A stretch of DNA of 64,000 nucleotides from Methylocystis echinoides (lineage in GTDB: Bacteria; Pseudomonadota; Alphaproteobacteria; Rhizobiales; Beijerinckiaceae), in contig NZ_CP156084.1 of assembly GCF_040687965.1 (NCBI RefSeq), forward strand, positions 2,294,501 to 2,358,500, in the 5' to 3' direction. The notes under the pieces are model-generated. The model made no database searches and was not told the origin of the DNA. It worked only from the letters and a program-made list of their open reading frames with translations. Positions within the stretch are counted from its first letter, which is position 1, and every line of letters starts with the position of its first letter. The position numbers and the translations under genes were made by a program. Positions 1 through 64,000 of the stretch are shown here, one piece after another.

Positions 1-429
1 AACATGAAGGTGCGGCTCGTCGACATGCCCTTCGAGCAGCCGCTCGGCAAACGCACGGCGCATGAGGTCTATTCGCGTCATGTGCGCTGGGCGCGGCTGC
101 GTCGCGTGACCTTCCCGGCCCATTATGCGCCGGAATTCATGAACGGCAGCTTCGTCGCCGTCGTGCTCGGCGCCTATGCCGCGCTGGAATTCGGCGGCGA
201 CCCAACGATCGCGGGCCTGACGGCGGCGGCAATCGTCGGCGCGCTGCATGGCGGCGAATTGTGGCTCGCGAAAGTCTGCGGCTTTCCGCTCGACTGGCGC
301 AAGCCCTTGGCGCTGCTGATGCGCGACCTGCTGCTGCCGGTGATGTTCGTCGACGCGCTGCTCTTCGACGACTTCGTCTGGCACGGCAACGCCATGACGG
401 TGCGCGAAGTCGAGGATACGGCGGGCTGA
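1..429 (+). CDS. hpnI: C-terminal part of a ceramide glucosyltransferase / HpnI-like glycosyltransferase
   Basis: The frame is open from the first base, so the 5' part lies outside the window. The visible end carries an R-H-V-R-W element, fitting the (Q/R)xxRW motif of GT2-family ceramide glucosyltransferases, followed by two or three hydrophobic membrane segments and the ending DDFVWHGNAMTVRE typical of the hopanoid-associated HpnI branch. HpnI transfers N-acetylglucosamine to a hopanoid lipid at the inner membrane. Whether this copy acts on hopanoids or ceramide cannot be decided from the fragment; there are no other hpn genes in view. Confidence 0.75.
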   Translation, partial: NMKVRLVDMPFEQPLGKRTAHEVYSRHVRWARLRRVTFPAHYAPEFMNGSFVAVVLGAYAALEFGGDPTIAGLTAAAIVGALHGGELWLAKVCGFPLDWRKPLALLMRDLLLPVMFVDALLFDDFVWHGNAMTVREVEDTAG

Positions 430-514
430 GGCCGGGCGGCGCCTCGTCGCTTCAGACGCGGCGCTTCGACAGCTACTCGGCGTAAGGCGTCAATGAGCGA
501 CGCGAAATGCAGAA

Positions 515-565
515 GCCCCTCATGCTGAGGAGCCTGCGCAGCAGGCGTCTCGAAGCACGAGGGGC
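515..565. repeat. Interspersed palindromic intergenic element
   Basis: The outer arms GCCCCTC and GAGGGGC are complementary, and an inner hairpin GCCTGC-gca-GCAGGC sits in the middle. The overall form (CCTCATGCTGAGGAG, then CGTCTCGAAGCACGAGG) is that of a palindromic element repeated many times between genes of Rhizobiales. It lies between the ends of two convergent genes, where such elements usually occur, and could act as an mRNA-end hairpin. Confidence 0.6.
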
Positions 566-602
566 GTGATCGCATTCTGCAACAGCGGGGTGCCCGCGAC
601 CT

Positions 603-1040
603 CTAATCATTTCTCAGCCGCGCGAGCGTGTCCGCATCCGCTCCTTCCGGAAAGTAAAGTGCGAGCGCGCGCGCGAACAGCGGATCGCCGGGCGCCGCGC
701 AGGAGAAGAGCGTCAGCGACGAGCGAAATTTCAAGGCGTCGGTGGCGCCCAGCCCCTCTCTCGCCGAAGCCGCGCCGCTGTTCAGAAACGCCTCGACACA
801 TTCGCGCAGGCGCGGGCCGAGAACCGGATGCGCGAGATAGGCGCGGGCTTCGTCGAGCCCGGAGAGGCCATAGAACCGGCTGGCCTCGCTGAAGCCCAGC
901 CCCTTCAGTTGCGGAAAGACATACCAGATCCAATGGCTGGTCTTGCGACCGGCGTGCAGTTCGGCGAGCGCTCGCGTGTAGCTGGCCGCCTGCGCCTCGA
1001 CGAAGCGTTGGAGGTTGAACGGGTCACAAGCGTCGCCCAT
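603..1040 (-). CDS. DUF1810 family protein
   Basis: A 145-residue soluble protein. It starts with DPFNLQRFVEAQ and contains SHWIWYVFPQLKGLG and LxHPVLGxRL, the conserved blocks of the DUF1810 family, at the usual length of the family. Biochemical function is unknown. It stands alone between two convergent or unrelated genes, with its 3' end facing the HpnI-like gene and the palindromic repeat between them. Confidence 0.85.
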   Translation of the reverse strand: MGDACDPFNLQRFVEAQAASYTRALAELHAGRKTSHWIWYVFPQLKGLGFSEASRFYGLSGLDEARAYLAHPVLGPRLRECVEAFLNSGAASAREGLGATDALKFRSSLTLFSCAAPGDPLFARALALYFPEGADADTLARLRND

Positions 1041-1113
1041 CTTCGGTCCCCAACAAACAAGAAGCGCGGCGATTTCCGGCGCCGCGCTTCTCGAAACTCA
1101 TGACCTCAGCCGC

Positions 1114-2493
1114 TCACTCCGCCGCGTGCTGCTCCGGCAGGCCGCGGGCGACGCGTTCCGCCTTGAGCAGCTCCGCGACCAAAAAGGCCACTTCGATCGC
1201 CTGCTCGGCGTTGAGGCGCGGATCGCAATAGGTGTGGTAGCGGTCGCGCAGATTGTCTTCCGAGATGGCGCGGGCGCCGCCCGTGCATTCGGTGACGTCC
1301 TTGCCGGTCATCTCGAGATGGATGCCGCCCGCATAGGTCCCCTCCGCCTGATGCACGCCGAAGAAGCCGCGAATCTCCGACATGATGCGGTCGAAGGGCC
1401 GGGTCTTGTAGCCCGCCGCGCTGATCGTGTTGCCATGCATCGGATCGCAGGACCAGACGACATTGCGGCCCTCGCGCGCCACGGCGCGCACGAGCGCGGG
1501 CAGCGAATCGCCGATCTTGTCGGCGGCGAAGCGGCAGATGAGCGTGAGCCGGCCCGGCTCGTTCTCGGGATCGAGCGCGTCGATCAAGCGCATGAGCCCG
1601 TCGGGCGTCAGGCTCGGGCCGCATTTCAGGCCGATCGGGTTGCGGATGCCGCGCATGAACTCGACATGCGCGCCGTTCTCCTGGCGGGTGCGGTCGCCGA
1701 TCCACAACATATGGCCGGAGGTCGCGTAATAGTCGCCCGTTGTCGAGTCGACGCGGGTGAGCGCCTGCTCGTAGCACAAGAGCAAGGCCTCGTGCGACGT
1801 ATAGAAATCCGTCTGGCGCAGCTCGGGATGGTGCTCGGGGTCGAGCCCGATGGCGCGCATGAAGGAAAGCGTCTGGGTGATCTGGTCGGCGAGCTTTTGA
1901 TAGCGCTCCGACTGCGGGCTGCTCTTGACGAAGCCGAGCATCCAGCGATGCGCGTTTTCGAGATTGGCGAAGCCGCCGGCCGCGAAGGCGCGGATCAGAT
2001 TGAGCGTCGCCGCCGACTGCCGATAGGCCAGGAGCTGGCGCTGCGGGTCGGGCTCGCGGGACTTCTCGGTGAAGTCGATGTCGTTGATGATGTCGCCGCG
2101 ATAGCTCGGCAACTCCTGGTCGCCCTTCTTCTCGACCGGCGAGGAGCGCGGTTTGGCGAACTGGCCGGCGATGCGGCCGACCTTGACCACGGGCGAACCC
2201 GCCGCATAGGTCAGCACCACCGCCATTTGCAGGAATACCCGGAAAAAATCGCGGATGTTGTCGGCCGAGTGCTCGCTGAAGCTCTCCGCGCAGTCGCCTC
2301 CCTGGAGCAGGAAAGCCTTGCCGGCGGCCACGTCGGCAAGCTGGCGTTTCAGGTTGCGCGCCTCGCCGGCGAAAACCAGCGGCGGAAAGCCGGCGAGCTG
2401 GGCCTCCACATCGGCGAGCGCCTTCTGGTCGCGATAGACCGGCGTCTGCTCGATCGGCAAGGTTCTCCAACTGCCTGGCGTCCAGCGTTCCAC
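1114..2493 (-). CDS. aroG: Class II 3-deoxy-7-phosphoheptulonate (DAHP) synthase
   Basis: Condenses phosphoenolpyruvate and erythrose 4-phosphate, the first step of the shikimate pathway in the cytoplasm. The 459-residue protein has the plant-type (class II) signatures: [12 protein letters not shown] near residue 60, [23 protein letters not shown] in the middle, and KCGPS and CDPMHGNT towards the C-terminus for substrate and metal binding. Length and order of motifs are those of a complete enzyme. The start follows a short untranslated stretch; the gene appears monocistronic. Confidence 0.93.
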
Positions 2494-2668
2494 TTCTCAA
2501 ACTCCGCGAAAATGCAGCCCGGATGGACGGGCCCCGACGCCGCAGCTCGGCGCGAGAGGCGCTTATAGAGGAAAATTGCTGCGGGCGCGACCCCTTCGCC
2601 TGGCTGCTCCAGGCCGCGTCGGGGACGCCCGCGACGAGCCCGGGCGCGACGGGCGCAGCCCAGAGGCG

Positions 2669-4045
2669 CTAGCCCTCGCGCCTGAGCCTGCGCGCCGGCG
2701 TGCGCATCGTCACCAGCTCCTCAGCCGCCGTCGGATGCACGGCCATGGTGGCGTCGAAATCGTGTTTTGTCGCCCCCATGCGCATCGGGATGGCGATGAG
2801 CTGCGCCATCTCGCCGGCTTCGGGTCCGAAAATATGGGCGCCGAGCACGCGCTGGCTGTCGCCGTCGACCAGAAGCTTCATATAAATTCGCTCGGCGCGG
2901 CCAGACAAAGTCGCGCGCATCGGCCGGAAGGAAGTTTCGTAGACGTCGACCGACGCAAACTTCTGTTGCGCGGCTTCTTCGGTGAGCCCCACCGTGCCGA
3001 CTTCCGGCGTGGTGAAGACGGCGCTCGCCACGCAATCGTAGTCTACCGTCGTGGGCGCGCCGCCAAAGACCGTGTCGGCGAAAGCGTGGCCTTCCCGTAT
3101 CGCGACCGGGGTCAGATTGATCCGGTCGGTTACGTCGCCGACCGCGTAGATCGACGGCACATTGGTCCGGGACTGGGAGTCGACGACGATCGCGCCATTC
3201 TCGCGGGTGGCGACGCCGGCGCGCTCCAAGCCGAGATTCTGGGTGAGCGGGCGACGGCCGGTCGCCACCAGCACGGCGTCCACCTCGCGGGTTTCGCCGT
3301 CGCTCATGGCGACTTTATAGCCGTGAGCGCTCTTGTCGACGCGGGTCGGCAGGGCGCCGGCGCGGTGAACGACGCCCGCGGCCGTCAGGGCCTCGGAGAC
3401 GCGTTGGCGCAGGTCCGCGTCGAAGCCGCGCAGCGGCAGATCGGCGCGATAGGCGAGCGCGACTTCTGCGCCCAGGCGCGTGAAAATGCTGGCGAATTCG
3501 ACGGCGATATAGCCGGCGCCGACGACGAGGAGCCGCCGCGGGAAGGACGGCAGGTCGAAGATCTCATTGGACGAGACGCCCCATTCCAGGCCCGGAATAT
3601 GCGGCGCCAGCACCGGCGCGCCGCCGGTCGCGACGAGAATGTAACGGGCGCGCGCCGTGCGGCCGTCCGAGAAATGCACGGCGTTGGGGCCGGCGATCGT
3701 GGCGCGGGCGCGGATCAGTTCGACATTGGCGGTGCCGAGCGTCTGCTCATAGAGCCCGGAGAGGCGGGTGATCTCCTTCTCCTTGGCGGAAACCAGCGCC
3801 GACCAGTCGAAGGCGGTCTCGCCGACGCGCCAGCCGAAGCCTTTCGCGTCTTCGAAATCGTCCTTGAAGCGGCTCGCCAGCACATAGAGCTTTTTCGGCA
3901 CGCAGCCGCGGATCACGCAGGTGCCGCCGACGCGAAACTCCTCGGCGACGGCGACCTTGGCCCCATGGCTCGCCGCGACGCGGGCGGCCCGGACGCCGCC
4001 GGAGCCTGCGCCGATGACGATGAGGTCGTAGTCGTAATCGCTCAT
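2669..4045 (-). CDS. gor: Glutathione-disulfide reductase
   Basis: NADPH-dependent flavoenzyme that reduces oxidised glutathione. An FAD-binding GAGSGG motif lies at about residues 12-17, the redox-active disulfide is in [13 protein letters not shown] near residue 40, a second dinucleotide fold ([10 protein letters not shown]) near 175, and the C-terminal HPTAAEE holds the catalytic His-Glu pair. The 458-residue length is normal. Its ATG overlaps the stop of the upstream rpiA by four bases (ATGA), so the two are translationally coupled and supply and use NADPH-linked metabolism together. Confidence 0.95.
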
Positions 4046-4740
4046 GCCGCGCCGCCCGCTACGTCGCCGAGAATGCGCACGCCCGTCGCGCCGGCGATGA
4101 AGATCGCAGTGGCGAGGCCGATGAAGAGACCGTGATCGACAACGCCCGGTATCGTCGAGAGGCGCTCGGCAAGCGCCTCCGGAGCGTCGATGGCGCCGAA
4201 GGCGCAGTCAAAGATATAATGTCCGCCGTCTGTGAGATAGGGCGCGTCCGGCGCGCTCATTCTTTGAGAGATGGCGCCGATGAGCCCGAGCCCGCGCGCT
4301 GCGCGCTCGATATGTAGCCGCGTCGAGCGCGCGCCGAATCGGTCGACTTCAACGGGCAGGGGAAAGGCCCCGAGCGTGCCGACTTCCTTGGTCGCGTCGG
4401 CGATCACGAACATGCGCTTGGACGCCGCAGCGACGATTTTCTCGCGCAACAGCGCGCCGCCGCCGCCCTTGATGAGCCGCAAAGAGGCGTCGAACTCGTC
4501 GGCCCCGTCGACGGTCAGGTCCAGCTCCGGCGTCTCGTCGAGGGTCGACAGCGGGATGCCGAGCCCTTCGGCCTGAAGCCGCGTGCGCTCCGACGTCGGC
4601 ACGCCGACGACGTCCAGCCCGTCCCGCACCCGCGCCCCGAGAAGATCGACGAAATGCGCTGCGGTCGAGCCGGTCCCGAGGCCGAGACGCATGCCAGGGG
4701 CGACAGACTCGAGCGCGGCCTGTGCGGCGGCCCGCTTCAT
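4042..4740 (-). CDS. rpiA: Ribose-5-phosphate isomerase A
   Basis: Interconverts ribose 5-phosphate and ribulose 5-phosphate. The signatures [22 protein letters not shown] and [11 protein letters not shown] are all present in order, the last two forming the active site. I placed the start at the ATG of [11 protein letters not shown] (4740); a TTG at 4767 would add LTATLSADA, which resembles the start of many RpiA proteins, so either may be used. The frame stays open further upstream but that part reads as arginine-rich noise. The 3' end overlaps gor by four bases. Confidence 0.92.
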
Positions 4741-4781
4741 GGCGTCGGCGGATAGAGTTGCGGTCAAGGCGGAGCGAATTC

Positions 4782-5177
4782 CTATTTGGCCTGGGGGGTG
4801 CAGACGACGGAGCTTTCGTTGAGAACGAAGCAGATCGACATCATGCCCGAGCGCAGATCGACGCGGAAGACGCCGCCCTCTCCCGTGTGGCGCGAGGCGA
4901 CGAGCGCGTATTCGCTGAAGGTCCCGGCCTTGGCGCCTTCGCCCGGCGGATAGCACAGAGTGACGCCGATGGACGAGCCCTCCTTCAGCCCATATTGGCA
5001 GGCGCCGACCTCGCCCGTCGCTTTATCCAGGCGGAAGACGCGGTTGAGGTCGGTCTGCGGCGCGGCCAGAAATTCGTAATTGCCCGCCGCCGAGGCCGTG
5101 GCGGCGACGCCCGCCCCCAGCAGGGGCGTCGCCAGCGCAAGGCGTCGCCAGCCATGGCAATACTGCGAAAGACACAT
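4782..5177 (-). CDS. Small exported protein of unknown function
   Basis: I chose the ATG at 5177 because it follows GAGGAGGGACC, a strong ribosome-binding site. The 131-residue product begins with a twin-basic hydrophobic signal peptide ending near TASA-A, so the mature protein is probably periplasmic. The mature part has three cysteines (ACQYG, TLCYPP, SICFV) plus a fourth near the end (VVCTP), consistent with two disulfides. No family recognised; it resembles small exported proteins described only as hypothetical in Rhizobiales. Confidence 0.7.
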
Positions 5178-5295
5178 TGGTCCCTCCTCGTCCGCGAATC
5201 GGTTGCGTCGTTTATACGCGGCGCCTGCGCGCCGCGCCAAACATACAGCCGCGCATGCTTGATCTCGAAGGCCCGGGCCTTTACGCCGATGTCAC

Positions 5296-5991
5296 ATGAT
5301 TCAGCGCCCGCCCATCCTTGTTTTCGATCTCGACGGCACTTTGGCGGACACCGCCCAAGACCTCATCGCGACCCTCAACGTCCTGCTGGCCCGCGAGGGC
5401 CTGCCGACGGTTGCGCCTTCGGCGGCCCGCAGCCTCGTCGGCGCCGGCGCGCGGGCCTTGATCGAGCGCGGCTTCGCCCTGACCGGCGCCCCGCTTCCGC
5501 CAGAGCGGATCGACCCGCTGGTCGAGGAGTTTCTGGTCCATTATGAAGCGCATATCGCGGACGAAAGCGCGCTTTTTCCCGGCGCGCGCCCCGCGCTCGA
5601 GCGATTTTCGCAGGCCGGCTTCCGCCTGGCCGTCTGCACCAACAAACCGGAGCGTCTGGCGCGGCTGCTGCTCGAAAAGCTCGACGCCGCCGACTGTTTC
5701 GCGGCGATCTGCGGGCGGGGAACCTTCCCCATGCACAAGCCGGACCCGCGCACCCTGACGCTGACGATCGAGGCGGCGCAGGGCGACCCTCGCCGCGTGG
5801 TGATGGTGGGGGATTCGAAAACCGACATCGACACCGCCAGGGCCGCCGGCGCCCCGGTCGTGGCGGTGGATTTCGGCTATACGGACACGCCGGTGGCGGC
5901 GTTTGCGCCCGACCGGGTCATCTCGCATTTCGACGATCTGTGGACGGCCGCGACGGCCCTGCTCGACCCCTCTTGTTTCCGGCGCACTTGA
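5296..5991 (+). CDS. gph: Phosphoglycolate phosphatase (HAD superfamily)
   Basis: Dephosphorylates 2-phosphoglycolate. HAD motif I is FDLDGTLADT at about residue 10 (nucleophile and acid Asp), motif II is VCTNKP near 115, motif III the lysine in HKPDPRTL near 150, and motif IV VGDSKTD near 177. The alpha-helical cap lies between motifs I and II, as in the Gph group. Length (231 residues) is normal. It is the last chromosomal gene before the tRNA that the prophage uses. Confidence 0.88.
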   Translation: MIQRPPILVFDLDGTLADTAQDLIATLNVLLAREGLPTVAPSAARSLVGAGARALIERGFALTGAPLPPERIDPLVEEFLVHYEAHIADESALFPGARPALERFSQAGFRLAVCTNKPERLARLLLEKLDAADCFAAICGRGTFPMHKPDPRTLTLTIEAAQGDPRRVVMVGDSKTDIDTARAAGAPVVAVDFGYTDTPVAAFAPDRVISHFDDLWTAATALLDPSCFRRT

Positions 5992-6041
5992 CGGGAGGGC
6001 GGCGCGTCTCTTACAGGGAAGCGTTCCGCGTCGATCGCGAC

Positions 6042-6116
6042 GGGCGGCTAGCTCAGCGGGAGAGCACTCCCTTCACACGGGAGGGGTCACAGGTTCAATC
6101 CCTGTGCCGCCCACCA
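6042..6116 (+). tRNA. tRNA-Val (anticodon CAC), intact; prophage target
   Basis: Acceptor arms GGGCGGC (6042-6048) and GCCGCCC (6106-6112) pair perfectly. The anticodon stem CTCCC/GGGAG encloses loop TTCACAC with anticodon CAC at 6074-6076. The T arm contains GGTTCAATCCC, and an encoded CCA ends the gene at 6116. The prophage restored the 3' half on integration, so the gene remains complete. Confidence 0.97.
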
Positions 6117-6118
6117 TT
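6067..6118 (+). other. attL core (52-bp repeat inside tRNA-Val)
   Basis: Identical to 52612-52663. It runs from the anticodon stem through the 3' end of the tRNA and two bases beyond. The anticodon stem-loop, a natural dyad, is the likely strand-exchange site for the tyrosine integrase. Confidence 0.95.
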
Positions 6119-6535
6119 CGAGCCTCTGAAAAACAAGCGTGTTTGAAAATTTGATTTTCGCGTTCCGCGCAGGTCGGCGCAGAACGGCGCAGGAACATGC
6201 GCGTTCGACTCGTGGAAAATCAGTGGAAAGCGTTCCTGCTCCGTCCTTTCTCTTTATCCACCTAATCATCGCGCGCCGCCGGTAGGCTGAAGGCGATTAG
6301 ATCGGGCCTGGTTGCAAGCGCGCCGAGGTAGTGTCTCAGTTTGCAATCTGAGGCTGTAGGCAATCCATCGTCCGGCCAGATATCCCGTGCTATGCTTGAC
6401 CTTACTCCCCGTTCACAGCCCGGGGCGGGGAAGAGCGCGGAGGACGCAAGTGCCAGGACAGGGGCACGGAAAAATCTATTGCCCGATAGGAGCAATCCCC
6501 ACTGATTTTTGAAATTCTGAAAATCCTTGCTCGGA
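6117..6535. other. Prophage left end: integrase arm-type sites, no gene
   Basis: No convincing reading frame. At 6212-6230 lies GTGGAAAATCAGTGGAAAG, closely matching sequences at 52558-52579 and 52755-52775; this is a likely arm-type integrase site. The first 130 bases also align, imperfectly, with the chromosome just beyond attR. Confidence 0.6.
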
Positions 6536-7030
6536 TCACCCCTTGTCACTTGTCTGCTGGGAGAATCCCATGGCTAACCGAGAAATTACTAGGGTTAGAT
6601 GCAGGAAGATGTAAAAATATAGATCGCGGTCGTCGAATTGCTGGACGTCCATAAAAACTTCAAGAAGCCTTACAGCCGATATTACAACAAGTGTGGTCAG
6701 AAGCTTCAATTTTAGATTCGTAAAATCAACGTCCGTCATCCAGGTTGGTTTTCCGCCTAAACCTTCGCGGCTAAGAGCGGAAACGAAATTGCCGTAAACC
6801 GAAATCGCAACTAAGATGACCAGCGCAGCAATGAGAGTTAGGTCAATCTGCTCTAGCACCGTGCCTTTCATGTATTCATTTTTGCCAGAGTATATTTCTT
6901 GAATGAGACTCAGCGTATTTTTCGCCCCTTTCAGCATGAGGCCAACCACGCCGATGCTAAGCATCAAAATAAACGGAAGCAGCAGCCAGCGAATAGAGAA
7001 TATATAACTCTCGAATAGTCGTCTAAACAT
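6536..7030 (-). CDS. UPF0114 (YqhA) family inner-membrane protein
   Basis: A 164-residue protein with about four hydrophobic segments. It matches the YqhA pattern well: an N-terminal ESYIFSIRWLLLPF, a central IDLTLIAALVILVAISVYGNFVS, then DVDFTNLKLKLLTTLVVISAVRLLEVFMD. Function of the family is unknown. It is the outermost gene at the left prophage end and is not a structural phage gene, so it is cargo. Base composition is lower in GC than the tail genes, suggesting separate acquisition. Confidence 0.85.
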   Translation of the reverse strand: MFRRLFESYIFSIRWLLLPFILMLSIGVVGLMLKGAKNTLSLIQEIYSGKNEYMKGTVLEQIDLTLIAALVILVAISVYGNFVSALSREGLGGKPTWMTDVDFTNLKLKLLTTLVVISAVRLLEVFMDVQQFDDRDLYFYIFLHLTLVISRLAMGFSQQTSDKG

Positions 7031-7396
7031 AGCATGCCTCTACCGGTCTGTTAGAAGATATCTAAGCATCTTATCAGGTGGGGCGCTCCGCAAAAGCGAT
7101 TCCTTGCGCACACAAAGGATCGCATTGGTGCGAATGCGTAAGTAACGAGCAGCATCAAGGCGGTCTTGCCTGCCATGGGCTTAGGCTCCGCGCAAACAGA
7201 CACAAAGAACTGGAATGACGAGGATTGGCGGATTGCCGAACAGGGGTCGCGACCCGTCTGCGGGGCTCCGGAACAGCAGCGCCGCCAACGCGCACTTGGA
7301 CATTGGTGTTTGGGCTGCTGCTTTAGCGTATGTGTCAAACTGATACACAAAATTAGCGCATCAGCTTCCGTCCGGGTAGGGCACGGAGACTTTGAC
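7031..7396. other. Intergenic stretch, no supported gene
   Basis: Open frames on both strands here lack ribosome-binding sites and recognisable sequence. It probably carries promoters for the flanking divergent genes. Confidence 0.4.
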
Positions 7397-7890
7397 ATGA
7401 CAATAAAACGAGAGGCGGCATATCATGAGGCAGCTCACGCCCTCATGGCGCATCTTCTCAGTTTCACGCCTTACGTGGCCCGATAAACTTGAAGAATTAC
7501 GGCGCGGGCGAGCTTTACATTTCTCTCAGCCGCGCGAAGCTGACCGCTAAAGGCAAGCCGCCAACGGCAACGTCGGCCAGTGACCCCGAAGTTGCGCTCG
7601 ATTTGGGTATGGTTCTTGTCGCAGGTCTCGCGGCAGAGCGGATCGCAGCGGAAAGAGATGCGAGCCTCACGCCTAACCCGCAATGTGCGGAACCTGATTA
7701 TGAGCTACTCCGGCAAGAACTCGCGACGGCCGGGGTGCTCGATGAGATAAGCGGATTGGAGGGCTTGGTCCCGAAGGTCTTGCAGGCTAACTGGGATCAA
7801 ATTGAGAGGCTCGCCGAATATCTGTTTGAGATGGGCGGAGCAGACCCGGAGACGATAATCGGGGTCCTCAAGGGAACTTTACAGAAATAG
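7397..7890 (+). pseudogene. M41 (FtsH)-like zinc peptidase domain, frameshifted
   Basis: The first frame starts at ATG 7397 and gives MTIKREAAYHEAAHALMAHL with the zinc motif HEAAH, then ends at 7486. The second frame, open through LRGPINLKNYG from about 7471, continues with VAGLAAERIAAERD and PDYELLRQ to 7890. The two parts join naturally near 7470 if one base is shifted, and together give a single M41-peptidase-like protein of about 164 residues without an AAA domain. The frameshift, unless a sequencing error, inactivates it. Similar small M41-like proteins occur on mobile elements of alphaproteobacteria. Confidence 0.65.
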
Positions 7891-8277
7891 GAACGGAGGG
7901 GTTCCGGGCTTGTGTAGCGCTCGTTGCGGTGCGCTAGCCGACGTGGAAGACAAGGATGGCTTCCGGTCGAGTCTGCAAGGTCTGATTTATAACGATTACA
8001 AGCGGCGACTGGGATTCCCCCTGCGCGACGAAACCCCGCAAAAAGGGCCTGCCCCACGATTTCAATGAAAACTGGAGCGAGTAACGCACTTATCACAGAG
8101 AGTTCGCGAACTGCGCCGACGAGCCTGGCGCAAAGGACGCTTTCGACGCCGCGCAGACGCTCGCCCAATATTAAGGGCCAGGCATCCTAAACGCGCGAAT
8201 GCGCGGACATCACGCGGCACGCCACGCACGATTCGCAGCTACACCGCCAGCGCGGTAGGCCTTCAAAGTGAGTTCTA
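7891..8277. other. Intergenic stretch, no supported gene
   Basis: Separates two genes whose 3' ends face each other. I see no terminator with a clear U-tract and no recognisable coding sequence. Confidence 0.4.
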
Positions 8278-10023
8278 TTACCGATCGAGAACTAAAGCCT
8301 CCCTCGCTACTTCTTTGCGCGTCTCATTATTAAAAGTCTTTACGAGTTGGTGCTTTTCGGGGTCATAGGTTACAGAGCCGTGCAAGCAGGCTTGTGCCAC
8401 CTTTGGATGTTCGGCCAGAAGCGTCTTATAATTTTTCTTTGTCCACTTTATCACGCAGACACGCAACGCGTATTCGTTGCGATCGAATAGGTGACGCCGA
8501 TCACCCGGCGTCAACCCGAGAACATGCAGGCAAAAGCCAAGATAACGAGCGCCCCTAAAATTGCCGGAATGCCGGATAATTTCGTCGTATATTAAGCGGC
8601 GCACTTTAAATCTAATTACGGAATACGTGTAACCATCGCGGAATGAGAATAGAACATCCCATGCGATGTTGTGCTGCACGTTCCAGCAAAGAGATGACGA
8701 AACATCGACGGTTCCCGCCTGCGAAATTAGACTCAAGATGGCATGAGCCAGTGCGTCATAAACATCGTGATACTTCTCTTTGCTCGGTCTAAGGGAACGC
8801 GCTTTGATGCCACTTTTACCAAGCAGAGTAACAGCTTCTTTCAAAAAATCCGCAACCGCCTCGAATCGCGCATATTCCGGTGACTTCCAACTAGCGCCTG
8901 CTAGGCTATTTATTTTGTAAACCTCATTAGCGCAGCTCTTGAGAGATCCAAGCAGCCGCGCAAAAGCGTAAGAATGGGTTTGATAGGGATTTTTTTCGAG
9001 ATACGCTTTAAAGAACGCTAGGCTAGCCCTTTTGAAGCCTTCCATTTGGATGGCGTCAAGGGTGTTTATAACCAAATAGTGCAAATCCAAGGGTGAGACG
9101 CTTTTCCTAGCGCAATGCTCGACTAACTCGTAAGATCCAAAGACTGCGCTCGTGATTGGTTTTGCATAGCCAAAGTATCCAGAACTATAGCCGCTCTCCT
9201 CTTGGTAAAACGCCGAGCCTGTGTTGACGATGAATTCTTCGCCGACATTTCGAGAGAATTGAGCGAACGGAGCGTCAGGATATTCAGCCGCGAGCATGAA
9301 ACATCGAATTGCAAAAGCGGGATCGCGTTCAACGATGAGATCGCAAAACCGCCGATCAGCGAGCGATAACAGCAGATCATGCGCACAAGCTTGATCAATG
9401 GACAACTTTGAAGGGTTGCGGTGAGAACTGACTTGCGCAGCTAGGCGAAAGATATCGTCCATTGTGAAGCCTAAGTCTTCGGCGATCGCCTGAAGCCGAT
9501 CTTTGTCTCCCTGATGAATGAAGCGAGTCGTCGCGTTGAAAAATTGCACCGCGTTTGCTCGCCGAAGCTGTGCCGGTCGGAGAAAGCATACCGAAACGAT
9601 ATAGATTACGAGGCCAAGAAAAAATGCGGCTAGTATAATTTTGATGTTGCCGTAATGATTAAGGAAATGGGGCAGGGGCAGCGCATTTTGAAACCAGAAT
9701 TCGGTTAGCAGCAAAATACAGGCTATAGTGCTAGCAGTCAGAATGGCAATCCTGCGTACATCGTAGCGCGTAACGTGGAGTCGATAGCGATAACGAAAAT
9801 CGGACACGTTAAACACGACGACAAGTAAGGCGAGCGTTGACAGGAATTGCGCTAGGCCGAAAACACTTGAAGTATCCGAAGTAGCCGGTTCGATTTGAAA
9901 GCCATCCCAATCCCGAAAGGCGCGAATCACAGAAGAATATATGCTCGTCACACAATTGGCGGCAGCGGAATCAATTATGTGGAGGTTTCGAATTTCATCA
10001 ATAACCGACTGAAGGGTGCGCAT
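8278..10023 (-). CDS. Large membrane-anchored protein of unknown function
   Basis: A 581-residue protein. The N-terminal third has a short leading helix followed by three hydrophobic segments (around residues 55-72, 92-110 and 125-145). The rest, about 420 residues, is soluble and predicted cytoplasmic, alpha-helical in character with aromatic and basic patches (for example YGHD-free; SLADRRFCDLIVERDPAF near 225). I recognise no catalytic motif and no family. Codon use is more A+T rich than the phage core, and the gene stands alone in the left cargo segment. A membrane anchor with a big cytosolic domain on a prophage is compatible with superinfection exclusion or abortive infection, but this is inference only. 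Confidence 0.75.
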   Translation of the reverse strand: MRTLQSVIDEIRNLHIIDSAAANCVTSIYSSVIRAFRDWDGFQIEPATSDTSSVFGLAQFLSTLALLVVVFNVSDFRYRYRLHVTRYDVRRIAILTASTIACILLLTEFWFQNALPLPHFLNHYGNIKIILAAFFLGLVIYIVSVCFLRPAQLRRANAVQFFNATTRFIHQGDKDRLQAIAEDLGFTMDDIFRLAAQVSSHRNPSKLSIDQACAHDLLLSLADRRFCDLIVERDPAFAIRCFMLAAEYPDAPFAQFSRNVGEEFIVNTGSAFYQEESGYSSGYFGYAKPITSAVFGSYELVEHCARKSVSPLDLHYLVINTLDAIQMEGFKRASLAFFKAYLEKNPYQTHSYAFARLLGSLKSCANEVYKINSLAGASWKSPEYARFEAVADFLKEAVTLLGKSGIKARSLRPSKEKYHDVYDALAHAILSLISQAGTVDVSSSLCWNVQHNIAWDVLFSFRDGYTYSVIRFKVRRLIYDEIIRHSGNFRGARYLGFCLHVLGLTPGDRRHLFDRNEYALRVCVIKWTKKNYKTLLAEHPKVAQACLHGSVTYDPEKHQLVKTFNNETRKEVAREALVLDR

Positions 10024-10402
10024 TGACCTTCCTTAAGCTTGGGGATTTCGCGGGGCCCTACAAGCGTTCATGAAAGATATCGAAAAGACAGATAAGGCAG
10101 CGGAAGGAAAGCGAAAAAAGCCCCGCGACGGAGTAGACTCGGCAGGCCCTTTGAGCGTTATACGGCGAGAAACTCGAGCCGCTTTGGCGGCGGCCTGCCC
10201 ACTTCGGCAAGCTTTATTTTCGCTTGGACGCAATCGCCTGCGTAACGAGACTGGTCTCATGAATGATGAATTTGGTGCTTCTCCGACGGCCATGTCCTGC
10301 GGATCATAGCAAAATTTTTGGAACGATGGATACGCTTCGAGCATTTACCGTCGAGATATGGTTGCTATTTTTTGACGCCCTTCTAGCCAAAGGGAGGCGA
10401 AG
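10024..10402. other. Intergenic stretch between divergent cargo genes
   Basis: Frames on both strands are open here but read as low-complexity basic sequence without ribosome-binding sites. Likely the promoter region for the 581-residue gene (leftward) and the small gene at 10403 (rightward). Confidence 0.4.
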
Positions 10403-10780
10403 ATGTTGGGTTTCAGATCTGACGGACTTTTCACCGCGCATTTTGACGGAGCCACAAATTTCGGAAGCCCTTATAGCCCAAAGCAGCGAACGTTAGCGGG
10501 GACGCTAATCGTCTCTCTTCTTCTAGCGTCGAATGCGATTGCTGAAACAGAATGCATTAAGGGAAGAACGGATATGCAACCAACCCCTCCAGGCGCGGCT
10601 ATCAGCAACATACGCGTATTCAAGGCCACAGGAAATTATGCTGCTCTCATGCTACGCGCACGACGCGAATTTAACAGTAATAATTACTTGGACAAAGCCT
10701 TTTCCTTCTGCCCCTGCCCCTGCCCCTGCCCCTGCGGAGGCACTGTTCCCGCCAAATCGCAGGGGTTTGCCTCCTCCTGA
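10403..10780 (+). CDS. Possible small exported protein with a hexanucleotide repeat
   Basis: The ATG follows a strong ribosome-binding site (GGGAGGCGAAG). The product of 125 residues has a hydrophobic segment TLIVSLLLASNAIAETE like an internal signal peptide with cleavage after AIA. Near the end, a TGCCCC repeat (four units plus, 10709-10735) encodes Cys-Pro pairs in this frame. In the +1 alternative frame (10533-10799) the same repeat encodes Ala-Pro, which looks more natural, so a frameshift or misassigned frame is possible. No family recognised. Confidence 0.4.
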   Translation: MLGFRSDGLFTAHFDGATNFGSPYSPKQRTLAGTLIVSLLLASNAIAETECIKGRTDMQPTPPGAAISNIRVFKATGNYAALMLRARREFNSNNYLDKAFSFCPCPCPCPCGGTVPAKSQGFASS

Positions 10781-10940
10781 AGCGGCTCTCGTAAAATGAC
10801 AACGATGAACTCAAGACGCGCGAGCAAAGCTCTCCGCGAGGATGCGCCAAGATGACGGAGCATATCCCATAGCACACTCCCGTCTCGCGGCTTTATATTA
10901 TTTGCTTTTGTGCTAGTACATAAGGAGAGGAAGAGGATCA

Positions 10941-11171
10941 ATGACGACGTCCAAGAAAGCCGATCCAGCACTATTCATGGAATTGAAGGCAGCGAGTGGA
11001 ACGCTGGGAGATGATCAGGAGCCTGTCCTTGGCCCAGGATGCTGCACGTTTGTGAAAAATGGAACGATTATCGGGTTGAGTAATGTTGGCAACAGGGAGA
11101 CTTGTGAGCAGATCGTAGCTAAGGCCGAAGGTAAGCTTATCTCGTATACACAGGGACAAGACTGTTCGTAG
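10941..11171 (+). CDS. Small hypothetical protein
   Basis: A 76-residue soluble protein whose ATG is preceded by AGGAGAGGAAGAGG, a strong purine-rich ribosome-binding site. It has four cysteines, two adjacent (GPGCCTF), one in NRETCEQ, and one as the penultimate residue. No signal peptide and no recognised domain. It lies upstream of, and co-directional with, the large secreted protein at 11376, but 204 bases separate them. Confidence 0.55.
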   Translation: MTTSKKADPALFMELKAASGTLGDDQEPVLGPGCCTFVKNGTIIGLSNVGNRETCEQIVAKAEGKLISYTQGQDCS

Positions 11172-11375
11172 CTTGCAAACCTAATTTGCGCGTTCTGCCG
11201 GTGTAGCGTTCCCTTCTCTGCCCTTACGAGGCGGTGGGCAGAAAAAACGCGCTTCGCCGTGAGTTCGTGCGCGGGTCTGCAGCGACTGTCAATTCCCTTA
11301 TTCCTTTTCGCGCTGCAGTCCTCGATTGGCTGACCATTAGGCTGCCGTTAACAACCAATTTAAGGGAGAAGAGAA

Positions 11376-13400
11376 ATGTCACGAAAGGCAGGCACGTTTT
11401 TGGCTATAACGTTGCTATTTTGTCAGTCCGCTAGCGGGGAAGAATTCAGGCAAGAAAATAAGAATCGAGGTATCAGTGAGGCCGTAAGCAACGAACCAGA
11501 GTTGTTGAAAGCTGCAGACCCTATTTTGGTCGCTTGGGCTCTTATGCAGGATAGGTTCGCGTATCTGAAAACTGTCGATACCGATAAAACTATTGATAAG
11601 AAGATAAGTAAATTAGTATTATATAACCCTAAACCTGGTCAAACACCTCCGGAGCAGGTAAAAACACTTCAAGCTGCAACAATTGCAAATATAGAAAAAC
11701 CGTACCCTGCTCCTACCAAGATTTGTACGGGTCAGCCGATCGACGTATCGAATTGTTGTGCAGAAAGTGTGAACCCGGATTGCCTGCTGCGAATTCGATG
11801 GGAGGAAGCACCAACTGAGGCTGGCCAAGGCATGCTTAAGTACGGGTTTTATTTATATTCATTGATGGACTTCGGGCGTGAACTCGCGAAAAGCTCGATT
11901 CTGGTAAAGTTGGCCGACATTCCGGGAGGGATATTTCCGGGGGGGAAACTACTATTCGTGTGGCCCTATTATGTTGGATCCGACAAATCCAAGATTTTGG
12001 TCACTCAAGTCGACGATGTAGTCGTTTCTAGAATGACAACTACGTTCGGTTACTTGCTGCCTCGTTTCCGGCAGGCTTTGGGTTCTCCTGCGGTAGGAAT
12101 GGATGCTTTCGCATGTTCGGCTTCGGGGTTCAATCCCGCCCTATGGGGAAGCGCACCAACGGGAAGCTTGCTAGCGGTTTCGCCTGGTTCACCAATCGAG
12201 GTTACTCATCCGCCGGGCGTGGGCGACTATTTTGCGACGGTCGAGTTGAACTCTCGTCCCGGAGTGACTCTCGTTAGATTTGCAAATAAGAACACGCCTC
12301 CGATCACGGGAGGCAATAGCCCTTTGATTAGTTATGTTGATAGCATCCCGACTGGCGCTGAATACTATCCTTGCCTAGGGAATGGCGCAACCGATGCTAT
12401 ACGACAGGGGAGAAACCTGCTAAACGCTCCCGCTAGCTCAGTCTGGTTCTTTCAGAGTATCTTCCTTCAAGCCGTTCTTTCAGAGTTTCTCGCGACTAAA
12501 CCATCTTTTGCTGCAGATCTGTTATCGCCAGCGCCTAGTGTCAGCAATAGTTTGAGTGCACAACTTTCGTCTATACCTGAGGAGACTGTCGATTTTGGGC
12601 AAGTCGCTGCCTCCGAGGGGCCGAATTGCAGGTCAGAATGTGACGCTGCAAGTCCACTATGCCTTCCTGTCACTTACCTTGGCGAAAAGCGATTGAGCCA
12701 ACTCCAGAAACTGCAGCAGGAGCTACTACGCAGGCAACCTTTCGAGATCACCCCTTCTAGACTGGGGCAAATATTTGATATGACGAGCGACCCATCCGTT
12801 GGATTGAGGGGAACAACATACGTCGATAAAGATAAGCTCATTAACGAAGGAAAGCCATCGACAATCCAGGCGGGAGATAACTCTAATCGGATGCTCTGGC
12901 TTCATGTGCCTGAAATTTTGAGCGGTAACATTCGAAAGAAGAGCAGCGACGCATACTCGGTCGATTTCACGGGAGAGCTCGCTCTCTTACAGATATCGGA
13001 TCGCGTCATAAATGATCAATATGGTGGTCGAGTAACTAATATCGTTACTAGCAAGGATGATGCTATCGTTGGCACAGAAAACGGTTGCTTTCAGCTTTTA
13101 TTCAAGCCCCCAAGCCCGGTAGAGCAAGTCACGAGATTAATAAAAATGTTTGGACAAGGTAAAGACCGGCGATCTGCATCGTCGTTACTGCGTTTACTGA
13201 CGATCAGTGATGATGATCCAAAAGAGAAACCCTGTTTGAAAGTTAGTGCGGGTTACGGCGGGATGTGTCCCCCTGCGGACTGCCCACCATATAATTTTAA
13301 GTGTGGGGATCAGTGTGTGATCGTAATTGGCCTAGGAGCAAATAAATACGCCGAAGCAAAGATGCGGGCTGAAACGGCTTCGGGGAAGACCTGCAACTAA
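11376..13400 (+). CDS. Large exported protein of unknown function
   Basis: A 674-residue protein with a clear Sec signal peptide (MSRKAGTFLAITLLFCQSASG, cleavage near residue 21); the ATG follows GGGAGAAGAGAA. The mature part contains cysteine pairs suggesting disulfides (IDVSNCCAES near residue 125, NCRSECDAASPLC near 415, and a Cys-rich C-terminus with MCPPADCPP and KCGDQC). There are no membrane segments beyond the signal. I recognise no family. A+T rich relative to phage core genes. It is the last cargo gene before the lysis cassette, which converges on it. Confidence 0.75.
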   Translation: MSRKAGTFLAITLLFCQSASGEEFRQENKNRGISEAVSNEPELLKAADPILVAWALMQDRFAYLKTVDTDKTIDKKISKLVLYNPKPGQTPPEQVKTLQAATIANIEKPYPAPTKICTGQPIDVSNCCAESVNPDCLLRIRWEEAPTEAGQGMLKYGFYLYSLMDFGRELAKSSILVKLADIPGGIFPGGKLLFVWPYYVGSDKSKILVTQVDDVVVSRMTTTFGYLLPRFRQALGSPAVGMDAFACSASGFNPALWGSAPTGSLLAVSPGSPIEVTHPPGVGDYFATVELNSRPGVTLVRFANKNTPPITGGNSPLISYVDSIPTGAEYYPCLGNGATDAIRQGRNLLNAPASSVWFFQSIFLQAVLSEFLATKPSFAADLLSPAPSVSNSLSAQLSSIPEETVDFGQVAASEGPNCRSECDAASPLCLPVTYLGEKRLSQLQKLQQELLRRQPFEITPSRLGQIFDMTSDPSVGLRGTTYVDKDKLINEGKPSTIQAGDNSNRMLWLHVPEILSGNIRKKSSDAYSVDFTGELALLQISDRVINDQYGGRVTNIVTSKDDAIVGTENGCFQLLFKPPSPVEQVTRLIKMFGQGKDRRSASSLLRLLTISDDDPKEKPCLKVSAGYGGMCPPADCPPYNFKCGDQCVIVIGLGANKYAEAKMRAETASGKTCN

Positions 13401-13408
13401 TCTCACCG

Positions 13409-13450
13409 TGGCAGTCACAGTGCCTCGAGGAGCGAGGCCTGTGACTGCCA
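13409..13450. terminator. Long hairpin between convergent cargo and lysis operons
   Basis: The left arm TGGCAGTCACAG(T)GCCTCG pairs with CGAGGCCTGTGACTGCCA across a 4-5 base loop, an 18-bp stem with one bulged T. It starts eight bases after the stop at 13400 and lies between the 3' ends of two converging transcripts, where a bidirectional stop is expected. There is no T-run on either side, so it may protect 3' ends rather than terminate by the intrinsic mechanism. Confidence 0.6.
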
Positions 13451-13518
13451 TGAATAACCTTTGGCGCTTCTGTAGCCCCGCATTGCTCTTGACACGGCAA
13501 GTGTCGTGCTTGTCGATT

Positions 13519-13782
13519 TTAGCCATTTTTGTGCTTCATTCCCTGGCGGACCCGCCGTCGGTCGAGAATCTTAAAGGTCATCTGCATTGCGAGCCACGCA
13601 CAGCCCAGAAAGGGTGCGACGTCAGTCGCGATGCCAGCCCAATCGTGCAATCTGTCTCGCCAAAGCGGCGTGGTGATCATGCCTCCCGCCACGATGTAGC
13701 CGATTTTCTCGGCCGCCGGGCTCGCGAAAGTTTCTACTGCATTGTGCAAATGATGCTGCGGTGTCGGCATTTTCGAACCCAT
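13519..13782 (-). CDS. Putative holin
   Basis: An 87-residue protein, the last gene of the late operon. It has a short polar N-terminus with histidines, two hydrophobic segments (KIGYIVAGGMITTPL and GIATDVAPFLGCAWLAMQMTF) and a basic C-terminal tail (RRRVRQGMKHKNG). Small size, two membrane segments, a charged tail and position next to endolysin and spanins fit a class II holin. No sequence family is recognised, so the call rests on architecture and context. Confidence 0.55.
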   Translation of the reverse strand: MGSKMPTPQHHLHNAVETFASPAAEKIGYIVAGGMITTPLWRDRLHDWAGIATDVAPFLGCAWLAMQMTFKILDRRRVRQGMKHKNG

Positions 13783-13902
13783 GACAGAAAATTAAGGGGT
13801 TTGGCCAAAAGCTGGCGCAACCGTCAGAAGCGGCCACATTCTGGCGGCCAGAGGCGCGCGGGCAGGACTCAATGCCCGCGTGTCTCGCTTGTCGTCGGAG
13901 GT

Positions 13903-14040
13903 TCACGCCCAGATCGCCGTCCAGGCAACAATGAGCGCGGCGAGGCGCGCCCAGCCCGCCCAGGGCGGCGGCCAAGCGCTTTCGGCAGGAAACAGATACA
14001 GCGCCGCCGCCGTCCCGAGGATCTTGAGGCCAACGATCAC
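13903..14040 (-). CDS. Small membrane protein of the lysis cassette
   Basis: A 45-residue frame starting at GTG 14040, which overlaps the stop of the upstream gene (GTGA), and ending at 13903. It has two hydrophobic stretches separated by a tryptophan- and proline-rich turn (AWPPPWAGW). Tight coupling and composition suggest it is translated and may be a second holin, antiholin or holin partner. It is too short for confident family assignment. Confidence 0.5.
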   Translation of the reverse strand: MIVGLKILGTAAALYLFPAESAWPPPWAGWARLAALIVAWTAIWA

Positions 14041-14267
14041 GACGGGCGCTCCTCGGGCGCTGGCGGGGCCAGCGCGCGCTCGGCCTCGTCGGCGGCGGCC
14101 GTCGCCTCGACGATCATGGCTTGCACGGCCGCCGGGTCCGGCTGCGCGGCGAGCTGCGCCGCCAGATTCCCATTGTGCTGGCGGATCGCCCCGACCGCCG
14201 ACACGAGCTGGCGATTCGCCGTGATGAGCCGGTCCATGGCCGACTTGAGATCGTCAATTTGCGCCAT
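14037..14267 (-). CDS. Small coiled-coil protein of the lysis region
   Basis: I chose the ATG at 14267 because it is preceded by GAGGGAAGAAACA; a longer frame exists upstream but reads as basic noise. The 76-residue product (MAQIDDLKSAMDRLITANRQ at its start) is helical, with heptad-like spacing, no membrane segment and an Ala/Pro-rich acidic end. It lies between spanin genes and a short membrane protein. Function unknown. Confidence 0.55.
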   Translation of the reverse strand: MAQIDDLKSAMDRLITANRQLVSAVGAIRQHNGNLAAQLAAQPDPAAVQAMIVEATAAADEAERALAPPAPEERPS

Positions 14268-14404
14268 TGTTTCTTCCCTCTCCGCGCACGCCTCCAGCTC
14301 CTCGAGCTGCTCCCAGGCGCGCCAAAAATCCACCGGCGAGGGAGACGCCGGCGCCGGGCGCGGCAGGCGCGCCCGACGGATTGCGTTGCGGCGGCGTAGG
14401 CCGC

Positions 14405-14689
14405 TTAAGGGGTCGCCGAGAAGTCCCGGCGCACGCTCGAATAGAAGGCCTGGCAATTCTCGACCCCGTGATTGGCCTTGATCGCCGCCGCCCGGTTCTG
14501 GAGGGCGAAGACGCGCGCGTCCTTACCCGGCGTCGGCTCGGGCAGCTCGGCCCCCTTGCACGAGGGGGCGAGCGGCGGCAGCGCCGGCCTAACGCTTTCC
14601 GGCGGCGTCGAGCCGGCGCACGCGGCGAGCAAAAGCGGCGTCAAGAGCGCAAGCGTCGACGACAACGGCTTTCGGCTTCGGCTGGGCAT
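14405..14689 (-). CDS. Outer-membrane spanin subunit (Rz1-like lipoprotein)
   Basis: Starts at ATG 14689 inside the Rz-like gene but in another frame, as lambda Rz1 does. The 94-residue product has a short basic N-terminus, a hydrophobic segment and a lipobox LLLAAC with the lipidated Cys at residue 24, then a proline-rich stretch. It would sit in the inner leaflet of the outer membrane and bind the inner-membrane spanin across the periplasm, fusing the membranes at lysis. It runs 184 bases past the end of the Rz-like gene, so it is overlapping rather than fully embedded. Confidence 0.75.
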   Translation of the reverse strand: MPSRSRKPLSSTLALLTPLLLAACAGSTPPESVRPALPPLAPSCKGAELPEPTPGKDARVFALQNRAAAIKANHGVENCQAFYSSVRRDFSATP

Positions 14690-15023
14690 AGGGCGCGTCT
14701 TTCTTGTGATTGGACGCCGCCTGAGCGGCGAGGTCGGCTTGCAGACGGTCAATTTCGGCCTGCATCGCGGCGGCCGCGCCGGCCGCCGCCTGGGCGCGCT
14801 GGCGATCCTGGGCGGCGATGGCGTCGGCGGCCGCGGCCTGGCGGGCGCGCTCCTGGATTTGAGCGCGGAGGCTGGCGGCCTCGCGGGCAGCCTCACGCGC
14901 GTCGCAGGCGCTCGAGGCTCGATGGTGGCCCCAGGCGAAGCACAGCGCGCCACCGATCGCCGCAAGCCCGATACGCGAGCTTGCAAGCGACCAGGCCGCC
15001 GAGAGGATCGAGAGCGCGCCCAT
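14589..15023 (-). CDS. Inner-membrane spanin subunit (Rz-like)
   Basis: A 144-residue protein with one N-terminal membrane segment (residues about 5-30, including IGLAAIGGALCFAWG) followed by a long alanine/glutamine/arginine-rich coiled coil (residues 40-100), the build of an i-spanin. It starts one base after the end of the endolysin gene and shares its 3' part with the Rz1-like gene in a different frame. Partner of the lipoprotein above. Confidence 0.75.
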   Translation of the reverse strand: MGALSILSAAWSLASSRIGLAAIGGALCFAWGHHRASSACDAREAAREAASLRAQIQERARQAAAADAIAAQDRQRAQAAAGAAAAMQAEIDRLQADLAAQAASNHKKDAPYAQPKPKAVVVDACALDAAFARRVRRLDAAGKR

Positions 15024-15848
15024 TTAGACCGCGACCTCGGTCATGAGCAGGGCGTCCTCGAGGCGCGCCGCTTGAATGCGCTGCGCCGCCCGATAGGCGA
15101 GATAGGCGAGGGCGGCGATCACCAGGCCGGCGCCGATCCCGAGCAGAAGCGGCGAATAGGTCGCGATCAGCTCGGAAATCGGCGCGCCCGAATCCCAACC
15201 CTGGGCGAGGTCTCGCGCCTGGTCGGCGTAGCCCTTGGCCTGGGTCGCCATGTCGAGGGCGTCGCCTACGCCGATCGTCAGCGCCCCGGATTTGATCTTG
15301 TCGGCGGCCGTGACCGTGCGCGAACCGGCCGCGCGCAGATAGTCGAGCGAGACGCTCTCGCCCTCGTGCATCTCCTCTGTCGCCACGAAGCGCACCGGCG
15401 CGCCAGGCGCTTCCGCCGACGTCGCCGCGAGGAATTGCCGATACTCGCCCAGGCGCCGCTTGCGAATCTCCCGGGGCTTGTTCCACATGAGGATGGCGTC
15501 GGCGGCGCCGCGATAATTGCCGGCGTTGAGCCGTTTGACGACTGTCGACTTCTGCGAAACCGCCGCCTCGATGTTGAAGGCGAGCGAAGCGAGCGCGTCG
15601 AATTGCCCTTGCGTCAGCGGAACGCGGACGTTCCGTTCGACGAGCTGCTCATAGTGCGGCAAATCCTTCGCCAGGATTTCGTCGACCTGGGCGCGAGTGA
15701 TCGTCATTCCCGGCGCCGGGAACGGCGGGCCGGCGGCGGCCGTGTGGCCGACGCCGATCGTCCAAATGCCCTTCGTGTCCGTGTAGGCCTTCGTCTTGAA
15801 ACCCTCGCGCTGTATGAGCAGCGCGCGGCCGGCCGCGCTCATTTTCAT
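15024..15848 (-). CDS. GH24 (T4-type) lysozyme, endolysin, with a C-terminal membrane segment
   Basis: Hydrolyses the beta-1,4 bond between MurNAc and GlcNAc. The catalytic triad is visible as E15, D24 and T30 (REGFKTKAYTD, then GIWTIGVGHT), with the same spacing as E11, D20 and T26 of T4 lysozyme. The catalytic domain ends by about residue 150. An extra C-terminal part holds a hydrophobic segment (LLLGIGAGLVIAALAYLAYRAA, residues about 235-256) and a short tail. This extension is unusual; it could anchor the enzyme in the inner membrane, as a SAR signal does at the N-terminus in other phages. Confidence 0.9.
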   Translation of the reverse strand: MKMSAAGRALLIQREGFKTKAYTDTKGIWTIGVGHTAAAGPPFPAPGMTITRAQVDEILAKDLPHYEQLVERNVRVPLTQGQFDALASLAFNIEAAVSQKSTVVKRLNAGNYRGAADAILMWNKPREIRKRRLGEYRQFLAATSAEAPGAPVRFVATEEMHEGESVSLDYLRAAGSRTVTAADKIKSGALTIGVGDALDMATQAKGYADQARDLAQGWDSGAPISELIATYSPLLLGIGAGLVIAALAYLAYRAAQRIQAARLEDALLMTEVAV

Positions 15849-15885
15849 CTTTTCTGCCTTTGGTTTGTGAGCGGAAAAAGGCGCG

Positions 15886-16080
15886 CTAATCGAGCGCGAA
15901 TGCGAGGCTTAGAAGCCGCCGGGCGTGAAGCTGTTCGACCTTGACGCGCAGCTCGCCGCAGAGCCACGGATAGACGCCAGCGACGCTTCGTCGCCAGGCG
16001 GCATCCAGCTCTTGCAGCGTCTTCGCGGCCGCAAAGGCGCGCGCCGCCTCGGCGAGAAATTGCGCGCGCGTCAAGGGCAT
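15886..16080 (-). CDS. Small hypothetical phage protein
   Basis: A 64-residue soluble helical protein (MPLTRAQFLAEAARAFAAAK at its start) between the endolysin and the fibre-like gene. Three bases separate it from the upstream stop, in keeping with the late operon. No domain recognised. Confidence 0.5.
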   Translation of the reverse strand: MPLTRAQFLAEAARAFAAAKTLQELDAAWRRSVAGVYPWLCGELRVKVEQLHARRLLSLAFALD

Positions 16081-16083
16081 GGG

Positions 16084-16920
16084 CTAGTCAAAGGCAGTTT
16101 CGATAACCGCGAACTGCAACACGGGTTGCTCGTTATTGTTGCCGGGGTTGAAAACCGTGATTTGGGCGACGCCCGCCTGGATCTTCACGCCGAAATAATA
16201 GACGCCCGCCGGATTTCCGGCGATGTTCATATTCAGATTGCTCGTCGCCTTGATCTTGTTATTCGTGAGCGCGAAAGTTTGTCCGGCCGACGAGCCGGCC
16301 CCGGAAAAGAGTGTAATGCGCCCGCTCTTCGCGTTGAGGGTGACGCCGGTCGTGCGGCTGGTCAATTGCGTGACGGTTCCGCCGGCGCCCTTGCCCGAGA
16401 CATATCCGATCCCGCCTTTAGCGAGAACCGATTGGTCCTGATCGACAAAGAGCGCGTCGACCGGCGTCGCCGTCCCGTTGGGCGTCGTCGCAATGACGGC
16501 GCGCGAGCCCTGTGACGTCGAGGACCAGTTTTCGGTCGCCTCGGCGCGCAGCGACGTCGGACGCAAGGCGTAGGCCGCGCCCCCCGTCGTGTAATAGCCG
16601 GACAGAACCAAGCGGCCGATAACATCGCCACTGAAGGTCGCGCCAGGACCGCCGGCCCAACCGTCCGCGTAGCGCAACCATATCTCGGGCGGCTCGGTAA
16701 AGCCGTCGAAGACCAAGAGATTCTTATTGTAGTTGTCGCTCGATTGCCAATGCTGGACCGTGCCGTCAGGCACGTTCGGCGCAATGTCTGGCTCGGCGTT
16801 AACCCGATAGGGGGCGGCGAGAAAGTCCTCGATAACAAAGCCGAGTTCGCGGATTAGATCAATGTCCGCGTCACCGACGAGCGGGAAGGCATTATTGAAG
16901 GCGCCGTCAATATCGGCCAT
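16084..16920 (-). CDS. Putative tail fibre or tail-tip-associated protein
   Basis: A 278-residue protein rich in Gly, Thr, Asn and Ser with beta-strand character, as in tail fibre and receptor-binding proteins. The N-terminus is acidic and helical; the C-terminal half (SGKGAGGTVTQLTSRTTGV onwards) resembles repetitive shaft sequence. It lies directly downstream of the J-like tip gene, the standard place for a host-binding protein. No specific family is recognised. Confidence 0.6.
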   Translation of the reverse strand: MADIDGAFNNAFPLVGDADIDLIRELGFVIEDFLAAPYRVNAEPDIAPNVPDGTVQHWQSSDNYNKNLLVFDGFTEPPEIWLRYADGWAGGPGATFSGDVIGRLVLSGYYTTGGAAYALRPTSLRAEATENWSSTSQGSRAVIATTPNGTATPVDALFVDQDQSVLAKGGIGYVSGKGAGGTVTQLTSRTTGVTLNAKSGRITLFSGAGSSAGQTFALTNNKIKATSNLNMNIAGNPAGVYYFGVKIQAGVAQITVFNPGNNNEQPVLQFAVIETAFD

Positions 16921-16939
16921 TTCAGCCTCGCGTTAGCTC

Positions 16940-18895
16940 TTAGATTGTGATTGCGACCGACGATCCCCAGGAGCCCGGCGTCCCATTGTTGGGAATGTAG
17001 CGGGCTTGCACCGTGACCGTCGTTCCTTTGGGGAGCACGGGCGTTTGCACCGTGAATTGCGAAATCAGCACATTGACTTGCCGCCAATTCGTCCCGCCGT
17101 CGGTCGAATAACGCGCGTCCCACATGAGGTTAGGATCGACGACGAGATAGACGAGCGGATTGACGATCAGGCCGCCAACCGACGTCTTTTGCGCATAGTC
17201 GATCCGAATGGCGGCGCCGCCCGTCTCTTCGTCATAGACGGCCGACAGAAACGGGACCGGCTGGGGAAGCGTCGGCGCTTTGACGACTTCAAAATTCTTG
17301 ACCGGGTCCGGCGGCGGCGCGGGATCACTGAAAATATTTTCCTCGATCTCGACGAGATGCGCCGTCCAATCCGCGAGCGACGCGCCGGGCTTCAATTGCA
17401 CGAGCCGGAATGTGCCGACGATCTGAAACTTGCGGCAATCAAGCCCGACGACGCGCTGGCCCATGGCGAGAACGCCGCGCGCGCCTAAGCGAACGGTTAT
17501 GCGACGCCGCCGGCTTTCGCGCAGCGCGTGGCGGCGCACCATGCGCCAGGCCTGCGCCGGCGACGGGCAATAGTCGAGCTGAATGCTTGTCGGCCGCCGG
17601 CCGATCTTGGCTTGCGACTCGACGTCCTCGTAAACGGGCGCCTGGACCGGCGAATAGCGCTGGCGCGGCTCGGTGTAGGTGATGTTGAAATAGTTGGATT
17701 CCTCGCTGATCGCCGCGCCGAATTCCTCCTGAAACGTCGCGACGTCGCGATCGGTAAAGACGACGTTCGGCTCCTCCCATTTGCCGATCCACATGGAAAA
17801 GAAGCCGCGCTGATCGAGCCCGTAGGCGCCGTCGCAGACCGCCATGATTTTCGCCAGCACGTCTCGGGGCTCGAGATCGAGCGAAACATTGGCGCTCATG
17901 CGCGCGAACGGCTCATAGCACAGGCCGCCGTCGCCAAAGCTACGAATGAAGCACGGCACAAGCCTGTCGCAGTCGTCGGCGGCTTCGGCGATCGACGCCC
18001 AATCAATTCCCTTGATGGCGGTTTGTCCGCTTTGAATAAGGCGATTGATATAATCCGCGGCGATCAGCGCCGGGTTTTCGCTCCATTTCCATGTCGAATT
18101 GTAGAGCGAATAAGCCCCGTTCTCTAACTCGGTTTGCCCAGGCTCGCGCGGATCGTAAACCGGCGCGCCGCGATAGACGAAATTATAGAGCGGCCAATTG
18201 TTCGGGTAATATTGCTGGCGGTTGGCGCCATTATAGACGGACGCGAAATAGGCCCAGGCATAGGCGCAGGTGGCGCCTTTCCCCCTGTGCGAATCGTCCC
18301 AAAAGCCGAGCATGCCAATATCATAGGCATTGACGCCCCAAACCGTTCCCGATGACTGGAATGTGCCAAGCAAATAGGAACGCGTGCCGTCGGCCTTTGC
18401 GTTGCAAATCTCGACAAAGACCAGAGGACCAAAGACGCCGGCGGACCATTGCACATATTTCGTGCCGCCGTTCGGCCCCCATATGGCGCCGGCGTCCGGC
18501 GCCGTCGGGGCGATCAGCGTCGCGGAATTCACCCAGTCAATCAGCTCGTCGTCGCAGCTAATCGAAACCATGCCGGAGATCGGCCCGTCGCAAAGATAAA
18601 GCCCATAGGTGAGATTTATCTTTGCCGGGCCAGCTTCCTTCCAGAAGAAGGCGCCTGGGTTTTGTACAAGTCCGTATGAATAGACGCGCGGGGCGATCGG
18701 ATGCTCGACGGCGACCTTATAGTCCGGCGGCGGAGCCTGGTGCGAAATCGGCTGGTCGCCGGTGCGTTGCTTCCTTCGCGTCAGATAGCCGACGCCGGCT
18801 TGCGCGCCGAACATTGCGAGCGCGACCGCCGGGAAGCCCATGAAGGACGCAACGGCGCCGAAGACGCCGAAGAAGCTTGAAGCGATCTTAGACAC
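16940..18895 (-). CDS. Tail tip / host-specificity protein (lambda J-like position)
   Basis: A 651-residue protein at the distal end of the tail genes. It has a hydrophobic N-terminal segment, a long central domain with aromatic-rich patches, and a C-terminal fibronectin-like region (from about residue 555, RYSTDGGTNWRQVNV) typical of tail tip proteins. Position after the tail assembly genes and before the fibre gene supports a role as the baseplate hub and attachment protein. Sequence match to lambda J itself is weak, so the call is by context and architecture. Confidence 0.7.
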   Translation of the reverse strand: MSKIASSFFGVFGAVASFMGFPAVALAMFGAQAGVGYLTRRKQRTGDQPISHQAPPPDYKVAVEHPIAPRVYSYGLVQNPGAFFWKEAGPAKINLTYGLYLCDGPISGMVSISCDDELIDWVNSATLIAPTAPDAGAIWGPNGGTKYVQWSAGVFGPLVFVEICNAKADGTRSYLLGTFQSSGTVWGVNAYDIGMLGFWDDSHRGKGATCAYAWAYFASVYNGANRQQYYPNNWPLYNFVYRGAPVYDPREPGQTELENGAYSLYNSTWKWSENPALIAADYINRLIQSGQTAIKGIDWASIAEAADDCDRLVPCFIRSFGDGGLCYEPFARMSANVSLDLEPRDVLAKIMAVCDGAYGLDQRGFFSMWIGKWEEPNVVFTDRDVATFQEEFGAAISEESNYFNITYTEPRQRYSPVQAPVYEDVESQAKIGRRPTSIQLDYCPSPAQAWRMVRRHALRESRRRRITVRLGARGVLAMGQRVVGLDCRKFQIVGTFRLVQLKPGASLADWTAHLVEIEENIFSDPAPPPDPVKNFEVVKAPTLPQPVPFLSAVYDEETGGAAIRIDYAQKTSVGGLIVNPLVYLVVDPNLMWDARYSTDGGTNWRQVNVLISQFTVQTPVLPKGTTVTVQARYIPNNGTPGSWGSSVAITI

Positions 18896-19241
18896 GCCAG
18901 GCCTTCACGATATCTACGTCGCGCACAATGAGAACCTTCGCAAAGCTGCGCGTCACGAAGAGCCCGTCCTCGGTCAAAATCCCGAGCAATGGATCTTCAG
19001 CGTCTTGCGGTTGGCGCGCGAGCGCAATTGCATGCGGCTGCGGCGCGCAGGGCGTGAGCCCCAGCTTTTCGCACCACGAAGAGACGCCGGCCTCGACGCC
19101 GAGCCGCCGCCAGTCGCGGTAAATCTCACGCGTGGATGGCCCGCCTGAAAGGCCGTGGATGAAAAGCCATTGAACAACAAATTGCGCGCAAGGCCCCTTT
19201 GTTCCGCAGCCGCGGGCGAAGGAAATGGGATCGGGCGTCAT
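18888..19241 (-). CDS. Tail assembly protein of unknown type
   Basis: A 117-residue protein starting with MTPDPISFARGCGTKG, overlapping the tip gene by eight bases and the upstream gene by four. Four cysteines in the first 65 residues and the ending GLFVTRSFAKVLIVRDVDIVKAWRV resemble the small DUF6950-like proteins found between tape measure and tip genes, which occupy the place of lambda K. I regard that as a weak match. Confidence 0.5.
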   Translation of the reverse strand: MTPDPISFARGCGTKGPCAQFVVQWLFIHGLSGGPSTREIYRDWRRLGVEAGVSSWCEKLGLTPCAPQPHAIALARQPQDAEDPLLGILTEDGLFVTRSFAKVLIVRDVDIVKAWRV

Positions 19242-19834
19242 TGCGTGACGACGGTCTTTTTCCAGCCGATGCGTTCGAAAATCCGGTCGCCGGGATATTT
19301 GGCTTGCTGATCGGCGTCGCTCACGAGATTGAGCGGCGGAATATGCTTTCCGCCAAAGAGCGGCTCGCCGACGACGGTAAAGGTGATTTCGCCGTTCTCA
19401 TATTGCAGCGACGGCCGCCCGAGCTGGTAGATTTGCAGCATGTAGGGAAAGTCGATGGCACGGCCGAGCGTGCGATCGAAGATGAGCGCATAGACCGTCG
19501 CCGTCGCCCCGACGATCTCCGCATGACTGTCCGCGATCGCGCGGCGGATCGGCGCATAGACGCTTTGAAATCTTTTCTCGTCGCCGACAAGGCCGGAGAG
19601 CGTCAATTCGAGGGGCGACGTCGCCGCCTCGGGGCCGACCTGCAAACCGGAGATCGCGCCTAAAATCCCGAGACCGAGCCAGCGTTGCCCGACGCGATCG
19701 ACAAAGGAATCGCCCTGGCAGAGATAGACGGTTTCCGACGCCATCTCGATTTTGACGCCATAGACCGCGCGCACGACATGTTCGTCGAGAAGCGCTTGCG
19801 CGGTTGCGGAAAAGGCGAGGGGCGGTTGCGGCAT
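19238..19834 (-). CDS. Minor tail protein
   Basis: A 198-residue protein with mixed alpha/beta character, no membrane segments and no recognised motif. Its ATG region follows immediately on the 222-residue tail gene, and its 3' end overlaps the next gene by four bases. Position between tape measure and tip genes matches lambda L and similar minor tail proteins. Confidence 0.55.
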   Translation of the reverse strand: MPQPPLAFSATAQALLDEHVVRAVYGVKIEMASETVYLCQGDSFVDRVGQRWLGLGILGAISGLQVGPEAATSPLELTLSGLVGDEKRFQSVYAPIRRAIADSHAEIVGATATVYALIFDRTLGRAIDFPYMLQIYQLGRPSLQYENGEITFTVVGEPLFGGKHIPPLNLVSDADQQAKYPGDRIFERIGWKKTVVTQ

Positions 19835-20503
19835 TCACCAACGCTCTTCGAGAAATTCGAACGTCGCAAGCCCGGTCCAACCAAGCTGCATTTGACAGGC
19901 AAGCGCCTGGCTTTTGGGGTCGAGGCGGGCAAGCATGCGCGGATCGTCGATTTCGAGGACGGTTCCGAAAGTGTAATCGGCGCGAAGCTCCGGCCAAATC
20001 GTCCATTTGTCGCCGCGGATTTCTTGGATCACATGCAAGCGACCCTCGATTTCGAAATAGTCGCCCGCGCTCAAGGGCGCGGTCGGAGAGTTATTGACCG
20101 GGATTCGCACGTCCCCCGCTTTGACGTCGTCGTCGAGCGTGCAATCCCAAATGCGTTGCGCGAGCTTATAGCCGCTCGACAGCTTATAGCCGTTTGAAAA
20201 TTGCGCGAGCGTCGGCGTCGCGACATTGGCGCGCCCCGCCGGCGAATAAATCCCGTTCATGGGGCCGACGTAGAGTCTCCCCGATCGCGCGAGATAGGCG
20301 AGCAAGGCGCGCGCCTTGAGGATGTTTTCTTCGCGAAAGCGCACCTCGTGATAAACGAGCCGCCATCTCCCGCTCGCCGAGGCGACGAGCTGCGGCGCGC
20401 TCGAAATCGTCGGCCCGCCCGAGATCGTCGGGTCGACCATGGCCGGCGTCACGTCGCGCGGCCGCAGCTCTTTCGGCCAGAGCTTATAGCGCGGGTCCCT
20501 CAT
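19835..20503 (-). CDS. Minor tail protein (lambda M/L-like position)
   Basis: A 222-residue protein translated from an ATG that overlaps the tape-measure stop. It contains RWRLVYHEVRF and a beta-rich domain (VNNSPTAPLSAGDYFEIEG) found in distal tail proteins of lambda-like phages. No enzymatic motif. Probably part of the tail tip complex. Confidence 0.55.
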   Translation of the reverse strand: MRDPRYKLWPKELRPRDVTPAMVDPTISGGPTISSAPQLVASASGRWRLVYHEVRFREENILKARALLAYLARSGRLYVGPMNGIYSPAGRANVATPTLAQFSNGYKLSSGYKLAQRIWDCTLDDDVKAGDVRIPVNNSPTAPLSAGDYFEIEGRLHVIQEIRGDKWTIWPELRADYTFGTVLEIDDPRMLARLDPKSQALACQMQLGWTGLATFEFLEERW

Positions 20504-22941
20504 GGCTGGCCGGTTTCATAGGCTGTAAACATGCGTGGCAGGCGATCGGCGAAGCGGTTTTGCTCTTCGCGGATCATGAAGCGGATTTCGGCGCGGGTGA
20601 CGCGCGACTCGACATTCACGCCGGCATAATTCTGGATCGAGATGCGCGGCGCCGACTCTTGGCTAAGGCCTTTGAGATCGACGACGGCGGGAATCGAGCG
20701 GCCGTCGGGCAAGGGGACATAAGCCTCGGGACGCGAGCCCTCGCCGAACATGGCGAACTGCGGCGTATTGGCGACGCCCCCGAAGCCATAGCGCTTGAGG
20801 GGCAAGGGGCCGGCGCCGGTCATGACGCCGCCCTCGGCGAAGGGGAAAAGCGATTTCGCCGCCGAGAAGAGACTGCCCAGGAAGCCGCCGCCGACGCTGT
20901 CCGAGCCGTTGGTCCCGGCCTTGCCGAAAAGCCCTTCCGTCAATTTCTGCGCGGCGATATTGATTGCGGTTTGCAAGATTTGATCGAGAACGCGGTTGAG
21001 GGCCGCGCCGGCGCTTTCGCCGCGCACGAGATCGCCGACGAAAGACGAGAGCGCCGAAGAAGCGGTCCCCCGAACCTGGTCGAGGCTTTGGATCAGCTCG
21101 GCGTTTTTCTCTTGGATGCGTTGCAGCCTTTCGACATAGCGACCCCATTCCTCGGCCGTCTGCGCGATCTGCGCCCGCATGTCGCTCGTGATCGGGATAT
21201 GTTCGCGCGTGTATTGATTGAGCAGCTCTTGCTCTCTTTGCAGCCGCGCCGCCTCGCCCGCCGACTTGCCGAAGGCTGCGGCCTGGGCGTCGAGGAGCCG
21301 GTTATAGATCGCCAAATCGTCGTTAGCCTGGCGCAGCGGCGCGGCCTGGGCTTCCGCCGTATAGGCCGCCTCCAGGCCACCGGAGCTGGCGCGCACGCGC
21401 CGCGACAGGCCGCCGCCGCCGGCGGATCGCGCCGGCGCCGCGGCCGGCTCGTCGATCGGGATAACGCCCCTCCCGATGCGGCCGCCGACGCCCTCGTCAA
21501 TTAAACGCTGGAAATTGGCTTGCGTCGGCTCCAGGCCGCGCCGCGCCAGCTCGTCTTGCAGAATGTCCATCTGCGACGGGCCGCGCGCGGCGGCCGCCCG
21601 GCGCGGTCGCGGCGCCGGCGCAGCGGCGTCGACCGGGACCTGGCGCAGCATGTCGTCGCGCTCTTGGCGAATTTGCAGAAGGCCGCGCTCGTATGAAGTC
21701 TTGCCGAAGCCCGCGATCGTGCGCGCCGCCTGGCGCGAATATTCCTCGGCCTTCGCCGTCGCCTCGGCGAGCATGCGCGTGCGCTCGGCCTCGGCCTGCG
21801 TATTGATCTTGAGCGCGTTCGCGGAGTCGCGCAGCGCCTCGACGCGGGCCTTTTCAATGAGCACTGCCTCGCGCTCGGCGTAGGTCGTCGCGGTAATCGC
21901 CTTCGACGCCAGCTCGGCGTCCTGAGCGAGATTGAGCAAGGCCGAGAGCCGATCGGTCGCATTGTCGCGCAAGGCCTGTTGCTGCGCGCCCGAGGCCCGC
22001 CGCATGCGGCCGAAGACAGTCTCGGCGCTCGGCTGGCCGGCGAGCCCCTCGCCGGTGCGTGTCACGAAATTCGACACGCGCGCGCCCATGTCCTCGAAAA
22101 TGCGCGAGAGGCGCCATGTCGGGTCCTCTAGCTCGGCGAGGCGGCTGCGGAGCGTCTCGACGAGCTTCGCGGCGGCGGCGGCCTTATCGCCCATGCCGGC
22201 GGTTTGCTCGATCTGGAGCCGCTGCGCGCGCGTCAGGAGCCCGAATTTATCGGCAAGCTCCTGTGCGCCCTTGGCGGGATCGGCGAGGGCGCGGGCGAGC
22301 GTTCCGGCCGCGTCCTCTTGGGAGAGCCCGAGCTTTCGCCCAAAGTCGCGCGTGACGCCAATCGCGCCGCCAAGCGCGCCGCCGGGAACGCCCGCCCCGA
22401 GGAATTGCGCGGCGAGCCCCTGGGCGGCGTTAATCGACATGCCGGAGGCGGCGGCCGACCGGCCGGCGACGGCGTTAACCTGGCCGATCGTGAGGCCCGA
22501 GGCGCGCCCCAACCCGTTCAAAGAGACGGTGAGCGCGTCTTGCGCCCGCTGCCATCGTAAGAGCCCCTCGACGGCGACTGCGCTCGCGCCGGCGATCGCC
22601 GCGCCGGCGGCGCGCGCCGGCGTCACGAGCGAGGCGAGCCGCGAGCCCAAATCGGCGACCGCCGCGCCGGCGCCGCCCTTCGCAGTCCCGAGAATGTCGG
22701 CGACCTGCGTTCCTTGCTGCATCAGCACCATAAGCGGCGACTGGCCGCCGGCGAGCGAGACGGCGATGTCTTGCGCCTGGCGGCCGAGATTTATCATCTC
22801 GTGGCGCGCCAGGCCGACCGATTTCGAGGCGTCGTCAAACTGGCGCTTGGTCGTTTCGCCAATTTTCTTGATCGCCGCTTCAACCTTGACGTTTCCGTCG
22901 ACGCCAAGGCGAATGGTGACGCTATTTGCCGCCATGGTCAT
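20500..22941 (-). CDS. Tail tape-measure protein
   Basis: An 813-residue, strongly helical, Ala/Arg/Gln-rich protein with extended coiled coils, the largest tail gene. The N-terminus (SVTIRLGVDGNVKVEAAIKK) and the region near residue 670 (LNRVLDQILQTAINIAAQKL) match lambda-family tape measure proteins. Such proteins set tail length; at about 0.15 nm per residue the tail would be near 120 nm. The start overlaps the preceding chaperone-like gene by 20 bases. Confidence 0.88.
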   Translation of the reverse strand: MTMAANSVTIRLGVDGNVKVEAAIKKIGETTKRQFDDASKSVGLARHEMINLGRQAQDIAVSLAGGQSPLMVLMQQGTQVADILGTAKGGAGAAVADLGSRLASLVTPARAAGAAIAGASAVAVEGLLRWQRAQDALTVSLNGLGRASGLTIGQVNAVAGRSAAASGMSINAAQGLAAQFLGAGVPGGALGGAIGVTRDFGRKLGLSQEDAAGTLARALADPAKGAQELADKFGLLTRAQRLQIEQTAGMGDKAAAAAKLVETLRSRLAELEDPTWRLSRIFEDMGARVSNFVTRTGEGLAGQPSAETVFGRMRRASGAQQQALRDNATDRLSALLNLAQDAELASKAITATTYAEREAVLIEKARVEALRDSANALKINTQAEAERTRMLAEATAKAEEYSRQAARTIAGFGKTSYERGLLQIRQERDDMLRQVPVDAAAPAPRPRRAAAARGPSQMDILQDELARRGLEPTQANFQRLIDEGVGGRIGRGVIPIDEPAAAPARSAGGGGLSRRVRASSGGLEAAYTAEAQAAPLRQANDDLAIYNRLLDAQAAAFGKSAGEAARLQREQELLNQYTREHIPITSDMRAQIAQTAEEWGRYVERLQRIQEKNAELIQSLDQVRGTASSALSSFVGDLVRGESAGAALNRVLDQILQTAINIAAQKLTEGLFGKAGTNGSDSVGGGFLGSLFSAAKSLFPFAEGGVMTGAGPLPLKRYGFGGVANTPQFAMFGEGSRPEAYVPLPDGRSIPAVVDLKGLSQESAPRISIQNYAGVNVESRVTRAEIRFMIREEQNRFADRLPRMFTAYETGQP

Positions 22942-23143
22942 TTTCCGCTCTACGGAATCCGGCCAGCAGGCCGTCTTCGGCGCGCATCAGCAAGAAAGCG
23001 AGCGCCTCCCGATCGCATTGGGGCGGCGCCAGGGCGAGCGCCCCTTGATAGTCGATCCCGACCGCGACGCCGGCCATGCCGGCGCGGCGAATGAGGCCGG
23101 GCCGAAAGACGAGCGCGAGGGCGATCTCGCCCTCGACGCTCAA
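22922..23143 (-). CDS. DUF1799-like tail assembly protein
   Basis: A 73-residue product starting at TTG 23143, which overlaps the stop of the upstream gene (TTGA), and running 20 bases into the tape-measure gene. The pattern VAVGIDYQGALALAPPQCDREAL fits the small DUF1799 proteins that sit before tape-measure genes and stand in for lambda T of the G/GT pair. No slippery heptamer is obvious, so I read it as a separate coupled gene rather than a frameshift product. Confidence 0.55.
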   Translation of the reverse strand: MSVEGEIALALVFRPGLIRRAGMAGVAVGIDYQGALALAPPQCDREALAFLLMRAEDGLLAGFRRAENDHGGK

Positions 23144-23691
23144 GGGCCGCTCGCGCTCCGGGCAGCGCTTGCCGTTGGCGCCGGGCTTTCCGTCGGCGCA
23201 AGGCGCGCGGAGTCTGGCGCATCCTGCGCAGTAGTCGCCGCCCCCTCCCGCGCGCCATTCGGCGAGGGCGCGAACCCGTTTCCCTCAAGGTCCATTTCGA
23301 GGGCGGGCCGCGTGATGGCCTCTTGGACGATCGTATTGTAAAGCGGCTCGCGCAAAAGCGCGGCGATGTTCTCGCGCGTCAACGGCAAGGGCTTGCCGTC
23401 GGCGTCGCCAATGCCTTCCCAAGACACAAAGACGCGCAGAGCCATTTCAACGAGATTGACGAGCGACGCGACGCCGAGCGTCAAGTCGCTGTCCTCGGCC
23501 CATTCCGACTTTGTCTCGACGCCATAGCGCGAAAAGGCGGCGAGGCCCGCCTTCGCTTCCTCGAAAAAGCGCCGGGAAGCAGCAAGCGCCGCCTCGCGGT
23601 CGATCGCCGTCATGGGGCGATAGGTGATAACCGCCCCTGCGCCAAGGGGAAGGCGCAAGGGCTCTTTGGGAGCGGTGCCGAGTTTTATCAT
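23140..23691 (-). CDS. Tail assembly chaperone (lambda G-like position)
   Basis: I chose the ATG at 23691, which overlaps the tail-tube stop (ATGA); the open frame upstream reads as shadow of that gene. The 183-residue product begins MIKLGTAPKEPLRLPLGAG and ends with a long Ala/Pro/Ser-rich low-complexity tail. Position between major tail protein and tape measure is that of the G/GT chaperone pair. Confidence 0.65.
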   Translation of the reverse strand: MIKLGTAPKEPLRLPLGAGAVITYRPMTAIDREAALAASRRFFEEAKAGLAAFSRYGVETKSEWAEDSDLTLGVASLVNLVEMALRVFVSWEGIGDADGKPLPLTRENIAALLREPLYNTIVQEAITRPALEMDLEGNGFAPSPNGAREGAATTAQDAPDSARLAPTESPAPTASAARSASGP

Positions 23692-24659
23692 GCCGGATAG
23701 GTCGCGATCTGGTTTTTGAGGGTAACGGCGAGCATGGCTGCGCCGCTGGTTTGCTTGCAACGGAACGGGAGCGTTTGCTCGATCCCGCCCGGCCCCTCGA
23801 TCGCGACGCCGGCGCGGCCGAGGATGCACGAAGGAGCGTCGAAGGAAATCGAATTGTTCGCGCCCTTGACGAAGCGGATTTGCAGCGCTTGTGAGGTTCC
23901 CGCGAGCGCAGCGGCGTCAAGCGTCGGCCCGGTATAGCGCACCCGCAAGTCGCCAAAGAATTGCGCTTGCTCGGCCAGAACAGCCCCGCCGAATTTGCCC
24001 GAACCGTCGATATAGCGATCTTGAATGAGGCCCGTCTCATAGGTGAGGCTCGCCGCCATCAAGACGCCGACCGCCGCGCCGCCGAGCAAAACCTCGGCGA
24101 GCGCCGCGCCCTGCGGATCGTAGGTTTTCCCAGCCGCCGGCGTTCCGGCGCCGGTCGATCCGAGCATGTTTTCGCCATAGCCCAGCATATCGAGCATGAC
24201 GCGCTGATAACCGGGGGCGTCGGCGAGGTCGAGCTTCATCGAGCGCACCGCGCAACCGACATGCTGGCGGAAATCGTTCGTCGCCGGATTGAGTTCGATC
24301 GTCGCCGAGGGAAGCGTCAAAGCGCCGGACGAAAAGACATGCGTGAAATTGGTCGCGCCGCTCGTCGCGGGCGCGCCGAAGACGAGCCGCAGCCAATCGC
24401 CGATTTGATTGAGGCAGAGCGGCAACTCGAGCGAGCCGCCATGCTCGCTCAAGGTCGGCGCGACGTCGCCATTGTCGCGATAGTTATTGAGGCCCGAGCC
24501 GATGATCGGGTCGCTCTCGATCGGTTTCGTCTCGCGCAAATTGGCTTTGTAGTAATGCGCGTAACGATAGGAGCCGGCGGCCGGCGTCCCATAGGAGCCG
24601 GATTCCGTCGCAAAGGCCGCTCTCGCGAGCTGGCCGAGCGCAATTGCAGAGGTCGCCAT
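23688..24659 (-). CDS. Major tail tube protein
   Basis: A 323-residue beta-rich protein with repeated Gly/Ala/Thr-rich strands, starting MATSAIALGQLARAAF. Motifs such as YGTPAAGSYRYAHYY near the start and SLELPLCLNQIGDWLRL near residue 80 are those of phage tail tube proteins of the lambda V / HK97 gp6-like kind. It is followed directly by chaperone and tape-measure genes, which fixes the assignment. Confidence 0.85.
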   Translation of the reverse strand: MATSAIALGQLARAAFATESGSYGTPAAGSYRYAHYYKANLRETKPIESDPIIGSGLNNYRDNGDVAPTLSEHGGSLELPLCLNQIGDWLRLVFGAPATSGATNFTHVFSSGALTLPSATIELNPATNDFRQHVGCAVRSMKLDLADAPGYQRVMLDMLGYGENMLGSTGAGTPAAGKTYDPQGAALAEVLLGGAAVGVLMAASLTYETGLIQDRYIDGSGKFGGAVLAEQAQFFGDLRVRYTGPTLDAAALAGTSQALQIRFVKGANNSISFDAPSCILGRAGVAIEGPGGIEQTLPFRCKQTSGAAMLAVTLKNQIATYPA

Positions 24660-24675
24660 GTCTTCGAAGCTCCTA

Positions 24676-24882
24676 TTAGCGCGTCATGATCCCGGCGACG
24701 CCGAGATCGAATTCCGTCGCGTGGCGAAAATTCCCGTGAAGCTCTTCGACAAGATCCGGGGCGTTGGGGAGAACCTGGCCCTTGCGATACCGACCGACGT
24801 CGTCGGTCACGACGAGATAGCCCGTCGCGATGGGCGCGGAGGAGGGCGCAGGCGCGGGCGGTTGTTTCTTCGGTTCTGTCAT
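24676..24882 (-). CDS. Small hypothetical tail-region protein
   Basis: A 68-residue protein with a Pro/Ala-rich N-terminus and a compact C-terminal domain containing GRYRKGQVLPN and TEFDLGVAGIMTR. The start overlaps the stop of the tail terminator by one base. Comparable small proteins occur before tail tube genes in other siphophages, role unknown. Confidence 0.5.
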   Translation of the reverse strand: MTEPKKQPPAPAPSSAPIATGYLVVTDDVGRYRKGQVLPNAPDLVEELHGNFRHATEFDLGVAGIMTR

Positions 24883-25346
24883 TAGTAGGCCCTCGGCGAA
24901 ACGTAAGTGAGTTGCACGCGAATGAGCGCAGTTCGAAAGGCGATCGAGCCGATCCCCTCGGCCGAAATCTCCGGCTGGTCGACGACCTCGGCAATCGAGA
25001 CGACGCCGCCGAGCGTCGGATCGGCTTCGATCGCTGCGAAGATCGCCAAGACGTCGTCGTCGAATTTCGTGAAAAGCGCCGAGCCTTCCGCGCCGGCGAC
25101 GTAAAATTCGACGTCGACATTGCGCACGAGTTCGAATTTTTGGTCGCTCGGCGCGCCGAAAGCGCGCTCTGTACTAACCGGGTCGCCGGTCCGCACGACG
25201 AGAATGCGCCCGATGGAGGGGTCGCCGGCGAGCAATTCGACGGCGTCGTCAAAGACGGGATCGCGGCGCACGTCGGGCAGGCTCGCCGGGGCGTTCAAGG
25301 CGCCGATCAGCGCGAGCATTGCGGCTTCTGTCGCGGAGGCAGTCAT
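24882..25346 (-). CDS. Tail terminator protein (lambda U-like position)
   Basis: A 154-residue alpha/beta protein (MTASATEAAMLALIGALNAP at its start, RNVDVEFYV mid-protein). The size, the fold pattern and the position between the neck protein and the tail tube match tail terminators, which cap the growing tail and join it to the head. Overlaps the upstream gene by four bases. Confidence 0.65.
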   Translation of the reverse strand: MTASATEAAMLALIGALNAPASLPDVRRDPVFDDAVELLAGDPSIGRILVVRTGDPVSTERAFGAPSDQKFELVRNVDVEFYVAGAEGSALFTKFDDDVLAIFAAIEADPTLGGVVSIAEVVDQPEISAEGIGSIAFRTALIRVQLTYVSPRAY

Positions 25347-26002
25347 TGCGAGTTCGCAGCCTTTTGGTAAGCGACGGCGAAGCGCGCGCCGGCGGCGTTG
25401 GCGATCGAGGCGACGTCAAGACGCTTTTTGAGCCGCACTTTCCGCACGAGAATAAACATCGCGACCTTCTTGCCAGGGTCTTTCTTTGTCGCGCGCCGGA
25501 AGGTCGTTTTGAGCGGCCGGCCCCTTGCTTTGGAGCGCTTCGAGCCTTGGCGCGCCATAACCAAAGCGACAAGGCTTCCGTTGCGCGCGCGGGCGAAAGT
25601 GAAGCCCTTGAATTTTCGCTCGACGGCGGCGGGCTTGAGACGCGATCCGCCGCTCGTAACCGGGACGTTTTCGGTTGGAATCCACAAATACCGGCGCCCG
25701 CCCGTCGGCGCGATCGTCGCGCCTTCCGAAAACGCCGCCATGATCTTGGGGGCTTTCGACCAAGTGAAAAACGCCGGCGACAGCGTCGGCTTGCTTTCTT
25801 TCGGCTGGATTTGTCCCCGCCATGTCGTCGGGAGCTTTCTCGACTTGAGCACCTGGCGCGTGGCGTCGCGCACGGGGATAAGCACCGTGGCGCGGCCGGC
25901 TTTCTCTGTCGCCGCGCGCACACGCCCCGACAGAGCCTTGAATTCGGCGTCGAGCGCGGCGTCAATCTCTTTCGGGTCGACGCTTAAGGTAAGGGGAGCC
26001 AT
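25343..26002 (-). CDS. DUF6441-like neck / tail completion protein
   Basis: A 219-residue basic protein whose N-terminus (EIDAALDAEFKALSGRVRAA) and middle (RRYLWIPTENVPV) resemble DUF6441 proteins found between head-tail connectors and tail terminators in alphaproteobacterial phages. This is the place of HK97 gp10 or lambda Z. A basic stretch (KRSKARGRPLKTTFRRATKK) near residue 160 is notable. Confidence 0.65.
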   Translation of the reverse strand: MAPLTLSVDPKEIDAALDAEFKALSGRVRAATEKAGRATVLIPVRDATRQVLKSRKLPTTWRGQIQPKESKPTLSPAFFTWSKAPKIMAAFSEGATIAPTGGRRYLWIPTENVPVTSGGSRLKPAAVERKFKGFTFARARNGSLVALVMARQGSKRSKARGRPLKTTFRRATKKDPGKKVAMFILVRKVRLKKRLDVASIANAAGARFAVAYQKAANSQ

Positions 26003-26340
26003 GGGGTCGAACCGTCAGCGGGATCGGGCCGGCAAAGACACGTCCAAACGAGCCCGTCGGGATCGTCGCGCCTCGGCTGCGCGACAATGACATAATGATA
26101 GGAGCCGACGAGGAACCGCGCGCCCTTTTCAGGCCTGGCGATTTCCGAGGCGCGAACCTCCAGCACGCGTTGCGGCGCGAGGATCGGCGTGTCGCCTAGC
26201 ACGGATTGCTCGTCGTCTCGTCGCTCAACGACGCGGCAAGAGACGGGTACCCCGGCGAGCGGCTGATATTGCGCCGACTTGCCGAAGCGTGCGAAGGCGC
26301 TCGAAAGCGCTCTCGCGGCGAGCGGGTCGAAATCCGACAC
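25984..26340 (-). CDS. Head-tail connector (lambda FII-like)
   Basis: A 118-residue protein of mostly beta character with RVVERRDDEQSVLG and VLEVRASEIARPEKGARF, a pattern shared by FII-type head-tail joining proteins. It lies between the decoration protein and the neck protein and overlaps the latter by 19 bases. It would bind the completed head and offer a surface for the tail. Confidence 0.6.
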   Translation of the reverse strand: MSDFDPLAARALSSAFARFGKSAQYQPLAGVPVSCRVVERRDDEQSVLGDTPILAPQRVLEVRASEIARPEKGARFLVGSYHYVIVAQPRRDDPDGLVWTCLCRPDPADGSTPWLPLP

Positions 26341-26349
26341 GGCGCGCCC

Positions 26350-26970
26350 TTAATAGCCCCAGGCGAACCAATTGACCTTCTTCGAGAAGGTCGTCGCGGC
26401 GACCGGCGTCGGATCGGTGCCGCCAGTGTTTTTCCACGTCTTGAGAATAAAAGAGCCAGCGACCGGCGCGCCGTTCTGATCGCCAACCGTCGCAGAAACC
26501 CATTCAGGGTCGTCGCCAGGGTCGCTATCAAGCGAGGCGATCACGCCCAAGACCGACGACAAGCCGGTTGCGATCGTGTCGGCGGCCGTGACGGTCGTCG
26601 CCTGGCCCGCGACTTGGCGCAGCCCCGTTCCGCCCTCCGAGAGCAGAACCTTACCCGTTGAAGTCGGATTGGCCGCGACCTCGGTCGCCCAGCCGATAAA
26701 CATATTTGCCCCCGGCTTCGCGCCAGGCGAGCTAGTCGCCTGCTTATTGGTATTGTCCCAATAAATGCGGTCGCCAACCGCCCATGCTTCAGCGCTGTTC
26801 TTTTTCAGCTCCCAAACGTCTTCGCGCGCTAGCACTACGTCGGCGCCGGAGAGCGCCGCGTTCTGCGCCACGCCAAAAATGCCGCCGACCTGCGCGCCAG
26901 CGCCCGAGGCCACATCGTAAGGGGCCGGAACGGTGAGCGAGTCGCCCTTCTGAATCCTATTCGTCGCCAT
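26350..26970 (-). CDS. DUF2190 capsid decoration protein
   Basis: A 206-residue protein with the DUF2190 pattern in its first 110 residues: GDSLTVPAPYDVASGAGAQV, a GVAQNAALSG block and VGDRIYWDNTNKQATS. These proteins decorate capsids as lambda gpD does. The remaining C-terminal part (from about residue 130) is an extra beta-rich domain ending in aromatic residues, perhaps surface-exposed. Follows the capsid gene directly. Confidence 0.8.
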   Translation of the reverse strand: MATNRIQKGDSLTVPAPYDVASGAGAQVGGIFGVAQNAALSGADVVLAREDVWELKKNSAEAWAVGDRIYWDNTNKQATSSPGAKPGANMFIGWATEVAANPTSTGKVLLSEGGTGLRQVAGQATTVTAADTIATGLSSVLGVIASLDSDPGDDPEWVSATVGDQNGAPVAGSFILKTWKNTGGTDPTPVAATTFSKKVNWFAWGY

Positions 26971-27051
26971 GTGATTGCTTCCTGATTTTCAAGCCGAGGA
27001 ACGCCCGCCGTCGAGTTGGGCGGCGGGCGCGGGGTTAATCCCGTGGCGGGG

Positions 27052-29127
27052 TTAGGTCCCGGCGTTCTTGACCATGTTGCGATAGTCGATCGCCTTGGCT
27101 GCGAAATCGAGCCGGCCCTTGATCTCGAGCCCGTCGACCTCAAAGCCGACGCGCTGTTCGGTGTAAACGCCTTCCTGGCCGTCGAGGTACGCGAATTCGA
27201 ACGTGTCGAGCACATTCGGATCGCCGACAACGAACCACGGCTCGGCGCCGGTCGCAGGCTTGAGACGCGCCTCAACGATCAGTTCCATTCGACCGGCGAA
27301 GGTGTTGACGCCGGAGGTCGCGGTCGCCTGGACGGCGGTCAAGAGCTTCTGCGCGGCAACCTTGCGTTTCGGCGTCACGACGAGGAATTTCGGGATGAGC
27401 CCGGAATAGGGTTGGCCCGCCGCGTCGAGCTGCTCCAGCATGAGTTTCTCGGCTTCGGCGAGCGACGTTTCCGTCACGTCGGCGGCTGTGCCGAGATTGG
27501 CATGGGTGGCGTGGAAAAGGGCGACTGTGTCGGAAAGCGCCGCATTGGCGGTGAAAATTCCCCAAACGACCGAATTCTCCAGTTCGGCGGCAGCCCGGCC
27601 GACGAGGCGCGGGATACGATCGAACGCGCCGAGATCGTCATTAATCAGCGCTTGCCGCGTGATAGGGACGATCTTGCCGTAAGTGGCGAGCGCATAAGTC
27701 TCGCCGCTATCCGAGAATTTCCCGTATTTGAATTCGCCTCCCTCCAAAACCTTTTCGAAGGTCGGCAGGCCCGAGAGTGCCACCACCGATTTCGACTTGA
27801 AGTCGGGCGAATTCGACTGCCGGCCGAGCATGCGCCAAGGCTGCGGCGCGGTCGAATAGGCGTCGCGCAGCCGCTTGGACGCGACGTTCGCCAGCAAGTT
27901 CGAAAAGTCAGAGGTCGACAGGCCCGCGCGATAAAGCACCCCCGGATCGTTCATGCCGAGCGCCAGCGTCGCGCGCTCCATTTTGTTCAAGGTGCGAACG
28001 CTCTTGCCCTGGGTCCGGTGAACATATTCGCCGAACATTGCGAGGATAGAGTCGTGGCCACGCCATTCGTTCGCCATCTCGATCGCCGCGCAGCCTTCCG
28101 GCGCGCTTCGGTCAAACGCCTGCGGATTCGCGCGGAGCGTGATCGCCGACTCGATCGCACGGCGCAGCGTGTCCCCTTCGTCGCGCGTCACCTGCGCATT
28201 GGGAACCACGATTTCGCGCGCGTCGGCCTGGCGCGAGCCCAAATGCTGGGTGAGATTGTCGAAAATCTGCGCGTGCGTCAGGCCCTCGTCGATCCAACCG
28301 TCGACCCGCTTGCGCGCGTCGCCTCCAGCGCCATCGGCGAGCCGCTGGAGGCCGCGAATGTCGGCGGCGCTGAGCGTCGACGCGCGGGCGTCGCTCTCGG
28401 CCGTTGGGGCGGGCGCCGGGGCGGGCGCGGGAGCCGGCGCAGCGGAACGCGCCTCGCTCGCGGGGGCGGCCGGCGCGAGATTGGCCGGGGCAGGGGCCGG
28501 CGGATTCTCGACGGCCGCCGCAACGGCCGCCGCCTGGGCGGATCGAGTCATATCTTGCTCACTTTCTTGCGAACCGGGAGCGTTAAGCCCGTTTGTCTCG
28601 ACTGCCCGGACAGTCGCGACGGGATCGGCGGGAACGGCGCAGAGCGTCACCTCTAAGAGCGCCCACTGATCGGCGCGCCAGGTTTCAAGCCCCGTGTCGT
28701 CTTGAGAAATATTGAGCCATTTCTGGACGGAGTAGCCGACAGAGAAGCCCGTCAGCTCGCCGCGCGAGACCATGCCCTCGGCCTTGCGCCCGGCTTCCGT
28801 GTCGGCGAAGCGGGCGACGCCGACGAGTTGGCCGCCCTCGATCTTCGCCTCTTCGACTACGCCAAGAATTGCGTCGATCGAATAGGAATTGTGCGAGTCG
28901 AGCAGCTTGCATTGCCCTTGCTCAACCCGCGTCAAATCGACGGAAGCGGGGTCCATGCTGAGCGTCTCGACATAAGCGTAGCGGCGGACAGGCGAGCCGG
29001 CGGCGAAGACGCCGCGAACCGTCCTCGTCTTTGCGTCATAGCTCGTCGGCGCAAAGCGCAGCTCGCGCGCCAAAGTTCCGCCAGGCTGAAACCCTTCCGG
29101 GCCAGCCGCGCCGTTACTGCGTTGCAT
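27052..29127 (-). CDS. Prohead protease-major capsid protein fusion
   Basis: A 691-residue protein. Residues 1-175 form an HK97-type prohead protease with probable catalytic H79 (KLLDSHNSYS) and S129 (LTGFSVGY). Residues about 185-250 are an Ala/Pro linker probably acting as scaffold. The last 350 residues form the capsid subunit. Fusion of protease, scaffold and capsid in one gene is known from some siphophages; self-cleavage would free the capsid subunit. The gene follows the portal by 14 bases. Confidence 0.88.
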   Translation of the reverse strand: MQRSNGAAGPEGFQPGGTLARELRFAPTSYDAKTRTVRGVFAAGSPVRRYAYVETLSMDPASVDLTRVEQGQCKLLDSHNSYSIDAILGVVEEAKIEGGQLVGVARFADTEAGRKAEGMVSRGELTGFSVGYSVQKWLNISQDDTGLETWRADQWALLEVTLCAVPADPVATVRAVETNGLNAPGSQESEQDMTRSAQAAAVAAAVENPPAPAPANLAPAAPASEARSAAPAPAPAPAPAPTAESDARASTLSAADIRGLQRLADGAGGDARKRVDGWIDEGLTHAQIFDNLTQHLGSRQADAREIVVPNAQVTRDEGDTLRRAIESAITLRANPQAFDRSAPEGCAAIEMANEWRGHDSILAMFGEYVHRTQGKSVRTLNKMERATLALGMNDPGVLYRAGLSTSDFSNLLANVASKRLRDAYSTAPQPWRMLGRQSNSPDFKSKSVVALSGLPTFEKVLEGGEFKYGKFSDSGETYALATYGKIVPITRQALINDDLGAFDRIPRLVGRAAAELENSVVWGIFTANAALSDTVALFHATHANLGTAADVTETSLAEAEKLMLEQLDAAGQPYSGLIPKFLVVTPKRKVAAQKLLTAVQATATSGVNTFAGRMELIVEARLKPATGAEPWFVVGDPNVLDTFEFAYLDGQEGVYTEQRVGFEVDGLEIKGRLDFAAKAIDYRNMVKNAGT

Positions 29128-29141
29128 GGAAAAACCCCGCT

Positions 29142-30671
29142 TTAAGTTTGCGAATTGCCGTCAGAGACGCCTTGCGCGGCCTGTGCGATTTGCAGAGCGC
29201 CCGAGTGATTGATCCTGCGCGGATCTGTGTCGAGAACGATGCCAGGCTGGTCGAGAGCCTTGAGAAAAGCCTCGATCTCGGAAAGCTGTTGCTCCCAATT
29301 CAGGCCGCGCTCGGCGAGCGCGTCGGGCTGGGATTGCAAACCGGCCCGAATTTCCATGATTTTTGCCGTGATTTCCTTGACCGGGTCGACCCAGGGGCGA
29401 ACCGGCATGGAAAACTCGCAACGCACGTCGGCGAGGCGCGGCTCATTGCGCAACAGGCTCTCCCGCTGCATGACGCGCCGCCATGCGCGCTTTTCTCGCT
29501 GGGCGAAAACGAGCCATTGCACGGCGTCGAGCAAGACATTCCCGGCGAGCGTAGCGGCGCGCAGGCTGGAATAGTTCGCCTGGCTCACGTCGCCGGTGAT
29601 GGCGTGATAAGGAATCCCTGTCGTCGCCGAGAAGGCGTAAAGTTGTGAGCGAACAAAGTCGACCGTGTCTCCCGAGGTCGAGGGGTCGAGGGTCGAGGCC
29701 TCTTCGCCAGGCCCAAAGCGCAAAATTTTGCCCGGCGCCATCGTTTCTTCGACTCGGCCGCGCGCGTCGGTTTTTTGTTGCCCGACAATTGGGACTGAGC
29801 CTTGTGATTCCGGCGAGCGGATCATGAGCCCGATGCAGGCCTCGATCCGCTTGCGCCAAATCATTGCCTCGGTCACGTCGTCGAGGCCGCGCAAGGCGAC
29901 AATCGAAGGCGCGAGCCACGAAACGCCGCGAGTCTGGCCAGGACGCAAGGTCTGGTAAAAATGGTCAACGTCTTCGGCGGGCATGCGCTTAGATTGACCG
30001 CGCAACAGGCCACCAATGGCGATCGAGCCCAACTCGCCCGGATGAATTGGAAACATCCAATAACCGGCGCGCCGTCCATATGCGTCAAATTCGACGCCTT
30101 GCACGACGAGATTTTTCTCGGCGTCAGCGCCGGTCAAAATATCGCGAGTCTGGTCGAGGTAATCGGCCTCGCGCAGCACGATACGACCGTTGACGACGCC
30201 GCTTTCGTCCTTCAACCAGACTCGGAAAACCTCGCCGTCGCGAAACATTGTGCGCGCGGCGAGCGCTTGCAGGCCATAATAGTCGAGCTGGCCCTCGGGG
30301 TCGCACGTGTCGACAAATCGCGCCCAGGCGTCATTCGCGGCCTGGCGCACGGTTTTCCTTGGATCGACCGCCCGCGGCGTGATTCCGGTTCCGACGACTT
30401 GTCCCGAAAACTGCGAAATCGCCGAGAAAACGACGCGGTTATTGCGCTCCAAGTCTCGGGCGCGATTGCGCACGCGCTCGTTCGAGCCGAAAAGCTCGGC
30501 GTTCGCGGAATTCCCGGTCGCGATCCAGCCGCCGAGCCGGCGATCACGCGACGCGCCGTCATAGGCGCGCATAAGCTGCGAAGCGACCGCCCGCGCGTGG
30601 AGGCGGCGCAAGCCGGATTGAGGCGCGATGGCGAGCCAGGCGCGGTCAAGAAAGGAGGGCTTGAAGCTCAT
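29142..30671 (-). CDS. Portal protein (lambda gpB family)
   Basis: A 509-residue protein with SQLMRAYDGASRDRRLGGW near the start, RNRARDLERNN at about residue 90 and SQANYSSLRAATL near 380, all conserved in lambda-type portal proteins. It forms the dodecameric ring through which DNA enters the head. Its ATG overlaps the last base of the gpW-like gene, so the two are coupled. Confidence 0.93.
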   Translation of the reverse strand: MSFKPSFLDRAWLAIAPQSGLRRLHARAVASQLMRAYDGASRDRRLGGWIATGNSANAELFGSNERVRNRARDLERNNRVVFSAISQFSGQVVGTGITPRAVDPRKTVRQAANDAWARFVDTCDPEGQLDYYGLQALAARTMFRDGEVFRVWLKDESGVVNGRIVLREADYLDQTRDILTGADAEKNLVVQGVEFDAYGRRAGYWMFPIHPGELGSIAIGGLLRGQSKRMPAEDVDHFYQTLRPGQTRGVSWLAPSIVALRGLDDVTEAMIWRKRIEACIGLMIRSPESQGSVPIVGQQKTDARGRVEETMAPGKILRFGPGEEASTLDPSTSGDTVDFVRSQLYAFSATTGIPYHAITGDVSQANYSSLRAATLAGNVLLDAVQWLVFAQREKRAWRRVMQRESLLRNEPRLADVRCEFSMPVRPWVDPVKEITAKIMEIRAGLQSQPDALAERGLNWEQQLSEIEAFLKALDQPGIVLDTDPRRINHSGALQIAQAAQGVSDGNSQT

Positions 30672-30901
30672 TAGTCCCGCACGAATGACGCGTAAGAGCC
30701 GCGATCGGCGCTAGACGGGGCCGGACCCGTCGAGGGAATCTGAGCGCGCAAGCGCTGGAAATAATTGATCGCGTCGGTTAGGCTTTTCGTGTCCTTGTAG
30801 GTCACGCGGCGGCCGTCATATTCGACGGTCAATTCGCCGGAAGCGACCGCCTCTTGCAAAAGGGCGATGCGGGCGTCGATTTCTTGGACAGTTAGAGCCA
30901 T
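30671..30901 (-). CDS. Head-tail joining protein (gpW-like)
   Basis: A 76-residue protein starting MALTVQEIDARIALLQEAVA, with GRRVTYKDTKSLTDAINYF in the middle. Size, sequence pattern and position between terminase and portal are those of lambda gpW. It stabilises packaged DNA and prepares the head for tail joining. Overlaps the terminase stop by ten bases. Confidence 0.85.
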   Translation of the reverse strand: MALTVQEIDARIALLQEAVASGELTVEYDGRRVTYKDTKSLTDAINYFQRLRAQIPSTGPAPSSADRGSYASFVRD

Positions 30902-32931
30902 TCGCCCCCCGTAAATCCCCAGCCGGTTGCTGGCAGGTCGTCCACGTTCGGTTGGTTTGCTTCCTGCGCCGCCGCGTCTTCTGCTGGAACGTCTTGGCTT
31001 GTCGCTCGCCCGAGGGGTCGCAAGAGTGGTGCGATCGCGCTTCCCGCGCCGCGCTCATAAGCGAGATCGCGCCAGAAGCCGTCCGAACGGTTGCCAATGT
31101 CGAAAACCGGCGCGCCAAAGGCGAGCGCCATATTCAAAACCCGGCAATCGAGCCAATGGTTATCATCATAATGGGCTTTCCAGACACGATTGCCCTTTTT
31201 GTCTAACCCGACATGCTCGGCGGTGATTTGCCGAAAATAAGCTTCGTCGAGAAAGCTCCCGAAATGGCAGAAGCCGCCTGGCGAGCGCGCCTCGTCGCCT
31301 TCGATCGTCGTCTCGCGGTTCAAATAGGCGAAAAAGCGTGATTTGAGATTGTAGGAGCCGGCTTTCCATTGTTGGACGCCCTTGCGAACGCGCTTTCCCC
31401 GCCAGTCGAAATCGACGAGCTGCGGCGCCGAGAGCGCCGGGCGGCCCCAACCCTCTTCGGTGCGGATCGCATAGGCGTTATGATGGCGGCGCACCCAATC
31501 GTAAACCACTGGCGCGTTATAGCGGCAGTCGACGCCGGTCGCGTCGATCCGGCGCTTGCCGCCGAAGGCGTCGGGGAGGCTCTCGCCGTGCAATTCGGAG
31601 AGGCGCTTCCAGCAAATGTCTTCGGGGTCGGCGGTATCGCCGAGCCGATCGCCGCCGCCGGCGCGCAGATAGGCCGCAAAGAGCGTGTAAGAGCGCCGGT
31701 CGGGCGTCCAGCCGACGATCTCGACATAAAGTCCGCGCTTTTGCACGTCGACGCCCATCGTGACGAGCAAGGCGTCGGCCGGAATGACCCGCTCGGCGTA
31801 GGATTCGCGGCGGCGAAACAACGCCTCCCAATCGGGAATGTCGTTCGCTTCCTCGTAAGGCAGGCCGAGCCAGTGATTATAAAAGCTCTTGAGCTTTTGC
31901 GGATCGTCGCCGGCGGCGAGATAGGTTTCGGCGATCTTGTCCCAAGTCGTAAAATTCGACGAAATCGAGTCGATATGCCAGGACGGGGCGCGCCCCGGCT
32001 CAGGCTTTTCGGCGACGAAGCCATAATCGGGTAAATCGAGCGCGGCGGCGATCATCCCGGCCTTTTGCCAATGCTCAATTCGCACGCCGCAGCATTGCGC
32101 CACATAATGCGCGTCGACCGGATGCTTGCGATTGAACCGCAGCCCGGTTCCGCCGGCCTCGTCGGCGTAACCGCCGAAGAGCAAGCGTATGCGCTCGCCG
32201 CAATGGGGGCAGGGGAGTCGCTGGTAACGTTGGTCGCCGGCCTCGAATTCCGCGTCGACGAGCGATGCGCCTTTCAACGTCGGCGTGCCGCCCTGCAATT
32301 TGCGATAGTCGCGCGTTGCGTGAAAGGCGATCTGACGGCCGTCCACCATGGCCATGGGCGAGCCCTGGCCCTCCAAATCCTTCGGCCATTGGTCGATCTC
32401 GTCGCAGAGCGCAAATTTGATCGTGCGCATTTGCAGCTCGGCCGCCGAATTCGCGCCGGTGATCGAGATCGAGCCGCCTGGAAACGCCTTATAGAGCGCC
32501 GACGAGCCCATCGACGCGCGGGCCGAGGTCGCCGCCAGCCGGCGCTTGAGGTCCGGCGTCGAGTCAAAGGCCGGCTGCAATTTCTCGCGGTTGAGCGAAA
32601 GCGCCATGGCGCTCGTCGGCAGCACAATGAGCGTGCGGGCCGGGCTTTGCGTGACAATCCAACCGGCGAGCGCGGTCAAGCCCTGCGTATAGCCGACTTG
32701 CGCCGACTTGCGCACGGTTCCCTTGGTGTAAGGGCCACAAAAAACGCCGTCGAGGATGGCGCAAATATAGGGGGCCTGGGCGGGGTCCCAAATCTGGCCG
32801 GCGCGCGGCCCCTCTACGAGGACAAGCTTTTGCGCCGCCCATTGCGTCGGCGTGAGCGTCGACGGCGGCGTGACGGCTTGAGCGATCGCGCCCGCGATGA
32901 TCGCGAGCGCCGAGGCAAAGGGGTGAGCCAT
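30892..32931 (-). CDS. Terminase large subunit (lambda GpA family)
   Basis: A 679-residue packaging ATPase and nuclease. The N-terminal ATPase domain has a variant Walker A region at RKSAQVGYTQGL (about residues 74-85) and Walker B LCDEIDQWP (about 175-183). The C-terminal nuclease region includes MGVDVQKRGLYVE near residue 395. GpA-type terminases cut at cos sites and leave cohesive ends, which predicts a cos site just upstream. Confidence 0.93.
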   Translation of the reverse strand: MAHPFASALAIIAGAIAQAVTPPSTLTPTQWAAQKLVLVEGPRAGQIWDPAQAPYICAILDGVFCGPYTKGTVRKSAQVGYTQGLTALAGWIVTQSPARTLIVLPTSAMALSLNREKLQPAFDSTPDLKRRLAATSARASMGSSALYKAFPGGSISITGANSAAELQMRTIKFALCDEIDQWPKDLEGQGSPMAMVDGRQIAFHATRDYRKLQGGTPTLKGASLVDAEFEAGDQRYQRLPCPHCGERIRLLFGGYADEAGGTGLRFNRKHPVDAHYVAQCCGVRIEHWQKAGMIAAALDLPDYGFVAEKPEPGRAPSWHIDSISSNFTTWDKIAETYLAAGDDPQKLKSFYNHWLGLPYEEANDIPDWEALFRRRESYAERVIPADALLVTMGVDVQKRGLYVEIVGWTPDRRSYTLFAAYLRAGGGDRLGDTADPEDICWKRLSELHGESLPDAFGGKRRIDATGVDCRYNAPVVYDWVRRHHNAYAIRTEEGWGRPALSAPQLVDFDWRGKRVRKGVQQWKAGSYNLKSRFFAYLNRETTIEGDEARSPGGFCHFGSFLDEAYFRQITAEHVGLDKKGNRVWKAHYDDNHWLDCRVLNMALAFGAPVFDIGNRSDGFWRDLAYERGAGSAIAPLLRPLGRATSQDVPAEDAAAQEANQPNVDDLPATGWGFTGGEWL

Positions 32932-32946
32932 GGGTCGGGAAGGGCC

Positions 32947-33546
32947 TTAGTCGGTTTCTTTCGCGCCGCGCGCGGCGAGCTGCGCCATGTCTTCGCCGAC
33001 GGCGGCGATTGCCGCATTGACGACGGCGAGCAGTTCGATATGCAGCGCCTCTTCGCCGCCCTTGGCTGCGGCGTAGAGCCGGCCGGAAACTGCTTTCATG
33101 GCGTTAAGGCGCTGCGTGATTTTGGTTCCGGTCTCGATCGCCGCCGCCTCGATCTCGCGGACCGGGATCAGCTCGCCGCGCTTTTGGGCGAGCTGCATTT
33201 CGGCGAGTTCCGCCTTGGCGTTTTTCTCGCGGGCGGCGGCGTCGTTAAAGCGCGACGGCTCAGGCCCGATCTCTTGGCGCGGCTCGATCGGGAGCGACTC
33301 AACCGCCTCGCCGGCGCGGCGCTTGACGTGGCGGTTGCGCAATTCCTGCGCGGGATCGAGCGTGTCGGCGACGAGCTGGTGATAGGTCGGGGCGTGGACC
33401 AAAAACGATTTTCCGTCCTGGCGAACGCTCAACCGGCCCGCGCCGCGAAACTTGGCGACGCGCTTTTGAACTGCCCGTTTGGAGACGCCATAGCGATCAG
33501 CGAGGGCGTCAACCGCAATCCAATCCTGATCGTCAATCGCCTGCAT
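32947..33546 (-). CDS. Terminase small subunit (Nu1-like)
   Basis: A 199-residue protein with an N-terminal helix-turn-helix (WIAVDALADRYGVSKRAVQKR, within the first 30 residues) and a long helical C-terminal half for subunit contact. It binds packaging sites and recruits the large subunit, whose gene starts 16 bases downstream. The four GCGAACC repeats immediately upstream are candidate binding sites. The nearness of gene and site repeats the lambda Nu1-cos layout. Confidence 0.78.
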   Translation of the reverse strand: MQAIDDQDWIAVDALADRYGVSKRAVQKRVAKFRGAGRLSVRQDGKSFLVHAPTYHQLVADTLDPAQELRNRHVKRRAGEAVESLPIEPRQEIGPEPSRFNDAAAREKNAKAELAEMQLAQKRGELIPVREIEAAAIETGTKITQRLNAMKAVSGRLYAAAKGGEEALHIELLAVVNAAIAAVGEDMAQLAARGAKETD

Positions 33547-33800
33547 TGCGAACCTTGATCGCGAACCGGGGCGCGATCGCGAACCCCACTATTGCGAACC
33601 CTAATGAAAATAACGATTTCGCCTCCACCCCCGGGACCCCGCCTCCTCCGTGGTTGTAAGTGGCGGGAAGGACCCGGAAACGCCTCGTATGAGTGTCACC
33701 CATAGGGCGATCTTATGGGGAGACGCGCCCATGTCGGGCGTGGGCGGCGTGCCGCGGCGCCGCTGCCCGTTGCTCAGATGATGTTAGACAAGCTTCGCCA
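33547..33800. promoter_or_regulatory. Candidate cos/pac region with four GCGAACC repeats
   Basis: No reading frame of note. Four copies of GCGAACC start at 33548, 33561, 33579 and 33594, three of them preceded by GATC or ATT. They directly precede the small terminase gene. Spacing (13, 18, 15) is irregular, like the R sites of lambda cosB. The late-operon promoter may be here as well. The exact nick site cannot be located. Confidence 0.5.
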
Positions 33801-34382
33801 TCACGCCCGCTTTTGCAGACGTTGCTTAACGTCGCGCCCGATCGGAAGCCGTAGGCCATGCTCCACGAGCTCGACGTGACCGACTGGAAAGATTATGGGC
33901 GTCGGTCTGCCGAAGATGCTCATTTCAACACACAGCACGCCTCGAGAGTCAACCCGACTGACGACGCCCTGGAAGGTTGCAAACGGCCCCTGCAAGGCGC
34001 GAACGACGTCGCCCTTAGTGAAAACAATTGATACATCAGCGCGATCCAGCCTTAGTTGGCGGTAGTGCAATATCAGCGCGTCAGGGACTGTCGCCGGCTC
34101 ATCCGATCCGGCAAAGCAGAGCCAAGCATCGACGCCAGGCTGTTCTTTGATGGCGCTGTAAACCGAATCGCTCATGTCTACCCGGATGAAGAGATAGCGC
34201 CCGAAGATCGCGACGTATCGTGACCGGCGTTGCTTGGCCTCTAACGGCCGGCCCTCCCAACGCGATGCTGAGCGGACCTTCAGCACGGGCCGCCATACCT
34301 CAAATCCAAGCGCCGCCAGGCGACCGTAGACTTCCCTGTCCTTGCCCTCGAAGCACTCGACCACATACCAGCGTTCCGCCAT
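33801..34382 (-). CDS. NusG/RfaH-like transcription antiterminator
   Basis: A 193-residue protein. The N-terminal domain (WYVVECFEGKDREVYGRLAA, then RYLFIRVDMSDSVYSAIKEQPGV) matches the NGN fold of NusG, which binds RNA polymerase. The C-terminal domain carries a KOW motif (TKGDVVRALQGPFATFQGVV, residues about 122-141). Specialised NusG paralogs such as RfaH or LoaP promote reading through long operons. Its place, last of the early genes and directly before terminase, suggests control of the 20-kb late operon, the job of lambda Q. The gene follows a repeat-rich leader. Confidence 0.85.
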   Translation of the reverse strand: MAERWYVVECFEGKDREVYGRLAALGFEVWRPVLKVRSASRWEGRPLEAKQRRSRYVAIFGRYLFIRVDMSDSVYSAIKEQPGVDAWLCFAGSDEPATVPDALILHYRQLRLDRADVSIVFTKGDVVRALQGPFATFQGVVSRVDSRGVLCVEMSIFGRPTPIIFPVGHVELVEHGLRLPIGRDVKQRLQKRA

Positions 34383-34402
34383 CTCGCCGCTCCAAAGCCT
34401 TC

Positions 34403-34662
34403 TGTCCCATGTGTCCCATCTTTGATGTAAAGATGGGACACTCTAAGTATATGATCACAAACGCGTTGCCCCATGTGTCCCATGTGTCCCATCTATTTTG
34501 CCGTCGCGACCTCAAGGGTTGAACGGTCGCGCCTACGCCATTTGGTGACCTCAATGCGCGCGCGAGAAAAAGATGGGACACATGGGACAGATGGGGCAAC
34601 CTCTGTAAGTTCAGCGCCTTACCGCGTCCCATGTTGAAACCAGACATGGGACACATGGGACA
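34403..34662. repeat. Cluster of twelve TGTCCCAT sites in 9-bp phase
   Basis: Top-strand copies start at 34403, 34412, 34467 (one mismatch), 34476, 34485 and 34625 (one mismatch). Bottom-strand copies occupy 34433-34440, 34573-34580, 34582-34589, 34591-34598 (one mismatch), 34646-34653 and 34655-34662. Within each group they repeat every 9 bp. The triplets at 34466-34494 and 34571-34599 form an inverted repeat with a single mismatch about 77 bases apart. Such phasing suggests cooperative protein binding: iterons of an origin, or operator sites. Confidence 0.9.
34411..34441 (-). promoter_or_regulatory. Perfect hairpin in the leader of the NusG-like gene
   Basis: GTGTCCCATCTTT (34411-34423) and AAAGATGGGACAC (34429-34441) pair perfectly across a 5-base loop. 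It ends 29 bases before the ATG of the NusG-like gene and contains two of the 9-bp-phase sites. It could be a DNA operator, an RNA recruitment element for the antiterminator, or an attenuator. There is no U-run for an intrinsic terminator. Confidence 0.6.
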
Positions 34663-34760
34663 CTTTCAGATGCTTTCGGTTGCAATTCGCACGCGCGCGC
34701 CACCAGCACACGCATGCGAAGAACGAAGCGGTCCGCATATGTTCTTTGTTCGCTTGATCG

Positions 34761-36374
34761 TCATTCGGCCTCCGCCTCGCCATCTCCCGGCTCATTCCAT
34801 TTGAATTGCTGCTTGAGCGCCGCGTCGAACGCGGCGCGAGCGTCGACCAAGCTCGGGAATTCCAAACACCACACGCGCCGGATCACGGTGTGATGGGCGC
34901 CGCTTTGCTCATCGAAGACCTCGACCTCTTCGGTCGACTTCACCCGCTTCAGATCCGGCAAAAGCCGGCGCATTTGCATCCCAAACTCTATCTCCGCGGA
35001 CTTGCGTCGGACGCCGAGCTTCTCGACCGTTCGAAGGTAATCGTTGAAGATCGTCGAGGACGGCACTCTCTCGCGCCAACCGGCGGCGCGATGGGTTTGA
35101 GAGCCATCGACGAGGCGTCCGAGCCACCATGCGGCGATCGGGTCGAGAGAGCGGATTTTCTGCTCGAGCAGCGCCTCCGTTTTTGGAATGACCCGAACAT
35201 TGGGCGCGTCGGGCGCGTCGAGATCGACGGCGAGCAAATCCGCTAAAAGCGCCTCTCTCCCGCCGCTGTTGAGCTCGGCGTAGAGCTGTGCGAACCGGCC
35301 ATGGTCTTCTTTCCAATGGTCGGCGACATCGAACACCGCGAACCGCCGCTCATCCATGCCGGCGGGAACAACCCAGATTTCATTCGAAGAGAAAAGCAAC
35401 CGCACATAGTTATCAAGGCGGATTGGGTCAACGCCCTTGGCTTCGATCATTTGCTTTGGCGCAGTGACAAGCCCCTTTAGCCGGCCTTCAGCGGCCTTGT
35501 CGCCAGCCCAGAAGCCTTCGTCGACCTGGAGCAGGAGGCAGCTCGCCATATGCGCGTTGAACTGACCCACCAGATACCGGGGATCGTCGACAAGGAAATA
35601 ATGCGAGGCAAATAGCGACCCTATGACGTCGCCGACGATCGTCTTACCGGTTCCCATCTTCCCGCGCAGCACGATCGCCGTGCCGATGCGCTCGCGCGGT
35701 CGCTGCACAATATGCGCGAACCAGTGCCAGACCCACCTGAAAACCTGGTAGTCGCCGTCGCAAATATTCGCCTTCACATGGTCGAGGAAGGTGAAATACT
35801 TTTTCCAGCGCTCTCCCGGCTCCGTCTCCGCGTCGGGCGAGACAGAAAAGCCCCGCCACAAATTGAAATAGCCAGGCGTGCCAGAAGCATTCTTCGCGTC
35901 GGGGAAAAACTCTATTCCGTCATAGGTGCGCCGCCGCTTGTGCCGGAGCCAATAGGGGGCGATCGCCATATGGCGGGTGACCGTCTTGTAAGACCCGTCT
36001 TCCTGCCGCTCCCGCCGCTTGACGGGGCGTAGTTGGTTTTGAAAGTAAGCTTTGAACGCATCGATCGAAAGGACGCGGGTGCGGTCCTCGATCGGGGCAT
36101 GCGGCGTCTCGCGCATAATCACCGCGCGCGAGCCCATAAGCACGAAGCTATACTCGCCGTTCATATCGTCAATCACGTCGCCGTCAGAGCCACCATCGTC
36201 TTCAGGCGGCGGCGCGTCGCTTTCAGGCGGTTCCGATCCGCCGCCGTCGCTCGCGGGCCTGTCGCCAGGAAAGTCCGCGTCCTCGCCTTGTGCAGCGGGC
36301 GAGCGACGGACGCCCGGAAAAATCACGACTTCGGCGCCTTCGACGGCGGTGGCGATATCCTTCTTTTCGCTCAC
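34761..36374 (-). CDS. Replicative helicase / D5-type superfamily 3 ATPase
   Basis: A 537-residue protein. An acidic Pro/Ser-rich N-terminus is followed by an ATPase core with Walker A GKMGTGKT (about residue 240) and Walker B LLLQVDEGF, and a sensor region RLLFSSNEIWVVPAGMDERR. This is the DUF5906 / phage primase-helicase D5-like group, which unwinds DNA at the phage origin. Its ATG overlaps the primase stop (ATGA). The next 378 bases downstream have no gene but the repeat cluster. Confidence 0.83.
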   Translation of the reverse strand: MSEKKDIATAVEGAEVVIFPGVRRSPAAQGEDADFPGDRPASDGGGSEPPESDAPPPEDDGGSDGDVIDDMNGEYSFVLMGSRAVIMRETPHAPIEDRTRVLSIDAFKAYFQNQLRPVKRRERQEDGSYKTVTRHMAIAPYWLRHKRRRTYDGIEFFPDAKNASGTPGYFNLWRGFSVSPDAETEPGERWKKYFTFLDHVKANICDGDYQVFRWVWHWFAHIVQRPRERIGTAIVLRGKMGTGKTIVGDVIGSLFASHYFLVDDPRYLVGQFNAHMASCLLLQVDEGFWAGDKAAEGRLKGLVTAPKQMIEAKGVDPIRLDNYVRLLFSSNEIWVVPAGMDERRFAVFDVADHWKEDHGRFAQLYAELNSGGREALLADLLAVDLDAPDAPNVRVIPKTEALLEQKIRSLDPIAAWWLGRLVDGSQTHRAAGWRERVPSSTIFNDYLRTVEKLGVRRKSAEIEFGMQMRRLLPDLKRVKSTEEVEVFDEQSGAHHTVIRRVWCLEFPSLVDARAAFDAALKQQFKWNEPGDGEAEAE

Positions 36375-37585
36375 CAGCGCTGCCTCATACGCATATCATT
36401 GAAATCCAGACCTTCCTCGCTCATCGCCAGTTTTATGGCGAGAGCGGGATATTCCCGCGAAAATCGCTTGGCCGCGCGCAACAGCGCCAGGCGGGTGGTG
36501 AAAGGATCGCTGTCTCCGTCGCCGAGGAGGACGAGCTCGTCGACGCTCGGCGGGATAAAGATGACAGGCCAATCCAGCTCGGGGTCCACTGGCGTGTCGT
36601 CACGCGCGATGACCGGCCGCGTGCGGCCCTTGGAGTCGACGAAGGTCTTCGTCGGATGTCGAACGCGGCCCTTGGCCTTGCCGCCAAGGTTGTCGAGATC
36701 CACGCTTGTGCGGAATTCCGCGCCCTCTATGAGGGCGGAGCCAGCCTCGACGAGGGACCAATAGACCGAAAGGACGGTCTCGATGCCTTCGCCGAGAAAC
36801 CAGCGCCTCGGCTTGTGCCCGGCGGAGACCATGCGGATTGATCCGCCCTTGAGAGAGCCCCGCACCTTCTTTGCCGGGAGCATCAGGCCCGTCTCGGGAT
36901 CGATCGTTTCCGCCTTGCCCTTTGGCGCGTCGAGATCAATCCAGGTGACGTGCACGCCTGTGAAACGGCCGTCGACGCCTTCGATCGCCGCGAGCATCGC
37001 CGGCCCCCTGCGCGCGACCGTGCGTCTCGATTCCGTCCAGAGCTCCATTTCGGCCGCGAAACGCAGTCGTGAGGTCGCGTGCGGCCGGATTCGCCGCCGC
37101 TCGAGATAGGCCTCCGCGGGCGTCCCCTCAATCTGGATAGAGCGCTGCCAGAAGCCCCAGGCGCGACGACGCTCCGCTTCACGATAGGCGTTCTGCTCCC
37201 GGGCTCGCCGTGCTTCCTCAGCGATCCGTTTTTCTTCCCGCGCGGCGAGGCGCGCCTCTCGCTCCCGCCGCTCCTCCGGCGTCTCCCTCGCGTCACGGCC
37301 CGGGGGCGCGCGGCCGGTCACCGCCTCACAGGCGCCGAGGAAGTCGAGACCGTCGATATGCTGGGCCAGGGCGATCGCGTCGCCGGAAAACCCCGACGCT
37401 CGGCAGTTCCAGACGTTCTTCCGGGTGTTGACGGAAAAGCGATCGCGGCCGCCGCAGCCGGGGCAGGGCTGCCCGGCGTCGCCGGGCCTGATCTTGAGCC
37501 CGCGCGCGGCGCAATAGCTTGCGACGGTCACACGCCGCGCTTCGTCGATCCATTCGCGCCAGGCAAAATCCTCCGAGACGCTCAT
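36371..37585 (-). CDS. Phage DNA primase with zinc finger and Toprim domain
   Basis: A 404-residue protein. The N-terminus holds a zinc-finger-like CPGCGGRDRF with a later WNCRASG, as in DnaG-type primases. A charged Arg/Glu-rich linker spans about residues 90-140. The C-terminal part is a Toprim-like domain with LGEGIETVLSV and LLGDGDSD, the acidic residues that bind Mg. It makes RNA primers for phage replication. Overlaps the genes on both sides by four bases, so the primase-helicase set is one coupled unit. Confidence 0.83.
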   Translation of the reverse strand: MSVSEDFAWREWIDEARRVTVASYCAARGLKIRPGDAGQPCPGCGGRDRFSVNTRKNVWNCRASGFSGDAIALAQHIDGLDFLGACEAVTGRAPPGRDARETPEERREREARLAAREEKRIAEEARRAREQNAYREAERRRAWGFWQRSIQIEGTPAEAYLERRRIRPHATSRLRFAAEMELWTESRRTVARRGPAMLAAIEGVDGRFTGVHVTWIDLDAPKGKAETIDPETGLMLPAKKVRGSLKGGSIRMVSAGHKPRRWFLGEGIETVLSVYWSLVEAGSALIEGAEFRTSVDLDNLGGKAKGRVRHPTKTFVDSKGRTRPVIARDDTPVDPELDWPVIFIPPSVDELVLLGDGDSDPFTTRLALLRAAKRFSREYPALAIKLAMSEEGLDFNDMRMRQRW

Positions 37586-37935
37586 ATCAACGGCCTCTCA
37601 ACGTTCCTTGGCGCGACATCTTTGCCCCTCTCGATGGCGTCGAGAACGTGGCCCGCGAGCCCTTGCGGCTTTCCATCGCTGTCACGCGAAACCGCCGTCG
37701 CCAGGGTTTCGGCCGTAGCGCCATACTGAAGGGCGAGAGAGAGCAATAGCCCCGTATCGCGAGCCAGGTGATCGAAGAGCGTCGTCGTCTTGATGGCGCT
37801 GACGAAGACCTCCGCAAGCCTTCCGCCTTCAAAGCTGCTGCAGGTGACGACGAATTGCTGGCCCTCAAACCACGTTTCGAAGGATTCAGACCCCCGACGT
37901 TGAGGCAGCTTGTCCCGGCGCGCGCATTCGCTCAC
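37582..37935 (-). CDS. TSCPD-domain-like small phage protein
   Basis: A 117-residue protein with VTCSSFEGGRLAEVFVSA and LLLSLALQYGATAETLATAV. This is the pattern of the TSCPD domain seen at the C-terminus of class II ribonucleotide reductases and as small stand-alone proteins next to primase genes of alphaproteobacterial prophages. Stand-alone function is unknown. Overlaps the primase start by four bases. Confidence 0.65.
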   Translation of the reverse strand: MSECARRDKLPQRRGSESFETWFEGQQFVVTCSSFEGGRLAEVFVSAIKTTTLFDHLARDTGLLLSLALQYGATAETLATAVSRDSDGKPQGLAGHVLDAIERGKDVAPRNVERPLI

Positions 37936-38000
37936 GATCTGACTCGCAGTTTCACCGATCGGAAGGAGGGCCGGTCGAAGCCGGCTGTTGGTCGTCAGTC

Positions 38001-38213
38001 TCAGCCAAGATTTTTGCGATGCTCCCGACAGGCCCAGACAATTGTTTCTGGCGCGCGGACATTGCCTTTGCCGAATGGCGCCAGATGCCCACAGAAGGCG
38101 CAGATGCGCGGTCCTAGAGAAAGCGGTCGCCTTGGCGCCGCCTTTTCTTCGTTGCGCGAAGCAGGGCGCGCGAACAGATCCCCGCCTTTGTGGTTTTGGG
38201 TCCGGGCCGTCAT
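38001..38213 (-). CDS. Small zinc-ribbon-like protein
   Basis: A 70-residue protein containing ICAFCGHLAPFG and IVWACREHRKN; the C-x2-C and C-x2-H pairs could bind zinc. The N-terminus is basic and disordered. Overlaps the upstream wHTH gene by four bases. No defined family. Confidence 0.5.
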   Translation of the reverse strand: MTARTQNHKGGDLFARPASRNEEKAAPRRPLSLGPRICAFCGHLAPFGKGNVRAPETIVWACREHRKNLG

Positions 38214-38632
38214 GCTTCGGCGGCTCCCAGGAGCTGTCGCAGGCGCGCCTTTGCTTGCGCGTCGAAGCGATAAAAACCCGGTCGTATAGTCTCGATTCTC
38301 ACCCCCGCGGGGGCGAGCTTCCGACGGAGCGCCGATATATGGACTTTGACGATATCGACGGTCCGCTCGTCGTCGCCCTTGCTCGGATCATGGGTCGCCG
38401 CAAGCAGTGCCTCTTTCGAAACCTGGGCGCGCCGGTAGAGCAGGGAGGCAATCTCGGCCTCCATATGCGTCAGGCGGCCAGAGGAAAGATTGCGGAGCGC
38501 GAAATAGAGGTTGGAGCGGTCATCCGCTTCGCTGTCTACCGTAGAACGATCTTCACGGAGCGGCGCGCGCAGCGGCTCCGGACCGGCTGACCGACGGGCA
38601 GAGCGTGGCTGGGGATGGCGGTTGCCGATCAT
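38210..38632 (-). CDS. OmpR/PhoB-type winged-helix DNA-binding protein without receiver
   Basis: A 140-residue protein. Residues about 50-130 match the C-terminal effector domain of OmpR-family regulators: LTHMEAEIASLLYRRA, DERTVDIVKVHISALRRKL and TIRPGFYRF in order. There is no phospho-acceptor domain. It is the third gene of the leftward early operon, so it is a plausible phage transcription regulator, perhaps of the middle or late genes. The start could be a little further in. Confidence 0.72.
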   Translation of the reverse strand: MIGNRHPQPRSARRSAGPEPLRAPLREDRSTVDSEADDRSNLYFALRNLSSGRLTHMEAEIASLLYRRAQVSKEALLAATHDPSKGDDERTVDIVKVHISALRRKLAPAGVRIETIRPGFYRFDAQAKARLRQLLGAAEA

Positions 38633-38653
38633 CGCTTCGCCGCTCCGGACGGA

Positions 38654-39064
38654 TCAATCCACCACGCCACGATCTTCCCGAGAGCCTGCCCACTGCGGAT
38701 CAACCAAAGCGCGATATGCGTCCGCGTCCGAAAGGCGAAGGGCAGCTTCAAGAAGCTGAACCCTTTTTTCGAGTTTGGCGAATTCCTCACGGGCTTCTTC
38801 TGCCTTGTCATTGGCGTTGGCGATTTCGCGCAGACCACGCAACTCGTCGGCGCGGACCCTTATTCTTTCGTCTGCATACCAGCAGTCTTTGACCCGCGAG
38901 GCGGACATAAAGCCGATGCGACGCGCAGCGCGGGAGATTTGGCGCTTGATCGTGTCGCCCGGCTCGACGCCGGCGATGTCCCGAACAAGCGCCTGGACCT
39001 CGATCAATGCGGCCAATTTTGTCTCCGACGATTTTTCGGACATTTCCGAAGCCTTCCATGCCAA
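38654..39064 (-). CDS. Coiled-coil protein of unknown function
   Basis: A 136-residue protein with a central helical coil (IANANDKAEEAREEFAKLEK, residues about 82-101) and a conserved-looking start TKLAALIEVQALVRDIAG. It has no recognised DNA-binding or enzymatic motif. Belongs to the early leftward operon between the Cro-like and wHTH genes. Confidence 0.6.
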   Translation of the reverse strand: MAWKASEMSEKSSETKLAALIEVQALVRDIAGVEPGDTIKRQISRAARRIGFMSASRVKDCWYADERIRVRADELRGLREIANANDKAEEAREEFAKLEKRVQLLEAALRLSDADAYRALVDPQWAGSREDRGVVD

Positions 39065-39354
39065 CCTCTGGGCATGGACAGGCGAACAACAAACGACTCC
39101 GACACATGAACGACGCTTTCGGCTGCAACCGGACGCGTCGCCGCGAAACCTAAAAACTCAGCACGAGAACAGCTTCATGCTTACCAAACTCACCCTCCGA
39201 AAAAGGGCCGGCGCTGGGGCGCCGGCCAGTCAAGGGAGGAAACGCCCAAGGAGGGCTACGGAGCGGGAAAGTCTTCGACTCCTTTCACGCTGCGTCCTCC
39301 GCGCGGGAGTGAACCGCGCGAAGCTCTTCAACAATGCGCTCTGTGCATTCCGGG
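39065..39354. other. Early-operon gap, no supported gene
   Basis: About 290 bases between the Cro-like gene and the coiled-coil gene. A GC-rich dyad GGCCGGCGCTggGGCGCCGGCC lies around 39208-39231 and could act as an early terminator or nut-like pause. Small open frames are not convincing. Confidence 0.4.
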
Positions 39355-39591
39355 TCATTCAGCGGCCTCTGGGGAAAAAGGACTCGATCCCTCAGGTGAT
39401 GCGGAAGACGGAAGGAAGTCGTCCGCGGTAACGGCCCCTCTCGTGGCTTCCTTGATTTTCACAAGAAGATCGGGCCGTGGCATCCTCTTGCCGCCGACGT
39501 AGCGGGTGATTGCAACTTCAGAGACACCGACAGCCTTCGCGAAATCGGCGCGGCTCATATTGTTATGCTCAAGGAAGTGCTGAAGCTTCAT
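39355..39591 (-). CDS. Cro-like helix-turn-helix repressor
   Basis: A 78-residue protein from ATG 39591 (MKLQHFLEHNNMSRADFAKA). The helix-turn-helix spans RADFAKAVGVSEVAITRYVGG at residues 13-33. The frame is open further upstream, but that part crosses the operators, so the ATG at 39591 is the sensible start. Its position, divergent from the CI-like gene with shared operators between, is that of lambda Cro, the switch to lytic growth. Confidence 0.85.
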   Translation of the reverse strand: MKLQHFLEHNNMSRADFAKAVGVSEVAITRYVGGKRMPRPDLLVKIKEATRGAVTADDFLPSSASPEGSSPFSPEAAE

Positions 39592-39600
39592 GCCGCATGG

Positions 39601-39683
39601 ATACCAGAAGGGTATTATTTGGCAAGAGAAAATTCCAAAATGGTTTTTGAGCGCCGCCGGCCGGACAATTACCATCTTGGTAT
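39601..39683. promoter_or_regulatory. Triple operator of the CI/Cro switch
   Basis: Three imperfect dyads of the form ATACC-N5-GGTAT: 39601-39615 (ATACCAGAAGGGTAT), 39632-39646 (ATTCC-N5-GGTTT) and 39669-39683 (TTACCATCTTGGTAT). The third overlaps the repressor start codon; the first lies ten bases before the Cro-like start. Centre spacings are 31 and 37. This is the lambda OR plan with PRM rightward and PR leftward in between. Confidence 0.82.
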
Positions 39684-40413
39684 GAACAGGTTAGCCGAGT
39701 TGTTGGAGGAAGCCGGGATTACAGGAGCGGAGCTTGCGCGCCGTGTCGGTGTGCAGCAGCCCCAAATCTGGCGGTTAATAAATTACCCAGCCGGGAAGAA
39801 CTCCCGTAAGATGACCAAGGAATGGGCCGAGCGGATCGCGCCAGCCCTTGGTGTCACACCGGCCGACTTGCTGTTCGAACCCAGGCAATCAAAGGGAGAC
39901 GACAGCGCAAAGGCTACGGTGGTCTCGTCTGTCGACGGCGACCTCAAACGCAGCAAAAGAGAGGTAATTTTTGAAGCGGATGTCCGCGGCGGCGCTGGCG
40001 GCGGCGGCATTAGAAGCGAGGAACGGGTCACATTTGACCACAACGGCAACACCTATGCGGCTGAGGGCGTCGCAGGCGAATGGTCTCTCCCGGGGCCTGT
40101 TGTCACTGGGCTTCTGCGAGCGTCACCCAAGGACATTCTTGTCTTCGAAGTGATCGGTGACTCAATGGAGCCGCGCCTAAAGCAAGGGGATCGCGTCTTC
40201 GTTGATAAGCGAATGATCTTCCCTAACCCAGAGGGAATTTTCGTTCTATGGGACGGTTACTCCGTCGTCGTGAAGCAACTTCAGATTGTTCATAAGAGTG
40301 AGCCGCTAAAACTCCGCGTTTTATCTCTTAACCCGCAATATGAGCCGTATGAGGTTCTGGCTGACGAAGTGAACATCATTGGCCGATATGCCGGCAGATT
40401 TACGACAGACTGA
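39682..40413 (+). CDS. CI/LexA-type phage repressor with S24 peptidase domain
   Basis: From ATG 39682 a 243-residue protein. The N-terminal HTH spans about residues 14-34 (TGAELARRVGVQQPQIWRLI). The C-terminal domain has the serine of VIGDSMEPRL (S161) and the lysine of VVVKQL (K198), the self-cleavage dyad; VAGEW at 130-134 holds an Ala-Gly that could be the cleavage bond. Self-cleavage under RecA would give SOS induction. There is no Shine-Dalgarno and the start lies inside operator 3, so a leaderless message as for lambda cI from PRM is likely. Confidence 0.9.
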   Translation: MNRLAELLEEAGITGAELARRVGVQQPQIWRLINYPAGKNSRKMTKEWAERIAPALGVTPADLLFEPRQSKGDDSAKATVVSSVDGDLKRSKREVIFEADVRGGAGGGGIRSEERVTFDHNGNTYAAEGVAGEWSLPGPVVTGLLRASPKDILVFEVIGDSMEPRLKQGDRVFVDKRMIFPNPEGIFVLWDGYSVVVKQLQIVHKSEPLKLRVLSLNPQYEPYEVLADEVNIIGRYAGRFTTD

Positions 40414-40425
40414 TGGGCGGGGGAC

Positions 40426-41904
40426 ATGCCAGAGTTCATTGTCATAGACATAGAGACAGCTAACTCTGATATTTCTAGCATATGTGCCGTCGGTCTTGTA
40501 CATTTCAAGGGCGGCCAGCTTTTCAACTCTCTAAGTTTCCTTGTGGATCCAGAAACACACTTCAGCCGAAAGAATATTTCTATCCACGGGATAAGACCGG
40601 AGGATGTAGTCGGAAAGCCTAAAATGAGAGAGATTTTTCCATTACTTTTGACCGTTCTAGATGGGCATGTAATTGCACACCACACGCATTTCGACCGATC
40701 CGCCCTGAAAAAAATTTCTCAGATGTATGGATTTCCAGAACTCCCCGTCACCTGGGTTGACACCGCGGCAGTAGTAAGAGGCACATGGGATCGCTACGCC
40801 CGTTCCGGCTACGGCCTCGGGAATCTTGCTGAAGATTTGGGAATTGAATTTCAGCACCACGATCCTAGAGAGGACGCGCGGGCCGCCGGGTTGATTCTTG
40901 TCAAAGCGTTGACCGAGTCTGGTTTAAGCCTAAACGAATGGATCAGTCGGACAGGCTCTCCCATTCGCCAGAAGAGTAATAAACAGCCAACTGACGGTAA
41001 TGCGCTAATACATGCGGATCATAGAGGCTATTTTGCATTCACAAAAAAGTCGCGGATTGATAAGGCGATAAACACGCTCAGCGGAATAATACATGGGATA
41101 ACCATAGATGCCGAAATTAATCCCGAAGAAATAGAGTTTTTACATCGATGGCTAGAGGACCATAGGTTCCTGGCGGAGCGTCATCCGTTCAATGAGGTCA
41201 TCCCTATTGTGCATAGAATCCTGCTGGATGGCGTCATAACAGAAGATGAGAAAGAAGATCTTACTTGGGTTTTTGGAAGGCTTCAGTCCACGGAATATGC
41301 CGATAGAACAGCGGCACATATGCAGAGGCTGCACGCAATTTTGAGTGGCATCGCCTCTGATGGGCGCATCACCACCCAAGAGCTGATAGGCCTATCTGCT
41401 TGGCTCTCGGAGCACGAACATTTAGCAACGATCTGGCCATATGACGAAATTAAGAGTGTTGTCACCGACGTCTTGTCAGACGGAAAAATTGAAGAAGCCG
41501 AGCACAGGATGCTGCTCAGCTTCTTCCAAGAATTCACCGCGATCCTCGATGACCGGACGATCAGACAGCCCACCGCCTTCGATGACGGTCAACGGTTGGT
41601 TGGTGTATGCGCGGTTAAACCGAAAATAAGGTTCGGCAGCGAAACGTTTTGCCTGACGGGGAAGTCTTTTCGGTATTCTCGCGAAGAGTTCACAGGGTTG
41701 ATCAAGGACCGCGGCGGGCGCGTCGTATCGTCTATGTCTTCGAAGGTTGGCTATCTTATAGTCGGCTCTGATGGCAACCCTTGCTGGATGTATGCCTGCT
41801 ATGGGCGAAAAGTTGAAAAGGCTGTGGAGCTCAGAAAGGCCGGCGCCCGGGTGCTGATCGTTCATGAGAATGACTTCCATGACGCGGTCAAAACTTCGGA
41901 CTAG
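40426..41904 (+). CDS. DEDDh exonuclease-TerB-TerB-BRCT protein
   Basis: A 492-residue protein, 12 bases behind the repressor. Residues 1-170 form a DnaQ-type 3'-5' exonuclease: D8 and E10 in VIDIETAN, then HDPREDARAAG. Two related helical repeats follow (about 205-375), each with an acidic loop of the form DGxI-x2-xE (LLDGVITEDEKEDL; ASDGRITTQELIG; LSDGKIEEAEHRM), as in TerB domains. The C-terminus (about 405-485) is a BRCT domain (FCLTGKSFRYSREEFTGLI). It may trim or sense DNA ends. Probably cargo transcribed in the lysogen with cI. Confidence 0.8.
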   Translation: MPEFIVIDIETANSDISSICAVGLVHFKGGQLFNSLSFLVDPETHFSRKNISIHGIRPEDVVGKPKMREIFPLLLTVLDGHVIAHHTHFDRSALKKISQMYGFPELPVTWVDTAAVVRGTWDRYARSGYGLGNLAEDLGIEFQHHDPREDARAAGLILVKALTESGLSLNEWISRTGSPIRQKSNKQPTDGNALIHADHRGYFAFTKKSRIDKAINTLSGIIHGITIDAEINPEEIEFLHRWLEDHRFLAERHPFNEVIPIVHRILLDGVITEDEKEDLTWVFGRLQSTEYADRTAAHMQRLHAILSGIASDGRITTQELIGLSAWLSEHEHLATIWPYDEIKSVVTDVLSDGKIEEAEHRMLLSFFQEFTAILDDRTIRQPTAFDDGQRLVGVCAVKPKIRFGSETFCLTGKSFRYSREEFTGLIKDRGGRVVSSMSSKVGYLIVGSDGNPCWMYACYGRKVEKAVELRKAGARVLIVHENDFHDAVKTSD

Positions 41905-42109
41905 TGGTCCAAATCTTGGCGCCCTTGTCACGACGGCGAAATCCTACGAGTCAGAAATCCGCCATACTGACGTTGGCGTCTCATCTAAAGCCGATATTTA
42001 TCGGAGCGAGGGAGAGGCCCGGCTATACTTTGGCAATTTCTTCTCTATCCGGCGAGGTCTTGTTGCGTTAACCCCACTTATACCCGCGGCACGAGCGCGG
42101 AGGAGCAAG

Positions 42110-43246
42110 ATGAATATCACCTTACTCTTCAACTCAGACGTCCCCAAGTTCAAAGGGTTCTACGGCTATCCCATCAGGGAGATCGTCTTTGGGCTCGGCA
42201 TCCTTCAGGCTTCTAAGCGCCATATGAAGGTCTCGGTGGGTGACATCGCGATCTATAGCTACAACGAGACGTCGGAAGGCTATGACCAACTCACCGAACG
42301 GGTCTATTTCGCGGGAACTTGGTCTCTTCTTCATGAACAGCGCCTCCGCGCAACATTTGGGACTGCTACGGTCTATGCGCTTATTTTTGAGAACATGACG
42401 CAGGAGATTGCGAGACAGCTTCACGCCGCTCTCACTCCTGAAGAGAGTTACCTCGGCCTGATGGAGGTCGATTACGCCTACGGACCTCACCTCGCGCTTT
42501 TCAGGAATTCGACGGTTGCTCGCTACCGCATTGAGGGCTCTAGCTGTCGCGTGTTCTTTTCGATGGGTGATGAGGACCACCGGGACGAGCAACAGCCCAT
42601 TGAAATGCAGAAGCTCGGTTACACCGATGTTGCTTGGGAAAATCGAGGTGCCCATGGCACAATCTTTGACAACTTTGACACGATCGAACATTTCGAACGC
42701 GTATCCAACTTCCGAGAGGCTATAACGCCTCACCTACAAGGTGGCGCGGACGAAGCATTTGAACTCGTCATGGTTTTGGAAGACCTGAATCCTCAGCTTT
42801 TTAACGCATTGGGGTCCGCAGTCGCCGCGCTGGAGCGCGCACAGAATGAGGAGGACATCGCTCAAGCAGCTGTTTCATGTCGGCGATACATGGAAAGGCT
42901 CGCCGATGTGCTTTTCCCAGCACGAGGGTCAGATTTCGATGGCCGTAAAGTTGGGAAGGAACAATATAAGAATCGGCTTTGGGCGTTCATCGCAGTCAAC
43001 TCCGCAGGCAACATGGCGCGGATGACCGCGCTTGGCAAAGAAGTCGATCGCCTTATCAAAGAGTTCAATGCGGGCCTACACACCGACCAGGACAAGCCAC
43101 GTGTGCTGAGCGCACTTGCTGATGCAGCGACGCTAACTGCGGCGCTACTCGCGCTCAATCCTGCCGAGGTGCGTAAGCCCTACTACGCCCACCAAAAACG
43201 CATGTTTGAGTTTTTCCAAGAGGCCTTTCGAAAGCCAGAATCCTAG
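42110..43246 (+). CDS. Hypothetical protein in the repressor-linked cargo
   Basis: I chose the ATG at 42110 because AGGAGCAAG precedes it; the frame is open from 41864 but the upstream part overlaps the exonuclease gene. The 378-residue product starts MNITLLFNSDVPKFKGFYGY. The N-terminal two thirds are mixed alpha/beta with aromatic patches; the last third is helical (ERLADVLFP, then NRLWAFIAVNSAGNMARM). I recognise no catalytic motif. The gene lies in a cluster with two nuclease-type genes, so a role in the same process is possible. Confidence 0.65.
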   Translation: MNITLLFNSDVPKFKGFYGYPIREIVFGLGILQASKRHMKVSVGDIAIYSYNETSEGYDQLTERVYFAGTWSLLHEQRLRATFGTATVYALIFENMTQEIARQLHAALTPEESYLGLMEVDYAYGPHLALFRNSTVARYRIEGSSCRVFFSMGDEDHRDEQQPIEMQKLGYTDVAWENRGAHGTIFDNFDTIEHFERVSNFREAITPHLQGGADEAFELVMVLEDLNPQLFNALGSAVAALERAQNEEDIAQAAVSCRRYMERLADVLFPARGSDFDGRKVGKEQYKNRLWAFIAVNSAGNMARMTALGKEVDRLIKEFNAGLHTDQDKPRVLSALADAATLTAALLALNPAEVRKPYYAHQKRMFEFFQEAFRKPES

Positions 43247-43442
43247 CTCTGGTTCCTCGCATTAGTTGGCTACGAGAACGGACGCGCTCGAACCCGGCGC
43301 GGAACCGGCAAGGCTGAACAAGTCGTATAAGTACCTCGAAGGGAGGAACGTCAGATTAGGGTCAAAAACGGTCAAAAACGCCCTTGGGCGTTCGACGGCT
43401 ATGCGCTATTACCTGACCCTCGCGCAGGGTTCCAAATGGTCC

Positions 43443-44010
43443 CTATGTGCTAAGCTTGCGGCTGATGCAAGCATAATGCTTCGAGTTGCGAGGCCGAAAC
43501 GTGTCTCGTCTAGGCGCCGACATCACTTCCCAAGTGTACACTTGGAACATACCTGATTTTGGGTCCGATGGGAAAGGCGCACTCCGCCGAGTGACTATTT
43601 TATGAGGAAATTCAAGATCAAGATAAGGTACAAAGATTTCCCTCAAAATGGGAATCCGAACTTTATCGAGGGGGACCAAATTCGTTTTGTGAAGGAGGTT
43701 CTTATCGTGCCTAAGAAGAGGCTTTCGATGTGGTTTGGTCGAGGCGTCCGAAAAGGCTTCAATGGAAAAGTAACTATTCAAATCAGCGCGCTTGCCTCCA
43801 AGTACAAAGAAACATCTGGCCTTCTCGTGATGCGCGATCAGTTCAAGGCGAATTAGATCCCAGAGAATGCTTTTGACAGACGGTTTTGTCCGACCGATCC
43901 ATTTTGACTCCACAGCAATAGAGACTTTTGGATAGGGCTCGCAAACGACGAAGTCAATTTCTGGCCTACGGCCAGCCCCCTTAGTGAGTGGAGCAATTAC
44001 AGGGTGCTTA
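43443..44010 (-). pseudogene. PD-(D/E)XK-like nuclease gene, 3' part (split by IS)
   Basis: The reading frame up to the IS boundary encodes the last 188 residues of a protein: KHPVIAPLTKGAGRRPEIDF, then VSIAVESKW, LWDLIRLELIAHHEKARCFFVLGGKR and so on to the stop at 43443. IDF-x(13)-ESK fits the D and ExK of PD-(D/E)XK nucleases. The 5' part is at 45279-45437 beyond the IS. Joining the pieces with one copy of CTTA gives 240 residues in frame with no other damage. Confidence 0.8.
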
Positions 44011-44073
44011 TGACCTGGCACTGCAAAGTTCCTCCACGACCGATTAGAGTCCGGCCTTTGAGAGGACGGACGA

Positions 44074-44340
44074 ATGAAGCGTGCACGTTTCACTGAAGAG
44101 CAGATTATCGGCGTGCTGCGGGAGCATGAGGCAGGCGCGAAGACCGCCGATCTCGCCCGCAAGCACGGCGTTTCCGAAGCGACGCTCTACAACTGGAAAG
44201 CCAAATACGGCGGCATGGACGTTTCGGAGGCTAAGCGTCTGAAGGCGCTGGAAGAGGAGAATGTAAAGCTTAAGAAGCTGTTGGCGGAAGCCATGCTCGA
44301 CGCCTCCGCGCTCCGTGAGCTTCTGTCAAAAAAATGGTAG
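44074..44340 (+). CDS. IS3-family transposase OrfA
   Basis: An 88-residue protein with a helix-turn-helix ([20 protein letters not shown]) and a leucine-zipper helix ([20 protein letters not shown]) that continues into OrfB on frameshifting. It ends seven bases into orfB. AAAAAAA at 44328-44334 is the likely -1 slippage site that makes the OrfAB transposase. Confidence 0.92.
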
Positions 44341-45260
44341 GGCCCGCCGCCAAGCGCGAGGGAGTCGCGCATCTGCGGGCCGCGATGGGCCTGTCGGAAC
44401 GGCGGGCCTGTGGCCTTGTCGGCGCGGATCGCACGATGATCCGCTATCGTTCTCGGCGTTCGCCGGACATAGAGCTGCGGGAGCAGATCCGCGATCTCGC
44501 CAACGCCCGCAAGCGCTTCGGTTACCGGCGTTTATTCATTTTGCTGCGCCAGGCGGGCGAGCCTTCGGGCGTCAACCGCATCTACCGGCTCTATCGCGAG
44601 GAGGGCCTGAGCGTGCGCAAACGACGATCGCGAAAACGCGCCGTCGGGACACGGGGGCCAATTCCAATTGAGGCAAAGGCCAATGCGCGGTGGTCGCTCG
44701 ACTTCGTTCACGACCAGTTCGCTAGCGGTCGCCGCTTCCGGGTTCTGAACATCGTGGACGACGCGACGCGTGAATGTCTCGCAGCAATCCCCGACACGTC
44801 GATTTCGGGCCGTCGCGTCGCGCGGGAGCTTACGGCGCTGATCGGCAGGCGCGGCAAGCCAGGGACGATCGTTTCCGACAATGGCACGGAGTTCACCTCG
44901 AACGCGATGCTCTCCTGGTCAGAGGAGCATCGGATCGCTTGGCATTTCATCGCCCCGGGCAAGCCCATGCAGAACGGCTTCTGTGAGAGCTTCAATGGGC
45001 GGATGCGCGACGAACTCCTAAACGAGACGCTGTTTCTCGGGCTAGACCACGCCCGAGAGAAGATCGCGGCCTGGGTCGATGACTACAATCACCGGCGACC
45101 GCATTCCGCGCTCGCCTACCTAACCCCGGCAGCCTACGCCGCCTCGCTCCCCGCAACATGCAATCGGCTGCGCAACCCCGACCAGCTTCGCCGATCGCAT
45201 GTTGCTCACATCGCGCCTCACGGCGTAAAACTCCACGGGGCTCCAATCGCCGCTGGATGA
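44334..45260 (+). CDS. IS3-family transposase OrfB (DDE integrase domain)
   Basis: A 308-residue catalytic subunit. The helix-turn-helix-like N-terminal segment ([15 protein letters not shown]) is followed by the rve integrase core with the DDE residues in [19 protein letters not shown] and [13 protein letters not shown]. Its frame is -1 relative to orfA. Full length for the family, with no stop codons, so it is probably functional. Confidence 0.93.
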
Positions 45261-45278
45261 AACTTCAGTGGCAGGTCA

Positions 45279-45437
45279 CTTATACTCAGCGATCGCTCGA
45301 TTCCCACTCCGTGCGCTTAGGATCTGTCCGATCGGATGGGTCAAATACTTCTCGCTGAATAGACCGCTACGATCGCAGGCGGTCTCGAAGTGAAGCCATG
45401 ATCCTACACCTTCCGTAAGCAACCGTGCGTAATTCAT
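45279..45437 (-). pseudogene. PD-(D/E)XK-like nuclease gene, 5' part (split by IS)
   Basis: From ATG 45437 leftward the frame gives MNYARLLTEGVGSWLHFE, then CDRSGLFSEKYLTHPIGQ and SARSGNRAIAEYK at the IS edge. It continues exactly in frame at 44006 (HPVIAPL). These 53 codons are the missing start of the gene at 43443-44010. The fit at the junction shows the gene was whole until the IS arrived. Confidence 0.82.
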
Positions 45438-45634
45438 TGTATCCCCTTCCTCGGACCGCCGCGTGTACTATAGTGCGTGACTAGGCCAGTCGGATAGACC
45501 GCGCGAAAATCAGCCCCCTTTACACGACGGCCGCGCCCTTACCCCCACGAATGACCGCTTTGGGGTCATAAGCAGTAAACCGGCAACTGTTCCACTCGCT
45601 CCCCGCAAGCGTTAGATCATAATGGTGTACTGAA

Positions 45635-45677
45635 ATACCAAAAGGGTATTGACTGGGAATACCGGAATGGTTTATCG
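45635..45677 (+). promoter_or_regulatory. Second CI operator pair over a rightward promoter (PL-like)
   Basis: Dyads at 45635-45649 (ATACCAAAAGGGTAT) and 45659-45673 (ATACC-N5-GGTTT) match the operators at the CI/Cro switch. A -35-like TTGACT lies at 45649-45654 and a weak -10 TTTATC about 16 bases on, so the operators bracket the promoter. It would drive the rightward genes to integrase and be shut by the repressor, as PL is in lambda. Confidence 0.75.
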
Positions 45678-45713
45678 CTTTCCTCCATCGTCATTCCGGC
45701 GATGGAGAATGGC

Positions 45714-46190
45714 ATGGCCGCTACAGTGCTACCGCCGCTAAGACTAACCAGGGTCAAAGAATCCGCCCCTGGGGTAATCACCGCTCGTACCGGCGCTTTT
45801 CCGGTCTCCGGCGTCGACGGACAAGGGGCCCAGTCCGTCCGCCAAGTCGCCACCGGGCGAACAAGCAGCCCCAGAAACGCGACAGGTCGGTCGTCTTTAA
45901 AGACGCGCATCTCCGCTACCGCCAGGGCGTGCGGCTGCAAATGGGCTGGTCGTTCGCGCAATGCCTCCGCACCGCCTGGGCGGCTGCTCATCAGCGCCAG
46001 CAAGCGCCCGCGCCACATCGCATTGCCGATCGCCGGCGAGCGCAGCCCCGCGACTTCCTTTTCGTCTCATCAGCGCCTCTCGCCGCCCGACCCAACACCG
46101 CCTTCGCAAGGTCACGCGTAGCAGGCGAAGGCGGCGGGCGTTGGCGGACCATTCTGCGCCCGCCGCTGCATTCAAGGTAAGGAGATTAGA
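45714..46190 (+). other. Probable decayed first gene of the rightward operon
   Basis: An ATG at 45714 follows GGAGA and opens a frame to 46121, but coding character appears to switch frames. The stretch around 45892-45985 reads convincingly in another frame (FKDAHLRYRQGVRLQMGWSF), with no start codon before 45929. A frameshift near 45892 would explain this. No family recognised. Confidence 0.35.
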
Positions 46191-46191
46191 G

Positions 46192-46428
46192 ATGCGTACT
46201 CGAGAAGGCGTCTTATCCGCGATGGCGGAAGCCATACCCGATTACATTAACCTCGACGACCGCGCCGCCGTCGCCCTCGCCTTGGTCCACAAAGGCTACC
46301 GTGGCGCCGAGATCGGCGACGACCTGCCTTTGATCATCGACATGGCCCGGACGCTGCGCGCTGACCACGCCGACCCCTCGCCCCGAAACCAAATTCTCGA
46401 CATAGCCGCGACAGCGGCGCAGTTCTGA
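46192..46428 (+). CDS. Small hypothetical protein of the rightward operon
   Basis: A 78-residue soluble protein from ATG 46192, which follows AAGGAGATTAGAG. The frame is open upstream from 45961 but that part reads as basic noise. The product is helical (MRTREGVLSAMAEAIPDYIN at the start, PLIIDMARTLRADHA in the middle). No known family; similar small proteins are common in early operons. Confidence 0.6.
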   Translation: MRTREGVLSAMAEAIPDYINLDDRAAVALALVHKGYRGAEIGDDLPLIIDMARTLRADHADPSPRNQILDIAATAAQF

Positions 46429-46437
46429 AGGGCGGCA

Positions 46438-46599
46438 ATGATTTCTCTCCCGCTCGCCGCGCTCTCCTACATCGTCCTGCAACGAGCCAAGGGAGCGCGC
46501 GGGGAAGGATACGCAAGAAAGGCCGCGATCCTTTTGCTGATCGCCTGGACACTCTTCATTTTCGCAGTGAGCGCCTTCGTATTCAGCCTGAGCATCTGA
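46438..46599 (+). CDS. Small membrane protein
   Basis: A 53-residue frame starting ten bases after the previous stop. It has a short hydrophobic start, a basic loop (QRAKGARGEGYARKAA) and a strong membrane segment (ILLLIAWTLFIFAVSAFVF). GAAGGGCGG precedes the ATG. Function unknown. Confidence 0.5.
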   Translation: MISLPLAALSYIVLQRAKGARGEGYARKAAILLLIAWTLFIFAVSAFVFSLSI

Positions 46600-46622
46600 C
46601 CAGAAACCATGAAGGAAAAGCA

Positions 46623-46889
46623 ATGTCAGTTTTGACCAGCGTAATCGAATTCCTTGCCCCAAAAACCCTTAGCGACGACGAGCTGCTAGACACGATCGGA
46701 TTCTTCGCCGACGCAAACAGAGATCTTCGCAGCGTGGTCGACCAGCAAGAGACCGCGTTGAGCCAAACGCGCAAGGCGCTTCGCGGCGCGAAGACTCGCG
46801 CGAACAAATTCGCCTGTCTCGCGCTTCTCGGATTTGGCTTGATCGCCATTGAGGGCCACGCGCTCGCCCTCTACTTCCTCCCGAAATGA
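46623..46889 (+). CDS. Small protein with coiled coil and C-terminal membrane segment
   Basis: An 88-residue protein preceded by AAGGAAAAGC. A helical soluble part (DANRDLRSVVDQQETALSQT and a basic KALRGAKTRANK) is followed by one hydrophobic segment (FACLALLGFGLIAIEGHALAL) at the C-terminus. It is likely a tail-anchored inner-membrane protein of the early operon. No family recognised. Confidence 0.55.
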   Translation: MSVLTSVIEFLAPKTLSDDELLDTIGFFADANRDLRSVVDQQETALSQTRKALRGAKTRANKFACLALLGFGLIAIEGHALALYFLPK

Positions 46890-46905
46890 GACCGCCCATG
46901 GATCC

Positions 46906-47076
46906 GTGCTTCATGTCATTTTCTATCCGTGCGCGGTCAGCGCGATCCTCTTGGCCCGCGCAAGCTATTTGTTCGCCAGGGACCGCCATTTTTCGCCGGC
47001 GTGCGCCGGGGCCATCCTGACCTTGCCGCCCGCGATCGTCGCCGTGTGGGCCTTCGCGCACATGCTTCCCATCTAG
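46906..47076 (+). CDS. Small membrane protein, possible GTG start
   Basis: The open frame begins earlier but overlaps the previous gene; the most sensible start is GTG 46906. The 56-residue product has two membrane segments (FYPCAVSAILLARASYLF and GAILTLPPAIVAVWAFA). The ribosome-binding site is weak, so the call rests on composition and on following two other small membrane proteins. Confidence 0.4.
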   Translation: MLHVIFYPCAVSAILLARASYLFARDRHFSPACAGAILTLPPAIVAVWAFAHMLPI

Positions 47077-47128
47077 CGAAAGCAAGTTCAACCCGCGGGC
47101 CCGCGCTCGCGCCAGTCGAGACGATGCA

Positions 47129-49312
47129 ATGACTCTACGGCTTTCTGAAATCTTCGGCGTCTCCAAGTTCAACGCGCGCAAGGACGCGCCCAACCAACAA
47201 GAAATCGAGGAAATGGCCGCGAGCATCCTTGCGCGCGGCGTGACGACGCCTCTCACTGTCCGAATGGAGGACGGAGCCTGGCGAGCGCTCGACGGCGGCC
47301 GGCGCCTGGCCGCACTTGGCTTCCTCGTCGCCGAAAGCAGGCTGCCCGACGGCGAGGCCTATCCCGTCCCAGTGACCTTCTTCGAAGGCGATGACGAGGC
47401 GGCGGCCGAAGTCTCTCTGATTTCCTTCGTGCATCGCCGCGATTTGCACCCGGTCGAGGAATTCGAGCGCTTCGTGGAATTGCAGGAGCGCTTCGGACTC
47501 GACGCCCAGGCGATCGCCGCGCGGACAGGCAAGACGGTCGCCTTCGTAAAAGGGCGCCTGCGGCTTGCTCGGCTATCGCCGAAGGTCCGCGGAGCCTGGC
47601 GCAAGGGCGAGCTGACGGCCGACCAGGCGCGCGCCTTCTCAGCTACCGACAATCAGGAGGCGCAGGACGCGTTTCTTACGGGCAACCAGTTCCACGCGAC
47701 CGTAGGTGCGCGTTGGATCGCGCGGACGCTTTCCGGAAATGACGTCTTGACGCGCGACGCGCGCGTGATCTTCGCCGGGCTCGACGCCTATGTTGCAGCC
47801 GGCGGCCGCCTCGACGAGCAGCTTTTCGAGGAAGAAAGCCTCATTCTCGACGTCCCCATTCTCGACGCCGTGGCGCGCGACGCCCTCGTCGCGAGAGCGG
47901 AGGCGCTCTGCGCCGCCGAAGGCTGGGGCTGGTTCGAGACCTCTTACGGCGAAGCGAAGTTCTTCGATTTCGATCGGGTCGAGCGCTTCGATCTGACGGA
48001 CGACGAGCAAGCCCGTCTCGACGAAATCGAGGACCTCTGCGACGAGGCGGAAGAAGCCGACGACGAGGCCACGATTGCCAGCCTCGATCTGGAGGTGCGC
48101 GAGATCCAGGGCCGCGCCCGTCTACGCGCCATTCCAGCGGAAGAGCGGGCGACGCTCGGCATTTTTGTCGAAATCGGCGGTGAGGGCGAATTTGAGGTTT
48201 CTTACGCCCTTCGGCAGGGCACAGCTCAGACGCGAGAGGAAGAGGGCGATCAGTCCCCCGAAGCCAGAACGACCCGCGGCGAGAGGGCGTCTGCGGGGCC
48301 GACACCGCCGCCAGTGAAGCCCAGCGAGCCGATCGGCCGGACGACGCGGGCCATTCTCGACGAGGCGGCGACCGCGGCGCTTTCCGACGCCTTCGCGCGC
48401 AATCCGCGGCTGGCGATGCTCTTCATGGTCGCCGCCTTGGGCTGCGGCTACGGCGCCTCGCCGCTCCATGCGTCGGGGACGGCTAGATCTGGCTTTGCGC
48501 CGGAGAACGCCTTGCTTGCTGAAATCCGTCATGGGGGCTTCGAAAAGGCGCTGGCGATCTGCGCGCGACACGAGATCGAAGATCCGGCGACGCTGCCCGT
48601 CGCGTTCGCCACGCTCGTGGGCGGCCTGGTCAGCACCGATCGCGTCGCGGAATTCGACACCGCGCGCATCTCTCTCGCGGCTTGCTCGCGGTTTTGCGAC
48701 ATCGCCGGAGACCTGCGCCGACACATGGATTTCGAGGCCTATTTCAAGGCCGAGCCTCGCGACGAGGCGATCGACGCCATCCGCGCCATGGACGGCCAAG
48801 GGGCGTCGAGCGACGCCGGGAAGCTCAGAAAGCCCGAGTTGGCGAAGCGCGCCGCTATCCTCGCTCAGGACCGCGATTGGCTTCCTGTGGTTTTTGCCGA
48901 GGCTCTAGGCGCAGAATCCGGAGAGGTGGCCGCGCCGGATCCGGACACGCGTTCGACCGCCGAAGCCATGCGGGACGCGATCGAGGTCGATGAAGCGGCG
49001 AGGGCAGGGGCGCAGGACGCCCTCGAGCAGAAAATCTCGGAGGCCGCTTCGGCCTATCCCGGCCTTGCCGAATTTCTTCGCCAAAACGTGCACTTTGGGA
49101 ATGAGGCGCTCGATGCTGGCCGCGTGAAGGCTTCGGATCTTTACGACGCCTATCTTTCATTTTGCGAACGCGCCCAGAGAAAAGCTGCGTCCCTCCGCGA
49201 GTTCGGCAACATCATTTCACAGATCGGCGTTGAGAAGAAGCGCCTGAAGAACGGCGTGCATTATCTCAACATCGCTCTTCGCGGCGTCGCCGCATCGGCG
49301 ACGGCAGCATAG
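47129..49312 (+). CDS. ParB-like protein with extended C-terminal region
   Basis: A 727-residue protein. Residues 1-95 form a ParB N-terminal domain with DGGRRLAALGF as the nucleotide-binding box. A helix-turn-helix follows (AIAARTGKTVAFVKGRLRLA, about 130-149). The middle is acidic (DLCDEAEEADDEATIASLDL). The C-terminus (about 663-718, SDLYDAYLSFCERAQ and LREFGNIISQIGVEKKR) resembles the winged helix at the end of D5-type primases. No ParA is nearby. It may act in phage replication or in silencing rather than partition. Longer than ordinary ParB (about 300). Confidence 0.8.
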   Translation: MTLRLSEIFGVSKFNARKDAPNQQEIEEMAASILARGVTTPLTVRMEDGAWRALDGGRRLAALGFLVAESRLPDGEAYPVPVTFFEGDDEAAAEVSLISFVHRRDLHPVEEFERFVELQERFGLDAQAIAARTGKTVAFVKGRLRLARLSPKVRGAWRKGELTADQARAFSATDNQEAQDAFLTGNQFHATVGARWIARTLSGNDVLTRDARVIFAGLDAYVAAGGRLDEQLFEEESLILDVPILDAVARDALVARAEALCAAEGWGWFETSYGEAKFFDFDRVERFDLTDDEQARLDEIEDLCDEAEEADDEATIASLDLEVREIQGRARLRAIPAEERATLGIFVEIGGEGEFEVSYALRQGTAQTREEEGDQSPEARTTRGERASAGPTPPPVKPSEPIGRTTRAILDEAATAALSDAFARNPRLAMLFMVAALGCGYGASPLHASGTARSGFAPENALLAEIRHGGFEKALAICARHEIEDPATLPVAFATLVGGLVSTDRVAEFDTARISLAACSRFCDIAGDLRRHMDFEAYFKAEPRDEAIDAIRAMDGQGASSDAGKLRKPELAKRAAILAQDRDWLPVVFAEALGAESGEVAAPDPDTRSTAEAMRDAIEVDEAARAGAQDALEQKISEAASAYPGLAEFLRQNVHFGNEALDAGRVKASDLYDAYLSFCERAQRKAASLREFGNIISQIGVEKKRLKNGVHYLNIALRGVAASATAA

Positions 49313-49322
49313 CGAGGGGCCA

Positions 49323-49832
49323 ATGGCGGGCAGCGTTAACAAAGTAATCCTGGTCGGTCGACTCGGCCGCGACCCCGACACGCGGGCGACCCAGGGCGGG
49401 CAAATCGTCGTGAGCTTCTCGATCGCGACGGACGAAACGTGGATCGACAAGGGGTCGGGCGAGCGCAAGCAGCGCACTGAATGGCACAACGTCGTGATTT
49501 TCAACGAAGGCCTCGCGAAGATTGCCGAGAACGATCTCAAGAAAGGCTCGCGCGTCTACGTCGAGGGCATGCAATGCACCCGGGAATACACCGATCGCGA
49601 CGGACATGCGCGTAAGGTCACCGAGGTTCTGCTGAAGCAGTTCCGCGGCGAGCTCTGCCTTCTGGACAGCGCCGGCGCGCGTCCGGCGCCCGAAGAGGGT
49701 AGTTACGGCTCTGAGTCCACTCGCGGCGCAGCGCAGCAGTCAAAGACCTATGATGATCCACGCATCGCGATGGACGAGAAGCCCGGTTCGCAGCGCCTCT
49801 CCGATCAGCTCGACGACGACATTCCGTTCTAA
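49323..49832 (+). CDS. ssb: Single-stranded DNA-binding protein
   Basis: A 169-residue protein. The OB-fold covers residues 1-115 (NKVILVGRLGRDPDTRATQG; RTEWHNVVIFNEGLAKIAEN). A short flexible linker ends in the acidic tip DDDIPF that recruits replication and repair partners. Starts ten bases after the ParB-like stop. A phage-borne copy, as the host keeps its own near uvrA. Confidence 0.95.
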   Translation: MAGSVNKVILVGRLGRDPDTRATQGGQIVVSFSIATDETWIDKGSGERKQRTEWHNVVIFNEGLAKIAENDLKKGSRVYVEGMQCTREYTDRDGHARKVTEVLLKQFRGELCLLDSAGARPAPEEGSYGSESTRGAAQQSKTYDDPRIAMDEKPGSQRLSDQLDDDIPF

Positions 49833-49868
49833 TCAAATTGGAAGACGCCCAATGGAGAAACGAGGCCA

Positions 49869-50135
49869 ATGAGCAGCAATCAACAGTCAGCCGACGCGGC
49901 CGGGGAAACAGCGGCGATGCAGTATCGTGACCTCAAGATGCAGGCGATCCCCGAGGGGTTTCCTTACGACCTCGACGCAAACTGCTCGCCGACGCTGCTA
50001 CTCGTCGCGGCGCATTGCCTTCTCGTCAATTATCTGAACGGCCCAACGAAACCAGAGAAGGCCGCTGTCGCAAAGGAGGCCCTCGAGATCCTCGAGGAGC
50101 ACCTTGGGCCATTCAAGTTTGTAGACCGTCACTAA
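49869..50135 (+). CDS. Small hypothetical protein
   Basis: An 88-residue soluble protein, 36 bases after ssb, with GAGGCC before the ATG. It has a disordered polar start and a helical second half (TLLLVAAHCLLVNYLNG; KPEKAAVAKEALEILEEHL). No motif recognised. Part of the rightward operon ending in integrase. Confidence 0.55.
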   Translation: MSSNQQSADAAGETAAMQYRDLKMQAIPEGFPYDLDANCSPTLLLVAAHCLLVNYLNGPTKPEKAAVAKEALEILEEHLGPFKFVDRH

Positions 50136-50181
50136 CCGAGACGGTTCGTGAGCAGGCTGACGGAGCGAGGAGATCTCAGCA

Positions 50182-50556
50182 TTGAGCAAGCCGCCGCAAA
50201 GCCTTTTGACCATTGATGAGGTCGCCGATAGGCTTCACGTCTCCCGGCGCTGGCTGCAGGGGTTCTTGCGAAGCCGCTCTTATGGTCGCATGGCCGGGCG
50301 GAAGCGGCTGTTTACTGAAAGCGATGTTGTTCAAATTATTGAGGATTTGCCATGCCCCTCAAGCTCATCCCGCCACGCGCCGGAAAAAGTCCGAACTGGA
50401 CGGTTCGCGGGACACACCTCGGGGTCCGCGTTGACCGAACTACGGGGGCTTCTGACAAAAAGCTCGCGGGCAAAGTCCTCGCCCAAATCCGAGACGAGAT
50501 CGAACGTGGCTCCTTTTCCGGGCCAAAGAAGGCGACCTTCGCGAACGCCGCTCTGA
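50182..50556 (+). CDS. Excisionase-like MerR/HTH_17 protein
   Basis: Starts with TTG 50182 after GAGGAGATC. The first 55 residues hold a winged helix of the HTH_17 type (LLTIDEVADRLHVSRRWLQG, with YGRMAGRKRLFTESDV), as in phage excisionases. The remaining 70 residues are basic and low in complexity and overlap the integrase gene by 205 bases in another frame. Next to integrase, it most likely directs excision. Confidence 0.72.
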   Translation: MSKPPQSLLTIDEVADRLHVSRRWLQGFLRSRSYGRMAGRKRLFTESDVVQIIEDLPCPSSSSRHAPEKVRTGRFAGHTSGSALTELRGLLTKSSRAKSSPKSETRSNVAPFPGQRRRPSRTPL

Positions 50557-51341
50557 AATATGTCCGGACCGGGGGTGAACCGCGGTTCGTGTTAAAGCTC
50601 GCCGAGCACTTCGGTGAGACGCCGCTCGAGCGTATCGACCAGGCCGCGATAGACGAAGCCGCAGTGACTTTGTATCCTCGCGCGTCCATGGCGACGCGCA
50701 ACCGGCAGGTTTATTCCCCGGTTTCAGCGATCCTGAAACTCGCTGGCGTTGACGATCGCCTCCGGCGGCCGAAGGGAGGCCGCGGAAGCCGCCGCATTTT
50801 CTGGCTCACTCCTGAGCAGGCGGAGAGGTTGCTCGCGGCCGCTGGGGAGCGGGATCCGGAATTCGGAGTCTTCCTTACCTTTTTGCTTTACACCGGCTGC
50901 CGCCTATCCGAGGCGCTGACGCTCGATGTCGAGCGCGTTAATCTGCCAGAGGCGTGGGCATACATCCCGATAACAAAAACGGAGGCGCCACGGCTCGCCC
51001 ACCTTCCGCCCGTCCTTGTCGCGGCCCTTGCAGGACACCCCCGCGGTCTCGACCGCAAGGGCAAGCTATTCAGGTTCGGGAAGAATGGGCGGCTTTACGC
51101 GTGGCTAGACGAGGCTGCGCGGGCAGCTGGCGTCGATATCCCGCCGCGCGTGGCCTTCCACGCCTTCCGCCACACTTGGGCGACCTGGATGCGCCGCTAC
51201 GGCGGCCTCGATACTGCCGGGTTGGTCGAGACACAGGCTTGGCGCTCCCGCCAGGCGGCGTCAGTTTATGAGCACCTGGTCCAGACTGAGGAGGCGCGAA
51301 AAGCAGATTTTCTGCCCCAGGTTTGGAAGGCGCCCACATGA
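50352..51341 (+). CDS. int: Tyrosine-family site-specific integrase
   Basis: A 329-residue recombinase. Catalytic residues are visible: R184 in TGCRLSEAL, H270 and R273 in FHAFRHTWATW, and the nucleophile Y306 in SVYEHL. The usual box II histidine before the tyrosine is replaced (ETQAWRS), a common substitution by W in this group. The first 60 residues form the arm-binding part. It integrates the phage at tRNA-Val; the gene lies 1.3 kb from attR, with one cargo gene between. Confidence 0.94.
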   Translation: MPLKLIPPRAGKSPNWTVRGTHLGVRVDRTTGASDKKLAGKVLAQIRDEIERGSFSGPKKATFANAALKYVRTGGEPRFVLKLAEHFGETPLERIDQAAIDEAAVTLYPRASMATRNRQVYSPVSAILKLAGVDDRLRRPKGGRGSRRIFWLTPEQAERLLAAAGERDPEFGVFLTFLLYTGCRLSEALTLDVERVNLPEAWAYIPITKTEAPRLAHLPPVLVAALAGHPRGLDRKGKLFRFGKNGRLYAWLDEAARAAGVDIPPRVAFHAFRHTWATWMRRYGGLDTAGLVETQAWRSRQAASVYEHLVQTEEARKADFLPQVWKAPT

Positions 51342-51487
51342 AGCAAAACATGCATCCAGACGGTGGCGCCGCAACGGTCGAATGGCGAGATTTTCAGCGG
51401 CGAGACGGGTGAAATCGTTCTTCTCCTCAAGATCGATGGCGTGTGCTATTGCTTGCCTCATTTCGTATGACGATTTGAGGGTTAGAG

Positions 51488-52511
51488 ATGGCCGACGTGG
51501 TTTCTGGTGGCGAGGGCGCTGATATGAGCCGCCAAAAATTTTCGGTCGCTTATAGCGGCAAAGATCGCCCCGACGATCATTCGATAGACGTTGAAGCGCT
51601 CGGCCCCGCTCTTATTGCGTTTGGTCGCCTTATCCGTGAGGCAAACAGTGAATTCAACGGCAAGAAGGCAACGGCTAAGGTCCTTGTTATATCTGACTTC
51701 GAGCACAAGTGCTTTAATATCAATTTCGAAGTCGTGATGAACATTTTTGAGCAAGTCAAGACCTTGCTTGGGGATGACCACGTCGAAACGGCCAAGAATA
51801 TTTTGGAATGGATTGGTTTATTGAAGCCAATCGCCGCCGGTGGGGTCGGAGGGATCAGTTACCTTGGCTATTTGAGATGGCGACGCGGGCGCAAACTAGT
51901 AAATACTACTACGCTGACAGATCAGGACAAATCCGGCTTCGTAAGCGTTCAGGTGGAGGGCGACCACAATCCAATCACCGTGCATCACCATGTGTACAAT
52001 CTATCCTTAAACCCAAGGGCCCTTAGGGCTACCCGCGACGCGTTCTCACCCATCGGCAGAGATGGTTTTGATAATCTAGAGACGCGTTGAGGCTGGGCGG
52101 CCCGTGGACAAATTCGAAGGAGAGGAGATTGATGAAATCATTTCCTCTTGCAACACAGCCTTAGAAGAGTTGGGCGAGGAGGCGCCGCAAGTCGAAGAAA
52201 CGCATGCTTGGCTAAGCGTTTATTCCCCAGTCTTTGACATCAGCGCTGACAAATGGCGATTCAAACTTGGCAAAGACCCAGTTTACGTCGATATTTCGGA
52301 TACTGAAATCGCCAAGGATACGTTGACGCGTGGCGGTTCATTTGCAGAAGACGCTTACTACGTGCGCCTCCAAATCAGCACACCAAAAGACAAGTCTGGG
52401 AAGATGGGCAAGCCGACTTACAAGATCATTGAGGTGATAAAGTTTGTGGCAGCCCGGCAGCCATCACAAGGTTCTCTATTCGATCAGGAAAAGGACAATG
52501 GCTCTCCCTGA
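51488..52511 (+). pseudogene. Cargo gene between integrase and attR, frameshifted
   Basis: Two frames: 51488-52090 (200 residues) and 52080-52511 (in-frame from RRVEAGRPVDKFEG). The first begins with KFSVAYSGKDRPDDHSIDVE and has a probable membrane helix near residue 115 (PIAAGGVGGISYLGYL). The second carries a compact domain (WRFKLGKDPVYVDISDTEIA). They join smoothly near 52085 if one base is skipped, giving about 340 residues, which matches a family of bacterial hypothetical proteins I remember with this order of blocks. Either a natural frameshift mutation or a sequencing error. The position is a hotspot for defence-type cargo. Confidence 0.6.
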
Positions 52512-52557
52512 TCACTCGTCTGTAGTTGGCACCGACTTGAGGCCACGCGCGAGAGAA

Positions 52558-52579
52558 CGTGGAAAAATCCGTGGAGAAG
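52558..52579. promoter_or_regulatory. Right arm-type integrase site (candidate)
   Basis: CGTGGAAAAATCCGTGGAG resembles GTGGAAAATCAGTGGAAAG at the left end (6212-6230) and GCGGAAAATCCGTGCGAAG at 52757-52775. It lies 33 bases inside attR, at a fitting distance for an arm site. Confidence 0.55.
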
Positions 52580-52611
52580 TGCGCAACCAATTGTTTTAAA
52601 ATGGATAGCTG

Positions 52612-52663
52612 CTCCCTTCACACGGGAGGGGTCACAGGTTCAATCCCTGTGCCGCCCACCATT
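52612..52663 (+). other. attR core (partial tRNA-Val duplicate)
   Basis: Identical to 6067-6118. It comprises the anticodon stem, T arm and acceptor end of tRNA-Val without its 5' half, so it is not a functional tRNA. Confidence 0.95.
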
Positions 52664-53468
52664 AAGCCTCTTGAAAACCATCAGGCTTCAAAAATCCTGA
52701 TTTCAGGACTTGGGCGCCTCGGCGCAGAACGGCCCACGAACGTGTGCTTTCTATCCGCGGAAAATCCGTGCGAAGTCTTCCTGCTCCGACACTTAACCTT
52801 GGATTGCTCGCGCGCGAGTATGACTGCTTGGCTCCTTAGAACGGGAGCGCCTGGTTGATGACCCTAGACGAGCAAAGAAAGTCGCCTGGATCGTCCGATC
52901 GGACGGGTGCGGTCGGGATAGCAAGCCCCACGAAGGCCGAGAAGGCGCAAGGGCGTAACGATGGCGCACGACGAATTGACATGCCGGCTATTGGATGCCG
53001 ATTGCGAGGCGATTCAGAAAGCCGCGTTTTGTATTCTCCCTGTAACGGCCGATCCATCGCAGGAGCCTTGCCGGTTTCGGCGCAGAAATAAAGTGTGGCG
53101 TTGGGTCGTTGTTAATAAAACACACCCGCGGGAGCTCAGGCGACAAAATTGTCAGGGCCCTTTGGACATCACGCGCTTTTCAAAACTTGCGGCGCCAATT
53201 GACGAACTGTGGTCGCCATCATCACTTCGAACTGATCGCAAAACAGTGTAGCTGGCGCCGGCTTTCAAACATTGATGAGGAAGAAAGAACGTCCGACAAT
53301 TTCATTGGACTTCGCCAGACTGGCGCGCCGTCTTTAGCGCCTAGGAAAGGTGAAAAATGCCGCGCCGCTCGCCGCTCGTCCCTGCGCTGGAAGTTGCGCA
53401 GCTTTTGCTCTAAGGGTTGCCCCGCCAGGATGAAACCTGCACAGCGGCGGACATACTTGGAGTAACAA
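52664..53468. other. Region right of attR, resembling the prophage left end; no clear gene
   Basis: The first 130 bases align imperfectly with 6119-6250 (shared blocks TCGGCGCAGAACGGC, GGAAAATC, TTCCTGCTCCG). One of three arm-type sites lies at 52757-52775. This may be the left end of an older, lost element. A frame at 52961-53251 is open but unconvincing. Confidence 0.5.
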
Positions 53469-53648
53469 ATGAGAAAATTGACGTTAGCTTTTTTGGTAGC
53501 ATCGATGATGACGCCGGCGCTCGCCCAAGCGGCTCAACCGCCTAAACCTCCATTGCATCCCGTACATCCTGAACATCCGGAGCATCCCGACCATCCTCCG
53601 CCGCCTCCAGGATGCGATCACAGCAGAAAATGTCCGTCGCCTCATTGA
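53469..53648 (+). CDS. Small exported His-Pro-repeat peptide
   Basis: A 59-residue protein. A signal peptide (MRKLTLAFLVASMMTPALA) is followed by a mature part rich in His-Pro dipeptides (HPVHPEHPEHPDHPPPPPG) and two cysteines near the end. Periodic histidines suggest metal binding, for example copper or nickel, but this is inference. The ATG has an AGTAACAA leader without a strong Shine-Dalgarno. An intrinsic terminator follows 41 bases after the stop, which supports a real transcription unit. Confidence 0.65.
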   Translation: MRKLTLAFLVASMMTPALAQAAQPPKPPLHPVHPEHPEHPDHPPPPPGCDHSRKCPSPH

Positions 53649-53688
53649 GGCAATTGCGCGCCCGTTAATTTCCATCGTCGCTTGCAAA

Positions 53689-53718
53689 GCCGGCCTCGTC
53701 GCGAGGCCGGCGTTTTTG
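53689..53718 (+). terminator. Intrinsic terminator of the His-Pro peptide gene
   Basis: GCCGGCCTCG and CGAGGCCGGC pair perfectly across TCG, followed by GTTTTTG. A textbook rho-independent terminator in the + direction. Confidence 0.9.
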
Positions 53719-54378
53719 ATTGAGCGGCCGCGAGAAAACCCTGCAGAAAGCCGCAACGCACGTCGTCCACGAAACGGCGTAGCCGGTGGCGTCGAAGATC
53801 CTGACAGATGGCGATCAGATAGGCTTGTCGGGGTCCCCGCGCCGTACTCCCGCCGTTTCAATAGTTCCCCGTGTGCACAAGGCGGTCGCGAGGAGATTTT
53901 ATCGGATCAACGAGCCCGCCCCGCCGACGCGCTACGCACGACTTCGACGCTCTATTTTTCCGCCGCGATTTGCTTGATCAGGGCGACGACCTCAGCCACG
54001 GGGGGCCGTCGCGCGCCAATCACCCTGCAAGGCTACGGAACGTACGCGGGTCGGTGGTAAACAGAGATGGCAGTAAGAAGGCCCGCCGAGGGCGCCCTCA
54101 GGCGGGCCCCACGTTGCGCCGGTTTTCGCGTGGCGTTTGGGCTGCGGACAGCCGCTGCGATGCGAGGCGTTTCGCAACGTGCGACGTTACACTTAGGGTT
54201 TAAGCCGGCTCCCCGCAATACAACGTGCCTCTTCCCCGCCGAGTCCGGGTCGATCGACGCTTCCGGCGCGCCCGCGGCCGTCGCCGTCGCGATTAGACGA
54301 CTTGGCCTGGCAAAGACTGGAAATCCCGCGAGCAAAACTAAATAGGAGCGGAGACCAAGCGGGAGGGGGCGCCGCGCA
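53719..54378. other. Intergenic stretch, no supported gene
   Basis: Several overlapping frames are open by GC bias only. A hairpin with arms GGCCCGCC and GGCGGGCC lies at 54080-54108. Nothing else recognised. Confidence 0.45.
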
Positions 54379-54624
54379 ATGGCGGTAGACGACAAAGCGG
54401 GCGCGGCCAAGCCGTCGCAAGAGGAATTCGCTATCCATGAGAGGCTTGGGCAGGAACTTCGCCGCTCGTTCGAGGCAGTGGTTGAGGAGCCGCTCCCGGA
54501 GCGGATTGCCAACTTGCTTATACAGCTAGCCCTCGCGCAAGCCCTGAAGCTCGGAGGCGAGGAAGAAGGGCGTTTGGGCTGGCCAGGCGGCCCAGCTTTC
54601 CCACCCCGAAGGCCCGGCTTCTGA
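54379..54624 (+). CDS. NepR-like anti-sigma factor (orphan)
   Basis: An 81-residue protein. Residues about 18-55 (IHERLGQELRRSFEAVVEEP, then LPERIANLLIQLA) match the NepR domain, two helices around an E-P-(L/V)-P-(E/D)-R turn. NepR binds the general stress sigma factor EcfG and is titrated by PhyR. Neither partner gene is near, so it is an orphan paralog. The C-terminal Gly/Pro tail is unlike the usual form. A terminator follows. Confidence 0.75.
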   Translation: MAVDDKAGAAKPSQEEFAIHERLGQELRRSFEAVVEEPLPERIANLLIQLALAQALKLGGEEEGRLGWPGGPAFPPRRPGF

Positions 54625-54636
54625 TTGCAAGAGCTC

Positions 54637-54668
54637 GGCATGCAACCGCCTTGGAGCGGTTGCATGCC
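54637..54668. terminator. Hairpin terminator between nepR-like and Gly/Trp-rich genes
   Basis: GGCATGCAACCGC and GCGGTTGCATGCC pair perfectly across a 6-base loop, followed by TTTG; an AAAGGC precedes it on the other strand. It lies between convergent genes and probably works in both directions. Confidence 0.8.
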
Positions 54669-54715
54669 TTTGACTCAACTCAGCGGAGATGTGGAACTGA
54701 GCCGAGCAAAGTGGG

Positions 54716-55147
54716 CTAGAAGCAGGTGCAACCGCCGCCGTAGCCGTAGGTGACCGGGTAAGCGGCGCCGTAAGCGCCACAGCCCGCCGAGCCCCAATAA
54801 CCCGGACTTGCGGCGCCCCAGTAACCAAACGGCGCGGCGCCGAGAGCCAAGCCGGTCGCCAGGCCGGCTCCTAACCCCAAACCGCCATATCCCCAGCGGC
54901 CCCAGCCAGGCCTCGCATACCCCCAGCGGGCGTAACCCCAGCCAGGTCTCGCATAGCCCCAATGGCGCCCCCATCCGCCGCCATATCCCCAATGACGGCC
55001 CCATCCGCCGCCATATCCAATGTGGCGGCCCCATCCGCCGCCCCAACCGTATCGACCCCATGCGGAAGCGGGAGTGGAAATCGAGAACGCTCCGACCAGC
55101 GTAACTGCGGCCAGCGCCGTCGTGAGCAGTTTGTGTGAGTTTCTCAT
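54716..55147 (-). CDS. Exported Gly/Trp/Tyr-repeat protein
   Basis: I chose ATG 55147, which follows GGAGACGCGGC. The 143-residue product has a signal peptide (MRNSHKLLTTALAAVTLVG, cleavage near PASA-W), then repeats of the type GGWGRHxGYG and ARPGWGYARW, and ends with cysteines (GGGCTCF). Such glycine-tryptophan-tyrosine-rich envelope proteins are common in Rhizobiales without a known role. The repeat units at 54890-55050 are near-identical at DNA level, allowing length change by recombination. Confidence 0.72.
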   Translation of the reverse strand: MRNSHKLLTTALAAVTLVGAFSISTPASAWGRYGWGGGWGRHIGYGGGWGRHWGYGGGWGRHWGYARPGWGYARWGYARPGWGRWGYGGLGLGAGLATGLALGAAPFGYWGAASPGYWGSAGCGAYGAAYPVTYGYGGGCTCF

Positions 55148-55486
55148 TGCCGCGTCTCCGGGTCCTTGCCTGACAAAGCCCCTCGGCCAGCCCATGCAAC
55201 GCGAGGCCCATCGGGTTGTTCCCTCGGCGAAAGAGGGCTATTCGGCCGCGCGTTGCGGAAACCTGTGTGGGCCGTGCGGATGCAGGCGGCTATCGGCGAT
55301 GTTTCCGTGCGCCAGAAGAGGGGGACGGACCGCCCCCGGGACTCTCTACCGCGCCCGAGCGACCTATGCGATGCGCCGCCATACGGACCCGGACAGGCCC
55401 TTCCGCTTTTTTGCTGCGATCAACCGCTGGAGCCGACAGCGACAGCTTCGGTGAAAGGGGTGCACACGTTCCTGTGAGTCCAATCC
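55148..55486. other. Intergenic stretch, no supported gene
   Basis: Promoter region for the Gly/Trp-rich gene to the left. Open frames here on the + strand read as arginine-rich noise. Confidence 0.4.
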
Positions 55487-55705
55487 ATGTCCTTCGTAGC
55501 GCTTACTCCAGTCGCTCGCCCTGTCTCGGCGCGCGTGATCTCCGCATTGCCAATCCTGGGCGTAGCGGCGTTTTCGGTATCAGGCCTCATCCTGGCCGTT
55601 TCGACTTACAAGGCGGCGAAGGACAGGGATTGGCCGGCGGCGCTGATCGGCTTAGCGCTCACCGCTATCTGCGTCATTTTCGCCGCCGGGATCTTGCTGG
55701 TCTAA
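55487..55705 (+). CDS. Small inner-membrane protein
   Basis: A 72-residue protein with two hydrophobic segments (VISALPILGVAAFSVSGLIL and ALIGLALTAICVIFAAGILL) separated by a short charged loop (YKAAKDRDWP). No strong ribosome-binding site. Family not recognised. Confidence 0.55.
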   Translation: MSFVALTPVARPVSARVISALPILGVAAFSVSGLILAVSTYKAAKDRDWPAALIGLALTAICVIFAAGILLV

Positions 55706-56363
55706 GGGGGCGCCAAAGAAGCCGCGCGTTGCGGAAACCGCTCCGACGGCGTCGTTGTTATCCGGAGACGCTGGAGACGGATTTGCGACCGGCGCTGGCT
55801 CGCAGGAAGGTTACTTGCGCAGCTCGGGGAGGCGCTGCGCGCGGACGTCGCCAACAGAGGCCTCTAGCGTCCCAAACGACGCTCGCCGCTCGAGGTTTAT
55901 CAACCGGCGCACCCGTGGCTGAGAGGCGAAACTATCGGCGCTCACGACAAGCGCCGCTCTAGGCCGCAAGGATCCTTCTCCAGCGCGGCAAAACCTGAGG
56001 ACACGATGGGGCGAAGGATGAAAATCCATGATTTTCTCCCAGGTTGCTCGTGGTTCTTAGGAAGAAAGGCCGGCGATGCATGCGCGGCGACGAAGCACTA
56101 TACGAGGACGGGCTATAAATTCTACTTGCGGAATCTACGACCTTGCCAATGTGCTCTTCTGCCGCCGCCGCCTCGCCGTTCACGCGTCGTACGGTAACGC
56201 CCGAGGTTGCGCCCGCGCCAATGCGTGGACCTCGCGCGCACCGCGAGCTCGTCCGGACTTCAATAGTTTCGATCTTCGCCGCGGCCACGCCTTTCTTGCA
56301 GGCCCGCGAAACCAAGCCGAAAAATGATCTTCCCGTCGCGGATTGGCTATTTCAGTTAGTCGG
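55706..56363. other. Intergenic stretch, no supported gene
   Basis: Frames on both strands (for example 55959-56315 and 56143-56397) lack start signals and coherent composition. Nothing recognised. Confidence 0.4.
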
Positions 56364-57596
56364 TTATATGCCGGCGAGCTTTCGCAAAAGCATCTGAACC
56401 AGCTGCGCGAAAGGATAGTCGAAAAGAAGAAGCGGCGCCATTGGCGCTAGAGCTGCCGCTCCAATAATCACGAAAAGGCGCAGGCTCATTGGGGCAAGGC
56501 GCATGTTGCGCACCACTGTGACGCTGTTCGAAAGATCTGCAAGGGATTGAAGATCGGGCGTTCCGAGCAGCTCCTCCTGCGGGCCCTCGCCCCTGATCCA
56601 TTTCCGTTCGAACGCGCCGACATAGCGAGACGAAAGCGCAGTATAGTCGAGCAGTCCTTTTTCCTGACACGCCCGCAGCTTGAAGGCGAAGACGGAGAGA
56701 GGGGCGATGAATAACGCCACGTCGATAAGCAGCGTCATGAACAACGCGGGAAAGATAGCGTTCAGACTAGTTGTGCCGGAAGCAATGTCCCCGGCGAAGG
56801 TCGCTGAAACGATGATTGAAATCACGAGAACGAGAGTCGCGAAATGCGTGTGCACGATCTCGAGATAGCCGAGCCCCCCGGCGCGGTCAGGATGGTCGGG
56901 CGCCAATTGGAGGTCCATCCTGCTCAGCCGCCACAGGAGCACATACCAGAAAGCGAGCCGCCAGGCCCAGCGAAACATCAAAAAACGAAAGAGCGGTAGA
57001 CAAACGAACCAATACCAGGCCGCGGCGAGAGGAGTGGCGCCGAGCGCCTGGATGAATTCATGCGCGCTCTCCTCTGTCAGCCGCATCCGCACCCAAAGCA
57101 GGGACAGAGCGGCGGCTGCGACGAGGCTCGTCGCGTCCGGCGCCCATGAGTTCCTCCAACGCAAGAGCCGGCCGGCGGCCGTCTCCAGTTCTGGCAAAGC
57201 GCGCGCGCCGACAACTCCCGAGCGCACCAATAGCACGATGAACTTCCGGAACTGGGCGTCTAGCGCCGTTTCCGCGACAAAGAGCAGCGGCAGAGCCAGA
57301 AGGAGCCGCGCATGAACCGCTATGACGGGCAAAGCAAAGATTTTCGTCGTACCCTGAGCCAAGGCGAGAGCGACAAGAATGAGCCAGGAAACCCAGCCCA
57401 GCGTCAATCCCAGCGGGATCGTATTCGTGTCGCCGCGCACAAGAGCGCACCGCGCGCTCAGTCGGTGCAGCGGGCCGCCAAGCAACGAGAAGTTCGCAAT
57501 GCCTGAGACCAAACCCATTAGACCTCGCAACGAGCGGTGGCCAATCCGCGAAAGAGCGCTTTCGCCGCGCAGACGACTTGTCTTCGATGAAGACAA
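56364..57596 (-). CDS. Polytopic membrane protein of unknown function
   Basis: A 410-residue protein with about seven hydrophobic segments: near residues 60-80, 95-110, 155-170, 190-210, 255-275, 285-310 and 375-395. Notable pieces are LAPDHPDRAGGLGYLEIV in a loop near 235 and FERKWIRGEG in a later loop. The pattern DHPDRAGGLG is found in a family of uncharacterised bacterial membrane proteins. No transporter or enzyme motif seen. An inner start at 57518 is possible. Confidence 0.72.
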   Translation of the reverse strand: MSSSKTSRLRGESALSRIGHRSLRGLMGLVSGIANFSLLGGPLHRLSARCALVRGDTNTIPLGLTLGWVSWLILVALALAQGTTKIFALPVIAVHARLLLALPLLFVAETALDAQFRKFIVLLVRSGVVGARALPELETAAGRLLRWRNSWAPDATSLVAAAALSLLWVRMRLTEESAHEFIQALGATPLAAAWYWFVCLPLFRFLMFRWAWRLAFWYVLLWRLSRMDLQLAPDHPDRAGGLGYLEIVHTHFATLVLVISIIVSATFAGDIASGTTSLNAIFPALFMTLLIDVALFIAPLSVFAFKLRACQEKGLLDYTALSSRYVGAFERKWIRGEGPQEELLGTPDLQSLADLSNSVTVVRNMRLAPMSLRLFVIIGAAALAPMAPLLLFDYPFAQLVQMLLRKLAGI

Positions 57597-58039
57597 CGGT
57601 CATCGCATTTCAAGCTTATTTTTTATCCGTTGGAAACACCCCTTCCGGGCGATCCTCTCATCATGGCGATGTCACATCAGCCGGCCTTTTTCTCGGGGGC
57701 CGCCGTCGCCGACTGATCTGGGCTCTTCATGGGCGCTCGCAATTCCACGGGTTAAGTCCAGGAAGGCGATCTATCTGGCGAGTAAAAAGCTTCGCTTTCG
57801 TATGGTCGTTTAGGCCTTCAAGGTAGTCTGGGCGCATATGCCCTTGTCTCCACCATGTGAATTTTCGGTGCGTTACAGAAACATACGTCCGCTCAGGGAA
57901 TTATGGGATACGGCCCGAGGGTGGTCGCCTCATGCCAATCCGGGGCGGCTTCTTCCCAAAGCGTAAGTCGTCCCGGTGTCCCGCGCCACTTCCTCGGAAA
58001 AGTCAAAGGCTACCACCTGTGCAAGCCAGGAGTATGCGC
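57597..58039. other. Intergenic stretch, no supported gene
   Basis: Open frames upstream of 58040 are in frame with the next gene but lack start signals. Probably promoters for the two divergent genes. Confidence 0.4.
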
Positions 58040-58543
58040 ATGTTTAAGTTCCCCGAACTCAACCGCCACATGATTGCTATTCCGTCTCTGGCGCTAGCGA
58101 TCGTTGGGGTCGCGGTTGCCGGAAATATTTGGTTCGAGCGTAACGCGCGGAACCTGTCCGAAATCGACAGCGCCCGGACTACACAATCGTGGGTCAATCC
58201 TGCCGATCAACAGGCAGCCAACCCCGATTCAAATACTAACTTCCTGGCTGAGTTGCGCCGAGTGCCTCCGAACGCCTACGGATCCGCGCAGCCTGAGCCG
58301 ATTCAGCGAAACACTCAGAGCGGCGCGAGCGCGGTGGCGCCTTCGCTGAAACAGGCGGATAAGACAGGTCCGACTGAAGCGAAGAACTGGACGGAAGAAG
58401 AATGGCGGCTCGCGACCGCGGCTGTTAACGCTTATCGTAAGACTGGCAAGGTGGTTAAAGGATTGAGCCCGAGCGCCTTGTCAGATTTGATTTGGCAGCC
58501 GCCGGCAGAAATTGCCGATCAGACTTCGGGCGCGTCTCGCTAA
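58040..58543 (+). CDS. Membrane-anchored protein of unknown function
   Basis: I chose ATG 58040, seven bases after AGGAG; an ATG at 58034 is in frame but too close to it. The 167-residue product has an N-terminal membrane anchor (IAIPSLALAIVGVAVAGNIW) and a soluble remainder that is polar and disordered in the middle. The end (NWTEEEWRLATAAVNAYRKT) is helical. No family recognised; probably periplasmic. Confidence 0.55.
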   Translation: MFKFPELNRHMIAIPSLALAIVGVAVAGNIWFERNARNLSEIDSARTTQSWVNPADQQAANPDSNTNFLAELRRVPPNAYGSAQPEPIQRNTQSGASAVAPSLKQADKTGPTEAKNWTEEEWRLATAAVNAYRKTGKVVKGLSPSALSDLIWQPPAEIADQTSGASR

Positions 58544-58835
58544 CTGAGCGCGCCAGGCACAAGCAGCGAAACAAGATGGCCTCGCGTTGGAGACTTATCA
58601 GTCTTCGGCGCGGCGGTCGGGGTCGCGGCGTATACTGGAGGGGGCTCTCCAGTATTTTCCACAGCTATCCGCTGATGCTGTGCGAGGTAAGCTCTGATGG
58701 CGCGAGAGAGACCGGGCGGGGCTCCTCGTGCGCGCCTCTGCCGACAGGCGCGGGCCTGGCGGCCATTTCAGCCCCTCAAGCTTCGAGATGGCCGCCAGCC
58801 TCGCTGCAGACCGCTACTTGCTGTCCTGTGAGAAG
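58544..58835. other. Intergenic stretch between convergent genes
   Basis: A dyad GGCCGCCAG/CTGGCGGCC is split around 58757-58801 (GGCGGCCATTTC and GATGGCCGCC). No gene supported. Confidence 0.35.
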
Positions 58836-59357
58836 TTAATCTTCCCGTTGCGCCGCGCCGCGTCTTCCATCCGGCGCTATGTTGAGACGAGGATCGTCCC
58901 TCGGGTCGATATAATCAATGCTCCAGGGCCCGACTGAGGTTATTTGCAGGACGGTCTCTTCGTCTGCAAAGACATAATGCGCGGCCTGAGGCGGCATGGC
59001 CATGAAGCCGCCCGCGTCAATGGGCTTGGCGGAGGTCCGATCCGCCTTCGGACCCATTCCCAGGCTGAATTTGCCGGTTAGAACAGTTACGACTTCAGCC
59101 TTCGGGTGCGTGTGCGGCGGGATGTAATAGTCTTTTGGAACCTTCACCCGAAGCGCGAACAAGCCCTCCTTCGTGGGGTCTCCATATAAGAGCGCCGCCT
59201 CGGCGCCTGCAGGGAGTGAGGCTGGAGCTGGCGCCCATTTAACATCCTTGGGCGAGATAATCGCTCGGGTGTCTGTCTCTGAGCGAGCGATCGAGCCAAG
59301 CGAACTACCGGTGGCGATAGCAACGCCAATAATCACAACCGCAGCTTTGGGTTTCAT
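58836..59357 (-). CDS. Exported cupin-domain protein
   Basis: From ATG 59357, placed behind GGAGGGGGCC. The 173-residue product has a signal peptide (MKPKAAVVIIGVAIATGSSL) and a single cupin barrel: metal-binding IPPHTHPKAEVVTVLTGKF and, later, MPPQAAHYVFADEE, corresponding to cupin motifs 1 and 2. Periplasmic single-domain cupins of this kind often bind a metal; substrate unknown. Gene stands alone. Confidence 0.82.
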   Translation of the reverse strand: MKPKAAVVIIGVAIATGSSLGSIARSETDTRAIISPKDVKWAPAPASLPAGAEAALLYGDPTKEGLFALRVKVPKDYYIPPHTHPKAEVVTVLTGKFSLGMGPKADRTSAKPIDAGGFMAMPPQAAHYVFADEETVLQITSVGPWSIDYIDPRDDPRLNIAPDGRRGAAQRED

Positions 59358-59514
59358 GGCCCCCTCCAAAAGTAGAGAGGGTAGTAACTATGCCTCCATT
59401 CCGCTATTTCGACCCTTGGGAAGCCTAGGCCGCGGCGGCGGGCGCAGCAAAAGCGGCATTACCTTCGCTGTAGCAGAAGGCCCCGACGCCCGAGTAGACG
59501 GTTGTTCCAGCCAG

Positions 59515-59814
59515 TCAGCTGAACTTGGACGCCAGGACCTCAACCTTCTCAATCTTGGGCGGCAGAGAGAAAAGGTCCGGAGCCTTTGCCATGAGAGCCT
59601 TCGCCACTTCGCCGGCAAGATGGGCGTCTCTGCCTGCTTCGTCTCGAAAGACGTCGAAAATACCGAAGGTGGTTGGCGATAGCCGGATCGCGAACCACGC
59701 CATCGTTTCCGGCTCCGCTTCGACGAGCGGCAGCGCAGATTTCAAAAATGCAGCGACTTCATGCTCCTTGCCGACCTTTGCTTCCAGCGTCGCCAAAATT
59801 CCGAACTTAACCAT
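59515..59814 (-). CDS. Antibiotic biosynthesis monooxygenase (ABM) family protein
   Basis: From ATG 59814, which follows GAAGGAGGGCG. The 99-residue product shows the dimeric alpha/beta-barrel ABM pattern: MVKFGILATLEAKVGKEHEV, then FGIFDVFRDEAGRDAHLAG. ABM proteins act as quinol monooxygenases or heme-degrading enzymes; the substrate here is unknown. The final helix ends VEVLASKFS. Frames further upstream are not coding. Confidence 0.82.
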   Translation of the reverse strand: MVKFGILATLEAKVGKEHEVAAFLKSALPLVEAEPETMAWFAIRLSPTTFGIFDVFRDEAGRDAHLAGEVAKALMAKAPDLFSLPPKIEKVEVLASKFS

Positions 59815-60342
59815 CACGCCCTCCTTCACAACTACGCCCATCTGGTAAGGGGCGAGCGCGTCTCCAGCACGCTCAGCCCTGAATATCAGCTTCGCCTTAT
59901 GGACGTTCAGCTTCTCTTCAGATGGGCAACAAAGTCGAGATCGCGCCGATGCACAACAGCGCAAGCACGAACAGCACCATTTCCTCCTTTTCCATGACGC
60001 CCCCTTGCATCCGCCTCTCGGGCTGGCGCTTAGACAATGCGCCGGCCTCGTATCCGTTCCGGGAAACTCGCGGCCTCAAGTGCGCGAGGCAGAAGGTCGC
60101 GGTACTACGAAGTTGTCAAGTCGCTACAGATTTGACTGTCGTGTGAGCGAAAGCAGAGGCGCTGCGGGCTCAGCCGAACGCCGGCTTGTCGAACGACCAG
60201 CGGCAACCTTCGGCGCCCGATTGAATCAATTGGGTGAAGCGATGGCCGCGGTGGACAGAATTGGCGGAAACAGATCTCGCAAGGGTTGCGAAACGAAGGC
60301 GCAAAATTAGTTAGCTGGCTTCCTCAAACCGGAGCGACTGCG
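59815..60342. other. Intergenic stretch, no supported gene
   Basis: Promoter region for the ABM-family gene. Short open frames are not convincing on either strand. Confidence 0.4.
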
Positions 60343-60591
60343 ATGACCCAATCTGGATTTTTGGGCTTGGCCCTGGGAGCAGTGATGATCTTGGGCTTAG
60401 AGGCAAACGCAGCCCCTATTGCCGCGATGCCGCCAACTGTTGGACTTTCCGCCGCCACTGTTCACGCTACGGTCGGAATGGAACGTCGTGCGGCGCGTCG
60501 AGCTGAGAGGCAAGTCCACCGCTATGAGCGCCGCTCGGAGCGTTACGCTCATCGCGCCGAACGCCGCGCCATCCGCCGCGGTTCCTACTGA
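60343..60591 (+). CDS. Small exported arginine-rich protein
   Basis: An 82-residue protein. A signal peptide (GFLGLALGAVMILGLEANA) is followed by a neutral stretch and then a strongly basic, Arg/Tyr/His-rich helix (RRAERQVHRYERRSERYAHR). Such basic exported peptides may bind the envelope or nucleic acid. No clear Shine-Dalgarno; call rests on signal peptide and composition. Confidence 0.55.
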   Translation: MTQSGFLGLALGAVMILGLEANAAPIAAMPPTVGLSAATVHATVGMERRAARRAERQVHRYERRSERYAHRAERRAIRRGSY

Positions 60592-60805
60592 GACCGGCAA
60601 GGAAGCGTCCATCCGATCCAGATCCTAGACCCGAGACGCGCGGCGTTAGGAGTTGGAGGATAGGGGAGCCGCTTATTTGCCAAATCGACGGGGCGGCCCG
60701 TTTTTACGCGTGGACGAGCCGCCTGCCAACTACGGCCCCGTCGAGCCAACCATCCGAGCAGAGCAAATATTCTTTGGCGCGAAGCCTGCGACGAAGGCGC
60801 GCTCG

Positions 60806-61201
60806 CTAATTGAAGTGGCGAGGATCGTTCTGCGCCTCGGCGGAGCGGGCGCTACGCAGAATTTCCAGCTTGCGCGGCGCGTCAAAGAAAGCGCGAACTT
60901 CTGGCGGCACTTCCGCGAGTTTTTCGCTGAGCAGCGAAATGGCGAGCGCGACGCTTTCCTCTATGTTCAGCCCGGGCCGGTTAAACCAGTCTGCGTCCAG
61001 ACAGGCTGAAAGCTGATCAAGTTCGTCCCGCTCAGCGACGCCGTCTTCCAACAGAGTTTTTTCTGATTCTACGCCGAGCGCTCTGGCAAGGGCGTCAAGC
61101 GGCGACTCGCCCTTGCGCCAGCCCCCAACGTGGTAGGCCAAAATGGCGTGCTTGGAACTGCGCCATTCTCGGTCGTTGCGACCCCAGTAAGATCTAAACA
61201 C
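60806..61201 (-). CDS. Hypothetical protein
   Basis: A 131-residue soluble protein (start MFRSYWGRNDREWRSSKHAI) with an acidic helical second half (ESVALAISLLSEKLAEVPPE). No signal peptide, membrane segment or known motif. Codon use appears coding throughout. The function cannot be inferred from neighbours. Confidence 0.55.
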   Translation of the reverse strand: MFRSYWGRNDREWRSSKHAILAYHVGGWRKGESPLDALARALGVESEKTLLEDGVAERDELDQLSACLDADWFNRPGLNIEESVALAISLLSEKLAEVPPEVRAFFDAPRKLEILRSARSAEAQNDPRHFN

Positions 61202-61265
61202 GGCTCATCCCACACGCCGTCATCACGCGGTTTTGTCGTGGCGTCGACCGCCCGTGTTCAGCCCG

Positions 61266-61610
61266 TCAGGGCTGGCCCAAGCCCGGCATGGGCGGCAGGG
61301 ATTCGATGTGCTGGCCCAGACCCGTGTAGCTTTGATTGCCGACCTGGGTGACGCCGGCGTTGTTCGACTGCGAGCTGCCGGCCTTGCCGATGGAGACCTG
61401 CTGCACGCCGACAAAATTGGTCAGGCTGTTCTGCTTGACGTCGAGGTCGTTGTGCTGGCCGAACTGCACGCCCGCGACGGCGCTCAGCAGCGGGTTATTA
61501 ATGTTGACGCCGATGAAGCTTGGGCTGACGCTGATGAAGCCTCCGAGCGCTTGCGCCTGCGCCTGAGCGCCGCCAATGCAGACCAGAACTGGGATAAGCC
61601 AATACTTCAT
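61266..61610 (-). CDS. Exported curlin-like repeat protein
   Basis: A 114-residue protein with signal peptide (MKYWLIPVLVCIGGAQAQA). The mature part is rich in Gln, Asn, Gly and Val with spaced blocks such as VQFGQHNDLDVKQNSL and SSQSNNAGVTQVGNQSYTGL, similar in spacing to curlin (Q-x-N-x-A-x-V-x-Q-x-G) repeats of CsgA/CsgB. An amyloid or surface role is possible. Lies 112 bases downstream of another repeat-bearing exported gene on the same strand. Confidence 0.62.
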   Translation of the reverse strand: MKYWLIPVLVCIGGAQAQAQALGGFISVSPSFIGVNINNPLLSAVAGVQFGQHNDLDVKQNSLTNFVGVQQVSIGKAGSSQSNNAGVTQVGNQSYTGLGQHIESLPPMPGLGQP

Positions 61611-61722
61611 TTGTCGGCTCCGATCTTTAGAGGCTTTGTCAACAACGGACGCTATGGCCCGAGATAAGATCGCGGCCGATGACGGCCGCGATCTGTCTAA
61701 ACCATCCGGCTTAGCGCAAGGA

Positions 61723-62025
61723 TCACGGAGCGCCGAAGTTCAGCGGAACCTGAGCCTGGATCACGGTCGCCTTGTTGATGGCCGCGCCACCCTTCGAGGT
61801 GTCGCCGATCGTCTGCCCGAGCTCCAACTTCTGCGAAACGTCGCCGTTGGCGTTGACCGGAACCTGCGCCTGCAGGACGAAAGCCTTGTTGAGAGCGAAG
61901 CCGCCCTTGGAGGTGTCGCCGATCGTCTGGTTGAGCTTCAGCGACTGGGCGATATCGAGGCCGCCAGCCAGAGCGTAGGTGGTGGAAAGGGCCAGAGCGG
62001 CCGAAACGAGAAGCAGCTTCTTCAT
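61723..62025 (-). CDS. Exported protein with two 30-residue repeats
   Basis: From ATG 62025, behind CGGAGAATAGAT. The 100-residue product has a signal peptide (MKKLLLVSAALALSTTYALA). The mature protein consists of two near-copies: LKLNQTIGDTSKGGFALNKA plus FVLQAQVPVN, and LELGQTIGDTSKGGAAINKA plus TVIQAQVPLN. The DNA repeat reflects a recent duplication. The repeats suggest stacked beta-strands. It is probably transcribed with the curlin-like gene. Confidence 0.78.
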   Translation of the reverse strand: MKKLLLVSAALALSTTYALAGGLDIAQSLKLNQTIGDTSKGGFALNKAFVLQAQVPVNANGDVSQKLELGQTIGDTSKGGAAINKATVIQAQVPLNFGAP

Positions 62026-62447
62026 ATCTATTCTCCGAAGGTGAAGCGTTGATTTCAGCTTCGAAACCTGTCTACCTTCGGAAGCCGCATCCGGAATAGA
62101 CGCCAGTTTGGCCATCGAATCTGTCCAAATGGGTGAGGAGACCTCTTTGCGCAAAGTCACTAGCCTCCCTCGCTCCCTTTGGTGATTCGTCGGCTCAACG
62201 CCTCGCCGATCGCTCGCGTGGGATCGAGAGGTCTGCGGTCCTTGTTGTCGCCCAAGACGATGCAGAGCCCTTCGCATAATGCCGCGCTTAACTGCTGCGA
62301 TCTTACGTGACGGCGACATCCGCCCAATATTAATCCGTGCGCGAGACGATGCTCCATCTGCGAGGTAATTTTTAGTTTTCATTAACCATAACGACCGATC
62401 CTTGCCGCCTCATTCGAACCGCCGACCATCCATAGGGGCGTCAGCAT
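62026..62447. other. Intergenic stretch, no supported gene
   Basis: Divergent promoter region between the repeat protein and the gene at 62448. The long frame on the minus strand that crosses it (62382 leftward) reads as noise. Confidence 0.4.
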
Positions 62448-62867
62448 ATGACCGAGCAGAGGCGAAGGATGTTTGACATTCTGGTCATATGCGTTCTGCG
62501 GTATGGTCTCAGCCAGGATAAGCGCTACGCTCTTGCTGCGCTCGTCGCCTGCCAGGCGCTCCACGACGTGCCCCGAACGCAACTCGTCGGCTACGTCGAA
62601 GGTCGTTTGACGGAGTTGCAGGCGAGGCTCGTCGCGTCGCCGACGCCGCACAGCAAGGTCGACGAGAGCTATGCGACGCTCGCCGCCTTTATTCGGTCGA
62701 TGGGGTTAGCCAAGGCGCTCAAGGGCGACCGGACGCTTCGCTTCGACAGCGACCGAGCCAAGTTGAGTTTGCGCCGCATCGCCCCCCAGCTTGCCGAGGC
62801 GATCGACGCTTGCGACCGTCGCTCGCCCTCTCCAAAGACGCCACGCCCGCTGCAAGCGGTGGCTTGA
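62448..62867 (+). CDS. Hypothetical soluble protein
   Basis: A 139-residue helical protein (start MTEQRRRMFDILVICVLRYG) with LGYVEG-like and LSLRRIAPQLAEAIDACDRR segments. No signal peptide and no recognised motif. Coding composition is good over the entire frame. Unknown role. Confidence 0.55.
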   Translation: MTEQRRRMFDILVICVLRYGLSQDKRYALAALVACQALHDVPRTQLVGYVEGRLTELQARLVASPTPHSKVDESYATLAAFIRSMGLAKALKGDRTLRFDSDRAKLSLRRIAPQLAEAIDACDRRSPSPKTPRPLQAVA

Positions 62868-62972
62868 TCCGGCGTAGCTTTGCTGGAGCAAGAGCGCGCG
62901 GGAGGGCTTGACGAACGGACGGGGCTCAACATTTGAGCAAGTTAGCCCTTTCGTGCGTGACGAGTCACTCAG

Positions 62973-63560
62973 ATGCCTTGCGATGTCTTGGGCAACCGGC
63001 TTTTACTGCTGGCCTCCTTCGCGGGCTCGCTCATGGGCGCTGTTTTGTGCGCGCCGCCGACCAGGGCTGATTTCTTCGATGAGCTTTTTGGCTTCGACGC
63101 TTATGTGCGTCAGCCGATCGCCCCGCGAATGGCTCGGCGTCCGCCAAGGTCGCTCGGCCATTGGCAAAGCTCTCGGATAAAATCCCGTGTCAGCTATGCG
63201 CCGATCTTTCACGAGCGGCTGAGAAAACCTCAAATCGCCTATGAGCCAAATCGCCGCAATGGCGAACCCGGCGGCGAGGCCGCGACGGGAAGCAGCCCCG
63301 TCAGGCCGGCGTTTTGCGGTCGCATGCTCAAAGACGCGCCGAGGTCTCGCCAATTGCTGAACGACAAGACGCTGCGTTCCGGCGACATTGTCGTAACGGA
63401 GGCGGGGATATTGGTCTTCGAAGGCCACGGGGCCTGCCCGCATACGGCGCGAGATTTCATCACGCCTGGAGCCGCCGATCTTTCGAAGAGCAAGCGAAGC
63501 GCGCTTGCGAAACTCGAAGAAGCGGTGCATGCGACGCATGCGCATTATGCGCATCGCTAA
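62973..63560 (+). CDS. Exported hypothetical protein
   Basis: A 195-residue protein with a hydrophobic signal (RLLLLASFAGSLMGAVLCAP, cleavage near TRA-D). The mature part is basic with a later conserved-looking block (LRSGDIVVTEAGILVFEGHG, about residues 135-154) and a final helix. Similar exported proteins occur across Rhizobiales with no known function. Confidence 0.6.
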   Translation: MPCDVLGNRLLLLASFAGSLMGAVLCAPPTRADFFDELFGFDAYVRQPIAPRMARRPPRSLGHWQSSRIKSRVSYAPIFHERLRKPQIAYEPNRRNGEPGGEAATGSSPVRPAFCGRMLKDAPRSRQLLNDKTLRSGDIVVTEAGILVFEGHGACPHTARDFITPGAADLSKSKRSALAKLEEAVHATHAHYAHR

Positions 63561-63586
63561 CCCTGACAGAGAAAAAAATTGAAGCG

Positions 63587-63844
63587 TCAGGTCGTCGCTG
63601 CCTGACATAACGCCACAGTGGGATAAGCGAGCGCGCCCACCAGATCGCCGACCGCGTCCGCGGTTGCGAAGTCGCCGATCCAGAGGATGATGATCCCCTT
63701 GCTGATCTCCGCAAGGGCGAAACCGCCATAGGCGGCGGTCTGGGCGCGCAAGCTTGTGGAGAGGCTAAACGCGGGGTCGGGCCAAGTCCTCACAGCGACG
63801 CCGGGTTCAATCTGCCGCCGCGGAGATGTTTGACTGAAACGCAT
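63587..63844 (-). CDS. Hypothetical protein
   Basis: An 85-residue frame from ATG 63844 (or GTG/ATG 63868). It contains a moderately hydrophobic stretch (ISKGIIILWIGDFATADAVG) and an alanine-rich end. No motif and no strong ribosome-binding site. Ends 26 bases from the convergent exported-protein gene. Nothing is recognised from here to the window end. Confidence 0.4.
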   Translation of the reverse strand: MRFSQTSPRRQIEPGVAVRTWPDPAFSLSTSLRAQTAAYGGFALAEISKGIIILWIGDFATADAVGDLVGALAYPTVALCQAATT

Positions 63845-64000
63845 TAAAAGACCCCGGCTCACGCGCAAACGAACTGGAAGTCACGATCGACCCGCAATAG
63901 GGCGCTTGCATGGCGAAATCGCAGCCATGCAAGCGGTGTTTTTCCAAAATCAGCTTCGGCCGCGCCGAACTTGAGCGGCCGGCTCTCCCAGAATATGACA

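What the first reader, a model, noticed from the sequence alone, without database searches (positions are those of the whole stretch)
34403..34662. Twelve 9-bp-phased TGTCCCAT sites in inverted groups before the NusG-like gene
Groups of two, one, three on the top strand are mirrored by three and two on the bottom strand, always at 9-bp intervals, with a 29-bp near-perfect inverted repeat and a perfect 13-bp hairpin. It sits between the helicase gene and the antiterminator gene. It could be an iteron-type replication origin, an operator of a cooperative regulator, or an RNA recruitment site for the NusG-like protein. I know of no described element with this layout.
Basis: seen in the sequence. 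Interest (0 to 1): 0.8.

Follow-up and report, generated by a model that had tools for sequence, protein, structure and literature searches.

The report
Prophage origin read by its helicase
Twelve short DNA sites arranged as two mirrored groups of six lie just behind a viral helicase gene and are very probably where that helicase lands to start copying the virus; the layout matches origins known from small phage parasites but occurs here in full-sized bacterial viruses.

Summary
The element is 3' of a DUF5906 (SF3/D5-like) helicase gene. A de novo scan finds the same plan 3' of most close relatives of the helicase, with 30 different 9-bp words among 47 arrays. NusG-like genes found without the helicase lack it; helicases without NusG keep it. 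Word and protein co-vary: residue 462, at the start of the predicted recognition helix, is T/S in 27 of 27 loci whose word ends ACC and in 0 of 16 others, with about 10 parallel switches on the tree. The same string (11 sites) lies 3' of the pri-rep gene of E. coli PICI EcCICFT073, whose origin is published as functional; one arm equals phage P4 ori1. Two of three plasmids examined carry such arrays. Best reading: the replication origin, read by the helicase's own C-terminal winged helix, one ring per arm. The kind is known from satellites; its use in complete phages, the 6+6 count and the residue-to-word rule are what this adds. No experiment was done.

The parts
34403..34662 (.). whole element: two mirrored six-site arms, proposed replication origin
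34403..34410 (+). site A1, TGTCCCAT
34412..34419 (+). site A2, TGTCCCAT
34433..34440 (-). site B, TGTCCCAT
34467..34474 (+). site C1, TGCCCCAT
34476..34483 (+). site C2, TGTCCCAT
34485..34492 (+). site C3, TGTCCCAT
34493..34572 (.). 80-bp centre between the arms, AT 0.425 (window 0.393)
34573..34580 (-). site C3', TGTCCCAT
34582..34589 (-). site C2', TGTCCCAT
34591..34598 (-). site C1', TGCCCCAT (same variant as C1)
34625..34632 (+). site B', CGTCCCAT
34646..34653 (-). site A2', TGTCCCAT
34655..34662 (-). site A1', TGTCCCAT
34441..34466 (.). AT-rich gap between B and C1 (AT 0.62), candidate melting segment
34599..34624 (.). mirrored gap between C1' and B' (AT 0.46)
34761..36374 (-). SF3/D5-like helicase (DUF5906), 537 aa: proposed initiator that reads the sites
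34815..35162 (-). C-terminal winged-helix part of the helicase (residues 405-520)
34989..34991 (-). codon of residue Ile462, start of the predicted recognition helix; co-varies with word positions 7-9
36371..37585 (-). primase-like protein (DUF7146; Zn-ribbon and Toprim matches below Pfam's cut-off; phrog_510 DNA primase), separate gene upstream of the helicase
33801..34382 (-). NusG-like antiterminator gene: neighbour, not needed for the array

Best explanation
The element is the replication origin of the prophage: an iteron array bound by the phage's own DUF5906 (SF3/D5-like) helicase through its C-terminal winged helix. Each arm offers six sites in the order 2, 1 inverted, 3. The arms face each other, so that two helicase rings can be loaded head to head and leave in opposite directions; the AT-rich gaps inside the arms are the likely first places to melt, and the separate primase gene just upstream would prime. 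Shown here: the array, its recurring architecture across relatives, its link to the helicase and not to the NusG-like gene, the co-variation of word and recognition-helix residue, and the match to a published functional PICI origin. Inferred: binding itself, one subunit per site, double-ring loading, and where the DNA opens.
Against: No binding or replication experiment. The centre is hardly AT-rich: over 47 arrays 0.41 against 0.36 for the locus; the AT-rich stretches are the gaps inside the arms (0.53 and 0.57). GC skew gives no support: cumulative skew peaks at the array, the opposite of what leading-strand bias at an origin usually gives. More distant helicases (37% identity or less) lack an adjacent array in 32 of 35 loci; of eight named phages with a 30-38% identical helicase whose surroundings were read, six show no array and two have one kilobases away; one of three plasmids has none. 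So the link holds for this clade, not for every DUF5906 protein. The word pair itself is common in viral contigs (at least 120 stretches), and only 5 of those 120 carry a match to this helicase profile. Column 462 was picked after looking at all columns, and columns far from the domain also reach z 4. An array bound by the helicase could also be a control site, as crr in P4.
Confidence: 0.87

Rival explanations
1. The helicase binds the array, but the array is a control site (copy number, handcuffing, autoregulation or a cis-acting enhancer like P4 crr) and the origin lies elsewhere.
For: In P4 the type-1 repeats next to the alpha gene are the crr, while ori1 is 4.7 kb away. Sites of the same protein can serve several roles.
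Against: Every exact copy of the word in 64 kb is in this element, so the window has no second array of it. The EcCICFT073 array of the same string is reported as an origin. The 2-1-3 arm is the P4 ori1 order, not the crr order.
Confidence: 0.09
2. An RNA or DNA recruitment site for the NusG-like antiterminator (ops-like), acting on the downstream late operon.
For: It lies just before the NusG-like gene; the transcript would fold extremely well (z -9.45); A2 and B sites are slightly more alike than A1 and B (0.949 against 0.925, 59 arms); a NusG-like gene also follows arrays next to another helicase family (L013, L086, L101).
Against: 33 of 48 eligible array loci have no NusG-like relative by profile search; NusG-like genes without the helicase, including two 69% identical ones (L241, L242), have no array of 11 or more sites. 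Stability follows from any inverted array. Helical phasing is a duplex-DNA property. Word changes track the helicase recognition helix.
Confidence: 0.02
3. A packaging (pac/cos) site read by the terminase small subunit encoded just behind the NusG-like gene.
For: Terminase genes follow the NusG-like gene.
Against: Similar arrays occur on two small plasmids. No link of word to terminase was sought.
Confidence: 0.01
4. A partition centromere read by the ParB-like protein (727 aa, window 47129-49312).
For: A ParB-HTH protein is in the window.
Against: It is over 12 kb away and the word co-varies with the helicase. ParB was not searched for in the relatives.
Confidence: 0.01

Closest known systems
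Replication origin of Gram-negative PICIs (EcCICFT073; PMC6092414)
   Same: Immediately 3' of a D5_N/DUF5906 helicase gene; the string ++-+++|--+-- of TGTCTACC-like sites; 9-bp outer pairs; AT-rich gap (0.81) between outer pair and inverted single site in the left arm.
   Different: 11 sites found, one of them with two mismatches; arm offsets 0,9,57,77,88,97 against 0,9,30,64,73,82; about 25 bp between the inner groups against 80; the right-arm gap is not AT-rich (0.43); satellite, not a full phage. The two helicases are not alike by BLASTP (E 1.7).
Phage P4 ori1 and crr (type-1 repeats TGTTCACC)
   Same: ori1 read on one strand is ++-+++, offsets 0,10,53,75,86,96: one arm of ours; crr is 3' of the alpha gene and has 9-bp pairs; alpha protein has DUF5906 and Pox_D5 matches.
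   Different: P4 has one arm at ori1 plus a separate crr of two direct repeats; here two mirrored arms are in one place.
SaPI Rep origins (SaPI5, SaPIbov1)
   Different: SaPI origin sequences were not fetched or compared here.
NrS-1 phage primase-polymerase C-terminal region
   Different: Origin not compared.

Membership tests
PICI/P4-type iteron origin | lies immediately 3' of the initiator helicase gene | tested here: met
   98 bp from the helicase stop codon; same place in 49 of 53 relatives
PICI/P4-type iteron origin | two sets of short iterons in inverted orientation | tested here: met
   same string as EcCICFT073 minus one site
PICI/P4-type iteron origin | AT-rich region flanked by iterons | tested here: inconclusive
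   gaps inside the arms are AT-rich (0.57 and 0.53 against 0.36), the centre is not (0.41)
PICI/P4-type iteron origin | drives helicase-dependent replication of a plasmid | not testable with these tools
   needs an experiment; reported for EcCICFT073 in PMC6092414 (section 11 read)
SF3/D5-like self-loading helicase | SF3/D5 helicase core | tested here: met
   PF19263 E 3.7e-22; fold matches
SF3/D5-like self-loading helicase | C-terminal winged-helix origin-binding domain | tested here: met
SF3/D5-like self-loading helicase | binds its iterons as hexamer or double hexamer | not testable with these tools
   none
NusG/RfaH recruitment site (ops-like) | accompanies the NusG-like gene | tested here: not met
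ParB centromere (parS) | bound by ParB-like protein | not tested
   ParB-HTH gene seen at 47129-49312

The most novel reading that the evidence does not exclude
The number of sites is set by the ring: six iterons per arm, one for each subunit of a hexameric helicase, and two mirrored arms template a double hexamer, across several helicase families (DUF5906, phrog_21086, PICI, half of it in P4) even where the order within the arm differs. With it goes a simple residue-to-word code in the winged helix (residue 462 for word positions 7-9, wing residues 477 and 480-481 for positions 5-6 and 1-3) by which phages keep switching origin specificity, perhaps to escape satellites and rival prophages that would use the same helicase.
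Probability: 0.35. Interest if true: 0.78.

Novelty: new variant of a known kind. Interest (0 to 1): 0.57.

Why it matters
It would put satellite-type (P4/PICI) origins into complete temperate phages; [quoted passage not shown] It gives dozens of natural helicase-origin pairs with different words, so how a self-loading ring helicase finds and opens duplex DNA, and why six sites per arm, become directly testable. The residue-to-word rule could let origins be predicted from protein sequence, and the arrays behind phrog_21086 genes suggest a role for a family listed as of unknown function.

Tried and rejected
NusG-like recruitment site: rejected by double dissociation. Caveats: eight of the 11 helicase-bearing NusG-like loci repeat loci already seen; six of the 35 without a helicase have 10 weak sites (L252, L267, L270-L272, L289) that I did not examine further; L266 is cut by its contig end. 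'No NusG-like relative' means none at E 1e-3 with a profile built from the loci themselves; for ten such loci the long reading frame behind the array was also run against Pfam and none was NusG, eight matching nothing.

GC skew as origin evidence: not supportive. RNA family: one match, ArcZ, E 0.075, 21.6 bits against a cut-off of 66, outside the element. Promoters and terminators: none in the element. Phasing across the centre: none (R at most 0.13). Pair-specific RNA covariation: small difference only. Mirrored inner sites are a little more alike than non-mirrored ones (16 arrays for, 6 against, 25 equal, p 0.02); kept as a hint.

Loci that speak against a universal link: eight of 52 eligible loci with helicase identity 43% or more score 34-39 in the template test (L136, L146, L151, L160, L162, L168, L180, L186). 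Five of these have 11-13 sites at the right place in the free scan; L136, L160 and L168 do not, and L172, which scores 46, has its densest window elsewhere. L160's match to the helicase stops at residue 472. Five of 107 loci were too short to score. L176, L178, L181 and L164 were dropped as duplicates. L165 was left out of the 47 arrays. L190 (gap at column 462, word ending ACC) is outside the 27/16 count, and L163 and L190 were left out. Eight of 386 phage records with a related helicase and three of ten plasmid records were fetched; arrays were seen in two of the eight (RHph_X2_30, RDJL6, not next to the helicase; their template scores are 36 and 40) and two of the three.

I scanned all 120; 5 carry a helicase-profile match and 4 a NusG-like match. 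Most of the rest were not explained, among them a group with CAAATGGG-type repeats.

Sites per arm: 60 of 94 arms have six, 24 five, 8 four, 1 three, 1 two, but that template cannot count above six; the free scan gives 12 sites as the commonest number (20 of 49; 11 in 10, 13 in 13, 10 in 4, 9 in 1, 14 in 1). In other helicase families the counts at one mismatch are 12 (L013, L165, L235), 13 (L037, L039), 10 (VapE-like L019, L049, L053; RDJL6 L238) and 7 (L086, L101), so six per arm is not universal.

Not found in print: searches (library of PMC CC papers only) listed no paper that I recognised as describing this layout in complete phages; only PMC4234260, PMC6092414, PMC7145576 and PMC7581432 were opened, for passages and one section. 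Figure 2a of PMC6092414, which draws PICI iterons, could not be seen; only its legend was read. The SaPIbov1 origin paper and the DOI tried are not held. A megablast of the VapE-type locus in E. coli found nothing.

Full report
What is there. The element at 34403-34662 has twelve 8-bp sites, nine exact TGTCCCAT and three with one change. Exact copies number nine in 64 kb, all inside the element, against 0.73 expected. The order is 2+,1-,3+ | 3-,1+,2-, and the offsets from the two ends are the same (0, 9, 30, 64, 73, 82). It lies between a DUF5906 helicase gene (34761-36374, minus strand) and a NusG-like gene (33801-34382, minus strand) in a prophage with terminase, lambda-family portal, tape-measure, S24-type repressor and integrase genes; on the transcribed strand it is 3' of the helicase and before the NusG-like gene. 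In 61 genomes (the window's own and 60 relatives) the paired word occurs only in the window's own genome, at this element.

It is an architecture, not a sequence. Five viral relatives of the helicase carry the same layout at the same place with other words, such as TGTCCCACC, TGTCAGACC, TGTCCAACC and, at 10-bp spacing, TGACATACC. I collected 38 loci from named genomes and 68 from viral contigs (including those five) and, with the window, scanned each whole locus for the densest 8-mer array without telling the script where to look. In 49 of 53 non-duplicate loci with helicase identity of at least 43%, the densest window lies at the 3' end of the helicase gene; the strand string equals ours exactly in 8 and within one site in 22; 0 of 39 control loci show it exactly or within one site, and 0 of 24 other dense windows show it exactly. 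A separate template test gives 40 or more in 51 of 102 scored loci, with 39 the best of 510 shuffles. Helicases of 37% identity or less have it in 3 of 35 loci. Among 47 non-duplicate arrays I count 30 different consensus words, some shared by several phages.

Geometry. Over the 47 arrays the outer sites lie mostly at about 55, 65, 74 or 85 bp from the inner triple (best period about 10.5 bp, R 0.91), while the centre varies from 50 to 114 bp without phase. The gaps inside the arms are AT-rich (0.57 and 0.53 against 0.36 for the locus), the centre is not (0.41). The gap between B and C holds a weak common motif around TAA and TTGA (76 arms). This points to proteins on one face of duplex DNA within each arm, with two arms that act separately.

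Which protein. Of 89 eligible helicase loci 16 have a NusG-like relative, 48 have the array by score, and 15 have both; the sixteenth NusG-like locus, L146, scores 39 and shows 11 sites. From the other side, 50 NusG-like loci were found on their own; four were too short. All 11 with the helicase upstream have the array (eight of these repeat loci already seen); of 35 without, none reaches 11 sites, including two whose NusG-like protein is 69% identical to ours; in L241 the gene starts right behind another reading frame, with no room for an array. So the array belongs to the helicase.

How general. Mirrored arrays also follow VapE-like helicases (L019, L049, L053; 10 sites) and phrog_21086 proteins (L013, L039, 12-13 sites; L086, 7 sites) and occur in the phages RHph_X2_30 (12 sites) and RDJL6 (10 sites) away from the helicase; these were read by eye from one- and two-mismatch lists. 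Six other named phages with a 30-38% identical helicase show no array within 6 kb of it. In our family 60 of 94 arms have six recognisable sites and 24 have five. That six matches a hexamer is an attractive inference, not a result.

Verdict. What is new is its presence as a conserved feature of a large group of phages and prophages, the mirrored 6+6 plan, and the recognition-helix rule. No experiment has been done.

Noticed in passing
L013 3460-5313, L039 10260-12008, L086 3388-5742: Proteins matching phrog_21086 (unknown function) have mirrored iteron arrays directly 3' and weak P-loop matches; likely initiator helicases.
   Followed up: partly
L086, L101, L013: A NusG-like gene follows the array also next to this other helicase family, so NusG-like genes recur just behind such origins for some other reason.
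   Followed up: partly
L291 6128-6400 (Roseomonas plasmid) and L290 6816-7050 (pMNOD07): Small circular plasmids with a DUF5906 gene have inverted iteron arrays 3' of it.
   Followed up: partly
L235 10117-10409 and L238 10979-11260: Phages RHph_X2_30 and RDJL6 carry 12- and 10-site mirrored arrays kilobases away from their fused primase-helicase gene.
   Followed up: partly
L006-L125 (viral contigs): The paired word TGTCCCATNTGTCCCAT occurs in at least 120 viral stretches, most without this helicase; one group has CAAATGGG-type repeats.
   Followed up: no
window 34441-34466 and mirror; 76 arms in relatives: Gap between sites B and C has a weak conserved motif around TAA and TTGA in both arms; function unknown.
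   Followed up: no
window 47129-49312: 727-aa protein with a ParB HTH domain.
   Followed up: no
window 40426-41904: RNase_T-type exonuclease with a C-terminal BRCT domain.
   Followed up: no
window 44334-45260 and 50352-51341: Transposase-type integrase core (rve) and a tyrosine-integrase gene; tRNA-Val at 6042-6116 might be an attachment site.
   Followed up: no
L150 8237-9514: A periplasmic-binding-protein reading frame lies directly behind the array, as if the array were at the edge of the element there.
   Followed up: no
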